Assembly (NCBI RefSeq): GCF_022402485.1
Contig: NZ_JAKRSA010000018.1
Coordinates: 62,001 to 126,000, forward strand
DNA length: 64,000 bases
Source of the DNA: Phenylobacterium sp.
GTDB lineage: Bacteria; Pseudomonadota; Alphaproteobacteria; Caulobacterales; Caulobacteraceae
Direction: 5' to 3'
In this document: in pieces, positions 1 through 64,000 of the stretch
How positions within the stretch are numbered: position 1 is the stretch's first letter
Layout of the letters: each line of letters begins with the position of its first letter
Position numbers and translations under genes: made by a program
Notes under the pieces: generated by a model
The model's database searches: none
What the model saw: only the letters and a program-made list of their open reading frames with translations
Told to the model about the DNA's origin: nothing

Positions 1-2
1 AC

Positions 3-428
3 GCCGCAGGGGTGATCGGGGCCAGCCAGGCCAATCGCTATCTGCTTCGGTACATGGGGCCAGACCAGGTGCTGGCCCGGGCCAGCCTGATCGCCGTGGG
101 CTTTGGCCTGATGCTGGCGCTGGCGGCGGTCAGTGGGATTGGCGAGCGCTGGACCGTGCTGCCCCTGCTGTTTTTGATCCTGTCGACCTATGGCTTCATC
201 CAGGGCAACACCATGGCCGGGGCGCTCAGCGTTGACGCCACCCGTTCGGGCTCGGTTTCGGCCCTAATGGGCGGGGCCTCCTTCGGGGTGGGCGCTGTGG
301 CGGCGAGCCTGACGGGGCTGGCCTATGATGGCACCCCAGGGCCCATGGGCGTGGCCATGGCCCTGGCGTTGGCGGGGTCAGCCCTGGCCCTGCGGACCCT
401 GGCCCTGCCCAGGCCTGTGGTACCCTAG
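3..428 (+). CDS. Bcr/CflA-type MFS drug efflux transporter, C-terminal part (5' end outside window)
   Basis: The reading frame is open to the left edge, so only about 140 C-terminal residues are visible. They hold four hydrophobic segments. A glycine/alanine-rich stretch (SGSVSALMGGASFGVGAVAA) resembles the segment in Bcr/CflA drug:H+ antiporters that reads GxASAxxG near helices 10-11. The family exports small toxic compounds across the inner membrane. The stop codon overlaps the stop of the convergent DUF423 gene by a few bases. The substrate cannot be read from this fragment. Confidence 0.75.
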   Translation, partial: AAGVIGASQANRYLLRYMGPDQVLARASLIAVGFGLMLALAAVSGIGERWTVLPLLFLILSTYGFIQGNTMAGALSVDATRSGSVSALMGGASFGVGAVAASLTGLAYDGTPGPMGVAMALALAGSALALRTLALPRPVVP

Positions 429-799
429 GCGACGGGGCGCAGGCGGAAGGCGGCGATGGCCAGCAGCAGCCAGCCGACCAGGAACATCAGGCCGCCTATG
501 GGGGTAACGGCACCCAGGATGCGCGGGGCACCCAGGGCCATGGCCAGCAGGGTGCCGCAGAAGATCACCCCACCGCCCAGGAAGAACATCGGGCAAAGCC
601 GTGCCAGTCTGCCACCCTTGTCGGCCACGAAAGCTGCAGCAAACACAGCCAGGCTGTGAACCATCAGATAGGTGGCACCGGTATCCATCCAGGCCTTGGC
701 CTGAGGGTCGGTGATCCCGTGGGCACCAAAGGCCCCGATCGCCACCGAGGCTAGCCCGCCCAAGGCGGCCAGTCCGAGCCAGAGGGGTGCGACGGCCAT
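425..799 (-). CDS. DUF423 family small membrane protein
   Basis: 124 residues with four hydrophobic helices and the family's early motif IGAFGAHG, followed by WMDTGATYLMVHSLA. DUF423 proteins (E. coli YgdD type) are inner-membrane proteins of unknown function. I chose the start at 799 because AGGAGG lies about six bases upstream. A longer frame begins at 889, but its first 30 residues are not family-like. It is transcribed convergently with the efflux pump and its stop overlaps that gene's stop. Confidence 0.85.
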   Translation of the reverse strand: MAVAPLWLGLAALGGLASVAIGAFGAHGITDPQAKAWMDTGATYLMVHSLAVFAAAFVADKGGRLARLCPMFFLGGGVIFCGTLLAMALGAPRILGAVTPIGGLMFLVGWLLLAIAAFRLRPVA

Positions 800-966
800 G
801 GAGCCTCCTGCCTGACAAACCCCATCCACCAAAGGGGCGGCATGGCGGGTCAAGGCGCTGAGATAGGCCGGCCCGGCCCGCTTGGCCACTCCTGCGGCGG
901 GCCTGCTACCCGAGAGCCCAGACTCGGACTAAACCTTGGTTTCGCCAACCGCCCACAGGCTTCTCC

Positions 967-2130
967 ATGCCCTCGCTGCCCCTGCGTCTGGGCCTGTTCT
1001 ACTCGGCCATCTTCGTGGGCACCGGGGCGAGCGCCCCCTACATCCCCATCTGGTTTGCCCAGCAGGGCCTCTCTGGCGCGGAGATCGGCCTGATCCTCTC
1101 GGCGCCGATGATGGCGCGGATGATCACCGCACCGGCGATGGGGGTCTGGGCCGACAGTTTCGCCCTGCGCCGCACGCCCCTGATCCTCATGGGGGCCCTG
1201 GCCACGGTGGCCTATGTGCTGATGGCCGCCCCGTTCGGGTTCTGGTGGTGGTTCGCCGTCTGGTTTGTGGCCGCCTCGGCGATCTCCACCATCTCTCCGC
1301 TCACCGATGTGATCGTCCTGGCGAGGGCCAGGCGGGACGGCTTCAACTATGGCTGGCCCCGGGGGATCGGCTCAGCAGCCTTCATTATCGCCAATGTGGG
1401 GATGGGGGTGCTGCTGGTGCAGGGGCCCGGCGATCTGGTGCTGATCTGGATCATCGTGGCGGCCCTGCTGACGGCGGTGGGCGCGCGGTTCCTGCTGCCG
1501 CCTGATCCTGTGCGGGAGGGGGGCGGAAGGGCCACCCTGTCCGACAGCCTGGCTGGCCTGGGTGCCCTGTTGAAGGACGGTGGCTTCATGCTGGCTGTGG
1601 TCTCGGTGGGACTGATCCAGTCGGCGCATGCCTTTTATTACGGTTTTTCAGCCCTGGTCTGGAAGGCGCAGGGCATCGCCGAGAGCCTGACCGGCGTCCT
1701 TTGGGGGTTCGGGGTGGCCATCGAGATCGCCTTTATGTGGTTCATGGAGCCCTGGCGTCGGGCCATCGGGCCGCGCCGGCTGCTGGTCATCGGCGCGGCG
1801 GCGGCCGTGGTGCGCTGGGGGGCGTTGGCCATGTCGCCGCCGCTCTGGGCGCTGTTTCCGATTCAGGCCCTGCACGCCCTGAGCTTTGCGGCCACCTTCA
1901 TGGCGTCCCTGCAACTGGTGGAGCGGCTGTCGACGCCGGCCAATGCGTCCTCAGCCCAGATCATGAACTCGGTATTTTCCGGTGGGCTCTTGATTGGTCT
2001 GGCGACCATCGTCTCTGGGGCGCTGTATGACTCGGTGGGTGCCTACGGCTATTTCGCCATGGCCGCCATGTCGGCCCTGGGGCTGGCCGGCGCCCTGCGG
2101 CTCTATGGGGTCAAGCGGCTGGACGGCTGA
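967..2130 (+). CDS. MFS transporter, HcaT / MFS_1-like family
   Basis: 387 residues with about twelve hydrophobic segments, without a signal peptide. The N-terminus (LGLFYSAIFVGTGASAPYIP) and the loop-2 segment PAMGVWADSFALRR fit the phenylpropionate/nucleoside-type permeases (PF12832). This subgroup imports aromatic acids or nucleosides by H+ symport. The substrate here is unknown. The gene stands alone. Its 3' end overlaps the convergent pyroglutamyl-peptidase-like gene by 20 bp. The 167-bp gap upstream is shared with the divergent DUF423 gene. Confidence 0.8.
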   Translation: MPSLPLRLGLFYSAIFVGTGASAPYIPIWFAQQGLSGAEIGLILSAPMMARMITAPAMGVWADSFALRRTPLILMGALATVAYVLMAAPFGFWWWFAVWFVAASAISTISPLTDVIVLARARRDGFNYGWPRGIGSAAFIIANVGMGVLLVQGPGDLVLIWIIVAALLTAVGARFLLPPDPVREGGGRATLSDSLAGLGALLKDGGFMLAVVSVGLIQSAHAFYYGFSALVWKAQGIAESLTGVLWGFGVAIEIAFMWFMEPWRRAIGPRRLLVIGAAAAVVRWGALAMSPPLWALFPIQALHALSFAATFMASLQLVERLSTPANASSAQIMNSVFSGGLLIGLATIVSGALYDSVGAYGYFAMAAMSALGLAGALRLYGVKRLDG

Positions 2131-2725
2131 GCTCGACGCAGAAGGCGGTGGCTGCGGCGCAGACCGCCTGGCGGATCTGGGCCAGATCGAAGGCCGCAGC
2201 GTCCGCACACTCCCGGGCCTGGGGCACATGCAGGAAGCCGACCCGGGCCGCCGCGCGGGTGTGGAGCAGTCGGTAGAGGGTGAAGTTGCAGAGATAGTCG
2301 CCGGCGTCTTCCGACAGGGTGACCGGAAGGCCCTCTGCCTCCAGCGCCAGGGCCATGGCCTGACAGGGGGCGGTGGCGGCGATTACCTCTTCACCCCCGC
2401 TTGCCACCAAGGCCGAACCCCACACCCGCCCCGCCTGATCGGGGCGCTCAGGGCTGGCGCAGTTGCGGCCCAGGGTCTCAACGCGGAAGGCCTCGGCCTC
2501 CACCGCCACGCCGACCACCAGAATGCCGTCCACCGGGCGGGCCTGAACCTCGCGCAGGACCGTCTCGGCCGAGCCCTGCCATTGGACGGGGAGGGTCAGA
2601 TAATCGATGTGGGCGCCAGGCGGGGACCAGCCCTCCCGGGCCAGGGTGGCGATCACGGCGGCGGAGGGATTGAGCGGGGCGGCGGGAAAACTGCCGAAGC
2701 CGCCAAGGAGCAGGCGCGGGGTCAT
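2111..2725 (-). CDS. Pyroglutamyl-peptidase I-like cysteine peptidase (family C15)
   Basis: 204 residues, close to the usual 200-215 for the family. The N-terminus LLLGGFGSFPAAPLNPS matches the GFxPFxxxxxNPS motif. The catalytic Cys lies in SEDAGDYLCN and the catalytic His in GFLHVP. The position where the family has its catalytic Glu is less clear (EAFRVETLGRN region). The family removes N-terminal pyroglutamate from peptides in the cytoplasm. I chose the start at 2725; a longer frame to 2815 adds a Cys/Phe-rich extension that overlaps the next gene. The sequence is divergent, so activity is inferred. Confidence 0.75.
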   Translation of the reverse strand: MTPRLLLGGFGSFPAAPLNPSAAVIATLAREGWSPPGAHIDYLTLPVQWQGSAETVLREVQARPVDGILVVGVAVEAEAFRVETLGRNCASPERPDQAGRVWGSALVASGGEEVIAATAPCQAMALALEAEGLPVTLSEDAGDYLCNFTLYRLLHTRAAARVGFLHVPQARECADAAAFDLAQIRQAVCAAATAFCVELSRPAA

Positions 2726-2805
2726 GGCGCCTATATAACCCAAGCGCCCTTGAATGCCCCTGGGGCGCCCGATGAAACTGACGAAAACACAAAAGAGGAA
2801 ACACC

Positions 2806-3822
2806 ATGCGCGCACTGCAAGCCGCCGAGCCCTGGGGCCTGGACAACCTGACCATCATCGAGGCCCCCGATCCGGTCCCTGGTCCAGGTGAAGTGCTGGT
2901 GCGGATGAAGGCCGTATCGCTGAACTACCGCGACTTCCTGATGATCAACGGCATCTATGGCCGGGGATCGGCCACCGGTGGCTCAGTGACCCCGTTCTCC
3001 GACGGTTGCGGGGTGATCGAGGCGGTGGGGGCCGGCGTCACCCGGGTCAAGGTCGGCGACCGGGTCTCGACCCTGTTCTTCCAGGGCTGGCTGTCGGGGC
3101 CGCCCACGGTGGAAAAGGCCATGACGGCCCTGGGCTCTCCCATTCCTGGGGCAGGCCGCGAACTGGCGGTGTTCAGCCAGGAGGGCGTCTCCAAGGTTCC
3201 CGACTTCCTCACCGACCATGAGGTGGCCACCCTGGCCTGTGCAGGCCTGACCGCCTGGCGGGCGCTGTTCGAGGACGCCGACCTGGCGCCTGGCGACACG
3301 GTGGTGCTGCAAGGCACCGGCGGGGTGTCGATCTTTGGTCTGCAGTTCGCCAAGGCCGCGGGCCTGCGGACCCTGATCACCTCGTCCTCGGACGAGAAGC
3401 TGGCCCGGGCCAAGGCGCTGGGCGCCGATCACCTGGTGAACTACCGCGAGGTTCCCGAATGGTCCAAGCCCGTGCGGGCGGCCACCGGCGGGGTCGGCGC
3501 GGACTTCATCATGGAGGTGGGCGGCCAGGGCACCATTGATCAGAGCCTGAAGGCCATCCGCATCGGCGGCCACATCGCCATCATCGGGGTGGTGGCCCAG
3601 GGTGGCGCGGGCATCAATCCGGCGGTGCTGATTGGCAATGCGGCCAAGATGCAAGGGGTGTTCGTGGGCTCGCGGGACATGTTCGAGGCCATGTGCAAGG
3701 CCATCGACCTGCACCAGATCCGCCCGGTGGTGGACAAGGTCTTCCCCTGGACCGAGGCGAAGTCGGCCTTCGCTGCCATGGCCGGCGGCGAGCACTTCGG
3801 CAAGATCGTCCTGGAGTTCTAG
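2806..3822 (+). CDS. Zinc-independent medium-chain reductase (NAD(P)H-dependent alcohol dehydrogenase / quinone reductase-like)
   Basis: 338 residues. The N-terminal GroES-like domain carries VKVGDRVSTLF. The Rossmann domain has GTGGVSIFGLQFAKAAG as dinucleotide-binding loop and later GADHLVNYRE. The catalytic-zinc Cys/His pattern of classical alcohol dehydrogenases is missing (the segment reads VSLNYRDFLMI, as in quinone reductases). The protein is therefore expected to reduce a carbonyl or enone substrate with NADPH. AGAGGAAAC before the ATG is a good ribosome site. It converges with the TonB receptor across a hairpin. Confidence 0.85.
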   Translation: MRALQAAEPWGLDNLTIIEAPDPVPGPGEVLVRMKAVSLNYRDFLMINGIYGRGSATGGSVTPFSDGCGVIEAVGAGVTRVKVGDRVSTLFFQGWLSGPPTVEKAMTALGSPIPGAGRELAVFSQEGVSKVPDFLTDHEVATLACAGLTAWRALFEDADLAPGDTVVLQGTGGVSIFGLQFAKAAGLRTLITSSSDEKLARAKALGADHLVNYREVPEWSKPVRAATGGVGADFIMEVGGQGTIDQSLKAIRIGGHIAIIGVVAQGGAGINPAVLIGNAAKMQGVFVGSRDMFEAMCKAIDLHQIRPVVDKVFPWTEAKSAFAAMAGGEHFGKIVLEF

Positions 3823-3827
3823 GGGCA

Positions 3828-3856
3828 CAGGCGGCCGGCCTCGCACTGGCCGCCTG
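3828..3856. terminator. Hairpin between convergent genes
   Basis: A perfect 9-bp inverted repeat, CAGGCGGCC and GGCCGCCTG with an 11-base loop, fills the 38-bp gap between the reductase and the TonB receptor. There is no clear T-run on either side, so it is only a probable shared terminator. Confidence 0.45.
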
Positions 3857-3860
3857 GTCT

Positions 3861-6251
3861 TCAGAAGATCAGCTTGCGCAGGGTCAGCCGGACCGTGCGG
3901 CCGACCGGGTCGAGGAGGTCGGGCTGGTAGGTGACAGGTGTTGCGCCATCGCCGGCGCGCACCTGCTGGCGGCTGTCAAACAGGTTGTCGATGGACAGGG
4001 TGGCCCGGGCGCCCCGCAGCCAGGGATAGGCCCGCGCCCACCGCTGGCGGCCGGGGTCGGCGAACAGACGCAGGTCAACCGTGGCGAAGTCGGAGAACTT
4101 CAGGTCCCCCTCCGTCCCGCCGCCACCATCGATGCGGGTGGCGCTCTGCCACTTTGCGCCCATGGATATCCCGAGGCCGGACCTGGAATAGTTGGTCTGC
4201 AGCTGCACCTGATGGCGCGACGACCCGCCGCCTGAACCCAGGGCCGCGCCGTCCAGCAGGTCGAGCCCGGGCAGGCCAGGGGCGATCTGCACCTCATCGC
4301 GGAAGGCCAGGGTGTGATAGAGGCCGACCTGGAACACGCCACTGCGCGGTCCGCCGCCAAACCCGCCGAGCCCGCCGCCAGGTCGCCCCCGCCCGCCGCC
4401 AAGGTTCATGGGCAGGGGGCCGCCCGGCATGACGGCCGGCGCGCCTGATCCTGGAGGGGCACCCGCAAGGCCTGCCGCCTCGGCGCGGCGGCGCATCTCG
4501 GCGCGTTGGGCTTCGGTCGGGACTGTACCCACGGGGCGGGAATAGGTGAGGCCCCAGCGGACCTCGTCCCGGGCCTGCAGGGCAAAGTTCACGGGCCGGG
4601 CGTCCAGTGCCACCAGGGTGCCTGCGGCGTTGCGCGTGAAGCGACCGGGAAAGGCCGCCTCGACCTGAGTGGAGGCCGAAGGAAAGGCGACCACGGCGTC
4701 ATGGGTGCGGCTGGCGACGTAGTTGGCCTGGAGCCGCAGATTGATCTCATCGAAGGGCTGGTAGCTGACGCCCAGCTTGAAGACGTCACGGGTGGCTGCG
4801 GCCAGGTCGGCCTGACCACCGGTGATCCGGGCGACCTCGGCGGTTTCCCCGCGCGCCAGGTCAAAGACCCGCACGCCAGTTGTGACGGTGACCGGATTGC
4901 CCAGCTGGCCCATGGTCGGCGCCTGGCCGCTGCGGCTGAAGGACCCCAGGACCCGCAGGTCCGAGGTGGGACGCCAGTTCAGCCCGTAGCCATAGGTCTC
5001 CAGGGTGCCGAAGTCGGAGACCTGCTCCATGCCGACATTGAAGTTGGCCGACAGCCGACCGAGGCGCTCGCCGAGGCCTTCGCCGTCCCGGGTGAGGGGA
5101 ATGTCGAAATTGCCGCGCAGCTCACCTAAGGTCCGCGACAGATAATTGGCCTGGAAGGTCCCTAGGCGGGTGGCCTCGCTCTCAAGCTCCGTGGCCGAGG
5201 CCCGGGCCGTCAGTGCGGTGCTGATCTGGCCGGCTGGCAGCTCACCGAAGGACCGGTTCAGCACCAGGTCGGCCTGGGCCGACGTGGTCACCGTGCGGGC
5301 GGTGTCCTGGAAGGCCTGTCCGCCGGAGGCCCGGTCGGTGTCGGTGTCGACCCCGGCGCGTTCAAGCTCGCCGGTGGTGGACCATTGCCAGCCGGCCAGG
5401 GCGCCGGTGGCTGAGGCCGCCAGGCGCGCGGTCTGGCGTTCGGTGTTGCGCAGCTGCGCCTCAGGCCCGAAAGGCGACAAGCCCTGGCGGGCCTGGCTGT
5501 CGCTGGCTTCGAACAGGCTGTTCACCGAGACGGCGACGCCGTTGTCCAGGGGGCGGGCATAGGCGGCGTTCAGGCTGACATCGTCGGACCTAGCCTGGAG
5601 GGAGCGGAAGGCGCCTTCGCCTCCGGTGATGTTCCGATCGCTCTCCTCGATGCCGCCGGTCCAGTTGGCCTTGCCGTCCACCGTCAGGCGACGGCCCTGG
5701 AGGATGTCGAGCCGGGCGCCGTGCGCGCCGAGTGTTTCGCCGCCGCCGGCCTGGGTCGGCGTCCTGACCGTGCTCTCCACCAGGGTGGCGCGGAACCTCG
5801 GCCGCAGCACCATGTTCACCACCTTCTGCGTCGCCGGATAGCCGTACTTCAGGGCCAGCTCCTCGGGCAGGATCTCGACCCGCACGATGGCCTCGGTGGG
5901 CAGGTCGCGGATCTCGGCAAACCCTGAAACCCGGCCGCCATTGATCAGGACGACGGGACGCCCGCTCCCCTGGCCGCTACCGATCTGGGGGGATAGCGCC
6001 TCCAGAAGTTCGCTGACGCTGGCCGCCCCATAGGCGCGGATTTCCTGGGGCGAGAGGGTCAGTTCCGGGGTGATGTCCCCGATCACCGAGCCTGCGGGCC
6101 GTGACCCGCTGACCACCAGTTCCTCGACCTCCACATCGGCAAAGTCATCGGTTGCCTGGGCCAGGGCTGCGGTGGAGAGACTGGCCAGGGCCACGCCGGC
6201 GAGCAGGCTCAGGCGCAGGCGTGCGAAACGACGAGGAGGCGGCAGACGCAA
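3861..6251 (-). CDS. TonB-dependent outer-membrane receptor with glycine-rich insert
   Basis: 796 residues. A signal peptide (LSLLAGVALASLSTAALAQA) is followed by a TonB-box-like VEELVVSGSRP, a plug domain (PVVLINGGRVSGFAEIRDLP, AIVRVEILPEELALKYGYP) and a beta-barrel. The last residues LTLRKLIF end in Phe, as outer-membrane barrels do. Residues about 596-638 are a Gly/Pro-rich low-complexity insert inside the barrel domain. Such receptors import large ligands such as siderophores, saccharides or cobalamin with TonB energy. The ligand is unknown, and no siderophore genes are nearby. The plug differs from FecA/FhuA types and resembles a receptor subgroup common in Caulobacterales and Sphingomonads. 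Confidence 0.85.
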   Translation of the reverse strand: MRLPPPRRFARLRLSLLAGVALASLSTAALAQATDDFADVEVEELVVSGSRPAGSVIGDITPELTLSPQEIRAYGAASVSELLEALSPQIGSGQGSGRPVVLINGGRVSGFAEIRDLPTEAIVRVEILPEELALKYGYPATQKVVNMVLRPRFRATLVESTVRTPTQAGGGETLGAHGARLDILQGRRLTVDGKANWTGGIEESDRNITGGEGAFRSLQARSDDVSLNAAYARPLDNGVAVSVNSLFEASDSQARQGLSPFGPEAQLRNTERQTARLAASATGALAGWQWSTTGELERAGVDTDTDRASGGQAFQDTARTVTTSAQADLVLNRSFGELPAGQISTALTARASATELESEATRLGTFQANYLSRTLGELRGNFDIPLTRDGEGLGERLGRLSANFNVGMEQVSDFGTLETYGYGLNWRPTSDLRVLGSFSRSGQAPTMGQLGNPVTVTTGVRVFDLARGETAEVARITGGQADLAAATRDVFKLGVSYQPFDEINLRLQANYVASRTHDAVVAFPSASTQVEAAFPGRFTRNAAGTLVALDARPVNFALQARDEVRWGLTYSRPVGTVPTEAQRAEMRRRAEAAGLAGAPPGSGAPAVMPGGPLPMNLGGGRGRPGGGLGGFGGGPRSGVFQVGLYHTLAFRDEVQIAPGLPGLDLLDGAALGSGGGSSRHQVQLQTNYSRSGLGISMGAKWQSATRIDGGGGTEGDLKFSDFATVDLRLFADPGRQRWARAYPWLRGARATLSIDNLFDSRQQVRAGDGATPVTYQPDLLDPVGRTVRLTLRKLIF

Positions 6252-6446
6252 AACGCTTAAATCCTGATGCTGACCTGGGCGGCGGGGAGGCGGCCCATGG
6301 AGATGTCACGCACGAGCCTCCCCTATCCGTCGCGATCTGGGCGCAAGCGAGGCGGGCTTTCGCCTGGCTCTGCTGACACGGCGTTGACGCTCAAGGCCCT
6401 TGCGCCACAATCAAGATCCCAAACCCGCAAGGACGGAGGCAGCCTG

Positions 6447-6908
6447 ATGAGCGTGACCGGTGGATGCCAGTGCGGGGCCGTGCGGTTCTGCCTCGAGGGT
6501 GAGCTCGGCGAGGCCTCCATCTGCCATTGCCGCATGTGTCAGAAGGCGACGGGCGGGCTGTTCGGGCCTTACATCGAGGCGCCCTTCGACGCCCTGATCT
6601 GGACGCGGGGGCAGCCCAAACGCTTTCAGAGCTCCAACAAGGTGCGCCGGGGCTTTTGTGGTGACTGTGGGACGCCGCTGACCTTCGAGTTTGGCGAGCG
6701 GCACGTCAGCCTGGCCATCGGCGCCCTCGACCGACCCGCCGCGGTGCGTCTGAAGGAGCAACTCGGCTCGCCGGCGCAACTGCCCTGTTTCGATGACCTG
6801 GCGAGCCTGCCGGTCCACGCAGCGGACGAGCCCCGGGCGGCCGCCCACCTGGCGAGCATCGTCTCCTACCAGCACCCCGACCACGATACGGAGGATTGGA
6901 GGGTTTAG
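6447..6908 (+). CDS. GFA / CENP-V domain zinc protein
   Basis: 153 residues with the full cysteine set of the GFA family: CQCGAVRF, CHCRMCQK and FCGDCGTPL. The fold binds two structural or catalytic zinc ions. Some members condense formaldehyde with glutathione; most have no known substrate. GGAGG lies about nine bases before the chosen ATG. A longer frame to 6267 adds a sequence not seen in the family. It is transcribed divergently from the TonB receptor, with a 195-bp shared upstream region. A second GFA protein lies at 52495-52938. Confidence 0.88.
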   Translation: MSVTGGCQCGAVRFCLEGELGEASICHCRMCQKATGGLFGPYIEAPFDALIWTRGQPKRFQSSNKVRRGFCGDCGTPLTFEFGERHVSLAIGALDRPAAVRLKEQLGSPAQLPCFDDLASLPVHAADEPRAAAHLASIVSYQHPDHDTEDWRV

Positions 6909-7007
6909 GTGTTGGGCTGAATTTTCCGGGTGTCGACGGCGGGCGGAACGGCTTGCCCATGCGCGGCGGCGAGCCTATCTTACCTCCGTCTTACCAAGGG
7001 TCGTTTG

Positions 7008-7274
7008 ATGGCGAAACCGTTGACCACCGTGCTGTCCACCAAGGGGCAGGTCATACTGCCGAAGGCCCTGCGAGATCGCCGCAACTGGACGCCGGGGGTC
7101 TGCCTGCAGGTCGAGGAGACGGAGGACGGATTGCTGCTCAAGCGGGCACCGCTGTTTGAGTCGACCAACCTGGATGACGTCTTTGCCGTCTTGAAACGGC
7201 CCGGCGTAGGGGTCTCGCTCGAGGAGATGGATGAGGCCTTGCTTGCGGAGGCCGCCCGACGTGCTGGCGATTGA
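7008..7274 (+). CDS. AbrB/MazE-fold antitoxin
   Basis: 88 residues. The N-terminal SpoVT/AbrB swapped-hairpin DNA-binding motif reads TVLSTKGQVILPKALRDRRNW. The C-terminal tail (SLEEMDEALLAEAARRAG) would wrap the toxin. It binds and neutralises the PIN toxin encoded directly downstream and should repress its own promoter. The ORF overlaps the toxin gene by 14 bp, typical of translational coupling. I took the ATG at 7008 because the AbrB domain begins there. A frame start at 6930 is possible but adds no domain. Confidence 0.85.
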   Translation: MAKPLTTVLSTKGQVILPKALRDRRNWTPGVCLQVEETEDGLLLKRAPLFESTNLDDVFAVLKRPGVGVSLEEMDEALLAEAARRAGD

Positions 7275-7650
7275 CACCAATGTCGTCGTGCGTCTGCTCG
7301 TTGGCGATCATCCTGACCAGTCGGCCCGGGCGCGGGAGCTGATCGAACGCCACCAGGTCCTTGCGCCGACGACCATCATTCTTGAGAGCGAATTGGTGCT
7401 GCGCGGCGCCTACGGTCTGGCGAAGGCCGATGTTCTGGCCGCTCTGCGGGCTTTCGCCGGCTTGCCAAATGTCACCCTCCAGGAGCCCGAACGGGTGGCT
7501 GCCGCGCTGAAATGGGCAGACGGTGGGATGGACTTCGCCGACGCCCTGCATCTGGCCGCCGCCGCCGACTGCGAAGCCTTTGTCACCTTCGAGCTGAAGA
7601 TGGCCAAGGCCACCGAGGGTCTGAACACGCCCCCGGTCCGCGAGCCTTGA
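7261..7650 (+). CDS. VapC-type PIN-domain toxin ribonuclease
   Basis: 129 residues from a GTG start with GGAGG upstream. The PIN acidic residues are visible: DTN at the N-terminus, Glu in ILESELVL, and Asp in MDFADALHLAAA. At the fourth position the usual Asp (FD) is FELKM, so a Glu stands there. PIN toxins cut tRNA or rRNA with Mg2+ or Mn2+ when freed from the antitoxin. The partner is the AbrB-type protein immediately upstream. The pair converges with cysNC. Confidence 0.85.
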   Translation: MLAIDTNVVVRLLVGDHPDQSARARELIERHQVLAPTTIILESELVLRGAYGLAKADVLAALRAFAGLPNVTLQEPERVAAALKWADGGMDFADALHLAAAADCEAFVTFELKMAKATEGLNTPPVREP

Positions 7651-7664
7651 TCGTGGCCTGAAAC

Positions 7665-7700
7665 AAAAAAGGACCGGGCGCTTTGCAGCGTCCGGCCCCT
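7665..7700 (-). terminator. Rho-independent terminator of the cysD-cysNC operon
   Basis: Read on the minus strand, a GC-rich stem (GGACGCTGCAAAGCGCCC core) is followed by six T residues (A-run 7665-7670 on the plus strand). It lies 26 bases past the cysNC stop. The stem has one or two imperfections. Confidence 0.6.
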
Positions 7701-7725
7701 TCGATGTCGACGCGTCGGTCTTGTC

Positions 7726-9615
7726 CTAGTTCTTGGCCAGCCAGGTGACGATTTCCTCGGCGGCCTGTTCGGGCGAGAGGGTGGTGGTGTCGACGGTGAT
7801 TTCGGCGTGCTCCGGCTCCTCATAGGGGGAGTCGATGCCGGTGAAGTTCTTCAGCTGGCCAGCCCGGGCCTTGGCGTAGAGGCCTTTCACGTCGCGCTGC
7901 TCGGCCACGGCCAGGGGGGTGGCCACATAGACCTCGACGAACTCGCCGTCCTCCATCAGTTCGCGGGCCATCCGGCGCTCGGCCCGGAAGGGCGAGATGA
8001 AGGAGACCAGCACGATCAGGCCGGCATCGACCATCAGCTTGGCCACCTCAGCCACCCGGCGGATGTTCTCCACCCGGTCTTCCTCGGTAAAGCCCAGGTC
8101 CTTGTTCAGGCCGTGGCGGACATTGTCGCCGTCCAGCAGGTAGGTGTGGCGGCCATCGGCCTGCATGCGCTTTTCGACCAGGTTGGCGATGGTCGACTTG
8201 CCGGCGCCGGAGAGGCCGGTGAGCCAGACAATCCTGCCCTTCTGGCCCTTCTGGGCGGCACGGCTGGCCTTGGACACGTCCAGGGCCTGCCAGTGGATGT
8301 TCTGGCTGCGGCGGAGCGCGAAGTGCAGCATGCCAGCCCCCACCGTCCGGTTGGAGATCCGGTCGATGAGGATGAAGCCCCCCAGGGTGTGGTTGTCCTG
8401 ATAGGCGTCAAAGGCGATGGGGGCGTCGAGGGACAGGTTGCAGACGCCGATCTCGTTCAGCTCCAGCCGCTTGGCGGCCAGGTGTTCGAGGGTGTTCACA
8501 TTCACCTTGTACTTGGGCTCGGTGATGCTGGCACCGACAATGCGGGTCCCGATCTTCATCAGATAGGGGCGGCCGGGCAACATGGCCTCATCATCCATCC
8601 AGACGATGGTGCTCTCGAACTGGTCGGCCACCTCCGGCGGCTGGCTGGCGATGGAGAGTACGTCGCCGCGGCTGACATCGATCTCGTCGGTCAGGGTGAG
8701 GGTCACCGACTGGCCCGCCACGGCGCGGGGCAGGTCGCCGGCCATGGTGACGATGCGAGACACGGTGCTTTCGCGGCCAGAGGGCAGGGCCTTGACCCGG
8801 TCGCCGGGCTGGATGGCGCCGGTGGCGATCAGGCCGGAGAAGCCTCGGAAGTCCAGGTCCGGGCGGTTCACCCACTGGATTGGCATGCGGAAAGGCTTTT
8901 CCCGCAGGTCGTCCTCGACCTCGAGGGACTCCAGATGCGGCAGCAGGGCAGGGCCTGTGTACCAGGGCGCCTTGTCGCTGACCTCAGTGATGTTGTCGCC
9001 CTTGAGGGCCGACATGGGGATGGCGGTAAAACCCTTGATCCCGATCTGGGCGGCGAAGTCGTGATACTCGGCCAGGATGGTGTCGAACACCTCCTGGCTC
9101 CAACCCACCAGGTCCATCTTGTTGATGGCCAGGACCACATGGCGGATGCCCAGCAGGGAGACGAGGTAGGAGTGGCGCCGAGTCTGGGTCAGCACGCCCT
9201 TGCGCGCATCGATCAGGATGATGGCCGCGTCCGCCGTCGAGGCGCCGGTGACCATGTTGCGGGTGTACTGCTCATGGCCAGGGGTGTCGGCGACGATGAA
9301 CTTGCGGGTCTCGGTGGAGAAGAAGCGGTAGGCCACATCGATGGTGATGCCCTGTTCGCGCTCAGCGGCCAGGCCGTCCACCAGCAGGGCGAAGTCGATA
9401 TCGCCCCCTTGGGTCCCGACCTTCTTGGAGTCGGCCTCCAGGGCCGCCATCTGGTCTTCGAAGATCATCTTGGAGTCATAGAGCAGCCGGCCGATCAGGG
9501 TCGACTTGCCGTCGTCCACCGACCCGCAGGTCAGGAACCGCAGCAGGCTCTTGTGTTCGTGGGCCTTGAGATAGGCCTCAATGTCCTCGGCGATGAGGGC
9601 GGACTGGTGCGACAT
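7726..9615 (-). CDS. cysNC: Bifunctional sulfate adenylyltransferase subunit 1 / adenylylsulfate kinase
   Basis: 629 residues. The N-terminal EF-Tu-like GTPase (CysN) shows [29 protein letters not shown] and NKMDLVGW. The C-terminal 170 residues are APS kinase (CysC) with the P-loop [15 protein letters not shown] and the motif [14 protein letters not shown]. With CysD it makes adenylylsulfate from ATP and sulfate, and the CysC part phosphorylates it to PAPS. Its start codon shares one base with the cysD stop (TGATG), so the two are translationally coupled. The NC fusion is common in alphaproteobacteria. Confidence 0.97.
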
Positions 9616-10550
9616 CAGAAATAGCCCTCTTGCTTCTTCTTCTCCATCGAGGCGGCTTGGTCGTGATCGATCACGCGGCCCTGGCGCTCGGACGTGGTGG
9701 TCAGCAGCATTTCCTGGATGATTTCGGGAAGGGTGGCCGCCGTGCTCTCCACAGCGCCGGTGAGCGGGTAGCAGCCGAGCGTGCGGAACCGCACCGACTT
9801 CATCACCGGGGTTTCGCCCGGACGCAGGGGCATGCGGTCGTCATCGACCATGATCAAGGCACCGTCGCGTTCCACCACCGGGCGCTCAGCCGCGTAGTAA
9901 AGCGGCACGATGGGGATGCTCTCCAGGTGGATGTATTGCCAGATGTCCAGCTCGGTCCAGTTGGAGATCGGGAACACCCGCATGCTCTCGCCCTGGGCCT
10001 TGCGGGCATTGTAGAGGTTCCAGAGCTCCGGGCGCTGGTTCTTGGGGTCCCAGCGGTGCTGGGCCGAGCGGAAGGAAAAGACCCGCTCCTTGGCGCGGGA
10101 TTTTTCCTCGTCCCGGCGGGCCCCGCCGAAGGCTGCATCGAAGCCATGGGCGTCGAGGGCCTGCTTGAGGCCCTCGGTCTTCCACATGTCGGTGTGCAGG
10201 GCCGAGCCGTGGTCGAAGGGGTTGATGCCCCGGGCCAGGGCCTCGGGATTGCGGTGGACGATCAGATCAAAACCCAGGGTCTGCGCCATCTTCGCGCGCA
10301 TCTCGTACATCGCCCGGAACTTCCAGGTGGTGTCCACATGCAGCAGCGGGAAGGGCGGCTTGGAGGGGTAGAAGGCCTTGGCCGCCAGGTGCAGCATCAC
10401 TGCGGAGTCCTTGCCCACGGAATAGAGCATGACCGGGCGCTCGGCCTCCGCCACCACCTCGCGCATGATGTGGATGCTCTCGGCCTCCAGCCGCTGAAGG
10501 TGGGTCAGGGTGTCGGCGTCGAGGCCGGCCCGGGGGGGGCGGACGTCCAT
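9615..10550 (-). CDS. cysD: Sulfate adenylyltransferase subunit 2
   Basis: About 311 residues of the ATP-PPi synthetase/PAPS-reductase-like fold. The pyrophosphate loop reads [16 protein letters not shown], followed by [15 protein letters not shown] and [16 protein letters not shown]. It catalyses sulfate adenylylation with the CysN GTPase. E. coli CysD has 302 residues, so I place the start at 10550 with a weak AAGG about ten bases upstream. In-frame starts at 10568 and 10673 would only add a non-conserved leader. First gene of the two-gene operon. Confidence 0.95.
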
Positions 10551-10870
10551 GACGTTAGAGCCTTGCATCAGGAATTCTGGGTCCAAGCCTATAAATTTTG
10601 TCGATCTTGAGCGCGCCACCTGAACTTGCAGATGAGTGCTACGATTAGCTGCAGTTAAGCGACAGCGCTCCAAGAGGCAACAGGCCCTCTAACCGCCGAT
10701 CGGGAAAACGCTCAGAACTGCTTAAAGAAGTTCTATAGGCTGACTGAGGCCGGCTTATTGGCCTGAACTGTAGTCGACGGGTGTTCGCCAGGCGATGGCC
10801 CTGGCGCTGATCAAACGCGGTGTCCGAAAACCGCGAGACAGGACGGGCGGTCGGGACGATCCTTGCGGCC
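10551..10870. other. Divergent intergenic region with a 21-bp palindrome
   Basis: This 320-bp gap separates cysD (left) from the AdaA-AlkA gene (right) and is clearly less GC-rich than its surroundings. It holds an inverted repeat AGAACT-N9-AGTTCT at 10714-10734, which could bind a dimeric regulator. An AT-rich stretch at about 10590-10600 could be the -10 region for cysD. I see no gene in it. Confidence 0.5.
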
Positions 10871-12403
10871 ATGGATCTGGATGACGACGCCTGCTACCGC
10901 GCCCTGTCGATGCGCGACGCCCGCCTGGACGGAAAGATCTTCGTCGCCGTGCGGACCACGGGGGTCTATTGCCGGCCCATCTGTCCGGCGCGCACGCCGC
11001 TTCGGCGCAATGTCACCTTCTATCCATCGGCGGCGGCAGCCCAGAGCGCAGGCTTTCGGCCCTGCCTGCGCTGTCGGCCGGAAACCTCGCCGGACCTGGG
11101 GGCCTGGCGGGGCAGTTCCAATACGGTGGCCCGCGCCCTGTCGCTGATCGAGGACGGCGCGCTGGACGCTGGCGATGTGGAGGCCCTCGCCGACCGGGTG
11201 GGGGTTGGCGGCCGCCAGTTGCGTCGGCTGTTTCGCCAGCATCTGGGGGCCTCGCCGGTGGCGGTGGCTCAGACCCGGCGGGTGCTGCTGGCCAAGCAGC
11301 TGATCTGTGACACGGCCCTGCCCATGGGCGAGGTGGCCCTGGCCGCCGGCTTTGGCAGCATCCGGCGCTTCAATGAAACCTTTCACCAGCTCTATGGACG
11401 TCCGCCGGGCGACCTCAGGCGCGGTCGGCGCCCAGAGGTTAGCGCCGGTGACGGTGGGGGTATCGTCCTTCAGCTTTCCTATCGGCCGCCCTATGACTGG
11501 CCAGCCATCCTCGACTTTCTGGCGCTGCGGGCCATTCCGGGGGTGGAGGCTGTGGAGGCTGGAACCTATCGGCGGGCGCTGATCATCGAGGGCGTTCCGG
11601 GGCTGATCTCGGTCAGGCCCGGCGCTTTGGGGACCTTGGAGGTTACCGCCCGCTTTGCGCGGCTGCAGGTGCTGCCGCAGCTCATCGCGCGGGTGCGCAG
11701 GGTGTTCGACCTGGGGGCTGATCCGGCGCTGGTGAACGCCCACCTGGCCAAGGACCCTGATCTGGCCCCCCTGGTGGCCCAGCGGCCTGGGCTTCGGGTC
11801 CCCGGCGCCTGGGACGGGTTTGAGCTGGCGGTGCGCGCCGTGCTGGGTCAGCAGATCACCGTGGCCGGGGCCCGTGCCCTGGCCGGGCGGCTGACGGCCG
11901 AGCATGGGGCCCCCCTTCCCCCTGAGCTGGCGGGGGAGGGCCTCAGCCGGTTCTTCCCGACCCCTGCCGCCCTGGCGCAGATCGACCCGGCCAGCCTGCC
12001 CATGCCGGGTGCCCGGGCCAGGGCCCTGGTGGGTCTGGCGGCGGCAGCAGCGGCCGATCCGCAGCTCTTTGCGCCTCAGGGGTCTCTGGCGGCAGCGGTG
12101 TCCCGGCTCAAGGCCTTGCCGGGGATCGGCGACTGGACGGCCCAATACATCGCCCTGCGCCAGATGCGGGAGCCTGACGCCTTTCCCCCCGGCGACATTG
12201 GCCTGATGCGCGCCCTGGCTGGCCCGACGGGAACCCGTCCAACCCCAGCTCAGCTGCTGGCCCGGGCCGAGGCCTGGCGTCCCTGGCGGGCCTATGGTGC
12301 CCAGCATCTCTGGGCGTCAGAAGGTCTGGCGCCGCCCTGTTCGGCCCTGCCGCTCTCTTCACCCCCGCAGTCGAAGGCGACCCATGACAAACTTCCCGCC
12401 TGA
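10871..12403 (+). CDS. AdaA-AlkA fusion: methyl-sensing AraC regulator with 3-methyladenine DNA glycosylase
   Basis: 510 residues from the chosen ATG; a GTG at 10820 would add 17. The N-terminal Ada zinc domain carries GVYCRPICPART and FRPCLRCRPE, the four Cys ligands that also sense methylphosphotriesters. An AraC helix-turn-helix pair follows (VEALADRVGVGGRQLRRLF, MGEVALAAGFGSIRRFNETF). The C-terminal half is AlkA: RAVLGQQITVAGA, then GIGDWTAQYIAL and the catalytic Asp in FPPGDIG. It excises alkylated bases and probably activates the adaptive response. It lacks the O6-methyltransferase domain, which the next gene supplies in a 20-bp overlap. Confidence 0.9.
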   Translation: MDLDDDACYRALSMRDARLDGKIFVAVRTTGVYCRPICPARTPLRRNVTFYPSAAAAQSAGFRPCLRCRPETSPDLGAWRGSSNTVARALSLIEDGALDAGDVEALADRVGVGGRQLRRLFRQHLGASPVAVAQTRRVLLAKQLICDTALPMGEVALAAGFGSIRRFNETFHQLYGRPPGDLRRGRRPEVSAGDGGGIVLQLSYRPPYDWPAILDFLALRAIPGVEAVEAGTYRRALIIEGVPGLISVRPGALGTLEVTARFARLQVLPQLIARVRRVFDLGADPALVNAHLAKDPDLAPLVAQRPGLRVPGAWDGFELAVRAVLGQQITVAGARALAGRLTAEHGAPLPPELAGEGLSRFFPTPAALAQIDPASLPMPGARARALVGLAAAAAADPQLFAPQGSLAAAVSRLKALPGIGDWTAQYIALRQMREPDAFPPGDIGLMRALAGPTGTRPTPAQLLARAEAWRPWRAYGAQHLWASEGLAPPCSALPLSSPPQSKATHDKLPA

Positions 12404-12929
12404 CCAGCTTTACATGTCGTCCCTGCCGAGCCCCTTGGGGGAGGCCAGGATCGTGTTCGACGGGGAGGGCCAGCTGCGGGCCTTCGACTGGACGACCCAT
12501 CTGGAGCGAATGCAGCGCCTGTTGCAGCGCCATTATGGTCCTGCGGCGGACCCGGCGCGCTGCCAGGAAACGTCCGCGCCCACGGTCTTTGCTGACCGGT
12601 TCGCCGCCTATTTCGCGGGCGAGATCAATGCCCTTTCGACCCTGCCCTGGGCCACCGGCGGCACCGCCTTTCAACAGACGGTGTGGCGGGCTCTGCAGGA
12701 TATCGCGCCGGGAGAAACCTGGTCCTATGGCCAGCTGGCGGCGCATATCGGCGCGCCCCGCGCCGTGCGGGCGGTGGGACTGGCCAATGGCGCCAATCCG
12801 GTGGCGCTGGTGGTTCCCTGTCACCGGGTGATCGGTGCCAATGGGACTCTGACCGGATATGGCGGCGGCCTGGAGCGCAAGCGCTGGCTGCTGGCCCACG
12901 AGGGGGCGAAGCCCCTGGCGAGGGTCTGA
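12384..12929 (+). CDS. ogt: Methylated-DNA--protein-cysteine S-methyltransferase
   Basis: 181 residues. The DNA-binding helix region reads FQQTVWRALQDIAPGETWSYG, and the suicidal acceptor Cys is in NPVALVVPCHRVIG. A GYGGGLERKRWLLAHE tail completes the family pattern. It removes methyl groups from O6-methylguanine irreversibly. I placed the start at 12384, inside the end of the AdaA-AlkA gene, so the two are co-transcribed. Together they divide the functions that the single Ada protein and AlkA have in E. coli. Confidence 0.93.
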   Translation: MTNFPPDQLYMSSLPSPLGEARIVFDGEGQLRAFDWTTHLERMQRLLQRHYGPAADPARCQETSAPTVFADRFAAYFAGEINALSTLPWATGGTAFQQTVWRALQDIAPGETWSYGQLAAHIGAPRAVRAVGLANGANPVALVVPCHRVIGANGTLTGYGGGLERKRWLLAHEGAKPLARV

Positions 12930-12951
12930 AAGCGCCACAGGCGACCAGACT

Positions 12952-12979
12952 TTGAGAACCCGACCGCGCCGTCTAGATT
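12952..12979 (+). promoter_or_regulatory. Candidate sigma-70 promoter for the crystallin-like gene
   Basis: TTGAGA (12952-12957), a 16-base spacer, then TAGATT (12974-12979), about 33 bases before the start codon. The boxes fit the -35 and -10 consensus moderately well. Confidence 0.45.
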
Positions 12980-13012
12980 GATCCCTGAGGGACGACAGCG
13001 GAGTTATGAGTG

Positions 13013-13684
13013 ATGAAGCGTGCAATCCTGACCGCGGTTCTGGCCATGGCCACCGCGACCGTCGGCCCTGCGGCGGCCCAATCCTTTGGCGGCGGGCGTC
13101 AGCCGTCCGCCATCCTGTTTGATCAACCCAATTTCCAGGGTCGCCAGACCACGATCTACGGCACGGCCACGAACCTGCCCCGGGACTGGAATGACAAGAC
13201 CATGAGCGCCCGGTTCCAGGGTCGCTGGCGGATCTGTCAGGATTCCGACTTCCGCGGTCGCTGTCAGGATGTCAGCGGTGATGTGCCCAATATGAACACG
13301 CTTGGCATGGGGGAGGCGATCACGTCGCTGCAGGCCTATGCCGGCGGTGGTGGCGGCAGCGGTGGTGGCTTCCGTCCGCCGGCAGGGGATGGCTGGCGTC
13401 CAGGCGGTAGCGGTAGCAGCTGGAGTGGCGGCGGGGGTTGGAGCGGCCCTAGCCAGTTCCGGCCCGCCGAGGGGGTCCGGTCGGTGTTTTTCCCTTATCC
13501 GACCTATGACGGCCTCGACATCGCCGCGGGTTCCAGTGCCGCCAATGCATTCTGTCGGTCGCAGGGCCTCGGGTCATCGGCCTATTACGACTCCAGCCAG
13601 CGAGCCCAGCAGGCTGTGGATGGGGACGGGCGCTATACTGGCCCCACCAACGTCCTGAGGGATCTGGTCTGCCGTCGCTATTAG
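13013..13684 (+). CDS. Secreted beta/gamma-crystallin-like protein
   Basis: 223 residues. A signal peptide (MKRAILTAVLAMATATVGPAAAQ) is followed by a beta/gamma-crystallin repeat: ILFDQPNFQGRQTTIYG, then ARFQGRWRICQDSDFRGRCQDV. A Gly/Ser/Trp-rich linker (about residues 113-147) leads to a distinct C-terminal domain with two Cys (NAFCRSQG, LVCRRY). Such domains often bind Ca2+ or stabilise extracellular proteins. A GTG three bases upstream is an alternative start. It has its own promoter and a hairpin downstream, so it looks monocistronic. The exact function is unknown. Confidence 0.75.
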   Translation: MKRAILTAVLAMATATVGPAAAQSFGGGRQPSAILFDQPNFQGRQTTIYGTATNLPRDWNDKTMSARFQGRWRICQDSDFRGRCQDVSGDVPNMNTLGMGEAITSLQAYAGGGGGSGGGFRPPAGDGWRPGGSGSSWSGGGGWSGPSQFRPAEGVRSVFFPYPTYDGLDIAAGSSAANAFCRSQGLGSSAYYDSSQRAQQAVDGDGRYTGPTNVLRDLVCRRY

Positions 13685-13713
13685 TGACTGGAGATCAACT
13701 TTAGAGGGTGTCT

Positions 13714-13745
13714 GGTGCCACATGAACGAAGTTTCATGTGGCGCC
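13714..13745 (+). terminator. Long hairpin after the crystallin-like gene
   Basis: A 13-bp stem with one G-U pair (GGTGCCACATGAA and TTCATGTGGCGCC) closes a six-base loop 30 bases after the stop. The following bases GTCTT give only a weak U-tract, so termination is probable but not certain. Confidence 0.5.
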
Positions 13746-13814
13746 GTCTTGCCGCAGGGCGGGGACTAATCGATAAGGCCAAGGTGCACTCGTGTCGGTG
13801 ACGGGAGAGAACCG

Positions 13815-14039
13815 ATGCTATCCTGGGCTGAAATCGTCCTGGCCGTGGTGATCCACGCCTCGGCCCTGGCCTATGCGCATCTGGGTGTGACTCTCACGCC
13901 GCAGATCCCGGAGCCCGCAGCCTCGTCAGAGCGCCGGGTGGCGCGCAGTGACAATGGCGCAGTCCTGGTCAAGGCCTGCTCTGGCATGAGGCTCGGGTCG
14001 AGTTGCACGGCGGCCCCCGTTGGCCCCCAGCACGATTGA
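13815..14039 (+). CDS. Small protein with N-terminal membrane segment, unknown function
   Basis: 74 residues. GGGAGAG about five bases before the ATG is a good ribosome site, which is the main reason to accept this gene. The N-terminus (LSWAEIVLAVVIHASALAYAHLG) is a hydrophobic helix or uncleaved signal. The remainder is polar with two Cys (ACSGM, SSCTAA). I recognise no family. It sits between the crystallin-like gene and tipN and is followed by a palindrome. Confidence 0.45.
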   Translation: MLSWAEIVLAVVIHASALAYAHLGVTLTPQIPEPAASSERRVARSDNGAVLVKACSGMRLGSSCTAAPVGPQHD

Positions 14040-14053
14040 TCTACGCTCATTGA

Positions 14054-14070
14054 GTGGGAAAAATTCCCAC
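14054..14070. promoter_or_regulatory. Perfect 17-bp palindrome upstream of tipN
   Basis: GTGGGAA-AAA-TTCCCAC, 15 bases after the small ORF and 130 bases before tipN. It could be a terminator stem without a T-run or an operator for tipN. The sequence alone does not decide. Confidence 0.45.
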
Positions 14071-14199
14071 CAGCGCGCAAATCCGCCGCATGGCGCTTTG
14101 CCTGCGCAACGTTCAACGATAATCCTTTCAGATCAGGGCGTCCGCCAGACGACGTAACGTCGCGTTCCGGGCGTGTTGGCCGCTTGTAACGGGCCGCAG

Positions 14200-16962
14200 A
14201 TGAAGATCAAAAACCGGCGCCAGCCGTTGGATTTCCGTAGTCTCACCGACGAGGAGGCCGCCTCCCGCCAGGAGATGCAGGTGCCTGAGGCGGGGCCCGA
14301 TCACGACCTTGACCTGACCGACGCCCCCGTTGTGGCGGCCACAGCCGCCGCTGATCTTGAGACCATGCCCGAGGGGTCGGAGGATTTGTCCAGCGAGACC
14401 GAACAAGGCGGGACGGCCACCAAACGCAGCCGATCGTCGGACCAGGCTCAGGACGCGGCCTATGGCCTGGCTGATCCGGCTCCCATTGGCGATCTGGCGC
14501 GGGCTGCGACCCCGCCGGCCCCGACATCCCGCGCAGCCCTGGCTCCGACGGCAAACCCCTCCACCCCCGAGGGCGACAAGGCCGGGGGATGGCCAATCTA
14601 TGCTGGTGCAGCAGCCCTGTCGGTCCTCTGCGCCCTGGCACCGATCGCCTATGCCTGGGGCTATCGCGGTGAGGTTGTGCCCTTCCAGGACGATGTCTTC
14701 GCCATGGGGGTTTTTGCGCTCTTGGCTGTGGCGCCTGCGGTGCTCGTCTGGGTGGCAGCCTACGCCCTTCGCCAGGGCCAGAAGCTGGCGGCCGAGACCC
14801 GCCGCACGCAGCGGCTGGCTGATGAACTCATCTCCCCGGCCCTGGTGGCCGCTGGCCGCGCAGGGGAGGTGGTGGCCCATGTCCGCGAGGAGATCATCCG
14901 CGCAGGCGAGGCTGCGCACGACGCCCGCGAAACACTGGCGGCCCTGCGCTCGGCCCTGGCGGCTGAGACGGAACAGCTGGTCAACGCCGCTGCGGCTTCG
15001 GCGCGTACGGCCGAGACCCTGACCCGCAGCCTTGCCCATGAGCGGGTCGAGATGACCGCCCTGGCCAGCGTTCTGGACGCCCAGTCCACGGCTGTGGTGG
15101 ACGCCATCTCCAGCCAGGCGCGGATGGTCGCCGAGGCCTCTGACCTGGCCGAAACCCAATTGCGAGAGGCTGAAGCGTCCCTGGCTGCGCGCGCCGCTGA
15201 CCTGGCCGCCGCGGCCGGAGAAACCAGCGATATTGCCCGGACGGTCGGAGAAGACCTGACCCGCCACATTGCCCGGCTGGAAAGCGCCGGGGCCGGCGTC
15301 GCCGACCAGGTGAGCGCCGCCGAAACGGGGCTTTCTGAGCAGCGCGCCGCCCTGGTGGGGATCGCCCATGGCCTGCGGGCTGACCAGGAATCTTTCGCCG
15401 CCGAGGCCGAGACCCATACCGCCAAGTTGGCAGAGTATCTCTCCGAGGCCAGGCTCTCGGCCGTGGAGGTCGGCGACCGGGCGATCAAGGGGGCCCAGAT
15501 GCTCCGGGAGCTGGTGGCCCAGGCCACTGAGCAGTTTGGCGATATGGCTGACGCTGCCCAGGGCGAGCGCGATGCCTTCGTCGAGAGCCTCCGGCAGTCC
15601 TGGGGCCTGCTGGCCGATACCGCCGCAGGGGAGCGGACCCAGCTGCAGGTGGAAACCCAGTCGGCCATCGACGCCCTGACCCAGGCCGCCGAGCAGACCC
15701 GGCTGGCGGCCGCCCGTCACGCCGAGGCGGCCCGTCAGCAGGTGGACCAGCTGTCGGAGGCGGCGTTTGCCGCCGGCCAGAAGGCCGATCAGGTGTTCGA
15801 GGGCCGTCTGGAGGAGGCGCGCACCCTGATCGAACAATCCGCGGGCCTTGTGGAAGAAGCCGGGGCACAGACCGTCCGGAAGCTCGAGGCCAGCGCTGCC
15901 GCCGCCCGCGCGACCCTGCATGAACTTCAGCACTTGCTGGCCGACCTGGACGCCCGGGCGGCTGACCTGCCTGCGGCCGCGCGACGGCAGGCCGATGATG
16001 TGCGCACTGCCGTGGGCGAGAGCCTGGATGACCTGATGGCCCAGGCCCGGCGAACAGCCGACGAAACCCAGGCCATCGACGCGGCCTTCCAGGAACGGGT
16101 CAGCCGCAACTATGAGATGCTCAGCGAAGCGGTCCGGCTCATGGGGTCTGTGGCCACCACCGCCAGCGGTGGTTTTGGGCCAGGCCTGGGCGCGGGCTTT
16201 GGCGCGACGCCGCCGGTGCGCGAGCGCAGACCCTTGGCCCGAGAGGACCGGCCCCGGCCCCTGCCGGCGACCCCGGCTGCGGCACCGCGGGCTGAGCCGA
16301 GGGCCGAGCCTCCCAGGGCCGCACAGGTGCGTCCTCCGCCGGCGGCAGAGGACGAGGAGCCCCTGGAGCTGCGCCCGACGACCCCTTGGCCGGCCCGGGA
16401 CGGGCGTCGTGGCGCGGCGGAAGAGGCGGGCCTTCGCCCCCGCCTGCGGTTGACGCCGACGGCCACCGACGAGGAGTTCTCCAGCCTGTTCGAGACGGCC
16501 GGTGGTCCGCCCCAGGCCACCGAAACCCCCGAGGACGGCGGGGATGGCCTGACCTGGAAGGACCTTCTGGCGGCCATCGATGAGCCGCCGCCGCGCCCTC
16601 TGGATGAGCGTCGAGAGGCGCAGCTTCTGTCCGATATCGTGGACCTGGGCATAGATCCCTCGGCGCTTTTGCCTCGCGGGCGGATTGAGGAGATCGGTGC
16701 GGTGGTGCAGACCGGGGACCTTGAGGGCGCCCGGCAGGTGGTCCGTCGCCTGGCCCCGGCAGCGACCCGGCGTCTGACCCGCCGACTGTTCACCGACGAC
16801 GCCCTAAAGGCCGAGGCTGGGGACTATCTGCGCCGGTATCGGGGCATGCTGGACGAGGCCGTGGCCCGGGATCAGGAGGGCTTCATGGTCGCCACCCTGC
16901 TGGCCTCTGACGCCGGCCGGGTCTTCCTGCTGCTGGACGCCGCTGCCGGCGACATGATGTAG
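14200..16962 (+). CDS. tipN: TipN-like polar landmark coiled-coil protein
   Basis: 920 residues. The N-terminus MKIKNRRQPLDFRSLTDEEA leads through an acidic, disordered stretch to two transmembrane helices at about residues 130-150 and 165-190. A long Ala/Glu/Gln-rich coiled coil follows to about residue 640, then a Pro-rich linker and a conserved helical C-terminal domain ending in GRVFLLLDAAAGDMM. This layout matches TipN of Caulobacter crescentus (about 890 residues), the new-pole marker that directs flagellum placement and interacts with the ParA system. The identification rests on layout and my recollection of the N-terminus. A TTG at 14173 is an alternative start. Its last 27 bases are part of an exact repeat bounding the next TA pair. 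Confidence 0.75.
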   Translation: MKIKNRRQPLDFRSLTDEEAASRQEMQVPEAGPDHDLDLTDAPVVAATAAADLETMPEGSEDLSSETEQGGTATKRSRSSDQAQDAAYGLADPAPIGDLARAATPPAPTSRAALAPTANPSTPEGDKAGGWPIYAGAAALSVLCALAPIAYAWGYRGEVVPFQDDVFAMGVFALLAVAPAVLVWVAAYALRQGQKLAAETRRTQRLADELISPALVAAGRAGEVVAHVREEIIRAGEAAHDARETLAALRSALAAETEQLVNAAAASARTAETLTRSLAHERVEMTALASVLDAQSTAVVDAISSQARMVAEASDLAETQLREAEASLAARAADLAAAAGETSDIARTVGEDLTRHIARLESAGAGVADQVSAAETGLSEQRAALVGIAHGLRADQESFAAEAETHTAKLAEYLSEARLSAVEVGDRAIKGAQMLRELVAQATEQFGDMADAAQGERDAFVESLRQSWGLLADTAAGERTQLQVETQSAIDALTQAAEQTRLAAARHAEAARQQVDQLSEAAFAAGQKADQVFEGRLEEARTLIEQSAGLVEEAGAQTVRKLEASAAAARATLHELQHLLADLDARAADLPAAARRQADDVRTAVGESLDDLMAQARRTADETQAIDAAFQERVSRNYEMLSEAVRLMGSVATTASGGFGPGLGAGFGATPPVRERRPLAREDRPRPLPATPAAAPRAEPRAEPPRAAQVRPPPAAEDEEPLELRPTTPWPARDGRRGAAEEAGLRPRLRLTPTATDEEFSSLFETAGGPPQATETPEDGGDGLTWKDLLAAIDEPPPRPLDERREAQLLSDIVDLGIDPSALLPRGRIEEIGAVVQTGDLEGARQVVRRLAPAATRRLTRRLFTDDALKAEAGDYLRRYRGMLDEAVARDQEGFMVATLLASDAGRVFLLLDAAAGDMM

Positions 16963-16963
16963 G
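16935..16963 (+). repeat. 29-bp direct repeat, copy 1 (3' end of tipN)
   Basis: This segment begins GGACGCCGCTGCC and ends GACATGATGTAGG. It covers the last nine tipN codons with the stop, plus two bases 5' and one base 3'. It is identical to 17633-17661. The two copies bracket the MazE/MazF genes. Confidence 0.92.
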
Positions 16964-17003
16964 GACAGGGCGGGGGCGCGCCTTCGCCACCCCCCGTGAT
17001 CGG

Positions 17004-17339
17004 TCATTGGCCGATCAATGCGCCGATCTTGGCTTGGACATCAGCCAGAACACCCGGCGAGGCCTTTGCCTTGTGGGTGGCCTTTCGCGCCCGCCAGTCG
17101 AGGCTTTTGATCTGGTCAGCGAGGACCGCGCTCGGCGGTGACTCGCTGACCACCACCTCGAAGGGATAGCCCTTGATCCGTGAGGTGAGGGGGCAGCAGA
17201 TCATCATGCCCCTGGCCTGATTGTAGCGGGCCGGGGACAGCACGAGCGCCGGACGATGACCGGCCTGCTCATGTCCAGCCTGCGGGTCGAATTGGAGCCA
17301 GACTATATCCCCGCGATCGGGAACATAGGGGTTCACCAC
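17004..17339 (-). CDS. mazF: MazF/PemK-family endoribonuclease toxin
   Basis: 111 residues. The N-terminus PDRGDIVWLQFDPQAGHEQAG is the classical MazF/PemK start, with GHRPALVLSPARYN next, then CCPLTSRIKGYPFEVVV and LADQIKSLDWRARKA. The conserved Arg in GHRPALV and Thr/Ser in PLTS are the expected RNA-cleavage residues. It cuts mRNA at short motifs. The gene overlaps the upstream antitoxin by 7 bp. It lies within the 698-bp unit bounded by the 29-bp repeats, downstream of tipN and pointing against it. Confidence 0.93.
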   Translation of the reverse strand: MVNPYVPDRGDIVWLQFDPQAGHEQAGHRPALVLSPARYNQARGMMICCPLTSRIKGYPFEVVVSESPPSAVLADQIKSLDWRARKATHKAKASPGVLADVQAKIGALIGQ

Positions 17340-17575
17340 GCCTCATCCCCAACGGGCCCGCCGAAGTCGACGTCCTCGGGAAAAGTGTCAGGGGTCATCT
17401 TCCCCAACAGATCGTCCAAGTCATAGTTGGGCGCGGGCACCGGCTCGATGATCACCCGGCCACCTTCCTCACGCACATCGACGGCCTGATCGATCCGCAG
17501 GGACGCGGCCGCCATGACCGACGCCGGTATGCGAACCGAGGCGCTATTGCCCCACTTCTTGACCTGAACACGCAT
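17333..17575 (-). CDS. mazE: MazE/PemI-family antitoxin
   Basis: 80 residues. The AbrB-like N-terminal domain reads RVQVKKWGNSASVRIPASVM, as in MazE. The acidic C-terminal tail (NYDLDDLLGKMTPDTFPEDVDFGG) is the toxin-binding part. I chose the ATG at 17575 with GAAAGG upstream; the longer frame to 17653 runs into the tipN-derived repeat and is not coding. It precedes mazF in the operon and should autoregulate it. Confidence 0.9.
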   Translation of the reverse strand: MRVQVKKWGNSASVRIPASVMAAASLRIDQAVDVREEGGRVIIEPVPAPNYDLDDLLGKMTPDTFPEDVDFGGPVGDEAW

Positions 17576-17587
17576 GGCGCGCCTTTC

Positions 17588-17606
17588 GTATCTACATTCA
17601 CGATAC
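17588..17606 (-). promoter_or_regulatory. Candidate MazE operator
   Basis: An inverted repeat GTATC-N9-GATAC lies 13 bases upstream of the mazE start, in an AT-richer stretch that should hold the promoter. Position and symmetry suit antitoxin autorepression. Confidence 0.45.
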
Positions 17607-17632
17607 ATAAGCGGGTCCCTTCGCCCTGTAAA

Positions 17633-17661
17633 GGACGCCGCTGCCGGCGACATGATGTAGG
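17633..17661 (+). repeat. 29-bp direct repeat, copy 2 (duplicated tipN end)
   Basis: Exact second copy of 16935-16963, including the tipN stop codon, placed just beyond the mazEF promoter and 12 bases before the TetR stop. Loss of one copy with the sequence between would restore tipN next to the TetR gene. Confidence 0.92.
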
Positions 17662-17673
17662 CGCCGGCGCGGT

Positions 17674-18282
17674 TCAGGGGCTTACCTGAGCCGCGGCTCT
17701 GCTGCGAACCTGCGCCAGATAGGCCCGGGACAGGCTGACCAGCTCGTCTTCGAAGGCCCTGTCGTGGAGGAAGTCGACCCCTTCGAGGACCGCAGAGCGC
17801 AGGGCGCCGTGCATGGCACGGGTCAGTACGAAGGCGCTGATCGGCTCTAGGGTCCCCTGGGTCTGGTTCAGGGTCTGGGTGACGGCGTCAAACCGGCTGG
17901 CCAGGGCCTCAGCGGGGGTCGTCTCGAACCAGATCCCCATGGCGATCCGACGGGCGCGGGCGCGGCCCTGGAAGGCACCGACAAAGGCCCGGACCAGGGC
18001 GCGGTCGGGCGCCAGGCCCGCGCCGCCTTCTCGAAGCAGCCGCTGCATTTCCGCCCCATGCAGGTCGCTTTCGCGCTCGGCCAGGGCGTGCATCAGGACC
18101 CGCTTATTGGGGAAGTAGCGATAGAGCGTGCCGATACTGATCCCAGCCCGTTCCGCCACGGCATTGGTCGTGAAGCCGTCCAGACCTGAGCGCTCCAGGA
18201 GCTGAGCGGCGGCTTCCAGAATGATCTCGACGGTCTCCGCCGCTCGCTTCTGGCGGGGAATTTTTCGCTCGCCGTCAGACAC
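17674..18282 (-). CDS. TetR/AcrR family transcriptional regulator
   Basis: 202 residues from a GTG start with GCGAGG upstream. The N-terminal helix-turn-helix is typical: IILEAAAQLLERSGLDGFTT, then VAERAGISIGTLYRYFPNK. The C-terminal ligand domain is not diagnostic. It is divergent from the hotdog thioesterase gene (103-bp gap), which is the likeliest target together with itself. I saw no clear palindrome in the gap. Confidence 0.88.
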   Translation of the reverse strand: MSDGERKIPRQKRAAETVEIILEAAAQLLERSGLDGFTTNAVAERAGISIGTLYRYFPNKRVLMHALAERESDLHGAEMQRLLREGGAGLAPDRALVRAFVGAFQGRARARRIAMGIWFETTPAEALASRFDAVTQTLNQTQGTLEPISAFVLTRAMHGALRSAVLEGVDFLHDRAFEDELVSLSRAYLAQVRSRAAAQVSP

Positions 18283-18385
18283 TTAGACCTCGCTCATCTG
18301 GGATCGACCGAAAGCTGGGAAGGTGAGTAGGGGGTAAGCCCGCCCCTGGTTAGCCTTGAGGCCAGCAAGGTTGAAAGGAATTCAG

Positions 18386-18826
18386 ATGACTTGGGCCACG
18401 GAGCGACTGGACGCGATCGGCGCGGGGACGGGGGCGCTGCCGGCCATCGTCGAACAATTGCACCTGGGGCGGCTGGACAGTTGGGGGGACGGCTGGGTGC
18501 GTAAAACCTGGACCCCCCATCCGAGTCTTGCCACGGCCGATGGCTCCCTGTTCGGTGGCTATATCGCGGCCCTGGCCGATCAGGTGCTGGCCTTCGCCAC
18601 CATGACGGTGATCCCCGATGATCGGCTCTATCGGACCACGCAGCTGCAGGTGAGTTTCCTGCGGGTTGGCCGAAATGCGCCCCTGGAGATCGAGGCCAGG
18701 GTCATTGCGGCGACCCGGCAGATGATTGCCGTCCGGGCCAGCTTCACTCAGGCTGGTGGACGACTGATCGCTGAGGCCAGCGCACAGCAGATCGTCCTGC
18801 CCTTGCCGTCGGTGTCAGAAACCTGA
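18386..18826 (+). CDS. PaaI-type hotdog thioesterase
   Basis: 146 residues of single hotdog fold. The segment LATADGSLFGGYIAALADQVLAFA matches the active-site helix region of PaaI enzymes. TTQLQVSFLRVG and IEARVIAATRQM follow as beta-strands. Such enzymes hydrolyse acyl-CoA thioesters in the cytoplasm. GAAAGGAA is a strong ribosome site for the ATG at 18386. It is adjacent to and divergent from a TetR regulator that may control it. The substrate is unknown. Confidence 0.82.
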   Translation: MTWATERLDAIGAGTGALPAIVEQLHLGRLDSWGDGWVRKTWTPHPSLATADGSLFGGYIAALADQVLAFATMTVIPDDRLYRTTQLQVSFLRVGRNAPLEIEARVIAATRQMIAVRASFTQAGGRLIAEASAQQIVLPLPSVSET

Positions 18827-18836
18827 AGGCCGTTCT

Positions 18837-19172
18837 TTAGAGCACCACGGCCGAGCCGTTGACGGCGACCATCATCATGGAGCCGTTCTGGCCGATGGCG
18901 TGATAGTCCAGGTCGACGCCGACGACGGCGTTGGCCCCGACCTTCCGGGCCTCCTCGGCCAGGGCCTCCAGGGCGTCGGCCCGGGCGCGGGCCAGAACCC
19001 GCTCATAGCTCTTGGAACGTCCGCCAAAGAAGTCCCGCAGGGCAGCCATCAGGTCGAGGACCACATTGGCACCCAGGATCGCCTGGGCGGACACCATGCC
19101 CAGGTGTTGCTTGACGGGCCGGCCTTCAATGAAGTCGGTGGTGACGATGAGGATGTCGGGTTCGCGCGCCAT
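18837..19172 (-). CDS. YbjQ family protein (UPF0145)
   Basis: 111 residues, the usual family length. It carries ILGANVVLDLMAALRDFFGGRSKSYE (written here in two conserved parts, the latter FFGGRSKSYE), then GANAVVGVDLDYHAIG near the end. The family was named a putative heavy-metal-binding domain, but its function is unsettled. It forms pentamers in solved structures. It is a single gene converging with the thioesterase. Confidence 0.9.
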   Translation of the reverse strand: MAREPDILIVTTDFIEGRPVKQHLGMVSAQAILGANVVLDLMAALRDFFGGRSKSYERVLARARADALEALAEEARKVGANAVVGVDLDYHAIGQNGSMMMVAVNGSAVVL

Positions 19173-19332
19173 GGTGAATCCATAGGATCAAATTGTGTCG
19201 GTTGCGATGCGGAATCGCGCCCTGGGCGAGCCTGGCAAGGCGATCTGCATAGCTTCACGGGAAAAGCCGCCGAATGTCTTCAAGGTTTAGCCTGCTTGGT
19301 CCACATTGCCCCGTCCCCGCCGGAGCCTGTCC

Positions 19333-19803
19333 ATGATCTTCGCCCGATCGCACATCGAGCTGCACAATATCCGCGCCAGCATTGAGCGCACCAAGCGGTT
19401 GTCTGACAATGTCATCAAGATCGGCCCGGTCGGGGTGGGCCTGGACGGACTGCTGACCTGGATCCCCTGGGCTGGCGGGCTCTACAGCGCGGGCGCCGGT
19501 TCAGTGCTGCTGATTGACGGCATCCGGGCCCGGTGTTCACCCATGGTGCTGCTGGAGGCGACCATGGTGCTGTTGGCCGATCTGGCCATCGGGATCGCAC
19601 CAGTGCCAGGGGGGCTCGGCAAGCTGGCGGACATGCTGTTTTCAGGCCACAAATGGGCAGCCGATCTCATCCTGAAGCACATGGAAGAGACCATCTATTT
19701 TGAGGGCGCTCGCAAGGATGTGGTCAACACCCCGGAGTACCGAGACATCCTGTCGCGCATCCGCGACGGCAAGGAACGCCGCCGGGTGGTGTTCCTCGGC
19801 TAG
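19333..19803 (+). CDS. DUF4112 domain membrane protein (first of a tandem pair)
   Basis: 156 residues. The DUF4112 pattern is seen in KRLSDNVIKIGPVGVGLDGL and IPWAGGLYSAGAGSVLLIDG, with two or three hydrophobic stretches and PVPGGLGKLADMLF. The family is widespread, membrane-associated and functionally unknown. The gene precedes a paralogue by 24 bp, so the two form a tandem duplication and probably one transcript. Confidence 0.82.
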   Translation: MIFARSHIELHNIRASIERTKRLSDNVIKIGPVGVGLDGLLTWIPWAGGLYSAGAGSVLLIDGIRARCSPMVLLEATMVLLADLAIGIAPVPGGLGKLADMLFSGHKWAADLILKHMEETIYFEGARKDVVNTPEYRDILSRIRDGKERRRVVFLG

Positions 19804-19827
19804 GGCCAGCGCCCGGGGAGCTTGCCT

Positions 19828-20253
19828 ATGGCGGTGACCCAGGACAAGGCCCATCAGGCCTGGCGCGCGGCCGAGCGGATCAAGCGGCTGTCGGACCGGC
19901 TGGTGGGGGTAGGCCCTATCGGCCTCGGCCTGGATGGCGTTCTGGCCTGGGTGCCCGTGGCCGGTACGGTCTACAGTCTTGGGGCAGGGGCGCTGCTGAT
20001 TGCAGCGGGATTTCGAGGGGGGGCATCGGTTCCCACCCTGGCCCGGATGGCGGCCTATCTTGTGGTCGACTCCGCCAGTTCCACCGTACCCGTGGCCGGC
20101 TGGGCGGTGGACACCCTTTTCCCCGGCCACCTGATGGCGGCCAAGGCCCTGCAGAAGGACATCGAGGCCCGCCATGGTCCCTCGGCCCTGCCCGACAGCT
20201 GGGACCGCAAGCGCAAAGCCAAGGGTGGCGGGCGGCGGGGGCCAAAGATCTGA
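19828..20253 (+). CDS. DUF4112 domain membrane protein (second of a tandem pair)
   Basis: 141 residues. It repeats the pattern of its neighbour: IKRLSDRLVGVGPIGLGLDG, VPVAGTVYSLGAGALL and VPVAGWAVDTLFPGH. The C-terminus is strongly basic (KRKAKGGGRRGPK), unlike the first copy. A GGGGAG ribosome site suits the ATG at 19828; a TTG at 19822 is an alternative. The role is unknown; the pair may form hetero-oligomers. Confidence 0.82.
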   Translation: MAVTQDKAHQAWRAAERIKRLSDRLVGVGPIGLGLDGVLAWVPVAGTVYSLGAGALLIAAGFRGGASVPTLARMAAYLVVDSASSTVPVAGWAVDTLFPGHLMAAKALQKDIEARHGPSALPDSWDRKRKAKGGGRRGPKI

Positions 20254-20274
20254 CCCTGCGCGGCCCTGAAATAC

Positions 20275-20319
20275 TATCCCGTTTAAGGGATAATATTATC
20301 AATTGACCCATATTTGGGT
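20275..20319 (+). promoter_or_regulatory. Promoter region with two palindromes upstream of the SatD gene
   Basis: An AT-rich island contains TATCCC-GTTTAA-GGGATA (20275-20292) and ACCCA-TATT-TGGGT (20306-20319). A plausible promoter TTGACC (20303-20308), 16-base spacer, GATGAT (20325-20330) would place the second palindrome in its spacer. Both palindromes have CCC/GGG half-sites, which suggests one regulator. Confidence 0.5.
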
Positions 20320-20374
20320 TATTAGATGATTTTCGCCTCATGAGGGGCTAAACTCGAGGGTGTCATTGCGGCCC

Positions 20375-21073
20375 ATGACCGACCTTGCGCCATCTGCGGC
20401 CCGCCCGTCGCTCAACCTGCAACGTCCAACTCACGTGGCCATCATGGGCGACCTGGTGTCCAGCCAGGACGCGGGCTCAGTGGCTGACCTGCATGCGGCC
20501 TTCAACCGGGCGATCGACGCCGCAAATCTCGACGCGGGGACGACAATGACCTCCCCGCTGACCATCACCCTCGGGGACGAATTCCAGGGGCTGACGCAGA
20601 CCTTTGAGGATGGCCTGGCCATCCTGCGTGATGTGCAGGCGCGACTGCTGATCCAGGGCGTGGCCTGTCGCTTTGTCCTGGGCGTGTTGCGCCTGGAGAC
20701 GCCGGTAAATTCTGAGCGGGCCTGGAACATGATGGGGCCCGGACTTGCCGCCAGCCGCGCGCGCCTGACCGACAAGCGAGACGCCAACGCCTACCGCTTC
20801 CACCTGCCAGGGCAGCCGGCCCTCGAGACATTGATGGAGGCGGTCGGGGCAAGCTTGAGTGAGATCGAGCAAGGCTGGACAGCGCGACAGCGAGAAGTGG
20901 CGCTCGCCTCACGTTGGGAGTCCGCGACGGGACTGGCGCAGCGCCTGAACATCTCGCTTCAGACGCTTTACAAGATCAGGCGAGCCGCCCGGTTTGAGTT
21001 CTATGGTCGACAGTGGCGGGCCCTGGAGACGGCGGTTGAGACCCTAGACGAGATTTATGGTTTGACCCGATGA
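20375..21073 (+). CDS. SatD family protein
   Basis: About 232 residues (a GTG at 20360 would add five). The start of the conserved domain reads THVAIMGDLVSSQDAG, followed by TSPLTITLGDEFQGL and ACRFVLGVLRLETPVN. The C-terminal part contains a helix-turn-helix (AQRLNISLQTLYKIRRAA). The family is named after a Streptococcus mutans secretion and acid-tolerance gene and has no settled function. The last codon overlaps the next gene by ATGA. Many SatD genes are coupled to a small membrane-protein gene, as here. Confidence 0.8.
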   Translation: MTDLAPSAARPSLNLQRPTHVAIMGDLVSSQDAGSVADLHAAFNRAIDAANLDAGTTMTSPLTITLGDEFQGLTQTFEDGLAILRDVQARLLIQGVACRFVLGVLRLETPVNSERAWNMMGPGLAASRARLTDKRDANAYRFHLPGQPALETLMEAVGASLSEIEQGWTARQREVALASRWESATGLAQRLNISLQTLYKIRRAARFEFYGRQWRALETAVETLDEIYGLTR

Positions 21074-21485
21074 ACGCCTGGATCCACTTCGCTGGCTCGG
21101 TGGGGCTTGCCCTGTTCCTGCTGACGATTGTCGGCAACCTTGCCTGCAAGGTGGTACTGGACTGGAGCGGGCTCAGCCAGGCCATGACCTTGATTGAGGG
21201 CGACGAGGCAAAGCCACGGGCCAACACCCCGCGGGTGGGGAGACTGATCGGCCATTTAGAGCGGCTGTTGATTGCCAGCGGTCTTGTCTTCGGTGCCTGG
21301 GAGATCCTGGTGGTCGTGGTGGCGCTGAAGACTGTGGCCCGATTCAAGGACCTCGATGAGAAGCTGAACGCGGAGTACTTCCTGGTCGGATCCCTGTTCA
21401 GCGTCGCCTGGGCCATCCTCGTGACTCAGGCCTGGATGGTCTATGACGCCACATTTGGCCTCCAGATCCTGAGCCGAATGGCGGA

Positions 21486-21489
<4 letters not shown>
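21070..21489 (+). CDS. Membrane protein coupled to the SatD gene, unknown function
   Basis: 139 residues with about four transmembrane helices, at roughly residues 7-27, 58-88 (in two parts) and 100-122. The cytosolic loop [21 protein letters not shown] resembles loops in small membrane proteins with a conserved F-K-D-L motif. It overlaps the SatD stop by 4 bp (ATGA), which implies coupling. Its own stop overlaps that of convergent scpA. I do not recognise a named family. Confidence 0.75.
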
Positions 21490-23650
<2,161 letters not shown>

Positions 23651-23654
<4 letters not shown>

Positions 23655-25084
23655 TGGGCGGCCTCGGGCTCATAGGGCTGGGCGATGCGAATAGGCGCAA
23701 GCGGCGGGCAGCGGCCATCGGGGCCGGGCAGCCGGGGCGAGGGGGCTGTGACCGGGCGAGGCAGGGCAGAGTCGATCTCGACGGTGGATTCGGTGGTCGG
23801 GGGGAAGGCGGTGACCCCGACGATGGCGGGCTCACCGGCTTCATGGCGGGCCTGGACGGTGGTTTCCACCTCGGCGGCCACATGACCGCTGGTCAGGGCT
23901 GACACCAGCCCCCCCAGGCCCTCGGTGACCTGGAAGGCTGACCAGGCGGCGCGGGCGATCTGGTCGGTCAGCGCCTCAACATAGCCAGACCCGGCAGCGG
24001 GATCGGCGACGCGGCCGATATGGGCCTCTTCCATCAGCACCAGTTGGGTGTTGCGGCTCTGGCGCCTGGCCAGGGCCGAGGGCCGTCCCAGGGCATCGGT
24101 AAAGGTTCCCAGGACCACCGCGTCGGCCCCCCCCACTGCGGCACCAAAGCCAGCGGCGGTGAGCCGCAGCATATTGGTCCAGGGATCGCGGCGGGTGAGC
24201 ATCCGGCGGGAGGACCTGACCTCGATCCGGGCTGGAACGTCTAGACCGCAGGCGCCGGTGAGCCTGGCCCACACCCGTCGGGCGGCGCGCAGCTTGGCGA
24301 TGGTCAGGAAATAGTCGGCCTCGGCAGAAAGGCCCAGGGTGATGCGGGCAAACGCCTCATTCATCCCCATGCCAGCCCGGACCATGGCCCGGGCATAGGC
24401 CAGCGCACTGGCCGCGGCGAAGGCCACTTCGCAGGCCGCAGCCCCACCGGCCTCATGGATCACCTGGCCGGACGCCAGGAAAAGCTGCGCCTTGGGATAG
24501 GTCGTTGCATGGCGGGCGGCCGCCCCGGCGGCGGCGAAAATGTGCGCCTCGATGGGGCCAGGGCTTGCGCCCTCCCGGGCGAACACGCTCAAGGGGTCCA
24601 GGTGAAACTGCAACAGGGCGCCGGGCGAGGCCTTGGCCAGGCTGCTGAGCCAGTCGGCGGCGGCCACGCCCAGAAGGCCGGCGTCCAGGGCGACTGGGGC
24701 AAGTTCGAGGATCACCCCGTCCAGCGCCCTGGCCAGGTCGTCGGCCGAGCCCACGGCGGTCCCGGCCTTGCCGGTGGGGTCGAGGCTGAGCAGCACCGAG
24801 GCCGCGCCACCCTCCAGATCGGCCAGGATGTCGGCCCGGGCGCGGAGAGGATCGGGATGGGCTGTGGCACCGCGCAGATCCCAAGGACGATCCGGGTCAT
24901 AGGGCCGGGTCGGTACCTGTGGCCCCGCGTCTGCCCCATAGAGGGGGGCGATAGTCAGGCCATCGGCCGTGGTGGTGGTGAGGCTCTCCGGGGGCTTGTC
25001 GCCCAGGGTTTTGAGCACGAGGGCGCGCCAGTCTTCGGCGCTGGCCGGCGGAAATTCCACGGCAGGGGGAGCGATCTGGACCAT
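23651..25084 (-). CDS. Methylmalonyl-CoA mutase small subunit, without B12 domain
   Basis: 477 residues. It shares the barrel fold with the large subunit but lacks its catalytic features, as the beta subunit does; recognisable parts are [29 protein letters not shown] and [18 protein letters not shown]. Full-length beta subunits are about 620 residues because they carry a degenerate cobalamin domain; this one ends after the barrel. It stabilises the alpha subunit. AGGAACAA is the ribosome site. First gene of the operon, divergent from the nitronate monooxygenase across 167 bp. Confidence 0.88.
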
Positions 25085-25251
25085 TGTTCCTGTGATGAGC
25101 CGGGGGCGCGGGGAGCGTCAAGGGCGCCGCAACGGCGCCCTGCCGCTGGGTCAAACCTGCGTGCGCCTTGTGAGCCTTGCCGCTGCTGTATTCTTGCCCG
25201 GGGAACCGGTTTGCGCTTACATCGTAAAAACACCCGTGAAGGACACCGCCC

Positions 25252-26256
25252 ATGGCCCTGCCGCCGATTCTCCGTGACCGCCTGCGTCTGCCGGTCATCG
25301 CCTCGCCCCTGTTCATCATCTCGAACCCGGATCTGGTGATCGCGCAGTGCAAGGCCGGGATTGTCGGCTCCTTCCCGGCCCTGAACGCCCGCCCGGCCAG
25401 CCAGCTGGACGAGTGGCTGGCCCAGATCACCGAGGAGCTGGCGGACTGGGACGCCAAGAACCCGGACCTGCCCTCGGCACCGTTTGCGGTGAACCAGATC
25501 GTGCACAAGACCAATGACCGGCTGGAGCACGATGTGGAGATGGCGGCCAAGTACAAGGTGCCGATCATCATCACCTCCCTGGGCGCGCGGGAGGATGTGA
25601 ACCAGGCCGTGCATGCCTATGGCGGCATTGTCATGCACGACATCATCAATGACCGCTTCGCCCGCAAGGCGGTGGAGAAGGGCGCTGATGGCCTGATCCC
25701 CGTGGCGGCTGGGGCAGGCGGTCACGCCGGCGCCCTGTCGCCCTTCGCCCTGATCCAGGAGCTGCGGAAGTGGTTCGACGGGCCGATCGCTCTGTCTGGG
25801 TCCATCGCCAATGGGGGGGCCATATTGGGCGCCCAGGCCATGGGGGCCGACCTCGCCTATATCGGCTCGGCCTTCATCGCCACCAAGGAGGCCAATGCGG
25901 TGCAGGGCTACAAGGAGATGATCGTCCAAAGCTCCGGCGAGGACATCGTCTATTCCAACCTGTTCAGCGGGGTGCATGGCAATTACCTGCGGCCCTCCAT
26001 CGTCGCTGCGGGTCTCGACCCGGACAATCTGCCTGAGGCTGACCCCTCGAAGATGAACTTCGGCTCAGGCGGCAACACCAAGGCCCGGGCCTGGAAGGAC
26101 ATCTGGGGCTGCGGTCAGGGCATTGGCGCTGTGGAGGAAATTCTCGGCGCGGGGGACCTCGTGGCCAAGCTGGCGGCGGAGTACGAGGCGGCCAAGGCCA
26201 GCCTTGCGGAGAAGACCTCGTTCACCGCCGGCAAGGTGCTGATGGCGGCGGAATAG
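25252..26256 (+). CDS. NAD(P)H-dependent flavin oxidoreductase, nitronate monooxygenase family
   Basis: 334 residues with a TIM-barrel FMN fold. PVIASPLFIISNPDLVIAQCKAG (start of this segment) and the FMN-phosphate motif AAGAGGHAGALSPFALIQE are characteristic, with ALSGSIANGGAILGAQAMGAD next. Family members oxidise alkyl nitronates or reduce quinones using FMN. AAGGA precedes the ATG. The region upstream carries GGAAC-N16-CGTA (25202-25226), one base off the general-stress promoter consensus. It ends before a palindromic repeat. Confidence 0.9.
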   Translation: MALPPILRDRLRLPVIASPLFIISNPDLVIAQCKAGIVGSFPALNARPASQLDEWLAQITEELADWDAKNPDLPSAPFAVNQIVHKTNDRLEHDVEMAAKYKVPIIITSLGAREDVNQAVHAYGGIVMHDIINDRFARKAVEKGADGLIPVAAGAGGHAGALSPFALIQELRKWFDGPIALSGSIANGGAILGAQAMGADLAYIGSAFIATKEANAVQGYKEMIVQSSGEDIVYSNLFSGVHGNYLRPSIVAAGLDPDNLPEADPSKMNFGSGGNTKARAWKDIWGCGQGIGAVEEILGAGDLVAKLAAEYEAAKASLAEKTSFTAGKVLMAAE

Positions 26257-26274
26257 GTCTGCAGAATTCCTTTT

Positions 26275-26361
26275 CGTCATGCCCGCCCATGTGGCGGGCA
26301 TCCCTCGCGGTGGCGGGCGCCAGCGTCGCGAGGGATTCCCGGTTCAGGGCCGGGAATGACG
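26275..26361. repeat. Intergenic palindromic repeat (CGTCATGCCCG... CGGGAATGACG)
   Basis: An 87-bp composite palindrome. The outer arms CGTCATGCCCG and CGGGAATGACG pair with one mismatch. Inside are three smaller hairpins: GCCCGCC with GGCGGGC; CCCTCGCG with CGCGAGGG; TCCCGG with CCGGGA. Alphaproteobacterial genomes carry many scattered elements of this kind. Here it separates convergent genes and can terminate both. Confidence 0.7.
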
Positions 26362-26380
26362 AAGGGGAGGGGCTGCTGAC

Positions 26381-27184
26381 TCAGCTCCCGGTCGAGGTGT
26401 AGCGCCTGATGCCGGCGCGCCAGGCGAGGAAGGATGCGGCCAAAAAGACGAAGCCCATGGCCGGCGCTGTGGGCAGCCACCAGTCCGGGGCGCCTAAGGG
26501 GTCGGGCTGATCGAGGATGGCCAGGACGGGGTAATAGGCCACGCACCCCAGGGGCACGACGAAGATCAGAAAGTTCCGGAACCAGCCGGCATAGAGGCTC
26601 AAGGGAAATTGGGCCGCCTGGATGCCGCCATAGGTCAGGACGTTGAACACCTCCAGGCTTTCGGTGGTCCAGAAGGCGAAGCTGGCCTGCAGGACCAGGA
26701 GGCCGGTGAACAGGGCCACGCCGCCGGTGATGGTCCAGGCCAGCAGCAGGATCTTGTCCGGGGACCAGGTCACGCCGACCACAGCGGCGCCGACAAACAG
26801 AACCAGCAGGGCCTGGGCCAGGCGACCAAAGCGGCTGAGGCGGAACTCATAGCCGATCAATTGCAGGGCCGGAGAGCGTGGCCGCAGCAGGACGCGGTCA
26901 AAGGCGCCGGTCTTGACGAACTCCCCGCCAAAGACATCGAAGCCCCTGGTGAAGAAGTCGGTGAGGGCGAAACTGGTTGAGACCACCCCATAGAAGACGG
27001 CGATGTGCCCAAGCCCCCAGCCCTGCACCTGACCGAAGCGGTCAAAGAGTGCCCAGGCGGCCAGCATGTCGATGATGGTGGTCAAGAAGGCGCCGATCCC
27101 CAGCATGATGGCCGAGCCGGGATACTGTAGCTGGCTGCGCAGGGAGGCGCTGAAATAGCGAAGGAGGAGGGCCGCGCTATTCAT
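26381..27184 (-). CDS. ABC-2 type permease, second subunit
   Basis: 267 residues with six hydrophobic segments and no signal peptide. NSAALLLRYFSASLRSQLQY and RGFDVFGGEFVKTGAFDRVLL (beginning RGFDVFGGEFVK) match the ABC-2 family of paired permeases (PF06182 type). The coding part starts at 27184; the longer frame to 27589 is only overlap with the previous gene. It lies six bases after the first permease gene, in one operon with the ATPase. The exported substrate is unknown. Confidence 0.85.
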   Translation of the reverse strand: MNSAALLLRYFSASLRSQLQYPGSAIMLGIGAFLTTIIDMLAAWALFDRFGQVQGWGLGHIAVFYGVVSTSFALTDFFTRGFDVFGGEFVKTGAFDRVLLRPRSPALQLIGYEFRLSRFGRLAQALLVLFVGAAVVGVTWSPDKILLLAWTITGGVALFTGLLVLQASFAFWTTESLEVFNVLTYGGIQAAQFPLSLYAGWFRNFLIFVVPLGCVAYYPVLAILDQPDPLGAPDWWLPTAPAMGFVFLAASFLAWRAGIRRYTSTGS

Positions 27185-27189
27185 CTGGC

Positions 27190-28023
27190 CTAACCCCCCT
27201 GTACGTCCAGCCGGCGCATGACGCGGGCCATGGCGACGCGACCGAGGAGGATGAGGGCCACGGTCCAAAAGACCTGCAGGCCCAGGCCTAGCAGGGCCTC
27301 TGACCCTTGCAGCTGGCCCACATAGAGGCGAAGCGGAATGTCCATCATGCCGGCGAAGGGCTGTATCAGCAGCGCGGTCTGCGCCCAGTCGGGATAGAGG
27401 GCCAGCGGCAGCAGGTTGCCGGAGAAGACAATGATCAGGCTGTTGAACAGCACATTGATCCCCCGGTCGGTGAGGGTGGCGGCGACGATGATGTTCACGA
27501 TCATCAGAAAAGCGGTGGCCAGGGCCAGGGCCAGGGGCAGGGAGATGGCGAAGGCCGCGGCCGCCGCAAAGCTCGGCGGCGGCTTCCAAGCCCAGTCCGA
27601 CAGGCCGATCAAGGGCAGGACAAGCCCCGCCCCCAGCAGCATCAGGGCTGCGCGGGGCAGGGCCCGGGAGGCCATCCAGGCACCGCCACGGACATACCAG
27701 AGACTGTAGGTATCCACCGGCCGCAGGCGGTCATAGGCCACCGCGCCTGTGCGCACGGCCAGGGCCACCTCTGGGTCGGCGTTCCAGGGGGTCAGGGCCA
27801 AGAGGGCCTGGGCAAGCCAGGTGTAGGTGATCACCTGAGCCAGGGTCATGGGCGAGGCCGCCGCCGCCGCCGGGGCTGCGGCGAAGAAGGCAGCATAGAT
27901 CATCACCTTGATGCCCCCCCACCAGCACTGGGTGGCGAAGCCGGCGATGGCGGCGGCCCGATACTGCAGCATCAACAGGAAGCGGCTGGAGAAGGCGGCC
28001 AGATAGGGGCGGGCAGCGTCCAT
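27190..28023 (-). CDS. ABC-2 type permease, first subunit
   Basis: 277 residues with six hydrophobic segments: an amphipathic N-terminus (RPYLAAFSSRFLLMLQYRAA), then alternating helices, and the loop YDRLRPVDTYSLWYVRG typical of PF06182 proteins. It sits 5 bp after the ATPase gene. With the second permease it forms the membrane part of an exporter of the viologen/daunorubicin type. The substrate cannot be deduced. Confidence 0.85.
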   Translation of the reverse strand: MDAARPYLAAFSSRFLLMLQYRAAAIAGFATQCWWGGIKVMIYAAFFAAAPAAAAASPMTLAQVITYTWLAQALLALTPWNADPEVALAVRTGAVAYDRLRPVDTYSLWYVRGGAWMASRALPRAALMLLGAGLVLPLIGLSDWAWKPPPSFAAAAAFAISLPLALALATAFLMIVNIIVAATLTDRGINVLFNSLIIVFSGNLLPLALYPDWAQTALLIQPFAGMMDIPLRLYVGQLQGSEALLGLGLQVFWTVALILLGRVAMARVMRRLDVQGG

Positions 28024-28028
28024 GGGGC

Positions 28029-29021
28029 TCAGGCCTCGCCTGCGCCGTGCAAGGCATAGAAGCGGGCGATAACCTCTTCGATGGCCGGCTCTCCCACATG
28101 GATGTCGACCACCTCGTGGGCCGCGGCGATGGCGGCGATCACGGTGGGCGTCGGCGTCCGCGCGGGATCGAAGGCCAGTTCCAGGGTCTGGCCCCTGCGG
28201 CTGCGGATCTCGACCCCGGGCAGGGTGACGTCCGGTGCCTCATGGGCGAAGTCGACAATCAGGCGCCGCTCGGCCAGGACATTGGCCCGCAGGGTCTCAA
28301 ACGGGCTGTCGGCCAGGACCTGACCATGGCCGATGACGATCACCCGCTGGGCCAGGGCCTCGATGTCGTGCATGTCGTGGGTGGTGAGCAGGACGGTGAC
28401 GCCGCGCTCGCGGTTCAGGCGGGCGACCACCTCGCGGACGGCAAGCTTGGAGGGGGCGTCCAGGCCGATGGTCGGCTCATCCAGGAACAGGATGTCGGGT
28501 TCGTGCAGCAGGGCCGCGGCGATCTCGGCGCGCATCCGTTGGCCCAGCGACAGCTGGCGCACCGGCTGGTCCAGGACAGGCGCCAGGCGGAGCAGATCGA
28601 CCAGCTCGTCTCGGTTGGCCCGGTAGCGGGCGGAGTCCACCCGGTAGATGTCGGCCAACAGGTCGAAGCCTTCGATGACCGGCAGGTCCCACCACAGCTG
28701 GGTCCGCTGGCCGAACACCACGCCGATCCTGGAGACATGGGCGATGCGGTCGGTGAAGGGAACGCGGCCATTCACCAGCACTGTGCCGCTGTCTGGCCGC
28801 AGAATCCCGGAGAGGATCTTGATGGTGGTTGACTTGCCGGCTCCGTTGGGACCGATGAACCCCAGCAGTTCTCCCGCCTCCAGGGAAAAGGAGACGTTGC
28901 GCAGGGCCTCGACCGTGCGGTGGCGGCGATGGACCAGACCCTTGACCGCGCCCAGCAGGCCGGGATCGCGTTCGGCGACGCGATAGGTCTTGGCCAGGTC
29001 CTCCACGAGGATCTGTGGCAT
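28029..29021 (-). CDS. ABC transporter ATP-binding protein (ABC-2 exporter)
   Basis: 330 residues. Walker A GPNGAGKSTTIKIL, Q-loop in VFGQRTQLWW, signature LSLGQRMRAEIAAALLHEP, Walker B ILFLDEPTIGLD and H-loop TTHDMHDIEAL are all intact. The long N-terminal insertion LLGAVKGLVHRRHRTVEALR is typical of the ATPases paired with PF06182 permeases. It drives export through the two permeases downstream. The operon order ATPase-permease-permease is complete. Confidence 0.93.
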   Translation of the reverse strand: MPQILVEDLAKTYRVAERDPGLLGAVKGLVHRRHRTVEALRNVSFSLEAGELLGFIGPNGAGKSTTIKILSGILRPDSGTVLVNGRVPFTDRIAHVSRIGVVFGQRTQLWWDLPVIEGFDLLADIYRVDSARYRANRDELVDLLRLAPVLDQPVRQLSLGQRMRAEIAAALLHEPDILFLDEPTIGLDAPSKLAVREVVARLNRERGVTVLLTTHDMHDIEALAQRVIVIGHGQVLADSPFETLRANVLAERRLIVDFAHEAPDVTLPGVEIRSRRGQTLELAFDPARTPTPTVIAAIAAAHEVVDIHVGEPAIEEVIARFYALHGAGEA

Positions 29022-29160
29022 GGGTGCGGGCCAGTAATGAGACTGAGAAGGGGCCGAACCCTAGATCGCGTTCCATGAAAGGGAAACCCGGTTCGGCGGC
29101 GCTGCACGTCGCCAAACTGGGGACTTGGCGGCTGAAGCTGCCGTCATACCGACACGTAAG

Positions 29161-29186
29161 GGAACGCCGGTGGTCTTGAACGCGTT
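29161..29186 (+). promoter_or_regulatory. EcfG/SigT general-stress promoter before the fasciclin gene
   Basis: GGAAC (29161-29165), a 17-base spacer, then CGTT (29183-29186). This is the exact consensus of the alphaproteobacterial general-stress sigma factor (SigT in Caulobacter). It lies 116 bases before the fasciclin start codon in a gene-free stretch. Confidence 0.65.
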
Positions 29187-29302
29187 GTGCGCGGAACGCG
29201 GGAGAAAGTCTTGTCCCTCGCGCATCCGGGATGGGGGCCGGACTCGTACCCCTTCCAAGACGCCACGCGTATCGCCGCAGGCGCCCATCCGAGGGACTGT
29301 CC

Positions 29303-29890
29303 ATGACTGAACCGAAATTCCGTATGCTCGCCGGCGCTTCCGCGCTCGTCCTGGCGCTGACCCTGTCGGCCTGCTCGCAGGCTGAAGACACCGCTGCGGC
29401 CCCTGAAGCCGAACCCGTCGCTGCCGAAGCTGCGGCACCCACCACCAACATCGTTGCTGGCGCTCAGGCCTCGCCCGACCACACCACCCTGGTGGCTGCT
29501 GTCGTCGCCGCCGAGCTGGTGGAAACCCTTTCTGGTCCGGGCCCGTTCACGGTCTTCGCCCCCACCAATGCGGCCTTTGAAAAGCTGCCGGCCGGCACGG
29601 TTGATGCCCTGCTGCTGCCTGAGGCCAAGGCTCAGCTGACCTCGGTCCTGACCTATCATGTGGTGGCCGGCAAGCTGATGGCCGCAGACGTTCTGGCCGC
29701 CATCGAAGCTGGCGGCGGCACGGCGACCCTGACCACCGTGCAGGGCGGCGAGCTGAAGGCCTCTGTGGTCAATGGCGGCGTGCAACTGACCGACGCCCAA
29801 GGCGGCACCGCCATGGTGAGCGCCACCGACCTTGACCAGTCCAACGGCGTGATCCACGTCATCGACACGGTGATCATGCCCGCCGCCTAA
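29303..29890 (+). CDS. Fasciclin (FAS1) domain lipoprotein
   Basis: 195 residues. A lipoprotein signal ends in LALTLSAC with the lipid-acceptor Cys, followed by an Ala/Glu-rich spacer. One FAS1 domain follows with its H1 and H2 boxes: GPFTVFAPTNAAFEKLP and SNGVIHVIDTVIMP; YH of LTYHVVAGK is also present. FAS1 proteins mediate adhesion or bind small ligands in the envelope. GAGGG precedes the ATG. It is monocistronic with a strong terminator and a stress-type promoter. Confidence 0.92.
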   Translation: MTEPKFRMLAGASALVLALTLSACSQAEDTAAAPEAEPVAAEAAAPTTNIVAGAQASPDHTTLVAAVVAAELVETLSGPGPFTVFAPTNAAFEKLPAGTVDALLLPEAKAQLTSVLTYHVVAGKLMAADVLAAIEAGGGTATLTTVQGGELKASVVNGGVQLTDAQGGTAMVSATDLDQSNGVIHVIDTVIMPAA

Positions 29891-29915
29891 ACAGCGGGTC
29901 TGATCCAAAAAGCGA

Positions 29916-29946
29916 GGGCCCCCGCAGTGATGCGGGGGCCCTTTTT
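29916..29946. terminator. Strong Rho-independent terminator, probably bidirectional
   Basis: An 11-bp perfect stem GGGCCCCCGCA with a GTGA loop and TGCGGGGGCCC, followed directly by five T. Five A residues at 29907-29911 serve the opposite strand. It separates the fasciclin gene from the convergent GPH transporter. Confidence 0.9.
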
Positions 29947-29954
29947 GCGGGTGT

Positions 29955-31484
29955 CTATTGGGCGGGCCGGGGCGCGGTGGGCGGAACCATGGGTTCTGGC
30001 ACGTCAATGGCGGCAGAGACGGCCACGGCCTGGGGGGCCAGGCCTTCGGCGCGCCGTGCGGCCAGGGCGGCCTTGGTTTCCTCATAGCTCGCCCGGGTGA
30101 TCTTGTAGCGGGCGTAGAAGACCACCGCGATCAAGCCAGGGATGCCGGCCAGGATCCCGTCCCAGAGGGCCAGGTTCCAGATGACATCGGCTGGCACCTC
30201 GCCGATCTGGGCCCGGACCGGGAAGGAGATGAAGGTCAGGACGAAGCCCGCCAGGGCCGCGCCGATGGCCTGGTCGACCTTGGCGAACAGGGAGCGGGTG
30301 GAATAGAGCACCCCTTCCTGACGCAGGCCGAACTTCAGCTCGTTCTCGTCGGCGATGTCGGCCAGGGCCGACATGATGCTGATGGAGAGCACGCTGGCCG
30401 CCCCATAGCTCAACACCGAGAATGCAATGAGGATGGCCAGCAGGTTGGGCGTCTGCGGGGTCAGCGTGCCGGCAAAGCCCATCAGGATCGGGATGGTCGG
30501 CGCCAGGGCATAGACAATGGCCGAGACGATGATGGTGGCCTTCTTGTCGAACCGGCCGTGCAGGGTGGCAGCGAACAGGAAAGCCGACAGATAGCCGGCA
30601 AACGAGCCGATCACGAAGAAGCGGATCTGCTCTGAGCCCAGGCCCCAATAGTAGGTGTTGGTATAGAGGTGCAGGCCGCCCCGCAGGCCGATCATCATGC
30701 TGAGGAAGAAGTAGGCGATCAGCAGCCAGACATAGTTGATGTTGGCGAAGGCCTTGCCCATGTCCTTGAAGAACTCGAGCGGGCTGTATTTCGGCAGGTT
30801 TTCCGCGGGCTTGGGCAGGAGCGGAATCCGGTCGCGGGTGAACCAGGCCGAGGCCGCCAGCAGGGCCAGGGCAATGCCCCCCATGATCACCGAGAACGCC
30901 CCGTAAGGCTCAGGATTGAGCAGGCCACGGGGATATTCCGGGGTCGCCTTGAAGAAGTAGGACAGGGCAATCCAGGTGGTGGCGGCCGCGCCGGCCCAGG
31001 TGAAGAAGCTGTTATAGGCCATCACCTTGGAGCGTTCGGTGTAGTCGCGGCTGAGCTCGCTGCCCAAGGCCATGTGGGGGGTGTGATAGAAGGTCATGGA
31101 CTGGCGCAGCATGACCACGGTCACCGCAAACCAGGAGAACAGGGCCCAGGTCCCCAGGCTGTCCGGCGGGTTGAACACCGCCCAGAGGGACAGGACGATC
31201 GGGATCGGGGCGAAGAACATATAGATGTGACGCCGGCCCCAGCGGGACTTGGTGCGGTCGGAGATCGAGCCCACCAGGGGGTCGGAAATCCCGTCCAGGA
31301 ACAGGCTGACGGAGATGGCCAGCCCCGCCAGGTGGGCCTCAAGCCCGAGCACCTGGTTGTAATAGAGCATGGCGTAGGAGCCGACGGAGAAGAGGGCGAT
31401 GGATTCTGCGCCACTGCCCACGCCAAAAGCGAGCTTGGTTTTGAACGGCAGCCGTTCGCTGTCGCCCGATGAATTCTGGGCCAA
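29955..31484 (-). CDS. GPH-family sugar:cation symporter (MFS)
   Basis: 509 residues with twelve hydrophobic segments. The signature region reads DGISDPLVGSISDRTKSRWGRR, given here as ISDPLVGSISDRTKSRWG, which is the GPH (melibiose/glucuronide) motif. It would import glycosides or uronides with H+ or Na+. The start codon is TTG with GGAGG eight bases upstream, a strong ribosome site, so I keep it. No glycoside hydrolase is adjacent, so the substrate is open. Confidence 0.88.
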   Translation of the reverse strand: MAQNSSGDSERLPFKTKLAFGVGSGAESIALFSVGSYAMLYYNQVLGLEAHLAGLAISVSLFLDGISDPLVGSISDRTKSRWGRRHIYMFFAPIPIVLSLWAVFNPPDSLGTWALFSWFAVTVVMLRQSMTFYHTPHMALGSELSRDYTERSKVMAYNSFFTWAGAAATTWIALSYFFKATPEYPRGLLNPEPYGAFSVIMGGIALALLAASAWFTRDRIPLLPKPAENLPKYSPLEFFKDMGKAFANINYVWLLIAYFFLSMMIGLRGGLHLYTNTYYWGLGSEQIRFFVIGSFAGYLSAFLFAATLHGRFDKKATIIVSAIVYALAPTIPILMGFAGTLTPQTPNLLAILIAFSVLSYGAASVLSISIMSALADIADENELKFGLRQEGVLYSTRSLFAKVDQAIGAALAGFVLTFISFPVRAQIGEVPADVIWNLALWDGILAGIPGLIAVVFYARYKITRASYEETKAALAARRAEGLAPQAVAVSAAIDVPEPMVPPTAPRPAQ

Positions 31485-31873
31485 TTTACTATCCTCCCGA
31501 GCGCGCTCTTAAAATGATCCGGCGCGTCGCGTGGGGTGGAACAAAGACCCGGTCGCCTTATGCGTCAACTGTTCGCAGGCAAACTAAGCCCTAGAAAATA
31601 CGAGGATTTATGGCTGCGCTTTGGCGTGGCCGCCTTGATGTCGGGGCTCTGCCGCACCCTGCAGGCGAGCGGCGCAGGACGCCCATAGCGATAAGTATCT
31701 GGCATTATTCAATTTTGTTCGGAAATCAACAGGCGGTGCCCGGCACGGTCCGCCGGACACCCGGGGCCTCAGGCATCCCAAGGCGCATTCTTGCGAAAGA
31801 TATTGACTCGCAACTGGGAGCGGCCATAAGGGCGATCGCTAACGCGAATTGATCGCAAACTTCGGGGTATGTC
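31485..31873. other. Divergent intergenic region with candidate promoter and palindrome
   Basis: This 389-bp gap lies between the GPH symporter and the TonB receptor. Near its right end is TTGACT (31803-31808), 16 bases, CATAAG (31825-31830), followed by GCGATC-N13-GATCGC (31832-31856) over the expected transcription start. This layout suits a repressed promoter for the receptor. An 80-codon frame at 31610-31852 has no family features and I do not call it. Confidence 0.45.
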
Positions 31874-33991
31874 TTGCGCAAGTCTCTTTTGGCCACAGCC
31901 GCCCTTCTGCCGCTTCTGTCGCCCTGTGTGGCCCTGGCTGAGGAGGAGGCTGCGCCAGTTTCCGAGCTGATCGTCATTGGGCCGGAGGGCCCCGGCGAGT
32001 TCCCCGGCGCGGCCACCCGGATCGAGGCGGTGGAGTATGAGCGCTCCCAGCCCAGGGACATCAATGACGTGCTGCGTCGGGTGCCGGGCCTGTATGTCCG
32101 GACCGAGGAGGGGCTGGGCCTTCGACCCAATATCGGCGTCCGGGGTCTGAACCCCACCCGGTCCACCGAGGTGCTGCTGCTGGAGGATGGGGTCCCGCTG
32201 ACCTATTCGCCCTATGGGGACAACGCATCCTACTACCATCCGCCTCTGGAGCGGTTCTCGGCGGTGGAGGTCCTGAAGGGTGCCGGTCAGATCGTCTATG
32301 GCCCGCACACGGTGGGCGGAGTGATCAACTACACCACCGCAGCGCCCCCCGCCGACGCCTCAGGCCGGTTGGTGCTGCGGGCCGGGGGTAACGAGACCCG
32401 CGAACTGGTGCTGCAGGGCGGCGACACCTTCGGCAGCCTGGGGCTGCTGGGCGGGTTCGCCACCGGTGCCAATTCCGGGGTGCGGGAGAACCAGGAGCTC
32501 TCCTATAGCGACGTCTTCATCAAGGCCGTCGCCACCCTGTCGGAACGGCAGGCCCTGACCTTCAAGGCCACGGCCTATCTGGAAGACAGCAATGTCGGCT
32601 ATTCGGGGCTGACGGAGGCCGAGTACCGGGCCAACCCCCGCGGCTATCCCTTCACCAACGATTCGTTCGTCATCGAGCGCTATGGGGCGAGCCTGGCCCA
32701 TGGCTGGACGGTCTCGGACGACCTGCAGCTGAACACGGTGCTTTATGCCAGCACCTTTGACCGCGACTGGTGGCGCCAATCCTCCAATTCCGGCCAGCGT
32801 CCCTCGGACTCCGCCGACCCGGCCTGCGGCGGCATGGCCAATCTGAACACCACCTGCGGCAATGAAGGCCGGCTGCGGCAGTACTACATGTATGGCCTTG
32901 AGCAGCGGCTGACCCTCAACTGGTCCGGCGGCGAGCTTCTGGCCGGGGCCCGCCTGCACGCCGAAAACCAGGAGCGGTTCCAGTTCAATGGCGACCGTCC
33001 CAACTCCCGGGCGCCGGGGGTAGGCTCGGGCGCAGGGGTGCGCGAGCACAATGTCCGCGAAGCCCGGGCGGCCTCGGCCTTCATCAAGAACACCTTCCAG
33101 ATCGGTGATCTCGCCATCGCCCCGGGGGTCCGCTTCGAGACCATGACCTTCAACCGGTCAGACAAGCTGGCGGGCCGCAGCGGTTCGACCGAACTCAGTG
33201 AGTGGATCCCGGGTCTCGGGGTGTCCTGGAGCAAGGACCAGCGGCTGACGTTGTTTGCCGGTGTGCACCGGGGCTTTTCGCCCCCCCGGGTCGAGGACAT
33301 CATCACCAATGCCGGCGGTTCGGTGGAGCTTGATCCCGAGCGCAGCCTGAACTGGGAAGCGGGCTTGCGGGGTTCGCCCATGGCGGGCCTGGAAGGCGAA
33401 CTGGCGATCTTCCGCCTGGATTTCGACAACCAGATCGTGCCGGCCTCCGTGGCCGGGGGCGTGGGGGCCACGGCGACCAGCGCCGGCGAGACCCGCCACC
33501 TGGGTCTGGAAGGCGCGGCGAGCTTCTCCTCCAAGGCCGCCTTCGCCACCTCGGTGGACTGGTATGCTGATGTCGCCTTCACCTGGGTGGAGACGGCGGA
33601 GTACCGGGGTCGCCGGTTCTCATCCATCGCGGGCCTGGGTGCGGTCTCGGTGACCGGCAACCGGTTGCCCTACGCGCCCGAATGGATGAGCCGAGCGGCG
33701 GTGGGCTTCGACACCGGCGTGATCCAGGCTGAGCTTGAAGGGGTCTATACGGGCGAGATGTTCACTGACGATGTGAACTCGGTCACCCCCATCGCCAATG
33801 GACAGCGGGGCCTGATCGACGACGCCTGGCAGTTCAATCTGGCGGCGGCCTACAAGGTCCCCAACACCCAGGTGAAGCTGACCCTGGCGGTCCGCAATCT
33901 GGCCGACAAGACCTTCATCATCGACCGCTCCCGCGGGATCTTGGTGAACGAGCCGCGTGCCGCCATCGTGGGGGTCGACCTGGCCTTCTAG
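31874..33991 (+). CDS. TonB-dependent receptor, FecA-like
   Basis: 705 residues from a TTG start with CGGGG upstream. A signal peptide (LLATAALLPLLSPCVALAEE) and TonB-box-like SELIVIG lead to the plug: RDINDVLRRVPGLYVRTEEG, RPNIGVRGLNPTRSTEVLLL, PLTYSPYGDNASYYHPPLE and YGPHTVGGVINY, closely as in FecA-type receptors. The barrel ends in VGVDLAF with a terminal Phe. No FecI/FecR signalling pair is adjacent, and the N-terminal signalling domain of true FecA is absent. The ligand is probably a ferric chelate. Confidence 0.9.
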   Translation: MRKSLLATAALLPLLSPCVALAEEEAAPVSELIVIGPEGPGEFPGAATRIEAVEYERSQPRDINDVLRRVPGLYVRTEEGLGLRPNIGVRGLNPTRSTEVLLLEDGVPLTYSPYGDNASYYHPPLERFSAVEVLKGAGQIVYGPHTVGGVINYTTAAPPADASGRLVLRAGGNETRELVLQGGDTFGSLGLLGGFATGANSGVRENQELSYSDVFIKAVATLSERQALTFKATAYLEDSNVGYSGLTEAEYRANPRGYPFTNDSFVIERYGASLAHGWTVSDDLQLNTVLYASTFDRDWWRQSSNSGQRPSDSADPACGGMANLNTTCGNEGRLRQYYMYGLEQRLTLNWSGGELLAGARLHAENQERFQFNGDRPNSRAPGVGSGAGVREHNVREARAASAFIKNTFQIGDLAIAPGVRFETMTFNRSDKLAGRSGSTELSEWIPGLGVSWSKDQRLTLFAGVHRGFSPPRVEDIITNAGGSVELDPERSLNWEAGLRGSPMAGLEGELAIFRLDFDNQIVPASVAGGVGATATSAGETRHLGLEGAASFSSKAAFATSVDWYADVAFTWVETAEYRGRRFSSIAGLGAVSVTGNRLPYAPEWMSRAAVGFDTGVIQAELEGVYTGEMFTDDVNSVTPIANGQRGLIDDAWQFNLAAAYKVPNTQVKLTLAVRNLADKTFIIDRSRGILVNEPRAAIVGVDLAF

Positions 33992-34082
33992 GGCGGGATC
34001 GAGGTGGAACTAGGCAGGGGGCGATGGGCGCACAATATGAGCCTCTACCCCCTGCGTCCTGGGGGGCGAGTCTGGACCCCCT

Positions 34083-34631
34083 ATGCCCCCATCGGCACCC
34101 CTGATCATCACTGCGGCCCTGGATCAGGGGGCGTTCGACTGGTTCCAAGACCTGCGCGAGGCCCATTTCCCGGCCCATCGAAATGTGGTTCCAGCCCATC
34201 TGACCCTGTTCCATGCCCTGCCGGGCGACCAGGAGGCGTTCATCGCCGAGACGGTGAAGGCGGCCTGCGCCGCCCGGGCCCCCCTGACCCTGGCCGTGCG
34301 CGGCCCCTGGTTCATGGGGCGCGGGGTGGCCTATCGCATAGCCTCCGCAGACCTTGACGCCCTGCGCGCGGAGCTCGCCGCCCACTTCGCCCCCTTTCTG
34401 ACGCCGCAGGACCGGGCAGCCTTCCGCCCGCACATCACCATCCAGAACAAGGCCGATCCTGAGGCCGCGCGGGAACTCTGTGCGCGTCTCCAGCAAGAGT
34501 TCGAGCCCTTCGACATCACCGCCGAGGGCCTGCTGGTCTGGCGCTATCTGGGCGGGCCGTGGGAGCCGGTGGCGAAGGTGGGGTTTGGGAGCAGAGACCT
34601 GATTACCCGAGGTCGTGTGGGGGGTTCTTGA
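34083..34631 (+). CDS. 2'-5' RNA ligase / RNA 2',3'-cyclic phosphodiesterase family protein
   Basis: 182 residues with the two HxT/S motifs of the 2H phosphoesterase family: PAHLTLFHAL at about residue 39 and RPHITIQNKA near residue 118. These histidines cut or join 2',5' or 2',3'-cyclic phosphate bonds in RNA. The cell role is unknown. The ATG at 34083 directly precedes the domain. It follows the TonB receptor by 91 bp, with no clear functional link. Confidence 0.82.
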   Translation: MPPSAPLIITAALDQGAFDWFQDLREAHFPAHRNVVPAHLTLFHALPGDQEAFIAETVKAACAARAPLTLAVRGPWFMGRGVAYRIASADLDALRAELAAHFAPFLTPQDRAAFRPHITIQNKADPEAARELCARLQQEFEPFDITAEGLLVWRYLGGPWEPVAKVGFGSRDLITRGRVGGS

Positions 34632-34730
34632 CGGCCCAAGGTTGTTGGTCTGATTATGCAAGCGATAGCCCTCACCCTTGGTGCGGGGCGATGAGACGCC
34701 GTGCGAAGCGGCGCAGATCAGGGGCGCTCA

Positions 34731-35462
34731 ATGCAAGAAGATCAGGCCACCAGACCCTGCCGTGTCCGGCACTATGTGCTGGCGACGCCGGACCAGGACT
34801 TCGTCTGCCAACAGCTCTATGACTTCCTGGGGCTGAAGCCGACGCCCAAGCGGGACGGGCCCAGCCCGACCGAGGCCTTTGGATTCTCCACGGCCATGAT
34901 GCGGGTCGGCACGACGCTGATCGAGGTGGTCCAGCCCCTGCGCAAGCCCCACCTGCTGCACAATTTCTTCGACAGCCGTGGCGGTCAGGATGGGGGCTTC
35001 ATGGTGGTCATGCAGACCTATGACGCCGACGCCTTGCGCGCCCGGGCCGGGGCGGCGGGGTTGAAGTTCGCCATGGACATGGATTTCCGCGGCCAGAGGC
35101 TGATGCAGTTCGACCACAAGGACTTCGGCACGCGGTTCGAATTCTACAAGTATACCCCCGAGGAGAACTGGTGGGGCGACCCGCTCAATGGCCCCTACAG
35201 CGACTCGCCCCTGGCCGAGGAGATCGTCGGGGCCGAGGTGGCGGTCGAACGTCCAGCTGAGATGGCGGCGACGGCCGCAGCGGTGTTCATCGCCCGCCAG
35301 GAGGGCCAGGCGATCATCTGTGTAGATGACCGGCGCATCGACTTTGTGGCGCCCACCGAGACCCGGCTGCGGGGCCTGAACGCCATTTACCTCAAGGCCC
35401 GTGACCGGAGCCGGGTGGGGGACATGGCCCGCATCGCCAATGTCGATTTCAAGCTGGTCTGA
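34731..35462 (+). CDS. VOC superfamily protein, two-domain glyoxalase-like
   Basis: 243 residues. The N-terminal half opens with RVRHYVLATPDQDFVCQQLY and contains LIEVVQPL; it ends with MQFDHKDFGTRFEFYKYTP, a VOC metal-site-like segment with His and Glu. The C-terminal half is a second, weaker VOC module. AGGGGC before the ATG is a good ribosome site. VOC enzymes handle lactoylglutathione or aromatic diols; no substrate can be named here. A Tat-exported relative follows 12 bp downstream. Confidence 0.8.
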   Translation: MQEDQATRPCRVRHYVLATPDQDFVCQQLYDFLGLKPTPKRDGPSPTEAFGFSTAMMRVGTTLIEVVQPLRKPHLLHNFFDSRGGQDGGFMVVMQTYDADALRARAGAAGLKFAMDMDFRGQRLMQFDHKDFGTRFEFYKYTPEENWWGDPLNGPYSDSPLAEEIVGAEVAVERPAEMAATAAAVFIARQEGQAIICVDDRRIDFVAPTETRLRGLNAIYLKARDRSRVGDMARIANVDFKLV

Positions 35463-35474
35463 CGGGGCTCCCAC

Positions 35475-36164
35475 ATGACGCATGATCATTCCCGCCGGAC
35501 CCTCATTCTGGGCGTGGGTGCCCTGGCGGTTGCCACGTCCACCGGCTCAGGGGCTCTGGCTAAGCCCAGCGCCGCTGGACCCTGGGTCGCCCGGATCGGG
35601 GTGGCCTCGCCGGAGGCCGTCGCTCAAGTGGGCGCGCAACTGGGCGCCCGTCCAAGGCCGGTGCCCACCCGGCACCTGTCCCCCGGCCACCGCGCCGCCA
35701 GCTTCGGCCTTGCGGGGGTGGATGTGGAGTTTGAGGATTCCGACCCCGCCAGCCATGCATTGGCGGGGCAGGGCGGACGGGTGGGACTTGTGGCCCAAGA
35801 CCCCGACCGGATCGCCGCCCGCGCCCGTCAGGCGGGACTGCGGGTTTTCCGCGACTGGATGGTCGCCGGCCAAAGGGTCATCGAACTGGACCCGGGGCCA
35901 CTAGGCGCGCGGTTCGAAATTGTCGGCATTCTGGCCCCAGAGGCGGTCTGCGCCCCGACCCGGGTGACGGGGGTGGTGGTGGCCTGTGCGGATCCCCAGA
36001 GAGCCGCAGCCCTGGCCGGGGCGATCTTCGAGGCCCCGGTGCAAGATGCCGTGGCCAATCTCGCGGGCTTCCCGGTTCGGTTCGTGCAGTCCGCGCCCGC
36101 GGACCGCAAAGGTGTCGTGGCACTGAACCTGGCCGACGCCCGGCGACGGGAGGTCAGGGTCTAG
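35475..36164 (+). CDS. Tat-exported VOC-like protein
   Basis: 229 residues. A twin-arginine signal (HDHSRRTLILGVGALAVATS) is followed by Ala/Gly-rich sequence and a probable cleavage at ALA-KP. The mature part resembles the neighbouring VOC protein: an RIGVASPEAVAQ start, ASFGLAGVDVEFEDS, and a second module from RVTGVVVACADPQRAA. The metal-site residues are not as clear as in its neighbour. It is the second gene of a two-gene operon. Export of a folded VOC protein with cofactor is unusual. Confidence 0.65.
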   Translation: MTHDHSRRTLILGVGALAVATSTGSGALAKPSAAGPWVARIGVASPEAVAQVGAQLGARPRPVPTRHLSPGHRAASFGLAGVDVEFEDSDPASHALAGQGGRVGLVAQDPDRIAARARQAGLRVFRDWMVAGQRVIELDPGPLGARFEIVGILAPEAVCAPTRVTGVVVACADPQRAAALAGAIFEAPVQDAVANLAGFPVRFVQSAPADRKGVVALNLADARRREVRV

Positions 36165-36172
36165 CGCGCACC

Positions 36173-37354
36173 CTAGACACTCTGGCCGGCGCTCCAGCCT
36201 GAGGCCCAGGCCCATTGGAAGTTGTAGCCGCCGAGCCAGCCGGTGACGTCGACCACCTCGCCGATGAAATAGAGGCCCGGCACGTCGCGGGCCTCCAGGG
36301 TGCGGGAGTCCAGTTGGGTGGTGTCGACCCCGCCCAGGGTGACCTCGGCGGTGCGATAGCCTTCGGAGCCCACCGGCTTGACCCGCCAGGCGTTCACCGC
36401 CTCGGCCAGGGGGCGCAGCACCTTGTCGGACTGGTCGGCCATATTGCCCTTGGGCGCATGGGTCTCGGTGAGGAACTGGGCCAGACGCTTGGGCAACAGC
36501 TCGGCCAGGATGGTGGCCGGGGCGGCCTTGGCCCGGGCCGTGCGGGCCGAGCGCAGATGGGCGTAGACATCCTGGCCTGGGGCGAGATCCACGGCGATCT
36601 CCTGGCCCTCGCGCCAGTAGGACGAGGCCTGGAGAATGGCTGGTCCGCTCAAGCCGCGATGGGTGAAGAGCAGGGCCTCGGAAAACCGGGTCTTTCCCGC
36701 CCCGACGGTGGCGTCCACGGCGACCCCGGCCAGGGGGGAGGTGCGCTCCAGGAGCGAGACATCGAAGGTGAGCGGCACCAGGGCCGGCCGGGTTTCGGTG
36801 ACCCTAAGGCCAAACTGCCGGGCCACATCATAGCCGAAGCCCGAGGCCCCCATCTTGGGGATCGATTTGCCGCCGGTGGCGATCACCAGGCTTGTGCAGG
36901 CGACCGGCCCGGCGGAGGTCTGCAGGGCAAAGCCGGCCTCGGTGCGGGCGATGGTCTGGATGGAGGTCGCAAGGCGCAGCTCCGCGCCGCCCTTGGCCAT
37001 CTCGGCCAGCAGCATGTCGATGATCTGGCGGGCCGAGCCGTCGCAGAACAGCTGGCCGAGGGTCTTTTCGTGGTGGGCGATGCCGTAACGGTCCACCAGG
37101 GCGATGAAATCCCTGGGCCGGTAGCGCCGCAGGGCCGAGATGCAGAAGCGCGGGTTCTCCGACAGGAAGTTGTTCGGGGTGGTGTTGATGTTGGTGAAGT
37201 TGCAGCGACCGCCGCCGGAGATGCGGATTTTCTCGCCCGGGGCCTTGGCGTGGTCGATGACCAGCACCTTGCGGCCCCGCTGGGCGGCCTGGGCGGCGCA
37301 CATCATGCCAGCAGCGCCGGCGCCGGCCACCACCACGTCGTAAGTCTGATCCAT
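36173..37354 (-). CDS. NAD(P)/FAD-dependent oxidoreductase, HI0933/BaiN-like
   Basis: 393 residues. The FAD-binding GxGxxG reads VVAGAGAAGMMCAAQAAQRG, the family hallmark SGGGRCNFTN is intact, and the C-terminal flavin motif reads LYFIGEVVDVTGWLGGYN. The family (YhiN, BaiN) are flavoproteins of mostly unknown substrate; BaiN acts on bile acid intermediates. GGAGGCCC before the ATG is a perfect ribosome site. Single gene, convergent with the VOC pair. Confidence 0.92.
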   Translation of the reverse strand: MDQTYDVVVAGAGAAGMMCAAQAAQRGRKVLVIDHAKAPGEKIRISGGGRCNFTNINTTPNNFLSENPRFCISALRRYRPRDFIALVDRYGIAHHEKTLGQLFCDGSARQIIDMLLAEMAKGGAELRLATSIQTIARTEAGFALQTSAGPVACTSLVIATGGKSIPKMGASGFGYDVARQFGLRVTETRPALVPLTFDVSLLERTSPLAGVAVDATVGAGKTRFSEALLFTHRGLSGPAILQASSYWREGQEIAVDLAPGQDVYAHLRSARTARAKAAPATILAELLPKRLAQFLTETHAPKGNMADQSDKVLRPLAEAVNAWRVKPVGSEGYRTAEVTLGGVDTTQLDSRTLEARDVPGLYFIGEVVDVTGWLGGYNFQWAWASGWSAGQSV

Positions 37355-37676
37355 GGGCCTCCTTAGCCGATAAAGCGCCCCATGGGGCCAGCTCCCGCCC
37401 TGTGGCTGGACATTTGGCGGTTCAGCCCCTACCTAGGCCCCTCGACATTTCGTCGCGCGACGCTCGACCTAAGTCCGTTTCAGCGCGGTTCGCTCAAAGC
37501 CCGCCTCTCAAGCCTCCTCGATGCGCCGGTTTTCTGGCGCAGAGCGGGGCCTTTGGCGCGTCTGAACCGGGTTGCCGCCGTCTGGCGGGGGACACCTCAC
37601 CGCTCCGTCATCCAGGGGGAGCGCCGGCCAGATGGCCGGTTCGCCGGGCGTCGGCGGCCAGCAGGAGACGATTGGC
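37355..37676. other. Leader region of the IF-1 gene with nested hairpins
   Basis: In this 322-bp gap I see no gene. It holds CCGCC-GTCT-GGCGG near 37577 and CCGGCC-AGAT-GGCCGG (37624-37639), 38 bases before the IF-1 start. Such stacked hairpins in a 5' leader could affect translation. No known riboswitch pattern was recognised. Confidence 0.4.
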
Positions 37677-37952
37677 ATGTCCAAGGAAGAGTTCATCGAG
37701 TTTGAAGGTGTGATCACCGAACTGCTGCCCGAGGGCCGGTTCCGGGTTCAGCTGGACAATGAGCACACCATCTTGGCCTACACCGCCGGCCGCATGAAGC
37801 GGAACCGCATCCGCTCCCTGGTGGGTGACCGGGTGACCGTCGAGATGACCCCCTACGACCTGGACAAGGGGCGCATCACCTATCGCCACAAGACTGAAGG
37901 CCCCCGCATGGGCGGCGGCGCCCAGCGGCCCCAGCAGTTCCGCAAGCGCTAG
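37677..37952 (+). CDS. infA: Translation initiation factor IF-1, C-terminally extended
   Basis: 91 residues. The OB-fold is typical: [19 protein letters not shown], then [19 protein letters not shown] and [16 protein letters not shown]. The usual protein ends there at about 72; here a basic tail ([17 protein letters not shown]) adds about 19 residues. IF-1 binds the ribosomal A site with IF-2 and IF-3. AGGAGA precedes the ATG. The extension and divergent sequence suggest a second paralogue rather than the principal copy, which lies outside this window if present. Confidence 0.88.
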
Positions 37953-37970
37953 GTCTCGTCAGCTCCCAAA

Positions 37971-37986
37971 GGGGTCTTCGGGCCCC
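37971..37986 (+). terminator. UUCG hairpin after the IF-1 gene
   Basis: GGGGTC-TTCG-GGCCCC forms a six-pair stem, one G-U, with the stable UUCG loop, 18 bases after the stop. No T-run follows, so termination efficiency is uncertain. Confidence 0.35.
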
Positions 37987-38039
37987 GAGCTTGGCAATAA
38001 CGGGAAATTCATTGGGGCTGCGATCCCCCGCCGCTATTG

Positions 38040-40955
38040 ATGGGGCCGCACCCGTTTGACGTTATCGACTCGAGGGCCGAATTGACCCTGGCGTGGATCG
38101 CCTTATTGCCGTTTCTAGGCGCCCTGGCCCCGGCCCTCGCCATTCGACTTGGTCGCAACGCCTGCGCCCTGGCCACAGGGCTTGTGACGGCGACCGCCCT
38201 GGCCCTGCTGCTGAGCCTGGCCCCGCAGGTGATGGCCGGCCAGGTGGTCACCGCCCGGCTGGAGTGGTTCCCTGGCCTTGGTCTGAACCTCAACTTCTTC
38301 CTGGACGCGCTCGGGCTGATGTTTGCCGGGATGATCCTGGGCATCGGCCTCCTGGTCATCATCTATGCCCGGTTCTACCTGGCCAAGGCCGACCCCATGG
38401 GGCGGTTTTTCGCCTTCCTGCTGCTGTTTCAGGGGGCGATGGTCGGTATCGTCCTGTCGGACAATATCCTGCTGCTGCTGATCTTCTGGGAGCTGACCAG
38501 CCTCTCCTCGTTCCTGCTGATCGGCTACTGGCGTCACCTTCCTGAGGGCCGCCAAGGCGCGCGGATGGCGTTGACGGTCACAGGCCTTGGCGGGCTGTCG
38601 CTGATCGCGGGCCTGCTGATCCTGGGCCAGATCGCCGGGTCCTATGACCTGAGCGTGATCCTGCAGAGCGGGGAGGCGATCCAGGCCTCGCCCCTGTACC
38701 TGCCGGCCCTGATCCTGATCCTGGTGGGCTGTTTCGCCAAGTCGGCCCAGTTCCCGTTCCACTTCTGGCTGCCCCACGCCATGGCCGCCCCCACCCCGGT
38801 GAGCGCCTATCTGCATTCGGCGACCATGGTGAAGGCCGGCATCTTCCTGCTGGCCCGGCTGTGGCCGGCGCTGTCGGGGACGGAGGCCTGGTTCTACCTG
38901 GTGGGCGGGGTTGGGCTGTTCACCATGGTGTTCGCCGCCGTGGTGGCCCTGTTCAAGGACGACCTGAAGGGGTTGCTGGCCTATTCGACCATCAGCCATC
39001 TGGGGATGCTGACCTTCCTGTTTGGCCTGGGCACCCCTGCGGCTGCCGTGGCCGGCGTGTTCCACATCATCAATCACGCGACCTTCAAGGCCGCCCTGTT
39101 CATGAACGCCGGGATTGTCGACCACGAGGCCGGGACCCGGGACCTCCGCAAGCTCGGCGGGCTGTTCACCCTCATGCCCATTGCCGCCACCCTGGCGGTG
39201 CTGAGCGCGGCGGCCATGGCCGGCGTGCCGCCCATGAATGGTTTCATCTCCAAGGAGATGATGCTGATGGAGGCCGTCGACACCACGGCGTTTGGGCTGA
39301 ACTGGCTGGTGCCGGCCCTGGTGATGATCGGGGTGCTGTTCTCGGCGGCCTACGCCTTCCGCTATGTGGTCGGGGTCTATTTCGGGCCCAAGCGCGAGTC
39401 CTATCCCGCCAAGCCCCATGATGCGCCGTTCGGCATGTGGGCGCCTCCGGCCCTGCTGGTGATCCTGGCCGTGGCCATTGGTCTGGCACCGGCCCTGGTG
39501 GCCGGGCCCCTGGTCAATGCCGTCGCCGCCGTGGTGACGGGGGGGGCTGCGAGCGAAAAGCACCTGTCGCTCTGGCACGGCTTCAACCTGCCCCTGGTCA
39601 TGAGCTTGGCTGCCCTGGTCGGGGGGGGCATCCTGCTGGCCAGCCATCGCCAGCTGGAGCGGGTGTGGTTGGCGCTAGGGCTGCCGGACGCCAAGCGGAT
39701 GTTCGACACCACCACGCTTGCCCTGGCCCGGGCCGCCCAGCGCTTTACCGAGGCGGTGCATAATGGTTCGCTGCAGCGCTACATGTTCGTGATCCTGGCC
39801 ACGGCTGTGATCATCGCCCTGGCCGGCTTTGTGAGTGCCGACTATGTCCAGGGCGGTCGTCCGACCCTGCCGGCACCAGGGGCCGCGGTGGTGGCCTGGG
39901 TGCTGCTGGTGGGGGGAACCACCGCCGTGGTGCTCGGCCACCGGCATCGATACCTGTCGCTGATCTTCATCAGCGTCATTGGCCTCGTGGTCTCCCTGAC
40001 CTTCGTCTTTCTGTCTGCCCCGGACCTGGCCCTGACCCAGATCTCGGTGGAGGTGGTGACCATCCTGCTGCTGCTGGTGGCGCTCAACCTGATGCCCAAG
40101 ACCTCGCCCGTTGAGAGCGGCACTGGCCGTCGCCTGCGTGATGGCCTTTTGGCCACCTTGGGCGGCCTGGGGATGGCGGGGGCCACCTGGGCGCTGCTGC
40201 GCCGGGAGGGGCCGGCTTCAATCTCAGAGTTCCACTGGAACAACTCCTATTCCGGCGGCGGCGGCACCAATGTGGTCAATGTGATCCTGGTGGACTTCCG
40301 GGGCTTTGACACCTTTGGCGAGATCATCGTGCTGGGGATCGCGGCCCTGACCATCTTTGCCCTGCTGGATACGGCAGGCCGAGGCGCCTCGGGCCGACGC
40401 CTGGCCAAGTGGACCCCAGATCAGAACCGTTCGCCAGAGCGCCATCCCATGATGCTGGTGGTGGCCACCCGGTTGCTGCTGCCCTTGGCCCTGGTGGTCG
40501 GCTTCTACATCTTCCTGCGGGGCCATAATGAGCCCGGCGGCGGGTTCATCGCCGGGCTCGTGGTCTCGGTGGCGCTGCTGATGCAGTACATGGCGTCAGG
40601 CTATGCCTGGGCCAACCGGCGCCTGCCGGTGGATCACCACGGGCTGATTGGCTTTGGGGTGATGGCTGCGGCGGTGACCGGACTTGCCGCCATGGTGTTC
40701 GGCGTGCCGTTCCTGACCAGTGCCTATGAGTATGTGCCCATCCCGCTGATCGGAGATGTAGGCCTGTCCAGCGCCCTGGCCTTTGACATCGGCGTGGCCT
40801 GCACGGTGGTGGGGGTGGTGATGCTGGCCCTGCATCATCTGTCGAGCGTGGCCCAGCGGGCTGAGAAGACGCCTGCCAGTGACGAGCCGATGGATGTCGA
40901 TCCCAGCCGACCTCGGGCGCCCGCGCCCGCCGGACCGGGAGGCGAGGGGGCATGA
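38040..40955 (+). CDS. mrpA: Na+/H+ antiporter subunit A fused to subunit B (Mrp/Pha AB)
   Basis: 971 residues. The N-terminal NuoL-like part spans some 20 helices with conserved FWELTSLSSFLLIGYW, KSAQFPFHFWLPHAMAAPTP and KDDLKGLLAYSTISHLG, including proton-path Lys and Glu residues. The C-terminal 160 residues are MrpB: RLLLPLALVVGFYIFLRGHN and GGGFIAGLVVSVALL. Fused AB proteins occur in rhizobial Pha systems. With C-G it exchanges Na+ or K+ for H+. A TTG at 38082 with GAGGG upstream is a better-supported alternative start. The next gene overlaps by ATGA. Confidence 0.93.
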   Translation: MGPHPFDVIDSRAELTLAWIALLPFLGALAPALAIRLGRNACALATGLVTATALALLLSLAPQVMAGQVVTARLEWFPGLGLNLNFFLDALGLMFAGMILGIGLLVIIYARFYLAKADPMGRFFAFLLLFQGAMVGIVLSDNILLLLIFWELTSLSSFLLIGYWRHLPEGRQGARMALTVTGLGGLSLIAGLLILGQIAGSYDLSVILQSGEAIQASPLYLPALILILVGCFAKSAQFPFHFWLPHAMAAPTPVSAYLHSATMVKAGIFLLARLWPALSGTEAWFYLVGGVGLFTMVFAAVVALFKDDLKGLLAYSTISHLGMLTFLFGLGTPAAAVAGVFHIINHATFKAALFMNAGIVDHEAGTRDLRKLGGLFTLMPIAATLAVLSAAAMAGVPPMNGFISKEMMLMEAVDTTAFGLNWLVPALVMIGVLFSAAYAFRYVVGVYFGPKRESYPAKPHDAPFGMWAPPALLVILAVAIGLAPALVAGPLVNAVAAVVTGGAASEKHLSLWHGFNLPLVMSLAALVGGGILLASHRQLERVWLALGLPDAKRMFDTTTLALARAAQRFTEAVHNGSLQRYMFVILATAVIIALAGFVSADYVQGGRPTLPAPGAAVVAWVLLVGGTTAVVLGHRHRYLSLIFISVIGLVVSLTFVFLSAPDLALTQISVEVVTILLLLVALNLMPKTSPVESGTGRRLRDGLLATLGGLGMAGATWALLRREGPASISEFHWNNSYSGGGGTNVVNVILVDFRGFDTFGEIIVLGIAALTIFALLDTAGRGASGRRLAKWTPDQNRSPERHPMMLVVATRLLLPLALVVGFYIFLRGHNEPGGGFIAGLVVSVALLMQYMASGYAWANRRLPVDHHGLIGFGVMAAAVTGLAAMVFGVPFLTSAYEYVPIPLIGDVGLSSALAFDIGVACTVVGVVMLALHHLSSVAQRAEKTPASDEPMDVDPSRPRAPAPAGPGGEGA

Positions 40956-41377
40956 GTATCGAGTTTCTGGTGGCCTCAGGGGTCGGCGTGCTGTCGGCGG
41001 CGGGCATCTATCTGGTGCTGCGGGCCAGGACTTTTCCGGTGGTGCTGGGCCTGGCCTTCATGTCCTACGCCATCAATGTCTTCCTGTTCGCCTCAGGCCG
41101 GGTGGTGATCAATCAACCGCCGATCTGGGGCAAGGACGTGGCCGCCTATACCGACCCGCTGCCCCAGGCCCTGGTGCTGACGGCCATCGTCATCGCCTTT
41201 GGCATGACCGCCCTGGTGGTGGTCCTGGCCCTGCGGACCTATCTCGAGGTCGGCACCGACCATGTGGACGGTCTGATGGACGGTAAGGCGACCCCTGAGG
41301 CGCCCCCGGCCGAGGCACCGACCATCGACACCCCTGCGGCAATCTCTGGCGCGAGCTCCGGGGAGACGCGCCCATGA
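40952..41377 (+). CDS. mrpC: Na+/H+ antiporter subunit C (NuoK-like)
   Basis: 141 residues with three helices. The NuoK-like core reads GLAFMSYAINVFLFASGR, with PLPQALVLTAIVIAFGMTAL as the third helix. The acidic Pro-rich tail (TPEAPPAEAPTIDTP) is longer than in most MrpC proteins. It is coupled by ATGA overlaps to subunits AB and D. It forms part of the antiporter's membrane arm. Confidence 0.93.
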   Translation: MSIEFLVASGVGVLSAAGIYLVLRARTFPVVLGLAFMSYAINVFLFASGRVVINQPPIWGKDVAAYTDPLPQALVLTAIVIAFGMTALVVVLALRTYLEVGTDHVDGLMDGKATPEAPPAEAPTIDTPAAISGASSGETRP

Positions 41378-42888
41378 GCCACTGGGTGATTGCCCCTGTG
41401 CTGTTGCCGGCCCTGCTGGCACCGATCCTGTTGCTGTTCCTGCGCAAGCGGCTGATGGAGTCGCGGGTGGTGTCCATCGCCGCCTGTCTGAGCCTGCTGG
41501 GGCTGGCCATCCTGCTGATGGTGCAGGCCGACAGTGGGGTCACCGCGGCCTATGCCCTGGGCAATTGGCAGGCCCCCTTCGGCATCATCATGGTGCTGGA
41601 CCGGTTGTCAGCCCTGATGCTGCTGATCACCGCGATCCTGGCGCTGGCGGTGATGATCTATGCCGTGGTGACCGGCCTTGACCGGAAAGGCTGGCATTTC
41701 CATCCGCTGTTCCAGTTTCAGTTGCTGGGCCTGAACGGCGCCTTCCTGACGGGCGACCTGTTCAATCTGTTCGTCTTCTTCGAGGTGCTGCTGATCGCCT
41801 CCTACGGTCTGATGCTGCACGGGGGCGGCGGCGCGCGGCTGAAGGCCGGCGTCCAGTATGTGGTCATCAATCTGGTGGGCTCGACCCTGTTCCTGGTGGC
41901 CGTGGGCCTGCTCTATGGGGCTACGGGAACGCTCAACATGGCTCACATGGCCCAGCGGGTGGCCGCTGCGCCCGTGGGCGACCATGGGCTGATCCTGGCC
42001 GGCGGGCTGTTGATGACGGCGGTGTTCGCCCTGAAGGCGGCGGTCTTCCCGCTGCACTTCTGGTTGCCGCGCACCTATGTCTCGACCTCCATCGCCATGG
42101 CGGCCCTGTTCGCCATCATGACCAAGGTGGGTGCCTACTGCATCCTGCGCTTTACCACAGTGGTGTTTGGCGACGGAGCCGGGCCCATGGCCTGGGCCCA
42201 GGCGGACTATCTGCTGCCTGCCGCCCTGGCCACCATGCTGGTGGGGTTCATCGGGGTGCTCGGAGCCCGCAACCTGCGCCATCTGGCGGCGTTTTCCGTG
42301 GTCGGCTCCATGGGTACGCTGGTGGCGACCATTGCGGTGTTCACGCCAGAGGCCACAGCCGCCGCGCTCTATTATCTGCCCCACTCGACCTTTGCGGCCG
42401 CGGCGCTGTTCCTGGTGGCCGACCAGATCGCACGCCGGCGGGGGGACTACGGGGATGCCCTGTCCCCCAGCCCGATCTTCACCCAGGCCGGCCCCCTCTC
42501 GGTGCTGTTCTTCCTCACCGCCATTGCCGTCGTCGGACTGCCGCCCCTGTCGGGCTTCCCGGGCAAGCTGCTGATCCTGGACGCCGTGCGCAGCGCGCCT
42601 GGGGGCTGGTGGATCTGGGGCTTCATTCTGGGGACCACGGTCATCGCCCTGCTGGGCTTTGCCCGGGCCGGGAGCACCCTGTTCTGGAAGAGCGCTGCAA
42701 CCCCTGGCGTCATCAAGGCGGCAGCGCCTGTCGCGCCGGTCACGGCGGCCATGGTGGTGGTTGGGCTGCTGTCGGTGCTCGTCGCCCTGACGGTGGCCGG
42801 CGGTCAGATCAGCGTCTATCTGGAGGCCACAGCGGACCAGATCTACACGCCCGCCAGCTATATTGCCGGTGTGATGGGGCCAGGGTGA
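41374..42888 (+). CDS. mrpD: Na+/H+ antiporter subunit D (NuoN-like)
   Basis: 504 residues with about 14 helices. Conserved features are FEVLLIASYGLMLHGGG (Glu of helix 5), KAAVFPLHFWLPRTY with the key Lys, and SGFPGKLLILDAV near the C-terminus. MrpD is a second proton-translocating subunit related to MrpA. It overlaps mrpC by ATGA and lies 10 bp before mrpE. Confidence 0.95.
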   Translation: MSHWVIAPVLLPALLAPILLLFLRKRLMESRVVSIAACLSLLGLAILLMVQADSGVTAAYALGNWQAPFGIIMVLDRLSALMLLITAILALAVMIYAVVTGLDRKGWHFHPLFQFQLLGLNGAFLTGDLFNLFVFFEVLLIASYGLMLHGGGGARLKAGVQYVVINLVGSTLFLVAVGLLYGATGTLNMAHMAQRVAAAPVGDHGLILAGGLLMTAVFALKAAVFPLHFWLPRTYVSTSIAMAALFAIMTKVGAYCILRFTTVVFGDGAGPMAWAQADYLLPAALATMLVGFIGVLGARNLRHLAAFSVVGSMGTLVATIAVFTPEATAAALYYLPHSTFAAAALFLVADQIARRRGDYGDALSPSPIFTQAGPLSVLFFLTAIAVVGLPPLSGFPGKLLILDAVRSAPGGWWIWGFILGTTVIALLGFARAGSTLFWKSAATPGVIKAAAPVAPVTAAMVVVGLLSVLVALTVAGGQISVYLEATADQIYTPASYIAGVMGPG

Positions 42889-42898
42889 GGGGCGGGCA

Positions 42899-43390
42899 AT
42901 GATCAAAAAGCTGCTGCCCCATCCGGCCCTGACGGTCACCCTGATCGTGGTCTGGATGCTGTTGGCCAACCAGATAACCCTGGGCGGGTTCGTCCTGGGC
43001 GTCATCATCGGCATTATTCTGCCGATCCTCACCAGCCCCTTCTGGCCCGACCGGCCCCGGGTGCGGTTTGGCCCGGCGACCTGGTTCTATCTGGCCCTGG
43101 TGCTGTGGGACATTGTCACGGCCAGCTTCCAGATCGCTCTCATCGTGCTGTTCCGCCGGTCAAAGGACCTGCGTCCGGCCTGGCTGGTGGTGCCCCTGGA
43201 TGTCCGCTCCCCTGAAGCCATTACCATGCTGGCCGGAACGATCAGCATGACCCCGGGCACAGTGTCCTGTGATGTGTCGGCCTGCGGGCGGGCGCTGCTG
43301 GTACACGCCCTCGATACCCCCGACCCCGAGGCCGAGGTGGCCCGGATCAAGCGCCGCTATGAGGCCCGGCTGAAGAGGATCTTCGTATGA
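42899..43390 (+). CDS. mrpE: Na+/H+ antiporter subunit E
   Basis: 163 residues. The N-terminus has two hydrophobic helices, and the cytosolic domain shows PAWLVVPLDVRSPEAITMLA and AGTISMTPGTVSCDVS, the MrpE signature (SMTPGT). It overlaps mrpF by ATGA. The protein is needed for complex assembly. Confidence 0.94.
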   Translation: MIKKLLPHPALTVTLIVVWMLLANQITLGGFVLGVIIGIILPILTSPFWPDRPRVRFGPATWFYLALVLWDIVTASFQIALIVLFRRSKDLRPAWLVVPLDVRSPEAITMLAGTISMTPGTVSCDVSACGRALLVHALDTPDPEAEVARIKRRYEARLKRIFV

Positions 43391-43656
43391 TCGAGATCGC
43401 CGTCCTGTTCACCATTTCCTGCGTGGGCCTGGCCATGGCCCTCAATCTCTGGCGGCTGGCCAAGGGGCCGACCCAGGCCGACCGCATCCTGGCCCTGGAC
43501 ACCATGACCATCAACGCCATCGCCCTGATGGTGCTGATGCAGATCCAGCAGGGCTCGGCGGTGTATTTTGAGGCGGCGCTGCTGCTAGCGATGGTCGGCT
43601 TTGTGGGCACGGTGGCCTACTGCAAGTTCCTGTTGCGCGGCGATATCATAGAGTAG
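43387..43656 (+). CDS. mrpF: Na+/H+ antiporter subunit F
   Basis: 89 residues with three helices. The family segment RLAKGPTQADRILALDTMTI is followed by a helix and ALLLAMVGFVGTVAYCKFL. Length and motif are standard. It is located between mrpE (ATGA overlap) and mrpG (2-bp gap). Confidence 0.94.
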   Translation: MIEIAVLFTISCVGLAMALNLWRLAKGPTQADRILALDTMTINAIALMVLMQIQQGSAVYFEAALLLAMVGFVGTVAYCKFLLRGDIIE

Positions 43657-43658
43657 GG

Positions 43659-44078
43659 ATGACGATGGACGCCGGACCCGTTGAAATCCTGATCTCGGCC
43701 ATCCTGGTGGTTGGCGGCTTCTTTGCCCTGGTGGGCTCATGGGGCCTGGCGCGGATGCCGACCCTGATGACCCGGCTGCACGGCCCGACCAAGGTGACCA
43801 CCCTGGGGGTGGGCTCCTGCCTGATCGCCTCAATGATCTATTTCCCGGCCATGCAAGGGACGTTCTCCGCCCATGAGCTGCTGATCACCCTGTTCCTGTT
43901 CCTGACCGCGCCGATCACCGCCAATATGATCGCCAAGGCCCATCTGCACCGGCAGAAGCGCGGACTGGACGCCGAGCCCATGGACGGGATCGCCGACAGC
44001 CTGCCCGAGAGCGGGGTCGGGACCGGCTGGGCCACGTTTGCTGGTCGCCTGACAGAACCCTCCGATCCGCCGCGCTGA
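43659..44078 (+). CDS. mrpG: Na+/H+ antiporter subunit G
   Basis: 139 residues with three helices and the pattern GSWGLARMPTLMTRLHGPTK, LGVGSCLIASM and LTAPITANMIAKAHLH, all typical of MrpG. A Pro/Ser-rich tail lengthens the protein by about 30 residues. An ATG at 43665 has a better spaced AGGG and may be the true start. It closes the six-gene operon, which contains all Mrp subunits. Confidence 0.92.
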   Translation: MTMDAGPVEILISAILVVGGFFALVGSWGLARMPTLMTRLHGPTKVTTLGVGSCLIASMIYFPAMQGTFSAHELLITLFLFLTAPITANMIAKAHLHRQKRGLDAEPMDGIADSLPESGVGTGWATFAGRLTEPSDPPR

Positions 44079-44119
44079 GGCGCTTGCGGCGGACGCGGAA
44101 TCCGGGATGGATCGCGCCG

Positions 44120-44896
44120 ATGACAAACGAACCTTTCTTCAAGCAGCAGGATGACCAGTACCTGCCTACGCCGGCCTGCCGTGGCCCTTGGAACCCTCAG
44201 TCCCTGCACGGGCGGGTGATTGTAGGTCTGCTGGGCCATGTGCTGGAGGCCGAGCATGGGGAGCCAGATTTCATCCCCGCACGGCTGACAGTGGACATGT
44301 ACCGGCTGCCGGACTTCTCCCCCATCGCGGTGACGACCAAGGTGGTGCGGGCCGGCAAGCGCATCAAGGTGGTGGACGCGGAGTTCATCAGCGGCGGGGT
44401 CAGCATGGGCCGGGCCAGCTGTCAGTTCCTGCGCCGCACGGCCAACCCTGAGGGCACGGTGTGGACGCCCCCCAACTGGGAGGCCCCCAAGCCTGGCGAG
44501 ATCGAGCCGGTCAATGATCCGCGCATGGCCTTGGGGGGCATGTGGGCCATGCGGCGGATCACCGGCGACTTTGGCAAGCCGGGCGTCAAGCGGGCCTGGA
44601 TGAGCGAGGTCCGCGACCTGGTGGAGGGTCAGCCGCTGACGCCATTTACCCGGGTGGCGGTGGCGGCGGATTTCGCTAGCCCCTTCGCCAATTCCGGGGA
44701 CAAGGGGCTCGCCTATATCAACAGCGACGTGACGGTCTATCTGCACCGGCTGCCGGCCACCGAGTGGGTGGGCTTTGAAGTGGTCAACCATGGCGCCAGC
44801 GACGGCGTCGCGGTGGGGGAATGCTTCCTCTATGACGAGCAGGGCCCCATCGGCTCAGCCACCTGCACGGCCCTGGCCCAGGTGATGAAGCGTTAG
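44120..44896 (+). CDS. Acyl-CoA thioesterase-like double hotdog protein
   Basis: 258 residues. The N-terminal hotdog reads LTVDMYRLPDFSPIAVTTKV and VVDAEFISGGVSMGRASCQF; the second has INSDVTVYLHRLPATEWVGF and DGVAVGECFLYDEQG. This is the TesB-like double hotdog layout. The enzyme should hydrolyse an acyl-CoA in the cytoplasm; the acyl chain is unknown. It starts 41 bp after mrpG and might be read through from that operon. Confidence 0.78.
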   Translation: MTNEPFFKQQDDQYLPTPACRGPWNPQSLHGRVIVGLLGHVLEAEHGEPDFIPARLTVDMYRLPDFSPIAVTTKVVRAGKRIKVVDAEFISGGVSMGRASCQFLRRTANPEGTVWTPPNWEAPKPGEIEPVNDPRMALGGMWAMRRITGDFGKPGVKRAWMSEVRDLVEGQPLTPFTRVAVAADFASPFANSGDKGLAYINSDVTVYLHRLPATEWVGFEVVNHGASDGVAVGECFLYDEQGPIGSATCTALAQVMKR

Positions 44897-44900
44897 AACC

Positions 44901-45416
44901 TCAGGAGACCGCGACCGCCCGGCGGCACTCGGCGGCGAAGGTTCCGGCCATGTCGGCGGGCGGGGGCATGTGGGGCCCCAGCTGCTGCGCACCGTAGACG
45001 GCGCCGATGGCACCGGCGCTCTGCAGGCGGTCGAGGAAATTGGTGTCGATCGGGGCCTCGGCGACGACGCCCTGACCGGCCGTGGCGCTCAAATCGGCGA
45101 CGAATACGAACAGCTGGTCATCCAGGCCGACGGTAAGGCGGTCTTCGCTGGCGATGGGGGTGAACCCCTCAACCCTCAGGGTCATGGTGGCGGGGTTGCG
45201 GATGCAGCCCAGGCGCAACAGGGGGGCTCCGGCGGCGTCCAGCAGGGTCAGGGTGACGCCTTCGCCGGTGGCCGAGCGGGCCCAGGAGAGGCCCGGCTGC
45301 ACGGCAGCGGCGGGCGGCGGCTCCACAGGGGCGGCCGGCGTCGGCGGGGCCTCTGCCGGGGAGCAGGCGCCGAGCGCCAGGGCCGTAAAGAGCGCGAGGC
45401 TGAGGGTCTGCTTCAT
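44901..45416 (-). CDS. Lipoprotein of unknown function
   Basis: 171 residues. A lipoprotein signal (KQTLSLALFTALALGAC) has the acceptor Cys in LGAC, then a Pro/Ala-rich spacer (PPTPAAPVEPPPAAAV). The globular part contains LLRLGCIRNPATMTLRVEG and AAECRRAV with two Cys that may pair. AAGGAG lies just upstream of the ATG. I do not recognise the family. It converges with the thioesterase and follows the MFS efflux gene on the same strand by 46 bp. Confidence 0.75.
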   Translation of the reverse strand: MKQTLSLALFTALALGACSPAEAPPTPAAPVEPPPAAAVQPGLSWARSATGEGVTLTLLDAAGAPLLRLGCIRNPATMTLRVEGFTPIASEDRLTVGLDDQLFVFVADLSATAGQGVVAEAPIDTNFLDRLQSAGAIGAVYGAQQLGPHMPPPADMAGTFAAECRRAVAVS

Positions 45417-45462
45417 GGAGGTCTCCTTCTGCGGACTCATAGGCGGCAGGGGCGGGGCGGCG

Positions 45463-46950
45463 TCAAGCGCCACCGCTGGCCGCCCCGCTGGCGGGACCGC
45501 GTCGGTTCATTTCATCGCCGGCGTCCTTGGGCAGCCGGAGGTAAAACACCAGGGAGACGAAGGTCAGGGCACCGATCACCAGGAAGGCGCGGGAGATGGC
45601 CTCAGTGGTCATTTCTGTGGCCCCGGCCATCTGGGTGAACTGGTGAATCAGGGTGGCGGCCAGACCGATGCCCACCGACTGCACCAGCTGCTGGGCCATG
45701 GCTGACATGGTCGAGGCGCGGCTCATGCGGTCCTGGCCGATATCGGCATAGGCCAGACCATTGAGGCTGGTGAACTGCAGCGAGCGGAAGAAGCCCCCGG
45801 CCAGGAGCACCAGCATGATCAGCCAGTGCGGGGTGTCGATCTGAAAGAAGCCGTAGGCCAGGAAGAACACGCCGGTGATCAGGGCATTGACCACCAGCAC
45901 ATTGCGGAAGCCGAACCGGCGCAGGATCGGCGGGGCGGTGGTCTTCATGACCAGGGCGCCGGCCGCGCCAATGAAGGTCAGCAGGCCGGCGGCCAGGGCG
46001 GTGAGGCCAAAGGCCACCTGCAGCAGCAGGGCCAGCATGAAGGGGGTGGCCCCCATGGCGATACGCATGAAGGCCCCGCCGACCACCGAGGCCTGGAAGG
46101 TCTGAACCCGGAACAGGGACAGGTCGAGGATGGCGTAGGGGGTGCGCCGGGCATGCCAGGCATAGGTCCACAGCATGGCCCCGCCTGCGGCAAACAGGCC
46201 GGCCACGGCCACGCCCGGGAGCACGTCGCGGCCCAGGGTTTCAAAGCCGAAGATCACGCTGGCCAGACCGATGCCGGTAAGCAGCATGCCTTTCCAGTCC
46301 AGGCGCTGGGGGTCCTGCAGGGGAACGATGGGGACAAAGCGCAGCACCAGCAGGACGCCGGCGGCGGCGATGGGCAGGTTCATGAAGAAGATCCACGGCC
46401 AGTCCCAGAAGGTGACGATGAATCCGCCCACCGGGGGGCCAAGCACGGGGCCGAGGAGGGCGGGCATGGTCAGCACCGACATGGCGCCCACGAGCTCGTT
46501 CTTTGGGGTGGTGCGCAGGAGCACGAGACGGCCCACGGGCGCCATCATGGCCCCTGCCGCGCCTTGCAGGAGACGGCCCCCCACCAGCTCCAGCAGGGTG
46601 TCGGCCAGGCCGCAGAGGGCCGAGGAGACCGCATAGAGCACCATGGCCAGGAGGAAGATCCGCTTGGCCCCAAACATGTCGGCGGCCCAGCCGCTGATGG
46701 GCAGGAAGACGGCTGCGGCCAGCAGGTACATGCTGATGGCCAGGTTCAGGCGCAGGGGATCCTCGCCCATGTCCTGGGCCATCACCGGCAGGGCGTTGGA
46801 CAGCACGGTGGCGTTGAGGGTCTGCATCATCAGGGCCGAGCCGATGACGGCGGGCACAATCCAGCCGCGGCTGATCGCGGCGGCCCGTTCCTCGGCGGTC
46901 TGGGCTGGCGTGGATGATTTTGGAGTCGGGTCGGCGATGTCTTCGCTCAT
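45463..46950 (-). CDS. DHA2-family multidrug efflux MFS transporter (EmrB/QacA type)
   Basis: 495 residues with about 14 hydrophobic segments. Motif A reads GWAADMFGAKRIFLLAM, motif C GPVLGPPVGGFIVTFWDWPW, with the DHA2 start IVPAVIGSALMMQTLNATVL. It exports toxic cationic or hydrophobic compounds by H+ antiport. Its start overlaps the end of the marR-type gene upstream (4 bp), so regulator and pump form one operon. Confidence 0.93.
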   Translation of the reverse strand: MSEDIADPTPKSSTPAQTAEERAAAISRGWIVPAVIGSALMMQTLNATVLSNALPVMAQDMGEDPLRLNLAISMYLLAAAVFLPISGWAADMFGAKRIFLLAMVLYAVSSALCGLADTLLELVGGRLLQGAAGAMMAPVGRLVLLRTTPKNELVGAMSVLTMPALLGPVLGPPVGGFIVTFWDWPWIFFMNLPIAAAGVLLVLRFVPIVPLQDPQRLDWKGMLLTGIGLASVIFGFETLGRDVLPGVAVAGLFAAGGAMLWTYAWHARRTPYAILDLSLFRVQTFQASVVGGAFMRIAMGATPFMLALLLQVAFGLTALAAGLLTFIGAAGALVMKTTAPPILRRFGFRNVLVVNALITGVFFLAYGFFQIDTPHWLIMLVLLAGGFFRSLQFTSLNGLAYADIGQDRMSRASTMSAMAQQLVQSVGIGLAATLIHQFTQMAGATEMTTEAISRAFLVIGALTFVSLVFYLRLPKDAGDEMNRRGPASGAASGGA

Positions 46951-47390
46951 GACTGGGCCTCCACCAGGGCCAGGAGCGGGGCTGTGGCAGCGGCCAGGGC
47001 CTGACGCTCGGCCGGCTCAAGGCGGCTGAGGCGGGCGGCGAGCCAGTCGTTGCGGAGGCGGCGGGTCTCGGCCAGGGCCGCCTGGCCGGCCGGGGTGATG
47101 GTGAAGCCAGACCGGCGACCGTCGGAGGCGTGGCTGAGGCGGTTGATCCAGCCGGCGGCCTCCAGGCGCTTGATGTGGGTGCTCATGGCTGGGCGCGACA
47201 TCTGCTCGGCCTCGGCGAGATCAGAGACGCCGATGCCGGGCTGGCGCTTGATCTCCACCAACAACAGCACATCGAGGGCAGAGAGGCCGGCCTTGGCCGC
47301 CTCCTGGCGCAGGCGCCGGGCGACCCGCAGCAGGGCCGGACGCAGCGCCTCGGCCAGGGCGGCGGGATCGTCGGGGAGGTCGGCGGGCAT
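46947..47390 (-). CDS. MarR family transcriptional regulator
   Basis: 147 residues. The winged helix reads GIGVSDLAEAEQMSRPAMSTH, shortened here to VSDLAEAEQMSRPAMSTH, then IKRLEAAGWINRLSHASDGRR with the wing and TPAGQAALAE. It probably represses its own operon with the efflux pump until a ligand binds. A palindrome (47401-47419) lies 10 bases before its start codon. Confidence 0.93.
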   Translation of the reverse strand: MPADLPDDPAALAEALRPALLRVARRLRQEAAKAGLSALDVLLLVEIKRQPGIGVSDLAEAEQMSRPAMSTHIKRLEAAGWINRLSHASDGRRSGFTITPAGQAALAETRRLRNDWLAARLSRLEPAERQALAAATAPLLALVEAQS

Positions 47391-47400
47391 GGGGGCTATC

Positions 47401-47419
47401 TAGTTAAGTAAGCGAACTA
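47401..47419 (-). promoter_or_regulatory. Candidate MarR operator
   Basis: TAGTT-N9-AACTA within a short AT-rich stretch directly upstream of the marR-type gene, where its promoter must lie. The size suits a winged-helix dimer. Confidence 0.5.
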
Positions 47420-47492
47420 TCTATCGGGCTTGATAGACCTCTCAGGCCCGGGGTCAAGGGCGGCTGTCCTGGCTATGCTCGTCTACGGGACG

Positions 47493-48335
47493 TCAGCCAG
47501 CCTCTGGGCTGCGAAGGACAGGCGCGATCCAGCCGTCCTCCAGGGTCTTTAGCGGATGGGAGGCGGTGACGTGGCCCATGAACGGGGGCCAGATGTCATA
47601 GCCCAGCAGGGCCTGGAGGCGGGGTGTCATGGCCTTCACCCGGTCGCGGGGCACGCTGAGGAAGTAGTTCTCCTGGGTGCGGCCCCAGGGCTGGCAATAC
47701 TGGTTTGTGAGGGCCAGGCGCGGGGCATCTGAGCGGTTGGCGCCACCCCGGTGCAGCATATGGCCCTGGAAGACGATGGCCGAGCCGGCGGGCATGACGG
47801 CCGGGATCAGACGGCGGGCACCCTTTGGGTCCCTATGGAAGGCCTCGACCTCGGCCTCGGTCCAGAGGTGGCTGCCGGGTAGGAGATCGGTGGCGCCGTT
47901 TTCGGCGGTGAAGGGGTCGATGGCGATGATGACGCTGAGGCTGGCGGCCGGCCGTGGTCGAGCTAGGCGATAGAAGCCGTCGTCATAGTGGACGCTCTGG
48001 GCGGCCTCGCCGGGCTGGATGGCGATGGCCTGGCTGGCGGTGAGCAGATAGCCGGGCAGCAGGAACCGGTCGAGGAGGGCCAGGATGTGCGGGTGCTCGG
48101 TCAGGTCCTCGAACACCTGGCCTCGGGCCACCAGGGTATAGATCCGCTCGGTGGCGAAGCCCTCAAAGGCGTTGCGGCCCCGGTGGCCGCCCAGGTGGGG
48201 GGCCAGGGCCGTGCGGACAGCGGCGAGGCCGTCGGCGTCCAGGAGACCCGGCAGGACGGTGTAGCCGTCCTTGGCCATGCGGGCGGCGTGAGCCTCGATA
48301 TCGAAAGGGACGCGTGCTGCGGCAGGCAGGTCCAT
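47493..48335 (-). CDS. Phytanoyl-CoA dioxygenase (PhyH) family protein
   Basis: 280 residues of Fe(II)/2-oxoglutarate dioxygenase fold. The metal pair His-X-Asp is in SVHYDDGFYRL and the distal His in GHMLHRGGANRS, with Arg in APRLALTNQY binding oxoglutarate. PGSHLW matches the family's PGSH motif. PhyH proteins hydroxylate CoA esters, lipids or natural products. GAGGAG precedes the ATG. It is the last gene before the phage-type locus. Substrate unknown. Confidence 0.9.
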   Translation of the reverse strand: MDLPAAARVPFDIEAHAARMAKDGYTVLPGLLDADGLAAVRTALAPHLGGHRGRNAFEGFATERIYTLVARGQVFEDLTEHPHILALLDRFLLPGYLLTASQAIAIQPGEAAQSVHYDDGFYRLARPRPAASLSVIIAIDPFTAENGATDLLPGSHLWTEAEVEAFHRDPKGARRLIPAVMPAGSAIVFQGHMLHRGGANRSDAPRLALTNQYCQPWGRTQENYFLSVPRDRVKAMTPRLQALLGYDIWPPFMGHVTASHPLKTLEDGWIAPVLRSPEAG

Positions 48336-48391
48336 GGGGCGCTCCTCGGCCAGCGCCTCTGGCGGGCGCCTGGATGGAGCATAGACCCGGC

Positions 48392-48799
48392 TCAGACCAG
48401 GAGGCTACGGACCTTGCGCAGGGCGGCGAGGACGGCGCGGGCATTCTGCGACAGCCCGGTGAGGCGGCGGGCGTCCTGAGGGCCTAGGCCCCGGGAGGCG
48501 GCTTCGCGCAGGGCCTCGGCCTGGTGGTCCAGGGCGCGGGCCGCGGTCTGGAGGTCGATGAGGGCGGTCTTCAGCTGACCCTCCGGTGACTGGGTCCAAG
48601 CCCGGGCAGAGGTAAGGCGGTCCCTGGCCAGGGCGTGCAGCTGGTCAGGGGTGCGGCGGCGGGGGGGCTCAGGGCCCAGGCCAGACCAGGCGACGCCCCA
48701 GGGGCGGTTGTCCTGACCGTGGCGCCAGACCTGCGCATCAGCGCGGTCCAGGGCGGCGTAGGCGGCGGAGAGTTCCGGGTCGGCGACGGGTTGGGGCAT
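48392..48799 (-). CDS. Helical protein downstream of a phage repressor, unknown function
   Basis: 135 residues, mostly helical, rich in Ala, Arg and Leu (for example LKTALIDLQTAARALDHQAE). No family is recognised. The start at 48799 has no good ribosome site, and a palindromic operator with a TATA-like -10 lies only 8-25 bases upstream, so a leaderless mRNA is possible. An in-frame ATG at 48826 would lie inside the operator. Adjacency to the S24 repressor suggests phage origin. Confidence 0.55.
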   Translation of the reverse strand: MPQPVADPELSAAYAALDRADAQVWRHGQDNRPWGVAWSGLGPEPPRRRTPDQLHALARDRLTSARAWTQSPEGQLKTALIDLQTAARALDHQAEALREAASRGLGPQDARRLTGLSQNARAVLAALRKVRSLLV

Positions 48800-48807
48800 G
48801 CAAAAAG

Positions 48808-48822
48808 TGTATAATATATACA
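48808..48822 (-). promoter_or_regulatory. Operator O1 (TGTA-N7-TACA)
   Basis: TGTATAATATATACA, a perfect palindrome of six-base arms. It lies between the S24 repressor gene and the 135-residue ORF. It fits the 15-bp pattern of the two operators at 49521 and 49556. Confidence 0.65.
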
Positions 48823-48846
48823 GCATTCTGCAATCAGAAGCGGTGT

Positions 48847-49491
48847 TTAGAGCGCGCTCTGGATGATCCGCCGAGCCTGGAAGGGGGGGATGATGGCGGT
48901 GATGTGGGCGGCCCAGCGCAGGCGGGCGTCCTGGCGGGTGGGGCCCGCGACGCTTTCCAGGTCGAACAGACCTGAGCGGGAGCCCCGCAGCAGGCGCTTG
49001 ACCAGCACCTCGTCGGTGTCGATCTCCACCACCACCACATGGCCGAGCATGTCGGGAGTGGGCGGGGTGCGCTGGTCCTCGAAATAGATCAGGGCGCCAT
49101 CGTCGGCCAGGCCGCGCATGGAATGGCCCACCACCCGCAGGGCGGCAGCCTTGTCCGTGCCGCCGGGGGGAATAGGTGCCAGATCGCCAGCCTCCTGGCC
49201 GGTGGCGAACAGAACCACGCCCTCAGGGTTGGCCCCGACCCGGCCGAGGATCGGGACATAGCCGGCCTGTGGGCTGGCCCGGACAGGACCGGCGGCGTCA
49301 TAGAGCCACTCGGCGCTGACCCCGAAGGCGGCGGCATAGTCCTTGGCCTTGCGGTAGGAGAACGGCGCATTGCCGTTCTCGTTGGAGGCATAGGTGTTGC
49401 GGTTCCAGCCAAAGGCCTCGGCCGCAGCGGCGGCGGAGTCGTGGCCGGCGTCGAGGCGGGCCTGGCGGAGGCGGTCGGAGCGGGCGTTCAT
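48847..49491 (-). CDS. Phage-type XRE repressor with S24 (LexA-like) peptidase domain
   Basis: 214 residues. The N-terminal HTH reads DRLRQARLDAGHDSAAAAAEAFGWNR, here abbreviated to LRQARLDAGHDSAAAAAEAF. The C-terminal S24 domain has VVGHSMRGLADDGALIYFED with the nucleophile Ser, and VLVKRLLRG with the catalytic Lys. Such CI-like proteins hold prophage promoters off and cleave themselves after DNA damage. It faces a divergent early operon. Operators O2 and O3 lie between the two start codons. Confidence 0.88.
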   Translation of the reverse strand: MNARSDRLRQARLDAGHDSAAAAAEAFGWNRNTYASNENGNAPFSYRKAKDYAAAFGVSAEWLYDAAGPVRASPQAGYVPILGRVGANPEGVVLFATGQEAGDLAPIPPGGTDKAAALRVVGHSMRGLADDGALIYFEDQRTPPTPDMLGHVVVVEIDTDEVLVKRLLRGSRSGLFDLESVAGPTRQDARLRWAAHITAIIPPFQARRIIQSAL

Positions 49492-49520
49492 GGGACCTGT
49501 CTAGCGCAACTCTGGATAAC

Positions 49521-49535
49521 TGTACATAGAATACA
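49521..49535. promoter_or_regulatory. Operator O2 (TGTA-N7-TACA)
   Basis: TGTACATAGAATACA inside the longer repeat AACTGTA-N7-TACAGTT (49518-49538). It lies about 30 bases upstream of the S24 repressor start codon, in the divergent promoter region. Confidence 0.75.
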
Positions 49536-49555
49536 GTTTCCGCTTGCAGGTTGTA

Positions 49556-49570
49556 TGTATGAAAAATACA
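49556..49570. promoter_or_regulatory. Operator O3 (TGTA-N7-TACA)
   Basis: TGTATGAAAAATACA, eight bases upstream of the ATG of the divergent 107-residue gene. A bound repressor would block its transcription start. Same 4-7-4 spacing as O1 and O2. Confidence 0.7.
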
Positions 49571-49578
49571 GTCTGGCC

Positions 49579-49902
49579 ATGCAACCGACATCAATCCGGG
49601 CCAGCGCCCGAAGCCCGGCCAGTCTGGGGGACTATGCAAACCTGCGCCGGGGCGGAGCTGCGCCGCCGCGGATTGGCGCGCTCTTGAACCTGGAGGCTGG
49701 GGACCTGACCCGGCTGGAGCGGGCCTTTCGCGGCCAGGTGGCGCGGGGGGTCGGCGAGGCCCAGCCGCGCTTTGCGCACCATGAGCGCCATGTGACTGCC
49801 GTGCTGGCGCAGGGGGGCTTTCCGGCCCTGACCGAGACGCGGGTCGGCCGGCACGGGGTGCATGTGGGCCTGCCGCTCACCTGGCCGAAGGGCCGGCCAT
49901 GA
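49579..49902 (+). CDS. First gene of phage early operon, unknown function
   Basis: 107 residues. It looks like a small DNA-associated protein, with a basic N-terminus and SLGDYANLRRGGAAPPRIGA, then DLTRLERAFRGQVARGVGEA. No family is recognised. No Shine-Dalgarno is visible; operator O3 almost touches the ATG, so the mRNA may be leaderless. Two genes follow in overlap on the same transcript. Confidence 0.65.
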   Translation: MQPTSIRASARSPASLGDYANLRRGGAAPPRIGALLNLEAGDLTRLERAFRGQVARGVGEAQPRFAHHERHVTAVLAQGGFPALTETRVGRHGVHVGLPLTWPKGRP

Positions 49903-50108
49903 GTGCGGCCTTGGGGGAGCCGCCCCGGGATGCAGGCGCCCTGGTGGCCCAGGCCCTGGGCCATCGCACGCCCGGCGACCGGGTCCAGTTCCTGAAGGAG
50001 CTGCTGGCCCATACGGCGGCGGGTCTGGTGATCCTGGAAGGGGAGCGGGCCGCTAGCGAGGCGGTCTACCGGTTGGCCGACGCGGTGGTGTCGCGGGGGC
50101 GGCCTTGA
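49899..50108 (+). CDS. Second gene of phage early operon, unknown function
   Basis: 69 residues, mainly helical (GDRVQFLKELLAHTAAGLVI, SEAVYRLADAVVSRGRP). It overlaps the first gene by ATGA. I recognise no family. The overlap and codon pattern are the grounds for calling it. Confidence 0.6.
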   Translation: MSAALGEPPRDAGALVAQALGHRTPGDRVQFLKELLAHTAAGLVILEGERAASEAVYRLADAVVSRGRP

Positions 50109-50116
50109 GGGGGGCG

Positions 50117-50683
50117 GTGTTTGATCCCGCCGCCCGGACGCGGGCGCGGCTGCTGGACCTGGAGACCCGCAGCCGTGACCGGGCCGAGGCCGGGGCGGTG
50201 GCTGAGGGCGTGGCCGAGACTATCGGCCTGTCAGAAGCGCGTGGCGCGGTGTTCGAGGGACCGCCTAGCCCTGGGCGGCCCTATCGCCGGCAGACCGGGC
50301 TGGATTGGCTAGCGCGGAAGGGGCGGATCAGCCCGGTTCAGAAGTCGGCCGGGGAGCGCTATGGCGCGCTCTATCGCCGGACTGCGCGGGAAGGGGCCAT
50401 CCGCTCGACCCTGGACGTGCGCCCCGGCGGCGGCGGTCCCAGCGGACCGGGCGCGCGGGAAGAGGTGCTGCTGACGGCGGCCGAGGGCTCAGCCCAGGCG
50501 GCCGCCCGGCTGGCGGCCCTGCGGGCCAGACTCTGGGACCAGGCCGACCTGATCAGCGCCTGCGACCTGATCTGCGGCCGGGAGCTCACGCCCCGCGAGG
50601 CCGTGGCCAGCGAGCGCGAAGTGGGCCGGATCGAGGCCCTGGTGGCGGTGGCGCTGGATGTGCTGGCGGGGGACCGGGGGTGA
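50117..50683 (+). CDS. Third gene of phage early operon, DUF6456-like region
   Basis: 188 residues from a GTG with GAGGGGGG upstream; a TTG at 50105 is the alternative. A segment RRQTGLDWLARKGRISPVQK followed by SAGERYGALYRRTAREGAIR resembles the core of DUF6456 proteins, which I recall as phage or gene-transfer-agent regulators (LxWLxRxxxISxxQxxAGxR). The C-terminal helix contains ISACDLICGRELTPREAVAS. This similarity is from memory and moderate. Confidence 0.55.
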   Translation: MFDPAARTRARLLDLETRSRDRAEAGAVAEGVAETIGLSEARGAVFEGPPSPGRPYRRQTGLDWLARKGRISPVQKSAGERYGALYRRTAREGAIRSTLDVRPGGGGPSGPGAREEVLLTAAEGSAQAAARLAALRARLWDQADLISACDLICGRELTPREAVASEREVGRIEALVAVALDVLAGDRG

Positions 50684-50782
50684 TGGCTCAAAAAGGTACG
50701 GCAATCTCGCCTGGGTGATGACAAGCGCGCCCCAATCGGCAGGGTTGTGTCATCCAAGGTGAAGCTTGTCCGAGGCACAGGA

Positions 50783-51307
50783 ATGCCCAACGCGATTATT
50801 CAAGGCTTCCAGAGTGTCGCCAAGTTCGAGGGACGCGATCGGCGGGCGAGGTTCTGGCCCTATGCCGCCGTGGTCGTGGCGCTTCATTTCGTCATTCAGA
50901 TGCTGGGTGTCGCCGCTATCGCCGTTCCAATCATGGCTGAACTGCAAACCTCGGTCGAAAACGAAATCGAGCCACAGTGGGATCGGCTTGAAGCGGCTGG
51001 GACATTCATGCTGGTCTTCATGGGGGCATTGGGGGTTAGCTACCTGGCCCTTATGGCCGCAGCGGTGACGCGGAGGCTCCATGACACCGGGCGCACGGCG
51101 CTCTGGGGTCTGCTGCCCTTTCCATTCTTCGCCTACTACACCGTCATGTTCTGGCTCTCTTGGACTGATCGGATCTGGCCAAATGAGTGGCTTTTCCTGT
51201 CCCTAAGTCTGAGCAACGGACTTTATGTTCTGGGCACGATCATCCTGATCATCCTGCTGGCTTTGCCAGGGGCGCCGGAACCCAACCGGTTTGGCGCCCG
51301 GCCGTGA
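50783..51307 (+). CDS. DUF805 family membrane protein
   Basis: 174 residues. The N-terminal motif FEGRDRRARFWPYAAVVVA and the loop AAVTRRLHDTGRTALWGL are diagnostic of DUF805. Four helices are visible. Function is unknown. An ATG at 50783 has GAGG upstream; a longer frame starts at 50747. It follows the phage-type operon on the same strand, 99 bp away. Confidence 0.85.
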   Translation: MPNAIIQGFQSVAKFEGRDRRARFWPYAAVVVALHFVIQMLGVAAIAVPIMAELQTSVENEIEPQWDRLEAAGTFMLVFMGALGVSYLALMAAAVTRRLHDTGRTALWGLLPFPFFAYYTVMFWLSWTDRIWPNEWLFLSLSLSNGLYVLGTIILIILLALPGAPEPNRFGARP

Positions 51308-51369
51308 GGCGGGCTCCACTGAGCCCCTCCAACTACGCCGCGGGCCGAAGTCAGGGGCATGGCTAGGGC

Positions 51370-51738
51370 ATGGAGCATGTTCGCGGCCTGACAGTCTGGC
51401 TGGGCGCACCAATCCTGGCGAGTGTCATATGTACCTATGGATGGGGTCTGGCTCTCGGGGGCAATCCGAGCGATTGGGGTGCCCCGATCGCATTCAGTCC
51501 TTTCACCATGATCTTTACGATCGGCGGGTCAACGGTCCTGGCTTATCTGCACGACGCTCTATGGGCGGCTCGCAGGATTGAGCGCAATCTTGTCCTGATA
51601 ACGGTCGGGCTAGGTCTCGGAGGCGCGTTTCTGGCCTTCGTCACGTCGTCCTGGGAGTTTTTTCCGGTGGGCAGCTCTTATGGAGCGGTGACAGCCTTCC
51701 TCTGGATCGCACTACACCGCCTAGTCTACGATGCTTGA
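51370..51738 (+). CDS. Small membrane protein, unknown function
   Basis: 122 residues with four hydrophobic segments at roughly 8-28, 42-62, 74-94 and 100-118. I recognise no family. Base use appears less GC-rich than in the core genes. It follows the DUF805 gene by 62 bp, and the two may have arrived together. Confidence 0.6.
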   Translation: MEHVRGLTVWLGAPILASVICTYGWGLALGGNPSDWGAPIAFSPFTMIFTIGGSTVLAYLHDALWAARRIERNLVLITVGLGLGGAFLAFVTSSWEFFPVGSSYGAVTAFLWIALHRLVYDA

Positions 51739-51795
51739 GCGTAGCTATGCGCCGGCCACCTTGGGGGCGAAAAGAAATGTATGGCCTTGATCGTC

Positions 51796-51807
51796 TCTCA
51801 TTTGAGA
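51796..51807 (+). promoter_or_regulatory. Candidate RelB operator
   Basis: TCTCA-TT-TGAGA, 34 bases upstream of the relB-type start. It lies where the promoter should be and could bind the antitoxin. Support is positional only. Confidence 0.35.
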
Positions 51808-51840
51808 TACAAAGTGAGGACGCTATAAGGAGGACCAGCG

Positions 51841-52146
51841 ATGGCCGCGCAAACCTCAATGCTCCATGTGCGCGTGGACGAGCAGCTTAAGGCCGACGCC
51901 ACGGAGAAGCTCGCCCGCGTCGGTCTTACGGTCTCCGACGCCGTACGCATTCTGTTGACCCGCATCGCCAGGGAAGGGGGATTGCCGGCCGGGCTCACCT
52001 CCGATCCGGAAGCCCACGACGCCTGGTTCCGCGCCAAGGTGCAAGAGGCCCTGGCGGACACAGCGCCCGCCGCGCCCCATCGGCAGGTGATGGACGAAGC
52101 CCAGGCGCGGATCGACCGGAAGCGGCGTGACCGTCCGGTTGATTGA
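51841..52146 (+). CDS. RelB/DinJ-family antitoxin
   Basis: 101 residues. The N-terminal ribbon-helix-helix reads MLHVRVDEQLKADATEKLAR followed by VGLTVSDAVRILLTRIAREG, as in DinJ/RelB. The C-terminal basic part binds the toxin. AAGGAGG stands eight bases before the ATG. It overlaps the toxin gene by 20 bp. Confidence 0.9.
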   Translation: MAAQTSMLHVRVDEQLKADATEKLARVGLTVSDAVRILLTRIAREGGLPAGLTSDPEAHDAWFRAKVQEALADTAPAAPHRQVMDEAQARIDRKRRDRPVD

Positions 52147-52417
52147 ATGGCGCGCGGCGGCGCGCGGCGATTTGTTCGCGATCCTGGACTATATCTCCGA
52201 CGACAATCCCGACGCCGCGCAGCGGTTGAAGGACGAGATTGAGGTCAAGGTTTCCAGGCTGGCCACGCGGCCTAAGCTCTATCGGCCGGGAAGAGTCGCC
52301 GGGACCCGCGAGATGATTGTTCGGCCAAACTACATCGTGATCTATGCGGAAGTAGGTCGCGCTGTGGTCATCCTGCGGGTGCTGCACGCCACCCAGCAAT
52401 GGCCGTCCGGCGGATAG
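52127..52417 (+). CDS. RelE/ParE-superfamily toxin
   Basis: 96 residues from GTG. RLIEWRAAARGDLFAILDYI and SRLATRPKLYRPGRVAGTRE followed by IVIYAEVGRAVVILRVLHAT match the RelE/StbE/ParE fold. RelE members cut mRNA in the ribosome; ParE members poison gyrase. The sequence does not separate these. It is coupled to the DinJ-like antitoxin. Confidence 0.9.
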   Translation: MTVRLIEWRAAARGDLFAILDYISDDNPDAAQRLKDEIEVKVSRLATRPKLYRPGRVAGTREMIVRPNYIVIYAEVGRAVVILRVLHATQQWPSGG

Positions 52418-52494
52418 GTCGGCGGCTTTCTGTTGGCCTGCTGGGTCGCATTGCGCTGCTTGGTCCATGGCGCATGACTGGTGGGGATACGACG

Positions 52495-52938
52495 ATGACC
52501 AGAGAAGGCGGTTGCCGGTGTGGGCAGGTGCGGTTTCGGGTCTCCGACGCGCCGAAGGTGACCATGGCCTGTCACTGTCGGGGGTGTCAGCAGATGACCG
52601 GCAGCGCCTTTTCGCTAAGTGCTTTGTTTGCCGGGAACGACTTCGAGGTCACGGCGGGGGAGCCGGTGATCGGGGGCTTGCATGGGGCGCTGCGGCACTA
52701 TTTCTGTCCCCACTGCATGAGCTGGATGTTCACGCGGCCCGACAGCGCGGACGCTTTCGTCAATGTGCGCGCCCCGTTGTTTGATGACCCTGAGGGACTT
52801 GAGCCCTTTATGGAGGCCATGACCGCTGCACGGCTGTCCTGGGTGAGCCCGCTGGCCGCAGAGCAGTTTGAAGGGTTTCCGAAGCCGGCGGATTACCAAC
52901 GGCTGATGGCGGCCTATTCGTCGCGCCAAGTGGGGTGA
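52495..52938 (+). CDS. GFA / CENP-V domain zinc protein (second copy)
   Basis: 147 residues. Zinc cysteines are seen in GCRCGQVRFRVS, ACHCRGCQQMTG and HYFCPHCMSWMF. It differs clearly from the GFA protein at 6447-6908, so it is not a recent duplicate. Function unknown; some relatives act on formaldehyde adducts. The chosen ATG has GGGG upstream; earlier in-frame ATGs at 52399 and 52474 exist. Confidence 0.88.
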   Translation: MTREGGCRCGQVRFRVSDAPKVTMACHCRGCQQMTGSAFSLSALFAGNDFEVTAGEPVIGGLHGALRHYFCPHCMSWMFTRPDSADAFVNVRAPLFDDPEGLEPFMEAMTAARLSWVSPLAAEQFEGFPKPADYQRLMAAYSSRQVG

Positions 52939-52983
52939 GGCGGCCAGAGACGGCGAGGCGTAGGGGGGCCCGCCGTCTTGAGG

Positions 52984-53382
52984 TCAGGCCTTGTCGATGG
53001 CCGCAGCGATCTGGTCGGAGGTGTGGCCGGTGAGGTCCTTGGCGATCTCGCCGACCAGGCGGGCCTCGGTTTCCTTGTGCCAGCCCTTGCGCAGCTGACC
53101 GAGCGTCTTGGGGGCGGCGATGACCAGCAGGGCCTCGGTCTTGTGGGTCAGAACCATGTGGTTCAGCGCGTCAGCCACGCCCATGGCAAAGCCATCCTCG
53201 GCCTGGGTGTCATCGTCGGGATTGGCCCCGCTGGAGTGACGGCCCGGTGCCCCTGAGGCCCGTTCGGGCATGTCGGGATTGGTCTTGGGCCTGAGGTCAA
53301 TCTCCTGGGCCCCGACGTTCTCGAAGAGGACCAGCTTCTCGCCGTCGACGACGGCCACGAGGGCACCTTTGGGTAATTGCAT
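52984..53382 (-). CDS. Host attachment family protein (baeRF-like)
   Basis: 132 residues. The start LVAVVDGEKLVLFENVG, the loop PGRHSSGANPDDDTQAEDGF and ALLVIAAPKTLGQLRKGWHK fit the protein-required-for-attachment-to-host-cells family (PF10116), which has a release-factor-like fold. The name comes from Agrobacterium; the function is not clear. Upstream is GCAAC-N16-CGTT (53415-53439 on the minus strand), one base off the general-stress promoter. Confidence 0.85.
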   Translation of the reverse strand: MQLPKGALVAVVDGEKLVLFENVGAQEIDLRPKTNPDMPERASGAPGRHSSGANPDDDTQAEDGFAMGVADALNHMVLTHKTEALLVIAAPKTLGQLRKGWHKETEARLVGEIAKDLTGHTSDQIAAAIDKA

Positions 53383-53441
53383 TGGGGGGGCTCCGTATAC
53401 TGCGGGAGACCCTCAACGTGTGGCGCGGGGCGCGGTTGCCC

Positions 53442-53483
53442 AAAAAGGTCCCGCCACCGCTCCTGATCTGGGGCGGTGGCGGG
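53442..53483 (-). terminator. Rho-independent terminator of katG
   Basis: On the minus strand, CCCGCCACCGC with GCGGTGGCGGG forms an 11-bp stem around a 12-base loop, followed after three bases by five T. It lies 33 bases past the katG stop. Confidence 0.8.
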
Positions 53484-53515
53484 GGTCGTGCTTAGGGGAC
53501 GTCAGACGGACGCGT

Positions 53516-57836
<4,321 letters not shown>

Positions 57837-57961
57837 GGCCGCGGCCCATTCTGTAGCCTCGGAATGCTCTGAGGGGGACGGGCTAAGGCCCTGCCGCACT
57901 TCAGGAAACCTGGATTTCTCTGACACAGCGTCCCCGGCTTGGGACGCCAAAGGGCGTTTGC

Positions 57962-59863
57962 ATGACCGATGACGATATCCTGCGCGACGCCCGGGCGGCG
58001 TTTGAGCGCGCCTGCGCCCATGAGGCGGAGATCCGCGCCGAAGCCCGCGACGACCTGCGGTTTGCACGGCTGGGGGAACAGTGGCCGGAGAAGGTGCGCC
58101 GGGACCGGGAGCTGGACGGTCGGCCCTGCCTGACCATCAACCGTCTGCCGGCCTTCATTCGCCAGGTGGTCAATGACGGGCGGCTGAACAAGCCGGCCAT
58201 TGTCTGTCATCCGGTGGACAGCGGTGCCGACCCGCAGACGGCCGAAATCTTCAATGGCCTGATCCGGCACATCGAGCAGTCCAGCGACGCCGAGGTGGCC
58301 TATGACACGGCGCTGGATTTCGCCGTGACCTGCGGCTTTGGCTATTTCCGCATCAACACTCGCTATGCCCGGGACGACAGTTTCGAGCAGGACATCGTCA
58401 TCGAGCGGGTGGCTGATCCGTTCAGCGTCTATGGCGATCCGGACTCGACTGCCGCCGACTCCTCGGACTGGAACACAGCCTTCGTGGTGGAGAGCCTGCC
58501 CCGGGCGGCCTTCGAGGCGCGCTGGAAGGGCGCAGAGGCGGCCGACTGGTCCGGAGCGGCCTATGGCGGCCTCGGGGAGACCTGGGGCGATGGGGACCAG
58601 GTGAGCGTCGCCGAGTTCTGGCGGCGCGAGGCGGTGGTGCGCAAGATCGTGGCCTTGAGCGACGGACAGGTGATCGACCTGGCCGCCTATGAGGCGCAGC
58701 GGGCGCTGTTCGAGGGGCTGGGCGTCAAGGTTGTCGGTGCGCCGCGGGAGGTGGCCAGCCACAGGGTCCTGCAGCATGTGGTCACCGGAGCGCAGGTGCT
58801 GGAGACCGTGGAATGGGCCGGGCGCTTCATCCCCATCGTGCCGGTCTATGGGGAGGAACTGCGGATCGACGGGCGGCGGCGGCTGCGCAGCCTGGTGCGG
58901 GACGCCAAGGACCCGCAGCGCATGTTCAACTACTGGCGGACCACGACCACCGAACTGGTGGCCCTGGCGCCCAAGGCACCCTTCATCGGCCGCAAGGGGG
59001 CCTTCGAGACCGATGCCGAGAAGTGGGCCAGCGCCAATGTGCAGACCCACGCCTACCTCGAATATGATGGGCCTGAGCCCCCCATGCGCCAGCCCTTTGC
59101 CGGCGTGCCGGCCGGGGCGCTGCAGGAGGCGCTGAACGCCAGCGATGACATGAAGGCGATCATGGGGCTGCATGATGCGAGCCTGGGGGCGCGGTCCAAC
59201 GAGACCAGCGGCCGGGCGATCATGGCCCGCCAGCGGGAGGGGGATGTGTCCACCTTCCACTACATCGACAATCTGAGCCGGGGGATCCGGCACGCCGGGC
59301 GCATCCTGATCGACCTGATCCCCAAGGTCTATTCCGCGCCCCGGGTGGTGCGGGTGCTGGGACCAAGCGGCGAGGCGCGGCTGGCCAAGGTAAACCAGCC
59401 GGTGGCGGTGCAGGAGGCCGGTGCCGACGGCCAGCTTCGGCAGGTGCAGCGGATCTATGATCTGAGCGTCGGCAAGTATGACCTGACGGTGCGGGCGGGA
59501 CCGAGTTTCACCAGCCGCCGGGAGGAGGCGGCGACCCAGATGATCGAGCTGATCCGCGCCTATCCGGCGGCAGCCCCGGTGATCGGAGACCTGCTGGCGC
59601 GGAATCTGGACTGGCCGGGTGCCGACGAGATTGCCGAGCGGCTGTCGAGCCTGCTGCCGGGCGAGCTGCGCGGGGAGGCACCGGAGATTGGCGAGGCGCG
59701 GGAGGTGATCACGCGGCTGTCCCAGGCCCTGGCTGGGACCCAGGCCAAGCTGGAGGCCATGACGCAGGATCAGGCGCTGGAGACCCGCAAGCTGGAGATC
59801 GCCGCCTTTGAGGCCGAGACCCAGCGGATGAAGGTGACGGGCCTTGCCCCGTCGGCCGGCTGA
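57962..59863 (+). CDS. Phage portal protein, P22 type
   Basis: 633 residues. Early it reads DDLRFARLGEQWPEKVRRDR and RPCLTINRLPAFIRQVVNDG, then VAYDTALDFAVTCGFGYFRI, typical of P22-type portals. The middle ends in SLGARSNETSGRAIMARQREG. The C-terminus is an alpha-helical barrel-like segment. It forms the dodecameric DNA gateway at one vertex. A 125-bp gap separates it from the terminase. Confidence 0.92.
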   Translation: MTDDDILRDARAAFERACAHEAEIRAEARDDLRFARLGEQWPEKVRRDRELDGRPCLTINRLPAFIRQVVNDGRLNKPAIVCHPVDSGADPQTAEIFNGLIRHIEQSSDAEVAYDTALDFAVTCGFGYFRINTRYARDDSFEQDIVIERVADPFSVYGDPDSTAADSSDWNTAFVVESLPRAAFEARWKGAEAADWSGAAYGGLGETWGDGDQVSVAEFWRREAVVRKIVALSDGQVIDLAAYEAQRALFEGLGVKVVGAPREVASHRVLQHVVTGAQVLETVEWAGRFIPIVPVYGEELRIDGRRRLRSLVRDAKDPQRMFNYWRTTTTELVALAPKAPFIGRKGAFETDAEKWASANVQTHAYLEYDGPEPPMRQPFAGVPAGALQEALNASDDMKAIMGLHDASLGARSNETSGRAIMARQREGDVSTFHYIDNLSRGIRHAGRILIDLIPKVYSAPRVVRVLGPSGEARLAKVNQPVAVQEAGADGQLRQVQRIYDLSVGKYDLTVRAGPSFTSRREEAATQMIELIRAYPAAAPVIGDLLARNLDWPGADEIAERLSSLLPGELRGEAPEIGEAREVITRLSQALAGTQAKLEAMTQDQALETRKLEIAAFEAETQRMKVTGLAPSAG

Positions 59864-59918
59864 GCCGGCGGCGACTGACCCAATCCCGTTCTGACGGGGC
59901 CAATCCAAGGACAAGACC

Positions 59919-60707
59919 ATGATGCAAGACCCGACCCTTTCGGGCGGCGCCGATCCGCGTCTGCTCGTCGCCGATGAGCTCGAGGAGATCGAACATGGGG
60001 GGCAGATCTTTCGGCTGCCCTCGGCCCTGAAGGCGCAGCTGATGGCCAATATCGACCATGAGCAGGCCAGCCAGGCCATGGCGGCCGAGCGCCGGTCCCT
60101 GGCGCAACGGGCGCAGATGATGGACCTGGAGGCCGAGCTGGCCAGCGCAAATGCTGAGGACCGGGCGGTGCTGATGGCCCTGGATCAGCAGCTGACCCAG
60201 TTGGCGAACCTCGACTGGGAAGGGCTGGGGGCGCAGGACCCGCCGTTGGCGGAGGCCCTGTGGGCCCAGGCCAACGACATCGCCCAGGCCCGGGAGGCCT
60301 ATGCCCAGACCCTGGCGCAACAGGATGAGATGGCCCGGGCTGCGGCGGCCGAGCGGGCGCGGGTCGAGCTGGAGGAAACCGGTCGGGTGCTGGCCGGCCA
60401 GATCGAAGGCTGGTCGCCGGAGGTGGCGGCTAAGCTGGTGGAATACGCCCAGGCCTTTGGGGTCACCCTGGAGGAACTGCGCGAGGTGGCCGATCCGCGG
60501 CTCTGGATGATCCTGCACCGGGCCCAGCAGGGGGAGGCGGCGCTCACGGCCCAGAAGGCCGCTGCCCAGGCACCGATGCCGGCGGTCCAGGTGCGGCCGG
60601 CGGTGCAGGTGGGCGGCACCTCAGCCCCGGCCAGCGCGGTGCGCGACGACATGGCCGCCGCCGAATGGATGCGCCGCCGCAATGCCCAGGCGATGGCCGG
60701 TCGCTGA
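59919..60707 (+). CDS. Phage head scaffold protein
   Basis: 262 residues, with a highly helical middle and an Ala/Pro linker. The short end DDMAAAEWMRRRNAQAMAGR resembles the coat-binding tail of scaffolds. The position between portal and coat is that of P22 gp8. AAGGACAAG precedes the ATG; a second ATG follows directly. It should direct capsid assembly and then exit. Confidence 0.75.
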   Translation: MMQDPTLSGGADPRLLVADELEEIEHGGQIFRLPSALKAQLMANIDHEQASQAMAAERRSLAQRAQMMDLEAELASANAEDRAVLMALDQQLTQLANLDWEGLGAQDPPLAEALWAQANDIAQAREAYAQTLAQQDEMARAAAAERARVELEETGRVLAGQIEGWSPEVAAKLVEYAQAFGVTLEELREVADPRLWMILHRAQQGEAALTAQKAAAQAPMPAVQVRPAVQVGGTSAPASAVRDDMAAAEWMRRRNAQAMAGR

Positions 60708-60821
60708 GCGTTCTCCATCCTGGCCTGACCTTCGCGGCGCCTGAGCGCGCCTGAACCTTCCCAAATCCTGACCGGCGCAGCTGCGCCGCCCCCCATTCCA
60801 GTCTGAGGAAGACGAGACCCC

Positions 60822-62018
60822 ATGCCCAATTCGCTGCTTTCCCCGACCGCCGTCACCCGAGAAGCCCTGCGGGTGCTGCACCAGAAGCTGAACTTCGTGG
60901 GCTCCATCACCCGGGAATATGACGACAGCTTCGCCCGCCAGGGGGCCAAGGTGGGCGACACCCTGAAGGTGCGTCTGCCCAACCAGTATGTGGTGCGCAC
61001 CGGGGCGACCCTGGATGCCCAGGACACCCAGGAGACCAGCGTCGAGCTGAAGGTCCAGACCCAGAAGGGGGTGGATCTGAACTTCACCTCCGTGGACCTG
61101 ACCCTGTCCCTGGACGACTTCTCCGAGCGGATCATCGAACCGGCCATGAGCGTGCTGGCAGCCCATATCGAGGCCGATGCCATGGGCATGTACCGGACGG
61201 TCCATAACCAGGTGAACAACCAGGGGGCGGCGGCGAGCTTCGCCCGTATCCTGCAGGGCCGAAAGCTGCTGGTGGACAATCTGGCGCCCCTGGCCGGGCG
61301 GACCTGCAATCTCAACACCCAGGACAATGTGGACCTGGTGGATGCCCTGAAGGGGCTGTTCAACGACAAGGCCAGTATCTCCAAGCAATACCGCGAGGGC
61401 TTCATGGGGCGCAGCGCCGGGTTTGATTTCATGGAGAACACGCTCTGGCCCTCGCACACGGTGGGGACCAAGGCCGGTTCGCCCCTGGTGAACGGGGCCG
61501 GTCAGACCGGCGCGACACTCGCCACTGACGGCTGGACCAACAGCTCCCCGGTGCTGAAGGCCGGGGATGTGTTCACCATCACCGGGGTCTTCCGAGTGCA
61601 TCCGGAGACCAAGCAGTCCACGGGCGTGCAGCAGCAGTTCGTGGTCCGGGCCGACGCCACGTCCAACGGGTCGGGGGTGGCCAGCCTGCAGATCAGCCCG
61701 GCGATCGTCACCAGCGGCGCAGGACAAAATGTGTCGGGTTCGCCCGGGGACAATGCGCCGATCCAGGTGGCCGGGACCGGGGGGGCTGCCCACGGGATTT
61801 CCATGGCCTATCACAAGGGCGCGTTCGCCTTCGCCACCGCCGACATGGTGATGCCGCGGGGGGTGGATTTCGCCGCCCGCGAGGTCTTTGACGGGATCTC
61901 CATGCGGATCGTGCGGCAGTACGACATCAACAACGACAAGTTCCCCTGCCGGCTGGACGTGCTCTACGGCTACCAGACCCTGCGCCCGCAGCTGGCCTGC
62001 CGACTGGCCAATAACTAG
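60822..62018 (+). CDS. Major capsid protein, P22 coat family
   Basis: 398 residues, close to P22 gp5 (430). The N-terminus NSLLSPTAVTREALRVLHQK and RQGAKVGDTLKVRLPNQYVV resemble the P22 coat family, with the conserved FTSVDLTLSLDDFSERIIEP and the C-terminal RIVRQYDINNDKFPCRLDVL. It forms the icosahedral shell. GAGGAAG lies upstream of the ATG. Confidence 0.88.
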   Translation: MPNSLLSPTAVTREALRVLHQKLNFVGSITREYDDSFARQGAKVGDTLKVRLPNQYVVRTGATLDAQDTQETSVELKVQTQKGVDLNFTSVDLTLSLDDFSERIIEPAMSVLAAHIEADAMGMYRTVHNQVNNQGAAASFARILQGRKLLVDNLAPLAGRTCNLNTQDNVDLVDALKGLFNDKASISKQYREGFMGRSAGFDFMENTLWPSHTVGTKAGSPLVNGAGQTGATLATDGWTNSSPVLKAGDVFTITGVFRVHPETKQSTGVQQQFVVRADATSNGSGVASLQISPAIVTSGAGQNVSGSPGDNAPIQVAGTGGAAHGISMAYHKGAFAFATADMVMPRGVDFAAREVFDGISMRIVRQYDINNDKFPCRLDVLYGYQTLRPQLACRLANN

Positions 62019-62096
62019 GCCCCCTCAGGCTTGATCTTAACCGGGGCGGCGCGGGGCTGACCCGTCGCCGCCCCCTGGTCAAGGGGAGGAGGGCGC

Positions 62097-62720
62097 ATGG
62101 CGCTTTCGACCTATGACGACCTGAAGGCCGCCGTGGCCGACTGGCTGGAGCGGAGCGATCTGGCCGGACGGGCAGGCGACTTTATCACCCTGGCCGAGGC
62201 GCGGTTGAACCGGGAGCTGCGGCTGGCGGTGATGGAGGGGGAGGTGGGGCTGATCGCGGCCCCTGGCGCCCGCACTGTGGACCTGCCGGCCGACTGTCGC
62301 GAGGCGCTCGGGCTGTGGCGGGAAGACGGGGGCGTTCGAACCCCGATGCGCTACCGGCCTGCGGGCCTGCTGGCGCGCCGCGAACAGGCGGGTCGACCCA
62401 GCTATTGGAGCCTTGAGGGCACCGCGATCGGGCTCGACCGCCCCTGTGACGGGGAGATCAGCTTTGTCCTGCAGCAGGTGGGGCGGCTGGCCCTGAGCGC
62501 CACATCGCCGACCAATGCGGTGCTGGCCGAGCACCCCGATCTCTACCTGTTCGCTGCCCTGGCTGAAGCCTGCCCCTACCTGCGGGACGGGGAGATGGCC
62601 GGGCATTTCGGGGTCCGGTTTGAGATGGCCCTGGCCCAGGCGCGGGCCAGGGATGCCCGGCGGCACGGGATGGCCAGGCTGGTCACCGACCTGCCGGCTC
62701 AGGGCGCGCTGACATGCTGA
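62097..62720 (+). CDS. Head-tail adaptor-like phage protein
   Basis: 207 residues. YDDLKAAVADWLERSDLAGR and FITLAEARLNRELRL at the N-terminus are typical of the phage adaptor family found after coat genes (P22 gp4 position). YLFAALAEACPYLRDGEMAG follows. A strong GGGGAGGAGG site precedes the ATG. It should connect portal and tail. Confidence 0.78.
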   Translation: MALSTYDDLKAAVADWLERSDLAGRAGDFITLAEARLNRELRLAVMEGEVGLIAAPGARTVDLPADCREALGLWREDGGVRTPMRYRPAGLLARREQAGRPSYWSLEGTAIGLDRPCDGEISFVLQQVGRLALSATSPTNAVLAEHPDLYLFAALAEACPYLRDGEMAGHFGVRFEMALAQARARDARRHGMARLVTDLPAQGALTC

Positions 62721-62953
62721 GCCTGGTCCCCGATGTGCCGCCGGGCTTACGGCCTTTGCTGACCCATCTGTTGGAGGCGGTTCGCAGCCTGAAAGCGCCT
62801 GGCGCACCAGGGCCGGTCTTCGCCTGCACGGTGGGCGAGCTGCCCCCCGCTGCGGCCTGGCCCCACGGCCTGGTGTTCCTGCGGGACCTCTCGGTCCTGG
62901 CGGTCTCCGACGGAACCGTCTGGCTGCGACAAGACACAGGAGCGAGCCTCTGA
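62714..62953 (+). CDS. Small phage structural protein, unknown function
   Basis: 79 residues. It begins inside the adaptor gene (7-bp overlap) and shares one base with the next gene (TGATG), so it belongs to the same coupled set. The sequence (FACTVGELPPAAAWPHGLVF, VLAVSDGTVWLRQDTGAS) resembles small tail-associated proteins with beta-strands. No family is recognised. Confidence 0.65.
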   Translation: MLSLVPDVPPGLRPLLTHLLEAVRSLKAPGAPGPVFACTVGELPPAAAWPHGLVFLRDLSVLAVSDGTVWLRQDTGASL

Positions 62954-63558
62954 TGCCTTCGACCTATACCCCGTCCCTGCGCCTGGAAATGCAGGCCGCA
63001 GGGGAGAACCTGAACACCTGGGGGGCGCCGCGGCTGAACGCGGTGATCGACCGGCTGGACCAGGCCATCGCCGGGCGCAGCGCGATCGTACTGGCCGGCG
63101 ATCATGTGCTGACCAGCGCCAACCTGGCCGATGATGAGGCCCGCCGCGCCATGCTGGACTTTACCGGCGCAGGCCCAGCCACCGTCACTCTGCCGGCCGC
63201 CAGCAAGATCTATCTGGTGCGCAACAGTGCGAGCGGCCCTGTGACCCTGACCACAGGGGCCGGTGCCGTTGCGGTGGTGGACAGCCAGGACGTGACCCTG
63301 GTGGGGTGCGACGGCGGCGATGTCTTCCTGCTGGGGGTCGGCGGCCTGGGCCTCAAGGCCTATGTGGAGGCCGTGGCCTGGAGCTACAACTCAGGCGCTC
63401 TGCCGGGCCAGACCGGCAATGCCGGCAAGGTGGTCGCCACCGATGGCACCGACGCGGGCTGGCGTCTGGTCACCGCCCTTCCCGACTATATCGCAGACCA
63501 GGCCCAGCAGGCCGCCGCCGCCGACCGGCGCGCCGCGGCCCTGGCCTTTTTCGGCTGA
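62953..63558 (+). CDS. Tail-fibre or tail-assembly-like phage protein
   Basis: 201 residues. The N-terminus TYTPSLRLEMQAAGENLNTW, followed by GAPRLNAVIDRLDQAIAG, is often seen at the start of short tail-fibre proteins in alphaproteobacterial phages. The beta-rich middle has ATVTLPAASKIYLVRNSASG and the end is helical with AAADRRAAALAFFG. The role is inferred. Confidence 0.7.
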   Translation: MPSTYTPSLRLEMQAAGENLNTWGAPRLNAVIDRLDQAIAGRSAIVLAGDHVLTSANLADDEARRAMLDFTGAGPATVTLPAASKIYLVRNSASGPVTLTTGAGAVAVVDSQDVTLVGCDGGDVFLLGVGGLGLKAYVEAVAWSYNSGALPGQTGNAGKVVATDGTDAGWRLVTALPDYIADQAQQAAAADRRAAALAFFG

Positions 63559-63567
63559 GGAGCCCCT

Positions 63568-63996
63568 ATGAGCGCTATCGCCACCAATCAGTTCATCGCC
63601 GTGCAGCGGCCCATCGCCTATGCGGCGGTGGCCACAACGGCGGAGACCGCCTTCCACGCCCCGACCCAGGCCGTCGAGGTGGTGCCCCCCGCGGACAATG
63701 TGCAGGGGATGCGGATCACCAAGGCCTATGCCATCAGCCGGGCCGCGCCAGGGGCGGTGATCCACTGCCAGCTCTATGGGCGGGTGGGAACCACCCACAC
63801 GCTGATCGACTCTGCGACTCTGGCCAATACGTCGCCCTCGGCCACGGCGGCGAGCCCGCGGGCGGTGTTCGAGGCCAGCGAAGAGGACCCCCTGTTCCTG
63901 CCGCCAGGGGTGGGCCTGTCCTTCGCCATCGGTGGTTCAGTGGCCAATGGCGTTGTCTGCCGGGTGTCCGGCGGCGCCTATGATCCGTTGCCGTGA
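63568..63996 (+). CDS. Phage tail-associated protein, unknown function
   Basis: 142 residues, beta-rich, without membrane segments. Features include IHCQLYGRVGTTHTLIDSAT and EEDPLFLPPGVGLSFAIGGS. GAGGAG lies just before the ATG. The stop TGA at 63994-63996 overlaps a possible next start (TGATG), so the operon continues beyond the window. Confidence 0.65.
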   Translation: MSAIATNQFIAVQRPIAYAAVATTAETAFHAPTQAVEVVPPADNVQGMRITKAYAISRAAPGAVIHCQLYGRVGTTHTLIDSATLANTSPSATAASPRAVFEASEEDPLFLPPGVGLSFAIGGSVANGVVCRVSGGAYDPLP

Positions 63997-64000
63997 TGGG

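Follow-up and report, generated by a model that had tools for sequence, protein, structure and literature searches.

The window, a 64,000-nucleotide stretch of a Phenylobacterium contig, carries on its forward strand a large gene (14173–16962) encoding a protein of 929 aa, presumably TipN. This protein has no match in Pfam or NCBIfam, while a related C-terminus with a complete end occurs in 24 same-genus genomes, the window's included. Behind tipN lie two overlapping genes on the reverse strand. The product of mazF (17004–17339; GTG start, 111 aa) matches the Pfam PemK_toxin family (PF02452, E = 1.8e-27) and scores above the cut-off of the NCBIfam model for endoribonuclease MazF (NF007386). 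The product of mazE (17333–17575; 80 aa), which overlaps the mazF start, exceeds the cut-off of the Pfam MazE_antitoxin family (PF04014, E = 1.5e-9) and falls below that of the NCBIfam MazE model. Judged by its sequence, the pair is a MazEF type II toxin-antitoxin system, with a PemK/MazF domain following a MazE/AbrB-type antitoxin in one operon. A TetR-family regulator gene follows on the reverse strand (17674–18282; TetR_N, E = 2.5e-16). The MazE and MazF proteins are themselves ordinary; it is their location and the repeat around them that set the locus apart.

The two toxin-antitoxin genes are bracketed by an exact direct repeat of 29 bp, present on the forward strand as R1 (16935–16963) and R2 (17633–17661) at a spacing of 698 bp, with 669 bp between the copies (16964–17632). 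The original prediction had described an exact duplication of the tipN end composed of 27 tipN bases with two bases before and one after. The duplication and its length stand, and the 29-mer occurs at only these two sites in the 3.08-Mb genome when up to three mismatches are allowed; its composition was misjudged, as it consists of the last 28 bases of the open reading frame, including the TAG stop codon, and one base beyond. R1 is the 3′ end of the target gene itself and R2 a second tipN 3′ end. Among ungapped direct repeats between 300-bp flanks, the window scores 29 against a 99.9th percentile of 14 in the cross-locus null, which, together with the absence of further genomic copies, rules out a chance repeat. 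As had been claimed, the enclosed unit holds mazE, mazF and their putative promoter, and none of its open reading frames resembles an integrase.

A promoter-like TTTACA-17-TATGTA element reads toward mazE on the reverse strand (17604–17632). The −35 box of this putative promoter ends exactly where R2 starts, so that its upstream edge is the boundary of the insertion. Between promoter and mazE, a GTATC-N9-GATAC inverted repeat (17588–17606) resembles a motif found upstream of several mazE genes and is a likely operator. CCTTTAC of the promoter region is retained in two other genomes of the genus, G001 and G021, the latter with mazEF at a different site. We rejected the idea that R2 is a conserved regulatory site, since the region in front of mazE shares only CCTTTAC with G021, and the tipN sequence ends at that point. 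The GG that starts R2 is also found upstream of mazE in G021, and the duplicated target may therefore be 27–28 bp. The mazEF pair of G021 adjoins a tRNA-Arg gene; attachment at a tRNA was discarded as an explanation there, because the flank that was read holds no copy of the tRNA end.

Comparison within the genus identified mazEF as an insertion. The pair lies at tipN in 2 of the 101 same-genus genomes searched, namely the window genome (G000) and G001. In five others (G005, G044, G065, G047 and G038) the 669-bp unit is missing, and tipN, with the target present once, runs directly into the TetR gene. This is the convergent arrangement that removal of the unit from the window had been expected to restore, and these empty sites support an insertion in which duplication of the 3′ end left the target gene intact. 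A survey of tipN ends matched 47 of the 101 genomes, a subset of whose loci was examined (G096 being cut by a contig end); a complete tipN end was read in 23 other genomes, and none of these had a second copy of it in the loci examined. The tipN-end sequence is likewise absent from the 160 bp on each side of the other mazEF copies in the genus, at other genes, and a degenerate 25-mer of it has no match in viral contigs. In the genome, the 23 relatives and viral contigs, we found no further site where the 29 bp lie next to this cassette or to any other cargo. Six other same-genus mazEF loci (G021, G026, G050, G024, G013 and G051) gave gapped flank scores of 17–24, where the 95th percentile of the null is 24.

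In G001 the tipN site is filled by an equally minimal mazEF unit with both junctions as in the window, and R2 is cut to about 6–8 bp. The right junction retains ...GTAAAGGACGCGG, which agrees with how tipN ends in several close relatives (GACGCGG) and differs from the window's version. At 4-fold sites, mazEF differs between G000 and G001 at 29 of 91 positions (0.32; 12/39 plus 17/52), compared with 0.372 over 1914 sites in eight genes of the surrounding region. The cassette has diverged about as much as its neighbours, which indicates that the insertion is old; it probably predates the split of the window lineage from G001. The branching order of G000 and G001 is ambiguous, and loss of mazEF in other lineages may therefore be needed. 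R1 and R2 both carry the window's own synonymous changes, and their identity despite the age of the insertion implies that the copies were homogenised or renewed later.

A minority of other mazEF loci likewise have flanking repeats. We defined a tight flanking direct repeat by a gapped local score of at least 34 between 350-bp flanks, a threshold chosen after viewing the discovery set and fixed before new loci were drawn. Six of 84 mazEF loci, the window and L086 included, reached this score, as did 9 of 1621 random 650-bp segments of those loci (in 5 loci), drawn irrespective of operons or intergenic position, and 4 of 3000 cross-locus pairs. Leaving out the window gave 5/83 versus 9/1621 (Fisher p = 0.0003). 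Leaving out L086 as well, whose dispersed repeat (332 bp at 95%) was rejected as a target copy, gave 4/82 (p = 0.003). New, non-duplicate loci yielded 2/30 (p = 0.016). A tight repeat is lacking at 78 of the 84 discovery loci and 28 of the 30 new ones, among them G001 and the remaining six same-genus loci. At lower thresholds the excess weakened (7/84 versus 30/1621 at a score of at least 30, 10/84 versus 66/1621 at 28, and 12/84 versus 133/1621 at 26), and wider flanks of 1500 bp with a score of at least 44 discriminated less (11/120 loci versus 13/422 control segments).

The repeats at these other loci are unrelated in sequence when compared by eye and range from 25 bp to more than 100 bp. 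Most are the 3′ end of a neighbouring gene (GatB, phosphomannomutase, Lnt), and in L149, L146, L229, L111, L091, L213 and L097 the copy sits 7–45 bp behind the mazF stop codon. Some 25–26 bp from near the 3′ end of the upstream gene are copied in L091 and L149, and the lnt 3′ end in L134 is clear over about 120 bp and, under lenient scoring, extends to as much as 200 bp. In L146 the copy is instead a 5′ end, the first ~48 bp of an integrase-like gene. The score of L097 (33) lies under the threshold; about 30 bp of its first gene's end recur behind the insert, and in the outgroup G421 the two flanking genes overlap with nothing between them. This makes L097 the one locus, among the other mazEF loci with flanking copies, with a demonstrated empty site. 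For L149, no clean empty site was found among the relatives examined, and the locus is rearranged. An exact 13-bp repeat beside the promoter of L111 (p = 0.006 in the ungapped null; gapped score 26, below the rule) is suggestive of a target copy. Also below the rule are L145 (29) and L222 (33). We left out L094 and L102, where the copies are parts of repeated neighbouring genes, and rejected L210 and L212, whose repeats are homologous neighbouring genes. L109 has a 75-bp copy far behind mazF.

These loci bear directly on the mode of insertion proposed in the original prediction, site-specific integration. As applied to tipN, a tyrosine or serine recombinase acting in trans would have used the 29 bp at the 3′ end as its attachment core. 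Integrative elements with attachment sites in the 3′ ends of tRNA and protein genes likewise keep their target whole by repeating its end, and they can stack at one gene end, as the units of L229 do. The insertion at the stop codon spares tipN in the same manner, the junctions of G000 and G001 are alike, the 15 bases that precede the tipN stop show no variation across ten aligned genomes including the window, and the interval between tipN and a ybjQ-like gene varies in content from relative to relative. However, the unit has no recombinase, the 29-mer and the second tipN end are confined as described above, and the similar divergence of cassette and neighbouring genes is explained by one old event. 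The repeats at other mazEF loci show no common attachment core when compared by eye, lie in unrelated target genes and once come from a 5′ end, which points to a variable target duplication and not to one attachment site. We therefore consider integration by such a recombinase quite improbable at tipN. The related suggestion of a minimal toxin-antitoxin unit moved in trans fares better as regards a mobile unit, for which L229 is the best witness, than as regards the site-specific step.

In L229, about 130 bp of a phosphomannomutase 3′ end are copied, and three such ends are stacked, with a BrnT/BrnA-like pair (BrnT above and BrnA below the Pfam cut-off) between copies 1 and 2 and mazEF between copies 2 and 3. 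The protein sequence of the copies is largely kept, and their differences lean to third codon positions (13/21 between copies 1 and 2, p = 0.007; 10/19 between 1 and 3, p = 0.06; 12/24 between 2 and 3, p = 0.07). A similar lean (5/7, p = 0.045) is seen in L140, where 82 bp of a methyltransferase-like gene end are repeated 348 bp behind mazF, too far away for the tight rule, and the copy was not counted. The lean in both loci fits gene ends derived from other lineages better than decay in place. In L213, 43 bp of the gatB 3′ end are copied at 95%, and the copy behind mazF can still be read as the end of GatB, closed by an in-frame stop of its own. In genomes related to those of L229 (matches in 25 of 150, its own included; 17 ends read) and L213 (in 48 of 96, its own included; 8 ends read), none of the relatives' loci examined has two phosphomannomutase or gatB ends, respectively, gene ends being compared here irrespective of synteny.

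Such stacks raise the alternative that mazEF travels together with a host gene 3′ end, as a circle or transformed fragment, and enters by homologous recombination at that end, so that the incoming end would replace the recipient's and push the old one to the far side, with no site-specific enzyme involved. Through recurrent loss and re-entry, R1 and R2 would stay the same within a lineage, in line with their identity in an old insertion, and the L229 stack and the readable GatB end in L213 agree with this course of events. Against it, a third-position excess is unclear in L213 (0, 4 and 4 differences by codon position, p = 0.26) and L146 (1, 1 and 2), the copies in L134 and L097 appear decayed and non-coding, the L146 copy is a 5′ end, and neither a circle nor a donor was seen. 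RecA-type recombination would also find 29 bp short. We judge this route rather unlikely for tipN. Its generalisation, in which toxin-antitoxin pairs such as mazEF and brnTA belong to a class of mobile units that are enzyme-free and delimited by host gene 3′-end copies, with addiction in place of a transposase, appears equally doubtful. Each such unit would bring its own version of a gene end, recombine with the resident end and displace it; units could then stack on one gene, as in L229, and flanking copies would stay matched to the population, as for R1 and R2.

The unit could also be the remnant of a larger mobile element at tipN, such as an integron cassette, transposon or island, that has lost all but mazEF. 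A distant blastn search places relatives of the window mazEF on plasmids (55 of 72,556 records), and the ends of the unit carry an 8-bp inverted repeat, ACAGGGCG/CGCCCTGT (16965–16972 and 17622–17629), though one arm overlaps the −35 box. This origin is very improbable, given that R1 and R2 directly bracket only mazEF and its promoter, that the G001 unit is equally minimal, and that repeats elsewhere also lie close behind mazF. A DNA transposon or MITE would show terminal inverted repeats and a fixed short target duplication; the only inverted repeat here is the 8-bp one, and the flanking copies vary in length.

A closer parallel is offered by restriction-modification genes, for which Nobusato et al. 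(2000) reportedly described insertion with long target duplication. Two later papers summarise the process (PMC3874152, PMC3031569). The first quotes a duplication of the order of 100 bp and also mentions units whose target duplications are short and whose inverted repeats are imperfect (PMC3874152), features that the mazEF unit does not clearly have. Both systems comprise a self-contained, addictive gene pair with no mobility gene, a direct duplication of variable length, an empty site in relatives and a neighbouring gene left whole. In comparison with the quoted figure (PMC3874152), the duplication is shorter at tipN (29 bp); the copies measure about 130 bp in L229 and 120 bp or more in L134. 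Further differences from these accounts are that the cargo here is a toxin-antitoxin pair, that the copies are identical in an old insertion, and that the duplicated sequence is mostly a gene 3′ end. In the literature on target duplication, flanking repeats and minimal mobile elements, no toxin-antitoxin insertion duplicating a host gene end appeared among the titles and abstract openings listed. The minimal mobile element of Neisseria, with alternative gene cassettes between two conserved genes, resembles the variable tipN/ybjQ-like interval, whereas here direct repeats bracket the cassette.

The account that we favour, with slightly better than even confidence, is that mazEF was inserted between tipN and the TetR gene through a process that lacks site specificity and depends on neither a transposase nor an integrase within the unit, duplicating about 27–29 bp, that is, by insertion with long target duplication. 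The five empty sites with a single target copy, the direct duplications varying from about 25 bp to more than 100 bp among insertions, and the 669-bp insert free of mobility genes all have the character of such events. Counting against this account are the many mazEF loci that lack a tight repeat, the weaker excess at lower thresholds and the third-position lean in L229 and L140. In this process, a self-contained mazEF transcription unit would have entered the tipN/TetR junction, likely through end-joining or template switching, with the two ends of the fragment attached to the chromosome, or to two sister copies of it, at positions separated by 29 bp. With the stop codon inside the duplicated stretch, tipN stayed whole. 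In G001, most of R2 and the TetR gene would subsequently have been deleted. A single old event leaves the identity of R1 and R2 unexplained, so an extra step is needed; in the window lineage, conversion, or loss and re-acquisition, may have made the copies identical again. The pair may also retain itself, as deletion through recombination between R1 and R2 would cost the cell its antitoxin.

The locus bears on how small chromosomal toxin-antitoxin pairs move in the absence of transposons or plasmids. The gene-end copies around a minority of mazEF pairs in unrelated bacteria suggest that such pairs can settle without a mobility enzyme of their own. A datable insertion, its empty sites, the occurrence of the same minimal unit in two species and the enrichment of gene-end copies in several bacterial groups together provide a testable genomic signature. 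If general, the finding would extend the target-duplication route of restriction-modification genes to toxin-antitoxin pairs, and a gene 3′ end repeated across a two-gene unit would offer a simple search rule for recent arrivals.

The direct repeat that the original prediction had placed around the mazEF pair is real: positions 16935–16963 and 17633–17661 of the window are identical at 29 of 29 bases with a spacing of 698, and no third copy was found in the whole genome with up to three mismatches allowed. The left copy comprises the last 28 bases of the 929-aa ORF labelled tipN, including its TAG stop, and one base beyond. The unit between the copies is occupied by mazF and mazE, both on the minus strand. 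Read from the sequence, a promoter-like TTTACA-17-TATGTA directed toward mazE has an edge coinciding exactly with the right copy, so that the insert amounts to a complete transcription unit with hardly anything added. The unit's ends carry an 8-bp inverted repeat, ACAGGGCG (16965–16972 and 17622–17629), one arm of which overlaps the −35 box; G001, a genome of the same genus, keeps only part of the repeat.

Comparison within the genus confirmed that mazEF at tipN is an insertion, as had been predicted. Two same-genus searches, over 100 and 101 genomes, placed mazEF at tipN only in the window's genome and G001 among their matches. The site is empty in five relatives (G005, G044, G065, G047, and G038), in which a convergent TetR gene directly follows the tipN stop and the gene end is present once. 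The larger search matched 47 of 101 genomes; among the 24 of these examined with a complete tipN end, the window's genome counted, a second copy of the end occurred in one, the window's own. The interval from tipN to a ybjQ-like gene (16963–18836) is variable among relatives; G001, G068, G018, and G072 have no TetR or thioesterase match in it, and G018 and G072 have approximately 1 kb of other DNA there. Related mazEF pairs were found in six further genomes (G021, G026, G051, G050, G024, and G013), all at other genes, and none of these six loci displayed flanking repeats above the null. The G021 pair lies between a presumably metC-like gene and a tRNA-Arg (L056, 8017–8765), and this interval is of variable length within the genus.

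The left junction of G001 equals that of the window, while its right junction reads GTAAAGGACGCGG and then diverges from the repeat; beyond it the TetR match is absent. This right-junction remnant (6–8 bases) fits the tipN-end form of several close relatives, which is supporting but not conclusive because the bases are few. At four-fold sites, the window's genome and G001 differ at 29 of 91 positions in mazEF and at 0.372 of 1914 sites in eight genes of the surrounding region. The similar divergence suggests that the unit dates from around the time the two genomes split, unless an exchange occurred around then. A DNA tree paired the two genomes (support 63/65) and a protein tree did not, so losses in other lineages may be needed. 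The tipN end reads GCG GCG GCC or GCC GCC GCC with stop TGA in nine aligned relatives, and GCC GCT GCC with stop TAG in both copies in the window. Being non-coding and old, the right copy would be expected to have drifted from the left, yet the two are identical; either conversion or loss with re-acquisition has since made them match.

To survey flanking repeats more widely, the two flanks of each pair were compared at the best 80 of 564 confirmed MazF relatives from named genomes and at six same-genus loci. A first, ungapped version with 300-bp flanks gave scores of at least 13 at 8 of 85 loci versus 43 of 2037 random segments, and at least 15 at 7 of 85 versus 9 of 2037, four of these nine control matches coming from one repetitive locus. 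With gaps, a score of at least 34 was reached by 6 of 84 loci, 9 of 1621 random segments (spread over five loci), and 4 of 3000 cross-locus pairs; the corresponding counts were 7, 30, and 15 at 30 or above and 12, 133, and 63 at 26 or above. Threshold 34 was picked on the discovery data and then put on record; of 30 further non-duplicate loci, 2 scored at least that much (p = 0.016, with the control used for the discovery set). Much wider flanks reduced the gap to the control (11 of 120 loci versus 13 of 422 segments). The excess concerns a minority of mazEF pairs, and the random-segment control is unmatched for operons.

The copied sequences differ from locus to locus, and no sequence common to them was seen. 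At L213, 43 bp from the 3' end of gatB recur (95%) 24 bp behind mazF. L229 (91–1837) holds the phosphomannomutase 3' end three times; copies one and two enclose a brnTA-like pair, and copies two and three enclose mazEF. BrnT is above its Pfam cut-off, and BrnA, at 20.8 bits, is below its own of 26.1. The lnt 3' end is copied in decayed form at L134 (approximately 120 bp clear, up to 200 bp under lenient scoring), and L146 repeats roughly the first 48 bp of a small integrase-like gene. L149 and L091 each repeat 25–26 bp taken from close to the upstream gene's 3' end, the copy lying 7 bp (L149) or 20 bp (L091) behind mazF. The long repeat at L086 is probably dispersed, and the 13 bp adjoining the promoter at L111, below threshold 34, are suggestive only. 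Between mazE and mazF, L149 also contains a stretch of about 130 bp (2188–2317) that recurs elsewhere in its own genome at 99–100% and in relatives at lower identity; it is probably a short dispersed repeat lying within the operon. At L140, an 82-bp copy (5498–5579/6673–6754, 91%) of a methyltransferase-like gene 3' end lies 348 bp behind mazF. At L094 (5580–5672/6819–6911) and L102 (5097–5303/6363–6569), mazEF sits by repeated small genes of one kind, partly copied across the pair.

Copies that are unrelated, variable in length, and once a 5' end do not support the site-specific integration proposed earlier. Unrelated targets, variable lengths, 3' ends with one 5' end, and no mobility gene form the pattern of insertion with long target duplication. 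The main alternative, to which we give perhaps a minor share of the probability, is a unit that carries a donor's gene end and recombines at the resident one. Differences between copies fall mostly at third codon positions in L229 (13 of 21, 10 of 19, and 12 of 24; p = 0.007, 0.06, and 0.07) and L140 (5 of 7; p = 0.045), and the L213 copy behind mazF is still readable as a GatB end with stop. These ends look as though they once functioned in other lineages, before displacement, which suits a donor-derived end. The third-position lean is, however, absent from L213 (0, 4, 4) and L146 (1, 1, 2), and these codon-position tests are few, small, and partly non-independent.

In Thiocystis minor (L097, 4446–5250, just below threshold 34), mazEF follows immediately on an HlyD-like gene's stop codon, and approximately 30 bp resembling that gene's end precede the next gene. 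The two flanking genes overlap in genome G421, with nothing between them. A different 166-bp insert occupies this junction in G398 and on another contig of the same genome (L187 and L191, 2451–2616), so insertion here took place more than once.

Insertion with long target duplication is, on balance and with moderate confidence, the best explanation of mazEF at tipN; that L097 and L111 fall below threshold 34 and that lower thresholds separate less well count slightly against it. A mazEF fragment would have been joined to the chromosome at two points 29 bp apart, and tipN would have been spared, since the duplicated stretch spans its stop codon. We did not find such insertion described for toxin-antitoxin pairs in the literature searched, an absence that is not proof. 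In passages of PMC3874152, target duplication is ascribed to restriction-modification (R-M) systems rather than toxin-antitoxin systems, some R-M systems having long, variable duplications on the order of 100 bp and others short ones with imperfect inverted repeats. Long, variable duplications upon R-M insertion are also stated in part of PMC3031569, and a passage of PMC2654758 draws a parallel between R-M and toxin-antitoxin systems in their addiction and apparent mobility.
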